Below the pieces are notes generated by a model. The model searched no databases, was not told the origin of the DNA, and saw only the letters and a list, made by a program, of their open reading frames with translations. Below, piece after piece: positions 1 through 21,173 of a DNA stretch of 21,173 bases. Origin of the DNA: a virus. The translations under genes and the position numbers were made by a program. Numbering within the stretch: the first letter of the stretch is position 1; each line of letters begins with the position of its first letter. The stretch lies in IMG/VR virus record IMGVR_UViG_3300042691_032562, positions 1-21,173 of that record; one strand, given 5' to 3'.

Positions 1-995
1 AATGTTTTAATCTTACGTGCTTCTAACTCAGCGGCTTCAGCAGCGATACGTTGTTTTTCTTTATCTTGTTGAGCTAGCTTCACCTGCGTTTCAGCTTGAA
101 CCACCTGACGTGTTTGTTCTTGTTTTTGTTCATACTCAATTGTAATCAAGTTACGTTCACCCTCAGCTTTGGCTGATATAGCTTGTTGTTGTGCGGTGAT
201 AGCTTCTTGTTTAGATACTGATGCGCGTGTAGCTGATTCAATTTTCTTAGCTAACATATCATCAACTCGTTGTTCATAGTCTACAGTTGTAATTTGAGCA
301 TCTGCAACTGTTATACCATATTCCTTAATAGAACTAAACTTGCGCAACTTATTCCCAGATGAATCTGTTTGGAATACATTCTCATAAATTTTCTTAGTTT
401 CATTAGCCAATGAATCAAATTCTGTCTTTTCTACTGTTGACAATAGATAAACACCTCGTTGCAACTGATCTAGATAATTTTGAGCCATTGTAGCGCGACC
501 TCCACTATAGTGCATCTCAGCTGACATCAATTGTGCAGAACTTGATAGACATTCACTTGTGTAAGGTGCTAATCGTTTTGCTACTAGTGATTGTGGTGTA
601 CGGTGAGCATTATGCATCGCAATCATTTCTTGTTCATCTACAGGTAGAACATATTGAACAATTCCATATACATCTGCTGTTGTTGGAACACCACCACCAA
701 AACGAACCATTACCTTACCAATTTCAATACTACCATCTGTTACTGAATAATCGTCAACAGTATGTTTCATTGTGTCTTGATACGATACTGAAATTTGATT
801 TGGCCATTCAGTTACTTTAGCAAAGAAACCTGCATAATAAACTCCTGGTGTGTACTGAACAAATTGTTCTCCACTTGCTCGTTCCACTACTGTTCGATGA
901 CCTGCGTCATTCCACGCAAACGGATTGACAAATCCTAAAATAATAATTCCTACAAGGGCAATTATCCCAATGACAATAAATTTTGTCTGACTCAT
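1..995 (-). CDS. SPFH/prohibitin-like membrane protein (3' end outside window)
   Basis: About 331 residues are visible from the ATG at 995; the reading frame runs open off the left edge, so the C-terminus is missing. Residues about 5-23 form a single N-terminal membrane segment (KFIVIGIIALVGIIILGFV), followed by a prohibitin-like beta-rich domain (VVERASGEQFVQYTPGVYYAGFF). From about residue 250 there is a long charged helix rich in Q, E, A and K, typical of the coiled coil after SPFH domains. SPFH proteins assemble into membrane-associated ring or scaffold structures, often around proteases or channels; the role in a phage is not known. It lies 19 bases downstream of the small membrane coiled-coil gene at 1015-1284 and probably shares its promoter at 1308-1338. 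Its left end has visibly higher GC than the glycan genes. The family call is fairly safe, the function open. Confidence 0.8.
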   Translation of the reverse strand, partial: MSQTKFIVIGIIALVGIIILGFVNPFAWNDAGHRTVVERASGEQFVQYTPGVYYAGFFAKVTEWPNQISVSYQDTMKHTVDDYSVTDGSIEIGKVMVRFGGGVPTTADVYGIVQYVLPVDEQEMIAMHNAHRTPQSLVAKRLAPYTSECLSSSAQLMSAEMHYSGGRATMAQNYLDQLQRGVYLLSTVEKTEFDSLANETKKIYENVFQTDSSGNKLRKFSSIKEYGITVADAQITTVDYEQRVDDMLAKKIESATRASVSKQEAITAQQQAISAKAEGERNLITIEYEQKQEQTRQVVQAETQVKLAQQDKEKQRIAAEAAELEARKIKT

Positions 996-1014
996 AACTT
1001 GTTTATTTGTTTAT

Positions 1015-1284
1015 TTATTTACTTAATTTTTCTTTGATTGAACGTGCTTTTTCAAGCTCCTTAGACAATAGAGTTACTTTTTCTTCAGCTTCTTTCACTC
1101 CGCGTTCGGCTTGAATTTCTGCTCTCATAAGCTTAAACTCCAGTTCCTCAATAATATCTTCAATTGGAAGATTATCATCAGGTAACGACTTACTTTTTTG
1201 TACTCCAATTACAACTTGGACTACTGCTGCTATAGCTACTATAAACAGCGTCAACATTACAACACCCATTAATAATTTGAACAT
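1015..1284 (-). CDS. Small single-pass membrane protein with coiled coil
   Basis: The protein has 89 residues. Residues about 4-28 form one hydrophobic helix (LLMGVVMLTLFIVAIAAVVQ), followed by a short acidic linker and, from about residue 45, a highly charged helix with heptad-like spacing (AEIQAERGVKEAEEKVTLL). This predicts an N-terminal membrane anchor and a cytoplasmic coiled coil. It is the first gene after the promoter at 1308-1338, with an A-rich leader (AAATAAAAATAAATAAA before ATG) and no Shine-Dalgarno site. The SPFH gene follows at once, so a joint membrane complex is a reasonable inference. No family is recognised. Confidence 0.75.
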   Translation of the reverse strand: MFKLLMGVVMLTLFIVAIAAVVQVVIGVQKSKSLPDDNLPIEDIIEELEFKLMRAEIQAERGVKEAEEKVTLLSKELEKARSIKEKLSK

Positions 1285-1307
1285 TTTATTTATTTTTATT
1301 TATATTT

Positions 1308-1338
1308 AAATATAATATCAGAATTTCTAGAAGCCAAA
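1308..1338 (-). promoter_or_regulatory. Bacteroidota-type promoter, copy 1
   Basis: On the minus strand TTTGGCTT (1338-1331) is followed after 16 bases by TATATTT (1314-1308) and then A. TTTG to TATATTT is 20 bases, inside the known TTTG-N19-21-TAnnTTTG consensus of the Bacteroidota primary sigma factor. It directly abuts the stop codon of the gene at 1339-1848 and lies 23 bases before the start at 1284. The spacer is 12/16 identical to that of copy 3. Confidence 0.8.
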
Positions 1339-1848
1339 TTATTCCCACCATCTTTCAATATTTCTTTCCATTATCTTGAAAAGTAACTTACGAGCACGGT
1401 CATGATTCATTCGAGACATATACATGGCTATTCTATGTTTATCTGGGTTATTATGTATATGCTGGCTTACTACTTCTTTATATACAAGTGGATACTTGTT
1501 AAAGTAATCATCTAAATTATCTGAGATGTGTTCTATTTCTAATCTAAAATTAGTTGTTCCTTCAATTGGGGTGAAATTAAATTTTGATTCTTCATAGTCA
1601 GAAGACTCCATATCATAATACTCAGTTTGAATCTTATCTATCAAACGAACACATAACATCATAATCTCAGCGTCACGTTTTGCTCGTGTTCGGAAATTTC
1701 TGTTACCAATATATTTTGCTTGATTTTTTAATTTGAATTTAAGAATCTCAAATATGTAATGATCATCCCAATCCTCATCTTTCCATATAATAGGAAACCA
1801 ACGTATTAGGTTTTTTATTTTCCTAAAAAAGGTTTTTATCATCCACAT
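1339..1848 (-). CDS. Conserved phage protein of unknown function
   Basis: The protein has 169 residues, rich in aromatic and charged residues, with no signal peptide. The N-terminal segment LIRWFPIIWKDEDWDDHYIF (about residues 14-33), followed by a basic helix LKFKLKNQAKYI, recalls hypothetical proteins seen in diverse tailed phages; I make that link from memory and know no function for it. The C-terminal half is helical, ending RKLLFKIMERNIERWWE. The ATG lies one base after the stop codon of the SPFH gene at 1850-2374 (TAG-C-ATG), so the two are translationally coupled. It is the last gene of the unit that starts at promoter copy 2. Confidence 0.75.
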   Translation of the reverse strand: MWMIKTFFRKIKNLIRWFPIIWKDEDWDDHYIFEILKFKLKNQAKYIGNRNFRTRAKRDAEIMMLCVRLIDKIQTEYYDMESSDYEESKFNFTPIEGTTNFRLEIEHISDNLDDYFNKYPLVYKEVVSQHIHNNPDKHRIAMYMSRMNHDRARKLLFKIMERNIERWWE

Positions 1849-1849
1849 G

Positions 1850-2374
1850 CTAACTTAAATTAGAACTTTCATTAAATAACCTTATTGAACGCATTTGGGA
1901 AAAGTCAGTTACTGTTATTTTTTCAATATTGATTCCCCATTGTTTGGCTTCTTTTTTAGCTCCACTAGTTATCAATTTATTTAAATCTGAGGTACATGCT
2001 TCCTGATATGTTTTATTTTTGATAGTTTGAAATATTATTCCACAAGTCATATCAGAAATAGCGTCTATAGCATCATATACTTTAACAGCAAATATTGATA
2101 AATCCTCAATTTCATATTTGATTTGAGCCTTAATAACTACTGATGTTCCATCTTTAGTCACTACACTTTGAGCAGGTAATGTCATGGTAGTAGTCACTAC
2201 AGTGTGAGTGTCTACACTATCAATAAATGGTATTTTAAAATGTAAACCAGGACCAATTATTTTCTTATATTTACCAAATCTAAAAAATGCACCCTCATCA
2301 TATTCTTTTATAACTACAACTGGTAGTATTTGGTCTATAAATTCAATTATAAAATCAATTAACTTGTCAAACAT
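1850..2374 (-). CDS. Stomatin-like SPFH domain protein, short
   Basis: The protein has 174 residues. An N-terminal hydrophobic helix (about 5-23) leads into a stomatin/slipin-type SPFH domain: GAFFRFGKYKKIIGPGLHFK, IPFIDSVDTHTV, LPAQSVVTKDG and IKAQIKYEIEDL are all typical. Stomatins usually continue into a coiled coil of 80-150 residues; here the protein ends soon after VTDF, so it is essentially the SPFH domain alone. It should associate with the membrane and oligomerise. It overlaps the upstream gene by 16 bases and is one base from the downstream gene. A second, longer SPFH protein lies at 1-995. The phage role is unknown; modifying host membrane or protease complexes is conceivable. Confidence 0.85.
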   Translation of the reverse strand: MFDKLIDFIIEFIDQILPVVVIKEYDEGAFFRFGKYKKIIGPGLHFKIPFIDSVDTHTVVTTTMTLPAQSVVTKDGTSVVIKAQIKYEIEDLSIFAVKVYDAIDAISDMTCGIIFQTIKNKTYQEACTSDLNKLITSGAKKEAKQWGINIEKITVTDFSQMRSIRLFNESSNLS

Positions 2375-2601
2375 AATGTTTCCTCCTCAAGTATTTCTTT
2401 AAATTCTACTTCTTTAATATTTCTTAAGAAAAATACCCGATCACCATTTTGATAAACATAATCTGTTTCTGTATATTCCTTCCACAAATCAATTAATTCA
2501 TTAAGTACTTTACCACCGTTAACATTATCTATGAATTTACCTACCCAAACATCCCTAACAATAAGGAATGGAGTGTTATTTAGGGTTATTATATTTTTCA
2601 T
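2359..2601 (-). CDS. Small hypothetical protein
   Basis: The protein has 80 residues and starts MKNIITLNNTPFLIVRDVWV. It has mixed beta and helical character and no cysteine motif or membrane segment; its C-terminus is acidic (EFKEILEEETLCL). No family is recognised. Its 3' end overlaps the start of the stomatin-like gene by 16 bases and its start overlaps the small frame at 2576-2704, as in densely packed phage early operons. Confidence 0.6.
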   Translation of the reverse strand: MKNIITLNNTPFLIVRDVWVGKFIDNVNGGKVLNELIDLWKEYTETDYVYQNGDRVFFLRNIKEVEFKEILEEETLCLTS

Positions 2602-2704
2602 TTAGTATCTCCCATCCTCGTTTTGAAACAATATGATGTGCATCATTACAGAATAATGATTTAAGTATGTTTAAAGTAAAAACACTTTTAATCATTTCCA
2701 TCAT
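2576..2704 (-). CDS. Putative 42-residue protein overlapping both neighbours
   Basis: This is a short frame, MMEMIKSVFTLNILKSLFCN to the stop at 2576-2578. It could start at 2704, 2701 or 2695; the last overlaps the stop codon of the previous gene as ATGATTAA. It overlaps the next gene by 26 bases. The N-terminal half is moderately hydrophobic and the rest polar (HHIVSKRGWEILNEKYNNPK). Position and tight overlaps favour a real gene, but it is short and unrecognised. Confidence 0.4.
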   Translation of the reverse strand: MMEMIKSVFTLNILKSLFCNDAHHIVSKRGWEILNEKYNNPK

Positions 2705-2831
2705 AACGATACTTTTCTCGTCTATATGCTTTACTATTTGGTTCAGTGCGTTGAATCATTTTTCTACGTATGATTTGAGCAACATGACGTTCACTTAATC
2801 CATCAATAGTATTTTTATTTTTCTTAGCCAT
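2688..2831 (-). CDS. Small basic protein, first gene of its unit
   Basis: This 47-residue protein begins MAKKNKNTIDGLSERHVAQI and continues with RRKMIQRTEPNSKAYRREKY. It is strongly basic and mainly helical, suggesting nucleic-acid or RNA-polymerase binding, but no family is recognised. Its ATG lies 18 bases downstream of the TATATTT box of promoter copy 2, which supports it as a real gene. Its stop overlaps the next small frame. Confidence 0.65.
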   Translation of the reverse strand: MAKKNKNTIDGLSERHVAQIIRRKMIQRTEPNSKAYRREKYRYDGND

Positions 2832-2849
2832 GTTTTATTCATTTGTGAT

Positions 2850-2880
2850 AAATATAACTAAAAAATCATGGAAAGCCAAA
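2850..2880 (-). promoter_or_regulatory. Bacteroidota-type promoter, copy 2
   Basis: Minus-strand TTTGGCTT (2880-2873), 16-base spacer, TATATTT (2856-2850) followed by A. It begins five bases after the first base of the upstream stop codon (2885-2887) and lies 18 bases before the ATG at 2831. Both hexamer-like blocks and the spacing are identical to the other three copies, while the spacer sequence differs. Confidence 0.8.
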
Positions 2881-2884
2881 CTTA

Positions 2885-3058
2885 TTATATGATTCCTAAC
2901 TCTTTTTTGATTTGTGTATGAGCCATATCGTAATAATCAATCATACGTAAATTAGGGTTAGTCTGTTTATATTCAGACATATATTTTTCTAATACATCCA
3001 AATCTCCTCTTTGATGAGCCTGATATAGTATTTCTTCAAGTCTTTCTTCGTTAGTCAT
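2885..3058 (-). CDS. Small helical hypothetical protein
   Basis: The protein has 57 residues: MTNEERLEEILYQAHQRGDL, then VLEKYMSEYKQTNPNLRMID and a C-terminal helix. It is acidic and predicted all-helical, with no motif recognised. Its ATG overlaps the stop codon of the preceding gene (ATGACTAA), good evidence for coupled translation. It is the last gene of the unit headed by promoter copy 3; promoter copy 2 follows immediately. Confidence 0.65.
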   Translation of the reverse strand: MTNEERLEEILYQAHQRGDLDVLEKYMSEYKQTNPNLRMIDYYDMAHTQIKKELGII

Positions 3059-3263
3059 AATTTAAAACTTTATTTCGTTGATGTCTAAATAAAATATTGA
3101 TGTATTTAATATAACTTATAAGTAATTTACTATCTATTTTATAACTCCAATAGTTAGTGAAATTAACAATCATCAATTTAGCTCCAAGTAAATGTTCCTC
3201 AGTTTTGCAAGACTGTATCACATTTATTACTTTGTGAAAGTGATGTGTTAATTTTTCATTCAT
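3051..3263 (-). CDS. Small hypothetical protein
   Basis: The protein has 70 residues and begins MNEKLTHHFHKVINVIQSCK; it is rich in K, I, N and aromatic residues and predicted helical. A His-rich start (HHFH) and one cysteine do not form a recognisable metal site. It sits two bases downstream of the 114-residue gene and overlaps the next gene start by eight bases. No family is recognised. Confidence 0.6.
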   Translation of the reverse strand: MNEKLTHHFHKVINVIQSCKTEEHLLGAKLMIVNFTNYWSYKIDSKLLISYIKYINILFRHQRNKVLNYD

Positions 3264-3265
3264 AG

Positions 3266-3610
3266 TTACCTATAAATATATTGTGACTTATCTATTCTTT
3301 GATCTTCAAAATAATGATTTTCACCAGGCCTTATAATTCGTTTAGGTATAACATCATTAGGGTAAACATAACCTTTTTTAGTCATGTCTTTTAATCTAAT
3401 GTTTGTTTCATATAGAAAAACAGGACCATTATACTCTTCATAATATGGTTGATTCTGTTTATTAAATTTCATAATACGTCTAGGACCATTAAAACTCCTA
3501 AAACGATTACAAGTTACTCGATTCCATTCACCTGATTCAAGCACCTCAGTACTTAATTGAGTTGGAAAATCATAAATTAATTTAACTGTATTACCTTTTT
3601 TCTCACCCAT
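3266..3610 (-). CDS. Hypothetical protein, 114 residues
   Basis: The protein is polar and basic, starting MGEKKGNTVKLIYDFPTQLS, with many Arg, Asn, Pro and Tyr residues (NRFRSFNGPRRIMKFNKQNQ). Beta structure is likely and no membrane segment is present. It lies one base downstream of the small membrane protein gene in a unit of seven tightly packed genes. I do not recognise a family; a nucleic-acid-binding role would fit its charge but is only a guess. Confidence 0.65.
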   Translation of the reverse strand: MGEKKGNTVKLIYDFPTQLSTEVLESGEWNRVTCNRFRSFNGPRRIMKFNKQNQPYYEEYNGPVFLYETNIRLKDMTKKGYVYPNDVIPKRIIRPGENHYFEDQRIDKSQYIYR

Positions 3611-3611
3611 T

Positions 3612-3950
3612 TTATTTTACAAATAACTGAATTAATAGAATACAAAACGCTAAAAACAAACATATACCTGTTTTAGGAGTGATTGGTTCACCAAATAAAA
3701 CTATTGATAGAGTAGCGAATACCATTGTACCAATTGCGAAACCAATCAAACGTGAAGGCCATAGTTGACCATCAAAATGTTCAACCATAAACCTAACTGA
3801 GAACATAAACAGAGCTGAAATAGGAATACCTAGTAACACTACTGCCCACATTTTTTCTTTCATCCATTCCCACTTATATACACCTTGTAGTTGGATAAAG
3901 GTTAGCACTTGTGCTACTAAACCTAATAGTATTCCATATAATAATTTCAT
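3612..3950 (-). CDS. Small multi-pass membrane protein (DMT/SMR-like shape)
   Basis: The 112-residue protein has four hydrophobic segments, at about residues 3-20, 34-53, 65-87 and 92-111 (LFVK C-terminus). Conserved-looking features are LLGLVAQVLTFIQLQGVYKW near the start, a charged loop HFDGQLWPSRLIGFAIG, and FGEPITPKTGICLFLA before the last segment. Length and four-helix layout resemble small multidrug-resistance/EamA-type half-transporters, but no diagnostic Glu in the first helix is seen, so the resemblance is topological only. It overlaps the upstream gene by four bases. An inner-membrane location is expected; the substrate or partner is unknown. Confidence 0.7.
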   Translation of the reverse strand: MKLLYGILLGLVAQVLTFIQLQGVYKWEWMKEKMWAVVLLGIPISALFMFSVRFMVEHFDGQLWPSRLIGFAIGTMVFATLSIVLFGEPITPKTGICLFLAFCILLIQLFVK

Positions 3951-4183
3951 ATGTAAATTTGTTCTAATTTATCTAATGTAAGTCTATTTAAAGTTCTAAA
4001 CTGTGAATCAAAATCAAGAGGTTTAGCGTCATCAAAATCATCTGAGAATATTAATTCTCGTCCACCACTTTTTAATCCAACCCATACTTGAAGTTGATCA
4101 TTCATAACAATGAATGGTTTATAGTCAGGATCACTCTTAATGAGATCAGCCTTTGTTTTTTTCTTTTTCTTAGATATGCTCAT
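3947..4183 (-). CDS. Small hypothetical protein with basic N-terminus
   Basis: The protein has 78 residues from the ATG at 4183 (a TTG directly upstream is a less likely start). It begins with a lysine run (MSISKKKKKTKADLIKSDPD), followed by an acidic beta-rich body (LQVWVGLKSGGRELIFSDDF). No family is recognised. The start overlaps the preceding gene by 14 bases and the stop overlaps the next gene by four bases. Confidence 0.6.
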   Translation of the reverse strand: MSISKKKKKTKADLIKSDPDYKPFIVMNDQLQVWVGLKSGGRELIFSDDFDDAKPLDFDSQFRTLNRLTLDKLEQIYI

Positions 4184-4403
4184 CAAGTTCAGGTATTGCT
4201 CCTAGTTCTTCTAATTTAACCCACACTCTTACTTTCCATAAGTCTACTTTAACACCATCTAACTCAGTAGTTTCATCTACTGTTTCTTGAGCTAGAATCA
4301 ACAAACATTGATCCAATGTTTCAATGGCTTCATCAGTTTCATTGTTTTTGATTTGCTTAAGAGCTTTCTTCCATGTGTTAGTAATCTTCCCTACTGTCTT
4401 CAT
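4170..4403 (-). CDS. Small helical acidic protein
   Basis: The protein has 77 residues and begins MKTVGKITNTWKKALKQIKN; it continues with acidic helices (DEAIETLDQCLLILAQETVD). The pattern of two to three amphipathic helices could resemble a TPR-like hairpin, but the protein is too short to call. It overlaps the upstream SWIM gene by four bases and the downstream gene by 14. No family is recognised. Confidence 0.6.
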   Translation of the reverse strand: MKTVGKITNTWKKALKQIKNNETDEAIETLDQCLLILAQETVDETTELDGVKVDLWKVRVWVKLEELGAIPELDEHI

Positions 4404-4741
4404 AGTGTTTTTTCCTTTATAACTTGTTTAATGTGTTTACAAACTCGATCTTTACTTCTGTAATAACCAGGGCATGTACAGTAGTATTTATTAAATCGTT
4501 TAGTGATACGATATGTTTCACCACTTGAACTAGATTTAATGTCAATAAATTCAGGTTTCATTTGAACTGATTCATTGTCCTCCCTAATCCAAACAATATC
4601 ATTTAATGTAGTTCCAAACGGTATATTCACCCACCATGGTACAATTGCTAATGTTCTTGTTAGATCAACAATCATAGGTGGTATCATGCCACCAACTACA
4701 TGGTGTTTACCGTCTTTGAAGTAATAACTACGTTCACTCAT
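4400..4741 (-). CDS. SWIM zinc-finger protein
   Basis: The protein has 113 residues. The C-terminal part (about 75-110) carries a SWIM-type zinc motif CxC-x10-CxH: Cys88, Cys90, Cys101 and His103 in YYCTCPGYYRSKDRVCKHIK. SWIM fingers bind zinc and mediate DNA or protein contacts in bacterial SNF2 helicases, transposases and other proteins. Here it is a stand-alone small protein with an N-terminal part (residues 1-70, containing VPWWVNIPFGTTLNDIVWI) of unknown fold. It is the first gene after promoter copy 3 (17 bases from TATATTT to ATG), hence probably expressed early. Targeting a host nucleic-acid protein is possible but unproven. Confidence 0.8.
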   Translation of the reverse strand: MSERSYYFKDGKHHVVGGMIPPMIVDLTRTLAIVPWWVNIPFGTTLNDIVWIREDNESVQMKPEFIDIKSSSSGETYRITKRFNKYYCTCPGYYRSKDRVCKHIKQVIKEKTL

Positions 4742-4758
4742 AACCTTAATTTATACCT

Positions 4759-4789
4759 AAATATAACATCAAGATTTCTGGAAGCCAAA
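4759..4789 (-). promoter_or_regulatory. Bacteroidota-type promoter, copy 3
   Basis: Minus-strand TTTGGCTT (4789-4782), 16-base spacer, TATATTT (4765-4759) followed by A. It lies two bases downstream of a hairpin terminator and 17 bases before the SWIM gene ATG. The spacer closely resembles that of copy 1, suggesting that a promoter cassette was duplicated. Confidence 0.8.
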
Positions 4790-4791
4790 CA

Positions 4792-4813
4792 AGGGGTTAA
4801 TTTCTTAACCCCT
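4792..4813 (-). terminator. Hairpin terminator between two units
   Basis: On the minus strand, AGGGGTTAA and TTAACCCCT form a perfect nine-base-pair stem closed by GAAA, a GNRA tetraloop, followed by TTGTTTGG, a weak U-rich tail. The stop codon of the 38-residue gene (4797-4799) lies inside the 3' arm, and promoter copy 3 starts two bases beyond the stem. Confidence 0.75.
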
Positions 4814-4913
4814 GTTGTTCAATTTCAATATCTAATGTCAAAAGTATACAGAATTGTTCTAATTTATCCCAATGCTTTTGAGCCATGTATGCCAGATATT
4901 CATCCGGTACCAT
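4797..4913 (-). CDS. Small protein ending inside a terminator
   Basis: The 38-residue frame begins MVPDEYLAYMAQKHWDKLEQ and ends IEQQGLRN. It is acidic and helical and unrecognised. Its stop codon lies in the terminator stem. It starts 10 bases downstream of the 50-residue gene. Position and in-frame placement right up to the terminator support it. Confidence 0.5.
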   Translation of the reverse strand: MVPDEYLAYMAQKHWDKLEQFCILLTLDIEIEQQGLRN

Positions 4914-4923
4914 CTCGAGATAA

Positions 4924-5076
4924 TTATTCCCCGTCATATTCTAATGCTGGGTGATACTTAGTAACTCGTTTTTGTTTTGGATTTGTTGTTTTTTGTTTGC
5001 GTTTACGTTTTGATTCAAGTACGTGCAACCAATCTTTAAAACATTCTAAACGTTGTTGTGCTGAATTTTTACTCAT
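4924..5076 (-). CDS. Small basic protein
   Basis: The 50-residue protein begins MSKNSAQQRLECFKDWLHVL, with a strongly basic middle (ESKRKRKQKTTNPKQKRVTK) and a short acidic tail (EYDGE). The charge suggests nucleic-acid binding. The leader contains an unusual purine-rich AAGGACAAGG about 7 bases before the ATG, one of the few Shine-Dalgarno-like sites here. No family is recognised. Confidence 0.6.
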   Translation of the reverse strand: MSKNSAQQRLECFKDWLHVLESKRKRKQKTTNPKQKRVTKYHPALEYDGE

Positions 5077-5131
5077 AACTTAACCTTGTCCTTTATATGG
5101 TTTTTTGTAATTTTTACTATTTTTATTTATA

Positions 5132-5515
5132 CTAGTTTTTTTCTTCGAGTGAATCCCCGGACGTTTTTTTCTTGGTTTTTCTTTCTTTGACTGGGTTTGG
5201 ATCTTTAGGGCCATGTTCTTTTTCTGTTAATTTAGTTATAGCTTCTACTATTTGAGAACATTCTTCATATAATTCTTTCTCAACGTAGTATTTTAAATTT
5301 TCTTGTAATGTTTCTATAAAGAAACGTCTTTCTAAAGTAATATCATAAGTAGCATTATCATCAGTACAATTAACTGATAGTATATGTACATGTTTTTTAC
5401 GTGAAGTGATATTGTTCAATATAGCTTCAACAATCGCTTTAGATATGATGAAGTCTTTTCTATCAATCATTTCTTGAAATTCATCACTGTTTTTTAAAGT
5501 AATTTCAGTAGCCAT
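5132..5515 (-). CDS. Hypothetical protein with charged C-terminal tail
   Basis: The protein has 127 residues. Residues 1-95 look like a mixed alpha/beta domain (MATEITLKNSDEFQEMIDRK, then HVHILSVNCTDDNATYDITL) followed by a long amphipathic helix. Residues 96-127 form a disordered tail rich in K, E and P (KERKTKKKTSGDSLEEKN). No motif is recognised. It begins one base after the stop codon of the 52-residue gene. Confidence 0.65.
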   Translation of the reverse strand: MATEITLKNSDEFQEMIDRKDFIISKAIVEAILNNITSRKKHVHILSVNCTDDNATYDITLERRFFIETLQENLKYYVEKELYEECSQIVEAITKLTEKEHGPKDPNPVKERKTKKKTSGDSLEEKN

Positions 5516-5516
5516 A

Positions 5517-5675
5517 TTAAAATAAGTCTAAAAAGTTAGTATTAATATCTTTTCCTTTAAGTTTATTCATCTTTTCATCATTAACTAACATTTTGGTAGC
5601 TAAACGTTCTAGATGTTTAGACTTAATAAGATCATAATTATCTATGATATCTTTATGTTCTTTCTTCTTCTCCAT
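5517..5675 (-). CDS. Small charged helical protein
   Basis: The 52-residue protein begins MEKKKEHKDIIDNYDLIKSK and is nearly all helical, ending NTNFLDLF. Its ATG lies 13 bases after the stop of the HTH/zinc-binding gene, and its stop is one base before the next ATG. The final LDLF resembles the short linear motifs bacteria use to bind the sliding clamp, but four residues are weak evidence. Confidence 0.6.
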   Translation of the reverse strand: MEKKKEHKDIIDNYDLIKSKHLERLATKMLVNDEKMNKLKGKDINTNFLDLF

Positions 5676-5688
5676 TCATTAATAAATA

Positions 5689-6330
5689 TTAAATCCGACT
5701 TATAAACTCACTTCCATCTTCAGGTGGTAATGATTGATCTAATCCTAATTCCTTTAATCGCTGTAATGTATAATCATCTAGCTCCCATTCCACATTACTT
5801 TCATTTACTGGTTTATGATCTTCAAGACCTTCAATTTGTTTATTATTAAACACATCACCAATCATTAAGAAATAACAATTATAACATAACATTTCCATAT
5901 TTTCTAATCTGTAATGTTGTTTATTATTATCCTTAAAATGTAGTATAAGTGGGATTTTATAATCAGACACTCGACGTTCATGAAATCCACAATTAGAACA
6001 TTCTTCCTTTAAATAACCTTCTTCAATCAACCTATACTTTATTTTCTGAGGATTGAAATGAGCCGGATCAATTCTACCTTCTATAACATCTAATAATGCT
6101 GGGTCTTTTTTTCTAGTACCATTATTGGATAAGAATTTAGGAATGCCTTTACCTGATTGATTTTTATGTGCTTCAAATAATGTTATTCCGTCTTCATTCT
6201 TATAGAACTTCATCCATTTTTTCATATGGATATAAGACACATTCAAGTATCTAGCGGCAGCACGAACAGACTTAGTCTTACTCATTGCTAACACTACTTG
6301 ATCTTTAGAAAGATGTTTTGCTTTAGGCAT
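5689..6330 (-). CDS. Helix-turn-helix plus degenerate HNH-type zinc protein
   Basis: The protein has 213 residues. Residues 8-42 look like a helix-turn-helix (SVRAAARYLNVSYIHMKKWM), suited to DNA binding. Residues 111-154 form an HNH-like module with two CxxC pairs (Cys111/Cys114 and Cys149/Cys152) around LHFKDNNKQHYRLENMEMLC. In active HNH nucleases the first block is usually LHH.DGN and the last is CxxCH; here Phe132 replaces a His and Tyr153 replaces the final His, so catalysis is doubtful while zinc binding looks intact. Similar HTH/zinc proteins are, from memory, common in uncultured marine phages. It may be a DNA-binding or regulatory protein. It lies two bases from the upstream zinc-finger gene. 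Confidence 0.8.
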   Translation of the reverse strand: MPKAKHLSKDQVVLAMSKTKSVRAAARYLNVSYIHMKKWMKFYKNEDGITLFEAHKNQSGKGIPKFLSNNGTRKKDPALLDVIEGRIDPAHFNPQKIKYRLIEEGYLKEECSNCGFHERRVSDYKIPLILHFKDNNKQHYRLENMEMLCYNCYFLMIGDVFNNKQIEGLEDHKPVNESNVEWELDDYTLQRLKELGLDQSLPPEDGSEFISRI

Positions 6331-6332
6331 AA

Positions 6333-6752
6333 TTATTCTTCCATGTCTGAGTTTAAATCATCAAATGCATTACCTATACCATCATGGTCAGATATGCCTA
6401 TATCGTAGTCATCAATTTCTTCTTCAAATGAATTTTCAACCTCTGGTTTATCATCGGTTTCAAAATCGTCTACTGTTGGTATAACCTCATCTTCATCTGT
6501 TGATACAACCTTTGGTGCAGGTGTTTCTTTAACTTGTTTTTTCCAGTTATTCTCAATCTCCATCATGCGATCATAATCTTCCCTTTCAACAGCATATGTT
6601 TCAATCCATGTATGATCACCTTCACCTTTTTGAACAGTTACCGCTACTTTCTTTTCAGCTGTTGAATGTTGAGTGCAAGTTTGTGTGTTAGGTAAGATAG
6701 CAATTCGTCTAGGATCAATCTCAATACCGCATGTAATACATTTTCTACTCAT
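6333..6752 (-). CDS. Zinc-finger protein (DksA/TraR-like) with acidic tail
   Basis: The protein has 139 residues. The N-terminus carries a treble-clef-like zinc motif KCITCGIEIDPRRIAILPNT then CTQHS, with Cys5, Cys8, Cys26 and His29 as likely ligands; the spacing and the RRIAILPNT segment recall DksA/TraR proteins, which bind RNA polymerase. The coiled coil of DksA is not obvious. The C-terminal half (about 80-139) is very acidic and probably disordered (FEEEIDDYDIGISDHDGIGN), a feature of some DNA-mimic or polymerase-binding proteins. A transcriptional role is inferred only. Confidence 0.7.
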   Translation of the reverse strand: MSRKCITCGIEIDPRRIAILPNTQTCTQHSTAEKKVAVTVQKGEGDHTWIETYAVEREDYDRMMEIENNWKKQVKETPAPKVVSTDEDEVIPTVDDFETDDKPEVENSFEEEIDDYDIGISDHDGIGNAFDDLNSDMEE

Positions 6753-6759
6753 ATAACCT

Positions 6760-7134
6760 TTATTTTGTTTTTATTATTTTATCTACTAGAGTCCAAAGAT
6801 CAAGTGGTGTTTTCAACTTGTATTCTTTTTTAGGTTTATCTTTAATTGTTACTTCAATAGTAAGTAAGTTTCCATTTTTATCATAACGATCATAAACATA
6901 CCATAAAATTAAAGAACTAACAGCATCTCCATATTTAAGATACAATAAGTTCTCAATCATAGTAAAATAATGTTGTTCATATTGATAGAAATCAACTCCT
7001 ACTTGAGACTGAAGTAAATTAGTTCTTAACCAGCATTGTTCAAGAGTAGAAACAATGTCCATAAACATTTCTTTCTCCTCTGATTTATTGTTAAGATTTA
7101 TTTTTAATTTATTTCCAAAATTACTTATGTTCAT
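6760..7134 (-). CDS. Conserved-looking phage protein of unknown function
   Basis: The protein has 124 residues from the ATG at 7134, which overlaps the upstream stop by 14 bases. An alternative ATG at 7068 (MFMDIVSTLEQCWLRTNLLQ) would give 102 residues and is preceded by GGAGAAAG, a Shine-Dalgarno-like purine run; the first 22 residues are low-complexity Asn/Lys, so the shorter form is plausible. The core has VDFYQYEQHYFTMIENLLYL and a WYVYDRYDKNGNLL segment, a pattern I associate from memory with phage hypothetical proteins. No catalytic motif is evident. Confidence 0.65.
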   Translation of the reverse strand: MNISNFGNKLKINLNNKSEEKEMFMDIVSTLEQCWLRTNLLQSQVGVDFYQYEQHYFTMIENLLYLKYGDAVSSLILWYVYDRYDKNGNLLTIEVTIKDKPKKEYKLKTPLDLWTLVDKIIKTK

Positions 7135-7303
7135 TCTTTAATCCTATTGAGTATATTTTAAGAAATTCATTCACAGGCATGTTTTTGATGGCTGCAAAAT
7201 GGTTTGTAGCTTCACCTATATCAGATGATATACATACACCTAATGATTCTTTACGAATGTCTAGATGTGAGTAATAATAATATTTGCCATAGTATTTTTG
7301 CAT
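7121..7303 (-). CDS. Small Tyr-rich protein, possibly leaderless
   Basis: The 60-residue protein begins MQKYYGKYYYYSHLDIRKES and contains GVCISSDIGEATNHFAAIKN; no family is recognised. An upstream in-frame ATG at 7372 would add 23 hydrophobic residues, but that extension would be encoded across promoter copy 4 (7310-7340) and the end of the preceding gene, so I prefer 7303. That ATG is only six bases after the TATATTTG box, so the transcript would have almost no leader. Confidence 0.6.
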   Translation of the reverse strand: MQKYYGKYYYYSHLDIRKESLGVCISSDIGEATNHFAAIKNMPVNEFLKIYSIGLKNEHK

Positions 7304-7309
7304 TATTAC

Positions 7310-7340
7310 AAATATAATAATAAAAAGTTTAAAAGCCAAA
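7310..7340 (-). promoter_or_regulatory. Bacteroidota-type promoter, copy 4
   Basis: Minus-strand TTTGGCTT (7340-7333), 16-base spacer, TATATTT (7316-7310) followed by G, giving a perfect TAnnTTTG. It abuts the stop codon of the glycosyltransferase at 7341. It heads the unit running down to the terminator at 4792-4813. The next start, 7303, is unusually close. Confidence 0.8.
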
Positions 7341-8516
7341 TTATAATTTAATAAGAGTATTTTGATACTCATTCATTGAGTTAATAGTAATTTTTAAGTT
7401 ATCTAATTCAAATATACCTATCTCACCATTGTCTTTAATTATATCTGGTAATTGTTGAATAAGATTAAATTGGTAATTACCAAAGTAAAAGCCATCAAAT
7501 TCAATTAATATGTCATTTTGTTTTATATCATGATATGATTTAACACGTTCTGATAGATTAAAAGAAGTATTTAATTGTTCATTTTTAATATATAAATCAT
7601 AATTACAATCAACATATATAGTTGAACACCACGGTTCTAAAGCTTCTAATAATTGCTGGTTACAGTTTTTAATCACAAAACCAATATTGTATTTTGAAGA
7701 TATTATTGGGTATTGATATTCATTATATTTTGGAGGTGTCCCCCATTTACGAATAAATTCTCTTGTTTGAGTATGAGCTAATTTATTCCAATCATTTGAT
7801 TTATGATTTAAATCTTGAGTTTTAGAAGCATGTTCAAATTGTCCTCCTCTACATGTTAAATGATAAACTAATGCTTCCCAACTTTGAATTAATTCATATC
7901 CGTTTAATAAAAATCTATTAAATAAATCTCTATCTTCACTATGTGATTTCATAATAGGGTCATGTCCATTAACATCATTAAAATCATCTTTGTGAATTAA
8001 CCATGGAGCAAATATACCGTTTGTAATAATATCTTTTTTATTTTTAGATACAAACTCATTAAATTCATTTACTTTAAACCCATCATTAACATCTGTTTCA
8101 GGCCATAATCCAAAGTCTAATACTATTTTAGCTGGATCTGAAGGATGCAATGGAGGTTCAATTCTAGTAGCGGATATTACTGTTTTTGGTTTCCAATTAT
8201 TATATAGAGCTATATCAAATCCCTTACCCATAATCATATCAGCATGATATATAACTACAAAATCAGTAGTTGACTTCTCTACTAATAAATTATAAGCATT
8301 ACCTATTCCAAATAATTTATCAGATGAATTCTTAATATATTTAATATTATTTTCTAAGCACCAATTTTCAGTTCCGTCATTATCTGCGTCTATAAACACC
8401 AATATATCATGGTTTATAACTGAATTTTCTTTTATATAGAAAACAGCATGTTTTAGATACCTCAAATTATTTTTTGAAGTAATACAAAATGTAAATTTAG
8501 GTATATTATTTTCCAT
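7341..8516 (-). CDS. GT2-family glycosyltransferase with extra C-terminal domain
   Basis: The protein has 391 residues. Residues 1-225 are a GT-A fold: KFTFCITSKNNLRYLKHAVF at the nucleotide-binding start, FIDADNDGTENW (41-52), and VVIYHADMIMGKGF (87-100), where HAD stands in the DxD metal-binding position. SEDRDLFNRF (193-202) supplies the acceptor-side acidic pair, and YHLTCRGGQFEH (218-229) matches the end of GT2 domains known from phages. Residues about 270-391 form a second domain (IGFVIKNCNQQLLEALEPWC) that I do not recognise; it ends in a hydrophobic-acidic pattern and could bind an acceptor or a partner. It is the last gene of the glycan cluster and overlaps the upstream GT by 11 bases. 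Enzyme class is confident, sugar and acceptor unknown. Confidence 0.85.
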   Translation of the reverse strand: MENNIPKFTFCITSKNNLRYLKHAVFYIKENSVINHDILVFIDADNDGTENWCLENNIKYIKNSSDKLFGIGNAYNLLVEKSTTDFVVIYHADMIMGKGFDIALYNNWKPKTVISATRIEPPLHPSDPAKIVLDFGLWPETDVNDGFKVNEFNEFVSKNKKDIITNGIFAPWLIHKDDFNDVNGHDPIMKSHSEDRDLFNRFLLNGYELIQSWEALVYHLTCRGGQFEHASKTQDLNHKSNDWNKLAHTQTREFIRKWGTPPKYNEYQYPIISSKYNIGFVIKNCNQQLLEALEPWCSTIYVDCNYDLYIKNEQLNTSFNLSERVKSYHDIKQNDILIEFDGFYFGNYQFNLIQQLPDIIKDNGEIGIFELDNLKITINSMNEYQNTLIKL

Positions 8517-9195
8517 CTATTCCATCAATTATATGTCTATCCCATCCTATATGAGTAATATATGTTTCTAAAAATCTCATAGCGATCATTCCTTGTTTAG
8601 CATATTCAACTGAGATATCACATTCTAAAGTTACACCTCCACTTTGTTCTGATGGGGTAATTCGTTCACATCCATCATAACCATTAGGTAATTTTTTCCA
8701 ATCACTTAATCGTTTTAAGCCTGGATTAAAGCTAAATCCATTCCATATACCTGTATATTCTAACAATACACATTTAAGTTCGTCTACTTCATATATATCT
8801 GGTTTCCATGGGTGTGGGGCAGTTGTATCATCTATTCCTCTTAACCATACTTGTAATATATTTGAGTCAGCTTCTAATACTTTCATTGAGTCTTCAATAA
8901 AACCTTTTTTAAGGAATAGCCAATCTTCTTCCATATGAAAAATATATTCTGTGTCAACTAATGAATAAGCATAATCAATAGATTTAATTTGAAATAATTT
9001 AGGATCATTATAAATTAATTCAATTGGGAATTCATATTTTTCCTTAACAAAGTCATTACACCCAAAATTCATTCCATCATCTATAATGATAAAACGTTTT
9101 AATGGATAAGTATTCATTTCAAAAAAACTATCTAAAGTTTTCTCTAATAAATCAGCTCTGTTACAAGCTGTTAATACTACTGTTACTTCTTTCAT
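8506..9195 (-). CDS. GT2-like glycosyltransferase
   Basis: The protein has 229 residues. It starts with a classic GT2 N-terminus, EVTVVLTACNRADLLEKTLD, followed by RFIIIDDGMN (34-43) and, at the metal-binding position, YIFHMEEDWLFLKKGF (84-99) with Glu90/Asp91 as likely ligands. The rest (DISVEYAKQGMIAMRFLETY, then ITHIGWDRH) resembles short viral and capsule glycosyltransferases. It should transfer a sugar from a nucleotide donor in the cytoplasm. Its ATG lies 35 bases inside the upstream gene; the start is supported by the GT2 motif beginning at residue 3. It overlaps the next gene by 11 bases. Confidence 0.85.
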   Translation of the reverse strand: MKEVTVVLTACNRADLLEKTLDSFFEMNTYPLKRFIIIDDGMNFGCNDFVKEKYEFPIELIYNDPKLFQIKSIDYAYSLVDTEYIFHMEEDWLFLKKGFIEDSMKVLEADSNILQVWLRGIDDTTAPHPWKPDIYEVDELKCVLLEYTGIWNGFSFNPGLKRLSDWKKLPNGYDGCERITPSEQSGGVTLECDISVEYAKQGMIAMRFLETYITHIGWDRHIIDGIDGK

Positions 9196-10072
9196 AAAAT
9201 TTATTTAATTCAATTGGAAAATTATCATGAGCTATTTTTGTAAACTCATTCTTTTTACTTATACTTGATATGTATTTTTTAATAGTTTCATTAGGACGAT
9301 GAATATAACTTTCTCCTATTATATGATTTTCTAAAATAAATTGAAATACATTTTCACCTTTGTTTTTTAATATATTACAACATTCAGTAACATATGTATC
9401 TTCTAAACCATAATGTCCTAAAGACTTAGGTATATTTGTTTTACTTAATAAATCCTTAGAAATTAAAGTGAACCAACCACCTGCAAATTTAAATGTGGGA
9501 ACTTGTTTAACTTCTATATCTCCGATATCTGGTAAAGTATCTTTATAAACATCTGCTATTAATTCATAATCTATAGGATGATTTAAGAATGCTTTATTAA
9601 CAATTACATCCCAAGTATTGTCCCACTGTTTTACAAACTGAGGGGTAAGGATAAACATATCAATATTTGACTCTTTAATAGTTTGATAAGCTTGAGTCAT
9701 ATAACTTAAAGTAGAATCTTTAAATATAAAATCACAATCTAACCAAATAAAGAAATCAGCGTCTAAGTTATTTTGTAGACTATATCTTCTTTGAGATACA
9801 CATCCAAGTATGTCTTCTTCACCCCACATTAATTTCCACTCACACCAATCTAAGAATTTAGTAACTAATTCTTCAGTTCGTTCTTTAATATACTCTTTAG
9901 GTAATTTAGACTCACTCCAATTAGTTAACTCATCAGATAAACACATAGTAATTTCTACTTTGTATTTAATTGTATTGTCAAGATAAATAGAATTCCTTTT
10001 TAGATTATATAATGTTAGAGCTAAATCTTCTAACTCTTGAGGTAAAGCAAATATAGTTATAACTCCTTTCAT
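9161..10072 (-). CDS. GT-A glycosyltransferase-like protein
   Basis: The protein has 303 residues. ADFFIWLDCDFIFKDSTLSY (105-124) holds a DCD motif at the usual DxD metal site after a hydrophobic strand. Downstream, FKFAGGWFTLISKDLL and GHYGLEDTYVTECCNILKNK supply the acceptor-region Gly-Gly-Trp and Glu-Asp typical of GT-A enzymes. The N-terminus MKGVITIFALPQELEDLALT differs from ordinary GT2 starts, so it may be a separate family. It is followed by a 35-base overlap with the next GT and preceded by one base from the upstream gene. The donor is unknown. Confidence 0.75.
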   Translation of the reverse strand: MKGVITIFALPQELEDLALTLYNLKRNSIYLDNTIKYKVEITMCLSDELTNWSESKLPKEYIKERTEELVTKFLDWCEWKLMWGEEDILGCVSQRRYSLQNNLDADFFIWLDCDFIFKDSTLSYMTQAYQTIKESNIDMFILTPQFVKQWDNTWDVIVNKAFLNHPIDYELIADVYKDTLPDIGDIEVKQVPTFKFAGGWFTLISKDLLSKTNIPKSLGHYGLEDTYVTECCNILKNKGENVFQFILENHIIGESYIHRPNETIKKYISSISKKNEFTKIAHDNFPIELNKFYERSNSSINSL

Positions 10073-10073
10073 A

Positions 10074-10787
10074 TTATCTAATTATCCCTACATCTGATTT
10101 TTCTTCTAATGTAGGTAATATTTTTACTTTAATATTATTTTTTATTAGTTGCCACTTTAATAGGTACTCATTTCTTAATGGTGAATCTTGTCCTGGCCAT
10201 CCTCCTGATAAGAAATTAAGAAATTGTTCATCATTTGTAATGTAAGATATAATATTTGGAAATACTTCTGAGTATATGTTCATATCATGTTGTTTGCCTA
10301 TAGCAAATACATCATAATACCCTCTATTTTTGACTCTAACATCAGTATTCCATTCTGGTAATGAAATACCTTCTTGAGGTAATTCCAAATTAAATTTAGA
10401 ATAATCTATATCAAATCTTGTTCTAACAACATAATCATATGTTTCTTCAATCAACTGGGTTGATTTATAAATTGAGTAAAACATACTTAAAGTATTATTT
10501 AGTGGTTGTCTCCAAATAGGACATTTATAACCACTAGCATCAAATAATATAGGTTTTTCTATATCATATTTTTTAGGTTGATACAGTTGAATAAGATTAT
10601 TATAATCCTTATCTGTTAATGAGTATTGATTATTTCCAAATCCAAAGTTAGTTGATTCAAAATTAGGAGTTTTCCAAGTATGAAAGTATATATCACAATC
10701 ATATTTATCTAATAAGTGTGTTTTTAAACTAATATAACTTTGTTTAAAGTTTCTAGCTTGACCACTTATACAAATTGCTATTTTCAT
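10074..10787 (-). CDS. Putative glycosyltransferase with SGQxR motif
   Basis: The protein has 237 residues. It begins MKIAICISGQARNFKQSYIS and has DIYFHTWKTPNF (32-43) and YDYVVRTRFDIDYSKF (117-132). The combination of an SGQxR start, a HTW segment and a V-R-x-R-x-D segment is typical of putative capsule and phage glycosyltransferases; the Asp pair in RFDID may bind metal. It overlaps the GDPD-like gene by four bases (ATGA). The substrate is unknown; the assignment rests on motif shape and on surrounding glycosyltransferases. Confidence 0.65.
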   Translation of the reverse strand: MKIAICISGQARNFKQSYISLKTHLLDKYDCDIYFHTWKTPNFESTNFGFGNNQYSLTDKDYNNLIQLYQPKKYDIEKPILFDASGYKCPIWRQPLNNTLSMFYSIYKSTQLIEETYDYVVRTRFDIDYSKFNLELPQEGISLPEWNTDVRVKNRGYYDVFAIGKQHDMNIYSEVFPNIISYITNDEQFLNFLSGGWPGQDSPLRNEYLLKWQLIKNNIKVKILPTLEEKSDVGIIR

Positions 10788-11224
10788 TTCTTATAATTTT
10801 GAATATAATCTGAACATATTCCTATACATTCATTTATATTATCATTATTAATTTCAGGCATTACAGCTATACTGTTTTTAATAGGTTGTTTACCTGGGTA
10901 CGCCCATATATAGTTGAGACTTGTTAATGTGATAGTATCTGTCTCATGCCAGAAATAATTAAACAATTTTAATTTACTTGAAAAATAATTTACAGCATTA
11001 ATATTTTTGCAATGTATCCATAAGTGTTTATTATGTAATTGAAGCCATATTTCTTCTATATTATATTGAGGAGTATCATGTCCTAAATATATCTTATTTT
11101 CTATAACCCAAACATCAATTTCAACATCAAATCCTTTATCTAATGCTTCTTGAATGTATGATTGAGAATTTTCTCTTTCCGGATTAGGGCCTACTAAGTT
11201 ACCTCTATGTGATATTAACATCAT
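10784..11224 (-). CDS. Short glycerophosphodiester phosphodiesterase-like protein
   Basis: The protein has 146 residues. The N-terminal half carries the GDPD hallmarks: SHRGN (His6-Arg7), PERENSQSYIQEAL with Glu18-Asn19, GFDVEIDVW (Glu35, Asp37) and LGHD (His49). Full-length GDPDs have about 240 residues and a complete TIM barrel; here it ends after roughly half that, with LWIHCKNINAVNYF and IAVMPEINN as probable barrel strands. Catalytic residues of the first half look intact. GDPDs hydrolyse glycerophosphodiesters; inside a glycan cluster it may remove or transfer a phosphodiester-linked group or trim a phospho-glycan. Second-methionine start (11221) is equally possible. It overlaps the next gene by ATGA. 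Confidence 0.75.
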   Translation of the reverse strand: MMLISHRGNLVGPNPERENSQSYIQEALDKGFDVEIDVWVIENKIYLGHDTPQYNIEEIWLQLHNKHLWIHCKNINAVNYFSSKLKLFNYFWHETDTITLTSLNYIWAYPGKQPIKNSIAVMPEINNDNINECIGICSDYIQNYKK

Positions 11225-11227
11225 ATT

Positions 11228-12088
11228 TTAATATTTTTCTCCTATATGTAATTTACGATCATCTCCTCTATCTTCCAATCTATTCTCAGAAATTATTTCA
11301 TGAAACATATGAATACCATATGCTCTATACTCACCACTAAAATATACTCCGTTTTGTTTTAATCCATAAAATAAATTATGAGGACCACCCCAAGTAGAAT
11401 TCATATCAAATACTTGAGGATGATACGCTATTTCACGACCTAATTCTAAAATATCATTAGATATAACATGTAAATTAAAATCATGAATATAATTGTGAGA
11501 GACATAATTTATTGATGAATGATAGTCCATTTCTCCATTGGGAGATATTTCTTCATTAGGTAAGTTATTATTATAATTATCTCCACCTCTATAATATGTT
11601 TCAAAATCAACTGGAGTAAATTCTAGAAGATTTAATTTATTTAGAATTTGATCATAATTAATTTTTTGTTTGGCTCCCAATGTTGGAAGTGACCACATGC
11701 ATTTAGAAATATTATGTTCTAAAAATATTTTATTGAAGTTATTTGAGACACAATAATCAGACTTTAACCAAAGTATTTTACCTGGTGTATTTTGTAACTC
11801 TAAAGATAATCCTACATCAAACCAATTTCTTATATCTTGAAGTAAATTCTTTTTATTAGTTTCAGGATCATAAGGAAATATTAAAATATCTTTAACATAA
11901 TTTTTAATATCATGTTTTTCAATTAAATCAATAATATCACTATTAGATAATTCATGCTCATGAGTATTATATATAACAAAATTATCCCACACTATATCAT
12001 CAGTTTGGAGTGATAATAATGCTTTTAAACTGTAATCAGCATGTTTTAAATCTAAAGTAGTATGGGTGGTAAATATACAAGTATTCAT
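11228..12088 (-). CDS. Putative glycosyltransferase (GT-A-like)
   Basis: The protein has 286 residues. It starts MNTCIFTTHTTLDLKHADYS with a conserved-looking THTTLDLKHADYSLKALLSL run, then ILWLKSDYCVSNNFNK (105-120), which could be the metal-site strand but with a single Asp (KSDY) rather than DxD. The C-terminal part has STWGGPHNLFYGLKQNG and IHMFHEI, resembling acceptor-side features of neighbouring proteins. The assignment rests on this layout and on its position; a non-glycosyltransferase glycan enzyme is possible. Its start overlaps the methyltransferase stop by one base. Confidence 0.55.
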   Translation of the reverse strand: MNTCIFTTHTTLDLKHADYSLKALLSLQTDDIVWDNFVIYNTHEHELSNSDIIDLIEKHDIKNYVKDILIFPYDPETNKKNLLQDIRNWFDVGLSLELQNTPGKILWLKSDYCVSNNFNKIFLEHNISKCMWSLPTLGAKQKINYDQILNKLNLLEFTPVDFETYYRGGDNYNNNLPNEEISPNGEMDYHSSINYVSHNYIHDFNLHVISNDILELGREIAYHPQVFDMNSTWGGPHNLFYGLKQNGVYFSGEYRAYGIHMFHEIISENRLEDRGDDRKLHIGEKY

Positions 12089-12774
12089 TATTTAAAACAT
12101 TTAACATAAATCCAATTAGGATGACCCCAATCTTGCCATGGTTCTTCAATAGAATATGTAATATCTTTAAAGCCAATTTTATTTAAATCATTAATTAAAT
12201 CTTGGGGGTCTGAGACTCTAACATCATTACTTCCGTTAGAATTTTCAGCATCATATCCATTTTCAAAATATGTTCTTTGTTTTGTATGGCCTGCCCATTC
12301 TATAGGACCAAATCCCATTTGAAAAGAAAATTCCCCATTTGGTTTTAATACTCTATATATTTCTTCTTTTAATTTATAACGTAATTCATGTACACATATA
12401 TGTTGGAAAACAATTGTACTCATTACAAAATCATATTCATTACTATTCAAATCACTTAAATCAGAACCATTATTTTTATAAAAATTTGAATTCTGGTTAG
12501 GGTATGAAGTTTTACAATAATCAATATTTGATTCACTTACATCAATACCATCTACTACATCCCAGTTAGCTAATGACAGCATATTAGTTACATTTCTTCC
12601 TTTTCCACATCCAAAATCTAATGCTTTTTTATTATTCCATTTTTCTGGGGTAGATTTAATATTTCCTAAGAGAATATCCCAATATTTAGGATTTGAATTA
12701 TGTTCGGGGTGGTTATTAGTTCCCATCCTATATGTTTCATTTAACATATTCACATATCCATTTAAATTTTCCAT
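12088..12774 (-). CDS. SAM-dependent class I methyltransferase
   Basis: The protein has 228 residues. Motif I is KALDFGCGKGRNVTNML (50-66), and the acidic residue after strand 2 is in VVDGIDVSESNIDYC (Asp78). YDFVMSTIVFQHI and EEIYRVLKPNGEFSFQMGFG complete a Methyltransf_11/25-type Rossmann fold. It should methylate a small molecule or sugar hydroxyl using S-adenosylmethionine; in a glycan cluster O-methylation of a sugar is the natural inference. It lies 18 bases downstream of the HAD/NTase gene, with leader AAATAAAATAAATAAATAAT rich in A. Confidence 0.85.
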   Translation of the reverse strand: MENLNGYVNMLNETYRMGTNNHPEHNSNPKYWDILLGNIKSTPEKWNNKKALDFGCGKGRNVTNMLSLANWDVVDGIDVSESNIDYCKTSYPNQNSNFYKNNGSDLSDLNSNEYDFVMSTIVFQHICVHELRYKLKEEIYRVLKPNGEFSFQMGFGPIEWAGHTKQRTYFENGYDAENSNGSNDVRVSDPQDLINDLNKIGFKDITYSIEEPWQDWGHPNWIYVKCFK

Positions 12775-12792
12775 AATTATTATTTATTTATT

Positions 12793-14145
12793 TTATTTAT
12801 AATTTTCTAAATAGTATTTTAAATCTTCAGGAGTTCCTAAACCCCACATTCCTTTAACATTAAATGTTCTAATCTGTTTGTAATCCTTAATTGCTTGATT
12901 AAATACAGGACAAACATAAAACTCATTATTCACACGAATATCTTCTTTAATCATTTCTTCAGCATATTTAACAAAATCAGAACCATGTTTCCAATAGTAA
13001 TAACCTACTGTTGCAATATCAGATATTGGTTTTTTCTCAGCTACTTCTGTCACTAAACCTTTATCATCTACTTTAGCAAATGACCATTTTGGGTGTGTAG
13101 CTGTAAATGTAACTATACCTCCATCAGCATTAGTTTCATTCATTTTATACATGAACTCATTTGAATCCCATTCTACAAATTGGTCTGAGTTAGCGAAAAA
13201 GAGTGGATTTTCATTGTTAATATATTCTTTAGCTAATAATGCAGTACAAGCTGCTCCTTCAGTTAAACCATCTGTTTCCACTATTTTACATCCAGGAGTT
13301 AATAAATTTAGTAATGTATCTAAGTTATACTTTTCACGATGTGCTTTTTGTACAACATATATATAATTTGCTTCTAAATTTAAATTTTCAATTACAACCT
13401 GAATCATAGGTTTATTTTTCACTTCAATAAGTGGTTTAGGAAAAGTATATCCTGCTTGTTCAAATCTAGAACCAGCTCCAGCCATTGGAATTAAAACATT
13501 AAGTTTTTCATCTTTCCATTTAGGTATCATATTTGTTTTTTCTTTATTTAAATACTTATTTATATTATTGTAATTAACATCTTTTGGGGAAGTAACTCTC
13601 ATTACATGAGCTTTACTTCTATTTGCTGCTAATAGTCCGTAAGGTGAATCTTCAACAATTAAAGTTTCTTCAGGTAAACATCCCATCATACTCATTGCTT
13701 TCCAGTACATTTCAGGATGGGGTTTACTATTATCAACATCCTCATTTGATAATATTAAATCAAAACGATCAATAATATCAAATTTAGATAACACTGTTAA
13801 TACTGTTTTACGAATACTATTACTACAAACTGCTAATTTATAACCGTTGCTAATTAATAAGTCCATACAAACCTGTAATTGAGTGTTAGGTTTTAGACTT
13901 GATAGTGCTTTTAAAGTATATTTTTGTTTATCATCCCAAATTTGTTTATGAGTGTTAGCTGGTAGATTTTTATGTTTAGTTAACATATCTAACTTTTGGT
14001 TTGTTTTTAATCCATCATAAGTGGATAAATGCTCATCCCAAGATATAGAATATTTCTCACCTAATGCCTTATTTAAAGCATCATAATGTATTTGTTTAGC
14101 TTCTACTAATACACCATCTAAATCAAATATAACTAATTTTATCAT
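12793..14145 (-). CDS. Fused HAD phosphatase and sugar nucleotidyltransferase
   Basis: The 450-residue protein joins two enzymes. Residues 1-205 are a beta-phosphoglucomutase-type HAD hydrolase: motif I VIFDLDGVLVE (Asp8, Asp10), motif II CSNS (107-110), motif III Lys141 in SKPHPEMYWKA, and motif IV VEDSPYG (Glu165, Asp166). Residues 215-450 are a GT-A nucleotidyltransferase: NVLIPMAGAGSRFEQAGYTF, PKPLIEV with Lys237, TEGAAC (295-300), FFANSDQF (317-324, Asp321) and GLGTPEDL. Such transferases make NDP-sugars from sugar-1-phosphates. The HAD half probably removes or shifts a phosphate in the same pathway, giving two successive steps in one chain. The exact sugar cannot be named. It overlaps the GT10 gene by four bases. 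Confidence 0.9.
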   Translation of the reverse strand: MIKLVIFDLDGVLVEAKQIHYDALNKALGEKYSISWDEHLSTYDGLKTNQKLDMLTKHKNLPANTHKQIWDDKQKYTLKALSSLKPNTQLQVCMDLLISNGYKLAVCSNSIRKTVLTVLSKFDIIDRFDLILSNEDVDNSKPHPEMYWKAMSMMGCLPEETLIVEDSPYGLLAANRSKAHVMRVTSPKDVNYNNINKYLNKEKTNMIPKWKDEKLNVLIPMAGAGSRFEQAGYTFPKPLIEVKNKPMIQVVIENLNLEANYIYVVQKAHREKYNLDTLLNLLTPGCKIVETDGLTEGAACTALLAKEYINNENPLFFANSDQFVEWDSNEFMYKMNETNADGGIVTFTATHPKWSFAKVDDKGLVTEVAEKKPISDIATVGYYYWKHGSDFVKYAEEMIKEDIRVNNEFYVCPVFNQAIKDYKQIRTFNVKGMWGLGTPEDLKYYLENYK

Positions 14146-14987
14146 ATATTATTTAATTGACATATTTCTGTTAATATATTCACTACTCTAGGAAGATAAT
14201 CACCATAATATAATGCTAATTGAAAATTTTCTTCCATAACTTCTTTTTTAGATTCATAAAACTCAGGAGTTAAATTATTAACAATAGATATTAATTCATC
14301 TACTGTTTCAAATGTGATAACACCATCCATATTAAAATACTCACCTAAATTAGGGCAACCCCAATATATAGGTAAAGTTTTAGTTAGAAACGCATCTGTT
14401 ATTTTTTCTGTAAAGAAATTATTATGTTTAGTATTTTCAACTCCTATATGAAACATACTTTCCCAACATATGTCCTTCCCATTTTCCCACGGGTGTTTAT
14501 CTTCTGTAGAGTAAATAAAATTAGTAGGTATAGTGATTCTATTAACATTATTAAAAATATTATGTCTTAAAAAATGACCTTCCACCATATGTTTTTTACC
14601 ACACAAAAATGACACATTAAACTTTTTATCACTAATAGGTTCTGGGAATCTAAATTCAGGAATAGTTGCCTTTTCATCCCAAAATCTACAATATCTATTA
14701 GACATACCATATGGTAATAAAACTGAGTTAGGGCATGAGTTTAGAATATCTTCATTCCAAGTTAATATACAACTAAAAGCCTGATGGTTATTTTTAGCCC
14801 AATCATGCAAGCCGAATAATTCATTTGGCTCAGATAAAATTAAAAAATTATATGGATTTTTACTTATGTCTTCTTGTGAACAAGGATAATCATTAAATAA
14901 ACTAATAGGTTTATCTTTTAAATATTCATCACCATTCATATGATGATCAAACATTTCTAAAGGCATATAATGACACTTTATATACAT
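14142..14987 (-). CDS. GT10 alpha-1,3/4-fucosyltransferase-like protein
   Basis: The protein has 281 residues. The diagnostic GT10 block is FHIGVENTKHNNFFTEKITD (179-198) followed by LPIYWGCPNLGEYF (205-218) and DGVITF: Glu184-Asn185, the TEKI run and Pro-Ile-Tyr-Trp-Gly match the donor-binding region of fucosyltransferases. VSFLCGKK (125-132) is the expected strand at the start of the C-terminal Rossmann domain. GT10 enzymes transfer fucose (or a related sugar) from GDP-fucose. No GDP-fucose synthesis genes are seen here, so the donor may come from the host. It lies five bases from the upstream methyltransferase gene. Confidence 0.85.
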   Translation of the reverse strand: MYIKCHYMPLEMFDHHMNGDEYLKDKPISLFNDYPCSQEDISKNPYNFLILSEPNELFGLHDWAKNNHQAFSCILTWNEDILNSCPNSVLLPYGMSNRYCRFWDEKATIPEFRFPEPISDKKFNVSFLCGKKHMVEGHFLRHNIFNNVNRITIPTNFIYSTEDKHPWENGKDICWESMFHIGVENTKHNNFFTEKITDAFLTKTLPIYWGCPNLGEYFNMDGVITFETVDELISIVNNLTPEFYESKKEVMEENFQLALYYGDYLPRVVNILTEICQLNNI

Positions 14988-14991
14988 AAAA

Positions 14992-15522
14992 TTATTTTAT
15001 TGCTTCTATATTTAAACTCATTAATATACCATTTTCATCTAAATGAGGAAGATAAGCTTTACTAAAATCATCTACATTAAAATGTTCTGTAGTTTTATGA
15101 TCATATTCTGTTATATTACTAAATCCAATTTGAGTTAAATCATTACTAACAGAATTATAATCAAAAGTAACATAGTGATAGTTTTCATCATAATCCTGAC
15201 CACCATATAATAGTCCCATGATTGATGTTAAGTCTCCTGTTTTAGTATAGTATTGACATATTGAATTAAAATTAGGAACAGCTAATCTCAATACACCTCC
15301 TGGTTTTAGTAATTCAAACCATCTAGTTAAAACTGTTTTATATTCCCATCTACTAAAATGTTCTAAGACATGACATGCATATATAACATCAATTGAGTTT
15401 GGTTTATAATTACGTAAAAACTTAATGTTATTTACTTCATCAACTCCAGGTAAATATCTAACATCAATATTTGTATACCCATCTATATGTTTAGTTCCAC
15501 AACCTAAATGTAATTTTTTCAT
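14992..15522 (-). CDS. SAM-dependent methyltransferase, short
   Basis: The protein has 176 residues. Motif I is at the very N-terminus, KKLHLGCGTKHIDGYTNIDV (2-21), with Asp20 as the acidic partner. YACHVLEHFSRWEYKTVL and WFELLKPGGVLRLAVPNF mark a Methyltransf_11-like fold. The start leaves no room for helices before strand 1, normal for glycan-associated versions of this family. It overlaps the upstream GT2 gene by four bases. The substrate is probably a sugar or a glycan end, by context. Confidence 0.85.
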   Translation of the reverse strand: MKKLHLGCGTKHIDGYTNIDVRYLPGVDEVNNIKFLRNYKPNSIDVIYACHVLEHFSRWEYKTVLTRWFELLKPGGVLRLAVPNFNSICQYYTKTGDLTSIMGLLYGGQDYDENYHYVTFDYNSVSNDLTQIGFSNITEYDHKTTEHFNVDDFSKAYLPHLDENGILMSLNIEAIK

Positions 15523-16139
15523 AACTGATTATAATAATTGTTTTGTTTTTCTTGACGCTCTATTGTTTTATAATGATATAAAGCATATTCTTCCATTTCT
15601 GGTAAGTTAGCATATGTTTTGTAACCATTTAACACTTCATGGAGTTTGTTTTCCCATTTAATTTCAGGAATGTTTTTATATATTCTCCATTGATGATCAG
15701 GCCATTGTATCCAACCTTTTTCATTTTGTTTCCAACCCCATGCTTGTAAATGTTGAGGAGTAATACCTTGAACTATATTTACTCTTGGTACTAAAATAAT
15801 ATCAGATTGATTATTCTCCAATATAATATGAAGATTTTCAATCAATAGTTCATTAGGTAACTCATCTGCGTCAATCTGGAATATATAATCTCCTTTACAA
15901 ACACTAGTTAATTTGTTTTTCCATTCGGCAAAATGATTTTGAAAATAATCTCTATAATATCTAATGTCTTTTCTTTCTTCAGATACGTCTATCAAATATT
16001 GGTAAACGTTTATATCTCCATTCTCATCCCATAAAATAACAATTTCATCTTCAGGACGTTTATATTGGTGAAGAAAAGGAACTAGACGTTTTATTTCGTC
16101 TAGCTCATTACATACTGTTATAGCGTAACTAATTCTCAT
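15519..16139 (-). CDS. GT2-family glycosyltransferase
   Basis: The protein has 206 residues. The N-terminus RISYAITVCNELDEIKRLVP is a GT2 start; FQIDADELPNELL (88-100) has the DxD at Asp90/Asp92. Further on, PDHQWRIYKNIPEIKWENKL and HYKTIERQEKQNNYYNQL match the end of short GT2 proteins of phages and capsule loci. It is complete and cytoplasmic, without membrane segments. It lies 17 bases downstream of the conserved hypothetical gene. Confidence 0.85.
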   Translation of the reverse strand: MRISYAITVCNELDEIKRLVPFLHQYKRPEDEIVILWDENGDINVYQYLIDVSEERKDIRYYRDYFQNHFAEWKNKLTSVCKGDYIFQIDADELPNELLIENLHIILENNQSDIILVPRVNIVQGITPQHLQAWGWKQNEKGWIQWPDHQWRIYKNIPEIKWENKLHEVLNGYKTYANLPEMEEYALYHYKTIERQEKQNNYYNQL

Positions 16140-16156
16140 AATTACAATATAATAAA

Positions 16157-16615
16157 TTAAGGAAGTAAGCCAATATAACTTAAAGCTTCCATAAAATCTC
16201 TTTCTTCAAAATGTTGAAGTGTTCCCATATCCATTCTATATTCATAGAATTTTCCTGGTTGTTTTGGAATTGGATATTTTTCTTTTTCCGCTTCACTTAC
16301 TGGAACTGCTTTTACAGCTGCCCATTTCCAATTATCAGCATTAGCTCCGTTAGCAAATATCATACCTTGTTTAGGTTCATTGATAGTTTGAGGTAACCAT
16401 ACTAATTTAGTTTCTGGATCTTCCCAAGCTAAATCTTTATACAATTCAGGTAGTGTTTCCATTTGTTCATTATAGAAATCACTTCCTTTAGTCATTAAAC
16501 TATTAGTCCAGTATCCACAAGACAATGAACTGTAGTTTTTAATTTCAGGTGTTACCTCTATTACGTAACAAAGGTCACCTCCTGATTTAGGGCATGTTAT
16601 AATTTTATCAAGCAT
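16157..16615 (-). CDS. Conserved phage protein of unknown function
   Basis: The protein has 152 residues. It begins MLDKIITCPKSGGDLCYVIE, with KNYSSLSCGYWTNSLM and LYKDLAWEDPETKLVWLPQT following, and a C-terminus ERDFMEALSYIGLLP. From memory this family is frequent in T4-like and uncultured marine phages, without known function. It does not resemble a glycosyltransferase, and its cysteines (8, 16, 33) do not form a standard zinc site. It is embedded in the glycan cluster, overlapping the upstream GT4 gene by eight bases, so it may be a structural or head-related protein that the glycan genes flank. Confidence 0.75.
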   Translation of the reverse strand: MLDKIITCPKSGGDLCYVIEVTPEIKNYSSLSCGYWTNSLMTKGSDFYNEQMETLPELYKDLAWEDPETKLVWLPQTINEPKQGMIFANGANADNWKWAAVKAVPVSEAEKEKYPIPKQPGKFYEYRMDMGTLQHFEERDFMEALSYIGLLP

Positions 16616-17915
16616 TTTCTTCTACTTTTTTAAGTTTAGGTAATTCAATTTTCTTTAATTGAGGTAATTTTAATTCTACAGCTTTAGGAAATTCAGGAAT
16701 GTATTTAGTAAATAATTCATCTACTTTTTCCTTCATTTTTTCAAAACTGAAGTTATTTTTACTATATGAGCCTTGCATTTTAGCTTTTTCAGTATAGTTT
16801 TTATAATTTTCAAATACGTCTTTTAAATAAGCACCCGTTTGACCTGTGTCAACTGAAAACCATTGTGATTCTTTTAATAACCATTGGTTAGCTGCGCTTG
16901 GATGTACTTGAGTCATAGTACCTGGGAGTAATATAGACATATTTGGTTTTAAAAAATCAATGTGTCCACTCCATCCTGTTGTGATGATAGGTTTTTTAGT
17001 TAAACTAAATTCTAATAATGGGCGACCAAATCCTTCACCTTTAGTTAAACTTACCATTGCTTTAACTTTAGAGTGGTTATATAACTCGTTCATCTCAGAG
17101 TCACTAAATTCACCGTGAAGTAAATAAACGTTTGGTAAATCCTTTGAATTAACGGTATCTTTAATAAAATTAATTCGTTTTAAAATTTCATCTCTATCCA
17201 TATAAGAGGAACCTACTTGAGATGTTTTTAAAATAAGTGCAGGACGTTGTTTTTTATTTTTAAACAATTCATAGAATGCTTTAACTAACAATCCAACATT
17301 TTTTCTATCCTCACCTAAATCACCATTTATCCAATGTCCTACAAACAAATAACAAAATGATTCTTTAATATCATCTAAATTAATGTTTTTAATTTCACTT
17401 TTATCAATTGGTTTATAAGTATTAATATCTACTCCCTCAAATAATACTTCAACTGGTTTGTCAACTTTTACATCACCTACAATTTGATTTGTACGTTGAT
17501 CTACTTTTTGAGCAATAGTATTAAGTAATACATTTTTAGAATGTTCAGATGAAGTTAAAACTAAATCCATTCTATTATTACCTTCAATCCAATCAGCTGG
17601 AGATAATGTTGTTTCAATACCTGCTGTCACACCAATATTAAATTTACCTATACGTTGGAATTCACTTGGAATTGTAATTTGCATCCATATTTCAGGTTGT
17701 TTAGGTAATTGAGGTGATGTTAAGAAATAATCTTTTAAGAATGACCATTCAGGATTATCTTCTACAAAACCCCAAGGTGTGCTACCCCACATTTGAGGAG
17801 CAATTTTAACATCATATTTATCTAATTCAATAATTGCTTTAACTAGATCTCGAGAACGGGCTCCATATCCTGAGTAGGTATCTACTGGAGCACTTATAAC
17901 AAACATTGGTTTCAT
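16608..17915 (-). CDS. GT4-type (GT-B fold) glycosyltransferase
   Basis: The protein has 435 residues. The N-terminal domain starts FVISAPVDTYSGYGARSRDL, with a Gly-rich loop typical of GT-B enzymes. The donor domain shows FVGHWINGDLGEDRKNVGLL (191-210) with Arg204-Lys205-Asn206, and the EX7E motif in KGEGFGRPLLEF (Glu294 and Glu302), followed by GWSGHIDF. These are hallmarks of retaining GT4 enzymes. The C-terminus has a repetitive tail (LPQLKKIELPKLKKVEE) not expected in the catalytic fold, perhaps a membrane or partner contact. It begins five bases downstream of the other GT4 gene. Confidence 0.85.
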   Translation of the reverse strand: MKPMFVISAPVDTYSGYGARSRDLVKAIIELDKYDVKIAPQMWGSTPWGFVEDNPEWSFLKDYFLTSPQLPKQPEIWMQITIPSEFQRIGKFNIGVTAGIETTLSPADWIEGNNRMDLVLTSSEHSKNVLLNTIAQKVDQRTNQIVGDVKVDKPVEVLFEGVDINTYKPIDKSEIKNINLDDIKESFCYLFVGHWINGDLGEDRKNVGLLVKAFYELFKNKKQRPALILKTSQVGSSYMDRDEILKRINFIKDTVNSKDLPNVYLLHGEFSDSEMNELYNHSKVKAMVSLTKGEGFGRPLLEFSLTKKPIITTGWSGHIDFLKPNMSILLPGTMTQVHPSAANQWLLKESQWFSVDTGQTGAYLKDVFENYKNYTEKAKMQGSYSKNNFSFEKMKEKVDELFTKYIPEFPKAVELKLPQLKKIELPKLKKVEENA

Positions 17916-17920
17916 AACTA

Positions 17921-19357
17921 TTAATATACTAATTTATGTGGTACAACTTTTTTCTCTACTTGGTTTGCGTTTATTAGTTCATATTTTTCTCTTGGTTTCC
18001 AAGTATCAAATAAATTATCTAATGTTTTAATAACACGTGCGCCCATTTTTTCTCCAGTGAATCCTGCTTCATCACTTAAAGCCCATTCACGACCTTTTAA
18101 TCCTAGTGATTTTCTTTCTTCTTTACCTAAAGAATAAACAGCTTTAATTTGTTCAGCAGCATCTTCTGCGTTACATCTGTCATCCCAAATATAAGGTGTT
18201 GCTGGTGAACCTTGAATTGAACGGTTAGTTGGATAAACTGGAAACGCCCATTCACCATGTTCTTTAACAGTACCTATATGATTTGAAGGAAAATCAGCGC
18301 TAAAATCAATCCATTTACCATTTATAGAAAAACGCATTTGATCTTGCATTCCTCCAGTCACATTAGCTATAATTGGATTACCTGCTAAAATAGCCTCAGT
18401 TAAACTTAATCCCCAACCTTCATTATTAGTTAATAAGATTTGACAATCAGTGCTGTTATAAAGTAAATTCATTCCTGCTGGGTCTAATACTTTATCTGAG
18501 AATATGATATTGTATTTTTCATCATCACCAAATAACATTTCTTTAACAGCAGCTAAATCTGTTCCATTATCATCTACTACTTGAGTATGTAAAACAAAAG
18601 CACAACGTTTGGCTTGTTCTTCAGTTAATGAGTCAATGAAAATTTTATAAGCAAATAAAGCGTCTGGAATTTGTTTACGACGAATATTTCTTGAGTTAAA
18701 GAATAAAGCAAAATCAATTTGTTTATTTCCAAATAAATGTTTCTTAAATGCTTTTAATTCAGGTGTTTCAGGGTCAAGAGGTTTAAATATATCCTGGTTT
18801 AAACCATGAGGTATATATTCTATGATTTTATTTTTAGCTTTATCACCTAATACTAATTCATTAATATTTTTGGTTTGTTTTGAAATAGCTAATAATGCAT
18901 CACATGACTCGTAATAAGCTCTATTATACATTGGTGCTGGATAGTCATCCCAAATATTCAAGTATACAATAGGTGTTTTCTTTCTAATTTCATTTTCAAT
19001 CTGGAATAACCAAGTAAAATATCTTGGGTCAGTGATTAAAAAGATAGCATCTGGTTTTTCCATATTAATTAGCTGTCTAATTAAACGAGCATCTCCATAT
19101 CCGTGAGTTGGGTATAAGACAACTGAACTGTCAGTTAAACCAGTGTTAGTGTTGGTATCCGCGCTTAAATCTAAGCGTTTACCTTGGTCTGGGTGATTAA
19201 TTGCTCCACCTACATTGACCCAATTAAAATGTTGAACTGTATTAAGAACTAACTCACGAGCAATAGTTGCTACTCCTGAATGTACTCTTATATCGTCACA
19301 AATTAACAAGATTTTTTTCCTCTCATTTTGAGGTAAATACGCAAAACTTGAATTCAT
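17921..19357 (-). CDS. GT4-type (GT-B fold) glycosyltransferase
   Basis: The protein has 478 residues. The N-terminal Rossmann domain starts KKILLICDDIRVHSGVATIA (14-33); IPHGLNQDIFKPLD (182-195) and FNSRNIRRKQIPDALFAY (220-237) mark the hinge and donor domain. EX7E is in NNEGWGLSLTEAILAG (Glu313 and Glu321). It is a retaining-type sugar transferase, probably cytoplasmic. It is the first gene of the glycan cluster, eight bases after the possible ribbon-helix-helix gene. Its sequence seems less AT-biased than the GT2/GT10 genes, suggesting a different history from the central cluster. Confidence 0.85.
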   Translation of the reverse strand: MNSSFAYLPQNERKKILLICDDIRVHSGVATIARELVLNTVQHFNWVNVGGAINHPDQGKRLDLSADTNTNTGLTDSSVVLYPTHGYGDARLIRQLINMEKPDAIFLITDPRYFTWLFQIENEIRKKTPIVYLNIWDDYPAPMYNRAYYESCDALLAISKQTKNINELVLGDKAKNKIIEYIPHGLNQDIFKPLDPETPELKAFKKHLFGNKQIDFALFFNSRNIRRKQIPDALFAYKIFIDSLTEEQAKRCAFVLHTQVVDDNGTDLAAVKEMLFGDDEKYNIIFSDKVLDPAGMNLLYNSTDCQILLTNNEGWGLSLTEAILAGNPIIANVTGGMQDQMRFSINGKWIDFSADFPSNHIGTVKEHGEWAFPVYPTNRSIQGSPATPYIWDDRCNAEDAAEQIKAVYSLGKEERKSLGLKGREWALSDEAGFTGEKMGARVIKTLDNLFDTWKPREKYELINANQVEKKVVPHKLVY

Positions 19358-19365
19358 AAAACTTT

Positions 19366-19545
19366 TTATCTGTCTAATTTATTATGATTGTGAATTGACT
19401 TTCTGAAATTATCGTCTGTAAGATATAAATGAATTGCTCGTTCGGCAAGCTTTTGTAAAGAAAATTTATGTTTAACACAACTTACTTTAAAATCTTCCCA
19501 CAACGACTCATCTATCTTAACTGATGTTGTATGTTGATTTTTCAT
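19366..19545 (-). CDS. Possible ribbon-helix-helix protein
   Basis: The 59-residue protein reads MKNQHTTSVKIDESLWEDFK then VSCVKHKFSLQKLAERAIHL and YLTDDNFRKSIHNHNKLDR. The pattern of a short polar strand (TTSVKID) followed by two helices, one with KLAERAIHLYL, is that of Arc/MetJ-type ribbon-helix-helix DNA-binding proteins. It lies between the nuclease gene and the glycan cluster, so it could regulate either. The start at 19545 follows a lone TATATTT box at 19567-19573. Confidence 0.6.
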   Translation of the reverse strand: MKNQHTTSVKIDESLWEDFKVSCVKHKFSLQKLAERAIHLYLTDDNFRKSIHNHNKLDR

Positions 19546-19566
19546 TATAACTATATTTTTGTATAT

Positions 19567-19573
19567 AAATATA
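19567..19573 (-). promoter_or_regulatory. Possible -7 box only
   Basis: TATATTT on the minus strand lies 21 bases before the ATG at 19545, a distance like that seen for the four full promoters. However, the TTTGGCTT block is absent at the expected position (CTCTCATT instead), so this could be a weak or differently controlled promoter or chance in AT-rich DNA. Confidence 0.3.
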
Positions 19574-19578
19574 TAAGA

Positions 19579-20505
19579 TTATTTTAAACAATGAGAGGTA
19601 TTGTTAAAAGGGCAAAACTTACAATTATCGTTTGGTTTTATAGGATAAGTATTGTCTTTGTAAGTACCATCTAAATTAAAACTATATTCAATAAACTCAT
19701 TTAAAGCCGTTAATGCTTTTTTCATTTTAATTTTTCCACTTGGAGGGGCAAATTCTTGAATACGACTTTGAGGATAATCACTTTCCTCCCATATTTTTCT
19801 TTTTAATATGAAAAATTCAATTTCAATATTGTCTTCTGGGATATTAAATTGTTTACTAAAGAAATTTTTGTAAAGTATTAATTGAAATTGTTTACCTTCG
19901 TCTTTCTTAGTTTTATCATTCCATCCCCTAGTAGACGTTTTAAAGTCGATTATCTTAAATGTATCTGTAGGTTCGTGGTATAATACTAAATCAAGAAAAC
20001 CTTTATATATAACATTTGGTAACTTAACATCTGGATGCACTACAACTGGTAGTTCACATTTAACTAAATGCCAACCACGTTTACTAAAGTATTGTCCTCG
20101 TTTCTTTTTAAAGAAATTTAATATTTCAACACCATCATCAAAGAACTCTCTCATTTCAGCTGAGGAGCTAAAGTGAATGTTATTATTTGCTTTATATTCT
20201 TTTAAATATACTTCACGGAATTTATCTTCAAAATATTCTTCTATATTAAATCTGTCAGCTTCTGCTCCACTTTGTTCATACATTATAGTAATGTAATGTT
20301 GAAGCGCCTCATGCATAGCTGTTCCAAATACAGTATGGATAGTTGAAGTATGTTGTTGTAGACCATCTTTATATAATAGTTTCCATTTATGAGGACATTC
20401 CTTAAATATAGAAAATTGACTATACGAGATATTCTTTTGATACGCGTAATTTATTTCTTTTGGAATATAATTTTGTATCTTTTTAACTATTGTTGGAACT
20501 TTCAC
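19579..20505 (-). CDS. RecB/Cas4-like PD-(D/E)XK nuclease
   Basis: The protein has 308 residues from a GTG start at 20505. YSQFSIFKECPHKWKLLYKD (28-47) opens the domain, with FGTAMHEALQHY (60-71, His65) following. The PD-(D/E)XK core is YKGFLDLVLYHEP (Asp172) and FKIIDFKTSTRGW (Asp187, Lys189), then KQFQLILYK (205-213). Cys37 with Cys295, Cys298 and Cys306 near the C-terminus forms the four-cysteine pattern of Fe-S cluster nucleases such as AddB and Cas4. It should act on DNA ends in phage recombination or replication. It overlaps the upstream gene by 23 bases; the GTG is used because no ATG lies ahead of the conserved start. No other CRISPR gene is present, so Cas4 itself is unlikely. Confidence 0.85.
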   Translation of the reverse strand: MKVPTIVKKIQNYIPKEINYAYQKNISYSQFSIFKECPHKWKLLYKDGLQQHTSTIHTVFGTAMHEALQHYITIMYEQSGAEADRFNIEEYFEDKFREVYLKEYKANNNIHFSSSAEMREFFDDGVEILNFFKKKRGQYFSKRGWHLVKCELPVVVHPDVKLPNVIYKGFLDLVLYHEPTDTFKIIDFKTSTRGWNDKTKKDEGKQFQLILYKNFFSKQFNIPEDNIEIEFFILKRKIWEESDYPQSRIQEFAPPSGKIKMKKALTALNEFIEYSFNLDGTYKDNTYPIKPNDNCKFCPFNNTSHCLK

Positions 20506-20689
20506 CTTGTAGTATTTCGTGTTTGATTTTCTCTAAATACAAGATAGCGTCCATGTGTTCCTGTTTAGCATGCTCAATCCACTCAAGTAAAGATAGGTCT
20601 GTTCTATCTAGATCAGTACCGTATTTTTCTTTACCTTTAATACTTCGTTCTTCGAATTGTTTTATAATTGATTTTACAATACTGTCCAT
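20483..20689 (-). CDS. MazG-like/DUF5664-like small helical protein
   Basis: The protein has 68 residues. FEERSIKGKEKYGTDLDRTD (12-31) and LSLLEWIEHAKQEHMDAILY (32-51) match the short MazG-like or DUF5664-like pattern R..G..KYG..L...DLS..EW..HA..E..DA..YL found in many phages. Such proteins are all-alpha and the active relatives hydrolyse (d)NTPs to (d)NMPs; His40, Glu44 and Asp47 could hold metal. One helical domain of the full enzyme is present, so activity is uncertain. It begins immediately at the stop of gp62 (TAATG) and overlaps the nuclease start. Confidence 0.6.
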   Translation of the reverse strand: MDSIVKSIIKQFEERSIKGKEKYGTDLDRTDLSLLEWIEHAKQEHMDAILYLEKIKHEILQGESSNNS

Positions 20690-21099
20690 TATTTTAATAA
20701 CTTTTTAATTTCTTTATCATCGACACCTGATTGTTTCAAGATATTTTTGATACCATTATCTCTTAATATGTCAGCATATTCTTCAGCCTCACCTAGAGAG
20801 CACTCATAATAAGTAGCAATGTACTTAAGCATAGCTTCTTGTCTCTTAGTTTTAGTTGATTTAATATATTTTAGCCACATATCTCTTTTTGGTATCGTAT
20901 ATAAATATATATGATATATTTTTTCTTTACTAGTATATGGAACTGTTTGTACAGTATTTACAAAGTCCACATAGTCAGGATTCATACTGAGGAATCGATG
21001 AATCATATATGGGTTAAATGATTCTCGATCCTCCTCAGTAAATGAATTCCAAGGTGACTTGTTGTAGGTTATTTCCTTCAACCAGTCAAAAATTGTCAT
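20689..21099 (-). CDS. 62: Sliding-clamp-loader small subunit (T4 gp62-like)
   Basis: The protein has 136 residues from the ATG at 21099. MTIFDWLKEITYNKSPWNSF, then YMIHRFLSMNPDYVDFVNTV, YHIYLYTIPKRDMWLKYIKS and a helical C-terminus match the small subunit of the T4 DNA polymerase clamp loader, which joins four gp44 ATPases to load the gp45 clamp. T4 gp62 is longer (187 residues). I chose the start at 21099 because the upstream gene ends at TAA (21106-21104) just four bases before it; an in-frame ATG at 21135 would overlap that gene and adds a Lys-rich segment of 12 residues. The gene ends one base into the next. Confidence 0.75.
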   Translation of the reverse strand: MTIFDWLKEITYNKSPWNSFTEEDRESFNPYMIHRFLSMNPDYVDFVNTVQTVPYTSKEKIYHIYLYTIPKRDMWLKYIKSTKTKRQEAMLKYIATYYECSLGEAEEYADILRDNGIKNILKQSGVDDKEIKKLLK

Positions 21100-21103
21100 T
21101 TTC

Positions 21104-21173
21104 TTACTTACTTCTTTCTTGGTTGTACGTTTCATACTCTTCTCTTAATTCTTTAGGAAGCATTTCAACTAGT
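21104..21173 (-). CDS. C-terminal tail of an upstream gene
   Basis: The frame open at the right edge reads LVEMLPKELREEYETYNQER then SK and stop at 21106-21104. Only 22 residues are visible. Its position immediately before the gp62 homologue would fit the clamp-loader large subunit (gp44), as in T4, but the sequence is too short to confirm that. Confidence 0.5.
   Translation of the reverse strand, partial: LVEMLPKELREEYETYNQERSK

Follow-up and report, generated by a model that had tools for sequence, protein, structure and literature searches.

What is the role of four near-identical two-block sites repeated on one strand of a phage genome fragment? The window (the whole stretch of 21,173 nucleotides analysed) comes from a T4-like phage related to Flavobacterium phage immuto and covers part of its genome. 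A nucleotide comparison of the window with annotated phages gave no match, and Rfam and tRNA searches of it found none. Judging from its relatives, the phage is probably an Immutovirus-like T4-like myovirus of Bacteroidota. An earlier note on this DNA had proposed that the sites are early-type promoters of a Bacteroidota phage, and our comparisons support this proposal. In our view, the four sites are likely to belong to a set of early/middle promoters (class 1) in a T4-like Bacteroidota phage. They would be read by the host polymerase, and a late one-block class would follow.

The pattern TTTGGCTT-N16-TATATTT has exactly four copies in the window, all on the coding (minus) strand. It is absent from the opposite strand and from 100 dinucleotide shuffles. 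This confirms the earlier count of four exact copies with the same strand, blocks, and spacing, and no other full copy. The looser pattern TTTG-N20-TANNTTT finds the same four sites only, with a chance expectation of 1.8. Three sites begin at, or a few bases from, the stop codon with which the preceding ORF ends (1339, 2885, and 7341), and the site at 4789 lies in a gap between ORFs. An ATG stands 6-23 nt downstream of the end of TATATTT.

The four sites, each an exact copy on the minus strand, head the following predicted units. P1 (1308-1338, predicted start ~1302) would drive the ORF 1015-1284 (minus strand, 89 aa, no family) and then the SPFH-like ORF beyond. Its core is retained in L341 with a diverged spacer. 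P2 (2850-2880, predicted start ~2844) would serve a 47-aa ORF read from the sequence (~2688-2831, minus strand), ORF 2359-2601, the Band-7 ORF 1850-2374, and ORF 1339-1848. The P2 core occupies the matching place in L328, L329, L331, and L395. P3 (4759-4789, predicted start ~4753) would drive the ORF 4400-4741 (minus strand, 113 aa, no family) and the ORFs that follow. All nine close relatives of this ORF (at least 57% identity) present perfect TTTGGC and TATATTT blocks with a diverged spacer. P4 (7310-7340) has its predicted start at 7303-7304, and the first ORF of its unit (7121-7303, minus strand) opens with an ATG 6 nt past TATATTT, so its mRNA is predicted to be leaderless. Sites related to P4 follow the matching glycosyltransferase in G002, L012, L108, L329, and L335. 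Among homologues of ORF 1339-1848, the downstream site is kept in only 2 of 44, because the following gene differs.

We looked for the same arrangement in seven related phages read almost whole, plus immuto. Weight-matrix scans, with the top score in the reversed sequence as threshold, gave 26-65 forward sites per genome against 0-2 reverse sites; for immuto, 49 sites are predicted. The pattern TTTG-N20-TATATTT gave forward/reverse counts of 25/0, 31/2, 19/0, 10/0, 11/0, 19/1, and 17/0. The N19 and N21 spacings gave only 0-4, against the dominant N20. De novo discovery returned TTGG-N19-TATATT as a top or near-top dyad in 7/7 related phages and GTTG-N20-TATATT in immuto. The motif was not seen in the more distant relatives RM378 and Mel-JY01, and a scan of genome contigs gave mostly isolated, chance-level matches.

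Different lineages have different -33 boxes (TTTGGC, GTTGC, and TTAGG), GTTGC being the form of immuto. The consensus over ~330 sites in the eight relatives has a near-fixed GG (second G in 84-98% outside immuto). After it come C (45-86%) and then weaker T and T, so CTT is a preference. The GCTT that the earlier note called invariant is thus present in the four window sites, but it does not hold as a rule across the relatives. An A at position -5 is found in 78-96% of the phage sites. The 16-nt spacer often ends in GATGT or TTCGT.

A position mostly within genes, which the earlier note had set against its own proposal, was checked in the relatives and not borne out. The -7 box lies outside ORFs at about 78-94% of sites per genome, although intergenic DNA represents 4-8%. 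The sites precede replication genes and arrays of small ORFs. Their placement is orthologous before SSB (6 of the 7 genomes where it was found) and before DUF932 (5/5); they also precede polA and primase. In the relatives and immuto, terminase, MCP, sheath, tube, and tape genes are never preceded by a site. The structural blocks, 334 kb in all, contain 15 sites, and elsewhere the density is 2.2-4.8 per 10 kb. SSB, polA, and primase are middle genes in T4. Class 1 differs in this from the T4 early promoters and may include more than one time class.

The start codons add a register to this geometry. Counted from TATATTT, 45 ATGs fall at +5 and 16 at +6, with at most 3 at each of the offsets 8-14. 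A second, broad mode lies about 15-31 nt after TATATTT. Overall, a site either precedes its ATG by 17-31 nt or coincides with it. An independent scan found at least 120 stretches with ATG at +5. Among the matches listed, 105 of the 111 with room for it open an ORF. The comparison at +10 gave 29 in all, of which 5 open an ORF. The RNA polymerase of F. johnsoniae initiates 4-5 nt past the -7 element (PMC6847099). The phage peak at +5/+6 coincides with this place, which agrees indirectly with a sigma-ABfr start. The +5 peak supports, at the level of sequence, both this start site and leaderless mRNAs. The sequences thus show a promoter-like family, with its geometry, coding-strand placement, gene class, start register, and non-host code.

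The Bacteroidota housekeeping promoter has a -33 TTTG and a -7 TAHHTTTG with a nearly invariant G at -5 (PMC6847099). In F. johnsoniae promoters the -33 element is hardly visible. The phage sites share with this promoter a TTTG about 20 nt before TAnnTTT (PMC6847099), within the 19-21 nt of sigma-ABfr and rigidly TTTG-N20. However, they do not follow its -7 element TANNTTTG, and they present A instead of G at -5, a strong TTGGC, and a fixed spacing of 20. The earlier statement that the sites fit the host consensus with 19-21 nt spacing is consequently not supported in that form. Its idea of a phage-specific extended -33 box fares better: the two phage records richest in TTTGGCTT-N16-TATATTTA (155-163 kb) each contain 8-10 exact copies of it, against 5 occurrences in 149 host-family genomes, which is the control level. 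Conversely, host-type TAHHTTTG is not enriched in the phages (35 vs 33 in reversed text). The same kind of test gave 40/16, 41/7, 50/17, and 30/4 in hosts, where it is enriched. Since no host-type promoters were found in the phages, the earliest transcripts have their best candidate promoters in class 1.

One Bacteroidota host, Proteiniphilum, carries tens of copies of a dispersed element, TTTGGCTT-N16-TATATTT. Those examined precede genes, and repeated copies read TTTGGCTT-N16-TATATTTG. This is a host chromosomal repeat that differs from the phage sites by its G at -5 and long conserved flanks. It suggests that this combination of -33 box and spacing probably works with a host polymerase of the Bacteroidota.

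The proposed promoter would consist of YTTGGC(TT) at -36 to -29, a fixed 16-nt spacer, and TATATTTA at -12 to -5, with the predicted +1 five bases past TATATTT. Class 1 most likely needs nothing beyond the host RNA polymerase and its housekeeping sigma, of the sigma-ABfr type. By analogy with T4 early promoters in E. coli, the near-perfect and rigidly spaced sites would start the host-takeover and replication genes. T4 early promoters are read by host sigma-70 through GTTTAC/TATAAT (PMC1524935). The likeness includes many near-identical two-block sites on one strand before early or small host-takeover ORFs, a strength above the host consensus, and a consensus that is lineage-specific among relatives (PMC1524935). 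The many coding-strand sites before non-structural genes agree with it. On the other side, class 1 has a Bacteroidota-type host, the blocks TTTGGC/TATATTTA, and no UP-like A tract in its consensus.

Three other explanations were weighed against this reading. That the sites are ordinary host -33/-7 promoters, alike in the window and with GCTT by chance, is scarcely credible. The TTTG and TAnnTTT blocks are indeed common to host elements (PMC6847099). But hundreds of sites in relatives share a single spacing, the near-fixed GG, and A at -5, and the pattern is not enriched in the host-family genomes. It is also very improbable that the sites only resemble promoters and are copies of a repeated element that serves mainly in termination, replication, or recombination. 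In favor of this are the hairpins. The window has an intrinsic-terminator-like hairpin, AGGGGTTAAGAAATTAACCCCT, at 4792-4813 (minus strand), whose T-rich tail TGTTTGG overlaps the P3 -33 box. At the P3 junction, L328-L331 and L335 have a closely similar hairpin in the same place. L332, L333, and L336 instead have a GGCC-TTCG-GGCC hairpin within the promoter spacer, and that of L334 is imperfect (GGGTC). Terminator-like hairpins are within or adjoining 27% of class-1 sites; in shuffles the figure is 1.4%, and at other ORF starts it is 2%. Part of this enrichment is due to the GGC of the motif itself, as an arm-swap control indicates: for stems of at least 6, 18% was observed vs 12-14% swapped, and for stems of at least 10, 5.4% vs 1.7-4.1%. 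Yet the majority of sites lack a hairpin, both boxes are fixed with a free spacer between them, and the ATG peak falls on the predicted start. The hairpins also qualify the compact transcription units of the earlier note: one of the four window junctions has a terminator hairpin, and the other three may be read through.

A phage-altered polymerase is a more serious competitor, though we hold it to be rather unlikely. The phage would have its own promoter code from the first minute. A virion-delivered or first-made protein would be needed, and it would retune the unusual host sigma to TTGGC/TATATTTA under a middle-promoter logic, with a gp55-like switch later. Conceivably, a MotA-like activator binds TTTGGCTT, with GGC as its putative binding site, or a modifier acts on the host sigma; A at -5 might keep unmodified host sigma off. 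The earlier note had suggested GCTT as a possible enhancer or site for a phage factor. In favor of an altered polymerase, A replaces the near-invariant host G(-5) (PMC6847099), and the phages have a strong -33 box at a rigid distance, in contrast to F. johnsoniae. This box also varies by lineage, as a co-evolving reader would yield. The T4 middle (MotA) promoters likewise have GCTT in the -30 region and a -10-like box, before replication genes (PMC1524935), as class 1 precedes SSB, polA, and primase. The T4 GCTT is at -30 to -27 and that of the phage at -32 to -29, about 2 nt further upstream and with TTTG kept. However, the Mot box TGCTTtA-(11-13 nt)-(-10 box) does not describe these sites, which have 16 nt after GCTT (13-15 in T4, counted likewise). 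The MotA family (PF09114) was found in 0 of 24 records at E 1 and the AsiA family in none of 18; phrog_12791 gave a single weak match only. A diverged MotA-type activator may be present in these phages. In addition, the search revealed no host-type class with which plain host polymerase could begin the infection, so any needed factor would have to come in the virion. If the altered polymerase is true, one polymerase state would serve the phage promoters, with their A at -5 and strong -33, and another the host promoters, which have G at -5 and a weak -33.

Reading by the unaided host polymerase has its own difficulty. The phage sites systematically lack G(-5), and their -33 box greatly exceeds that of F. 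johnsoniae in strength. A plain copy of the host promoter would look different, which counts against this reading; a modified polymerase would explain both features equally. Why phage promoters avoid the key G(-5) of the host is a question that these sites raise. Our literature search did not turn up any Bacteroidota phage with mapped early or late promoters. Class 1 would give a large T4-like phage group, with immuto (which infects Flavobacterium sp. LMO8) as cultured member, a rule for early promoters across the genome, down to a predicted start base. It also provides a strong candidate promoter for Flavobacterium.

For the same group, we also predict a late promoter class and name a candidate for the late sigma. 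A one-block motif, AATATTTATAA, was found before late genes. The T4 late box TATAAATA on the coding strand was also tried, and it is not enriched near ATGs. The late genes would use AATATTTATAA, probably via a phage gp55-like sigma with region 2 only, which may recognize these class 2 promoters. In T4-type phages, gp55 works with the sliding clamp at late promoters of one block. Immuto gp118 and its orthologues have sigma region 2 without region 4. Sigma70_r2 is the best Pfam match in 5 of 6 (one above the cut-off), Sigma70_r4 was found in 0 of 18 records, and phrog_234 in 10 of 18. A profile of the gp55-like protein matched no solved structure by sequence. Folds predicted from IMG/VR sequences of it have sigma domain 2 for most of their top matches (Z 8-11 over ~90-105 residues), with weak Foldseek E values. 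On this modelled fold, which supports the weak sequence scores, a previously unrecognized gp55-like sigma is encoded. Finally, 139 of 445 gaps have neither the class-1 nor the late motif, so there may be a third promoter class.

An exact-pattern search of the 21,173 bases located four copies of TTTGGCTT-N16-TATATTT (class 1) exactly where the earlier note had placed them: 1308-1338 (P1), 2850-2880 (P2), 4759-4789 (P3) and 7310-7340 (P4). All four lie on the minus strand, which codes for nearly all genes of the window. The note's claim that no other full copy exists also holds in the window, and shuffles give 0. Three of the four sites start at the stop of the preceding ORF or a few bases from it (1339, 2885, 7341). 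The next gene starts 6-23 nt past TATATTT.

The record is a virus fragment of 21 kb. Its gene order (PD-(D/E)XK nuclease, glycosyltransferases, DksA-like, HNH) is that of Flavobacterium phage vB_FspM_immuto_2-6A (NC_055915; immuto), with protein identities of 43% for the nuclease and 58% for the best glycosyltransferase. It also encodes a clamp-loader subunit. Judged by this gene order and the clamp-loader subunit, the window is part of a T4-like phage in the immuto group; from that membership we infer a Bacteroidota host. Within the glycosyltransferase cluster, a single protein (12793-14145) joins an N-terminal HAD phosphatase domain to a C-terminal nucleotidyltransferase domain. The ORF at 1850-2374 is SPFH/Band-7-like (prohibitin/stomatin type) by a Band_7 match, and another at 1-996 was judged by eye to be of the same type.

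In related phages the motif forms a large family. Scans with weight matrices count 26-65 sites in each genome and never more than two on the wrong strand. Strand counts in other records are similar (e.g. 23:0, 18:0, 26:1, 24:0, 28:1). Likewise, the exact pattern is nearly confined to one strand in long IMG/VR records, and its reversed control has 0 matches. Seven long records, read almost whole, and immuto form the detailed set. Here, TTTG-Nk-TATATTT has its sole peak at k=20. An unprimed de novo dyad search ranks TTGG-N19-TATATT, or the one-base-shifted TTTG-N20-TATATT, top in 7/7 records; it gives GTTG-N20-TATATT in immuto and an additional form with TAGG in one record (G001). Among the matches listed in the collection scan, A follows the motif in 103 of 133 IMG/VR cases and an ATG lies within 50 nt downstream in 115 of 131. 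The corresponding values in cell genomes are 26/120 and 68/119, and these matches are mostly chance. Across 149 genomes of the bacterial family to which a Polaribacter MAG belongs, the A-bearing pattern turned up 5 times, as often as the control.

At P3, TTTGGC and TATATTT are mismatch-free in nine relatives of the downstream gene, while the spacer varies. P1 and P2 likewise keep the boxes over a varying spacer in relatives with conserved gene order. At the sequence level, both boxes are under selection. The strand-biased pattern was not seen in scans of RM378 and Mel-JY01. The latter (PP395634.1), listed as a Microcystis phage, shares 48% (portal) and 42% (glycosyltransferase) identity with the immuto group and is without the class-1 family.

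Class-1 sites precede SSB in 6/7 and DUF932 in 5/5 of the genomes where these were found, and polA and primase in four genomes each. Small-ORF arrays are dense in them. Structural blocks have 15 sites in 334 kb, versus 2.2-4.8 per 10 kb elsewhere. In the genomes surveyed, a site never directly precedes terminase, MCP, sheath, tube or tape measure.

Offsets from TATATTT to the A of the ATG that first opens an ORF fall into two modes: 45 sites at exactly 5, 16 at 6, at most 3 each at 8-14, then 15-31. In F. johnsoniae, transcription starts 4-5 nt past the 8-base -7 element (PMC6847099), which corresponds to offset 5-6 here. A separate collection scan found offset 5 in at least 120 stretches; of 111 sites that leave room for it, 105 open an ORF of at least 30 codons. 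Offset 10 occurs in 29 stretches of the whole collection, and 5/29 open an ORF. Such a sharp peak is what leaderless mRNAs starting at AUG would give. P4 is predicted to yield a leaderless mRNA of ORF 7121-7303, since its ATG is at offset 6. With this ORF, about 70 sites in relatives have ATG 5-7 nt past TATATTT and are predicted to be leaderless.

The earlier note had fitted class 1 to the Bacteroidota housekeeping promoter. The predicted start agrees with the host register (offset 5-6), but the sequence does not. At most sites of these phages, TATATTTA stands in place of the host-type TAHHTTTG, with A for G at -5, the base just after TATATTT. Upstream tests found TAHHTTTG enriched and TATATTTA not enriched in host DNA, and the reverse in phages. 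In F. johnsoniae, G(-5) hardly varies among promoters, and the -33 is weak (PMC6847099). By these sequences, the class-1 code differs from the host's. In Proteiniphilum, a Bacteroidota host, a repeated TTTGGCTT-N16-TATATTTG element with G stands before genes. In P. acetatigenes DSM 18083 (L220, L266-L268) this promoter-like element, ...CAAACAAG[TC]TTGGCTT..TCTCTCGGCTTTCAC-TATATTTG, is scattered in tens of copies, and those inspected precede genes. Counted in E. coli style, the class-1 site reads TTGGCT-N17-TATATT, with the canonical 17-bp spacing; some lineages have TG one base ahead of the -10 box.

The phages yielded no promoter class of host type, which makes class 1 the leading candidate for the earliest transcripts. 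In the simplest mechanism, host polymerase with its housekeeping sigma would read it, as with T4 early promoters. The unusual A(-5) and GGC would also allow for a polymerase modified by the phage. Since the 18 phage records searched show no sigma region 4, reading two blocks that include a -33 box would take the host sigma or another factor.

A one-block motif, AATATTTATAA (class 2), precedes structural genes (tube, sheath, portal) on the coding strand in G001-G004, G007, G008, G013 (all virus records) and immuto. Over all genomes, coding to reverse counts are 67:2. It is probably a late promoter class. It has its own ATG peak, placing it one base farther upstream, in small numbers; its position near the T4 late box register, equally from small numbers, is a lead only. 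The T4 gp55 profile phrog_234 matches 10/18 records; wherever synteny could be assessed, the matches share one location, behind a phosphohydrolase. One match is immuto gp118 (YP_010114565.1; L143:28174-28872), annotated as hypothetical, with orthologues in related stretches (L132:7008-7718, L135:16814-17515, L312:9151-9873, L296:16548-17363, L318:128-835). These match Sigma70_r2 weakly but consistently. In an AlphaFold model of the gp55-like protein (mean pLDDT 72), residues 13-115 match sigma domain 2 chains with Z 8-11, at weak Foldseek E-values. We propose gp118 and its orthologues as candidate gp55-like late sigmas with sigma region 2 only.

A terminator-like hairpin adjoins or lies within the promoter at 89/335 class-1 sites, and 72 overlap the -33 box or spacer. 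The background is 1.4% in shuffles and 2% at other ORF starts. The enrichment is smaller under arm-swap controls, so terminator-promoter overlap likely concerns a subset of sites only. At the P3 position, the hairpin is upstream in one lineage, as in the window, and within the spacer in another. In G002, G007, G029 and L332-L336, intrinsic-terminator-like hairpins between both boxes are made from the promoter's own GGC. G007 (IMGVR_UViG_3300032268_000759) has a 123-base direct repeat at its ends that contains a class-1 promoter; given this repeat, the assembly is probably complete and circular.
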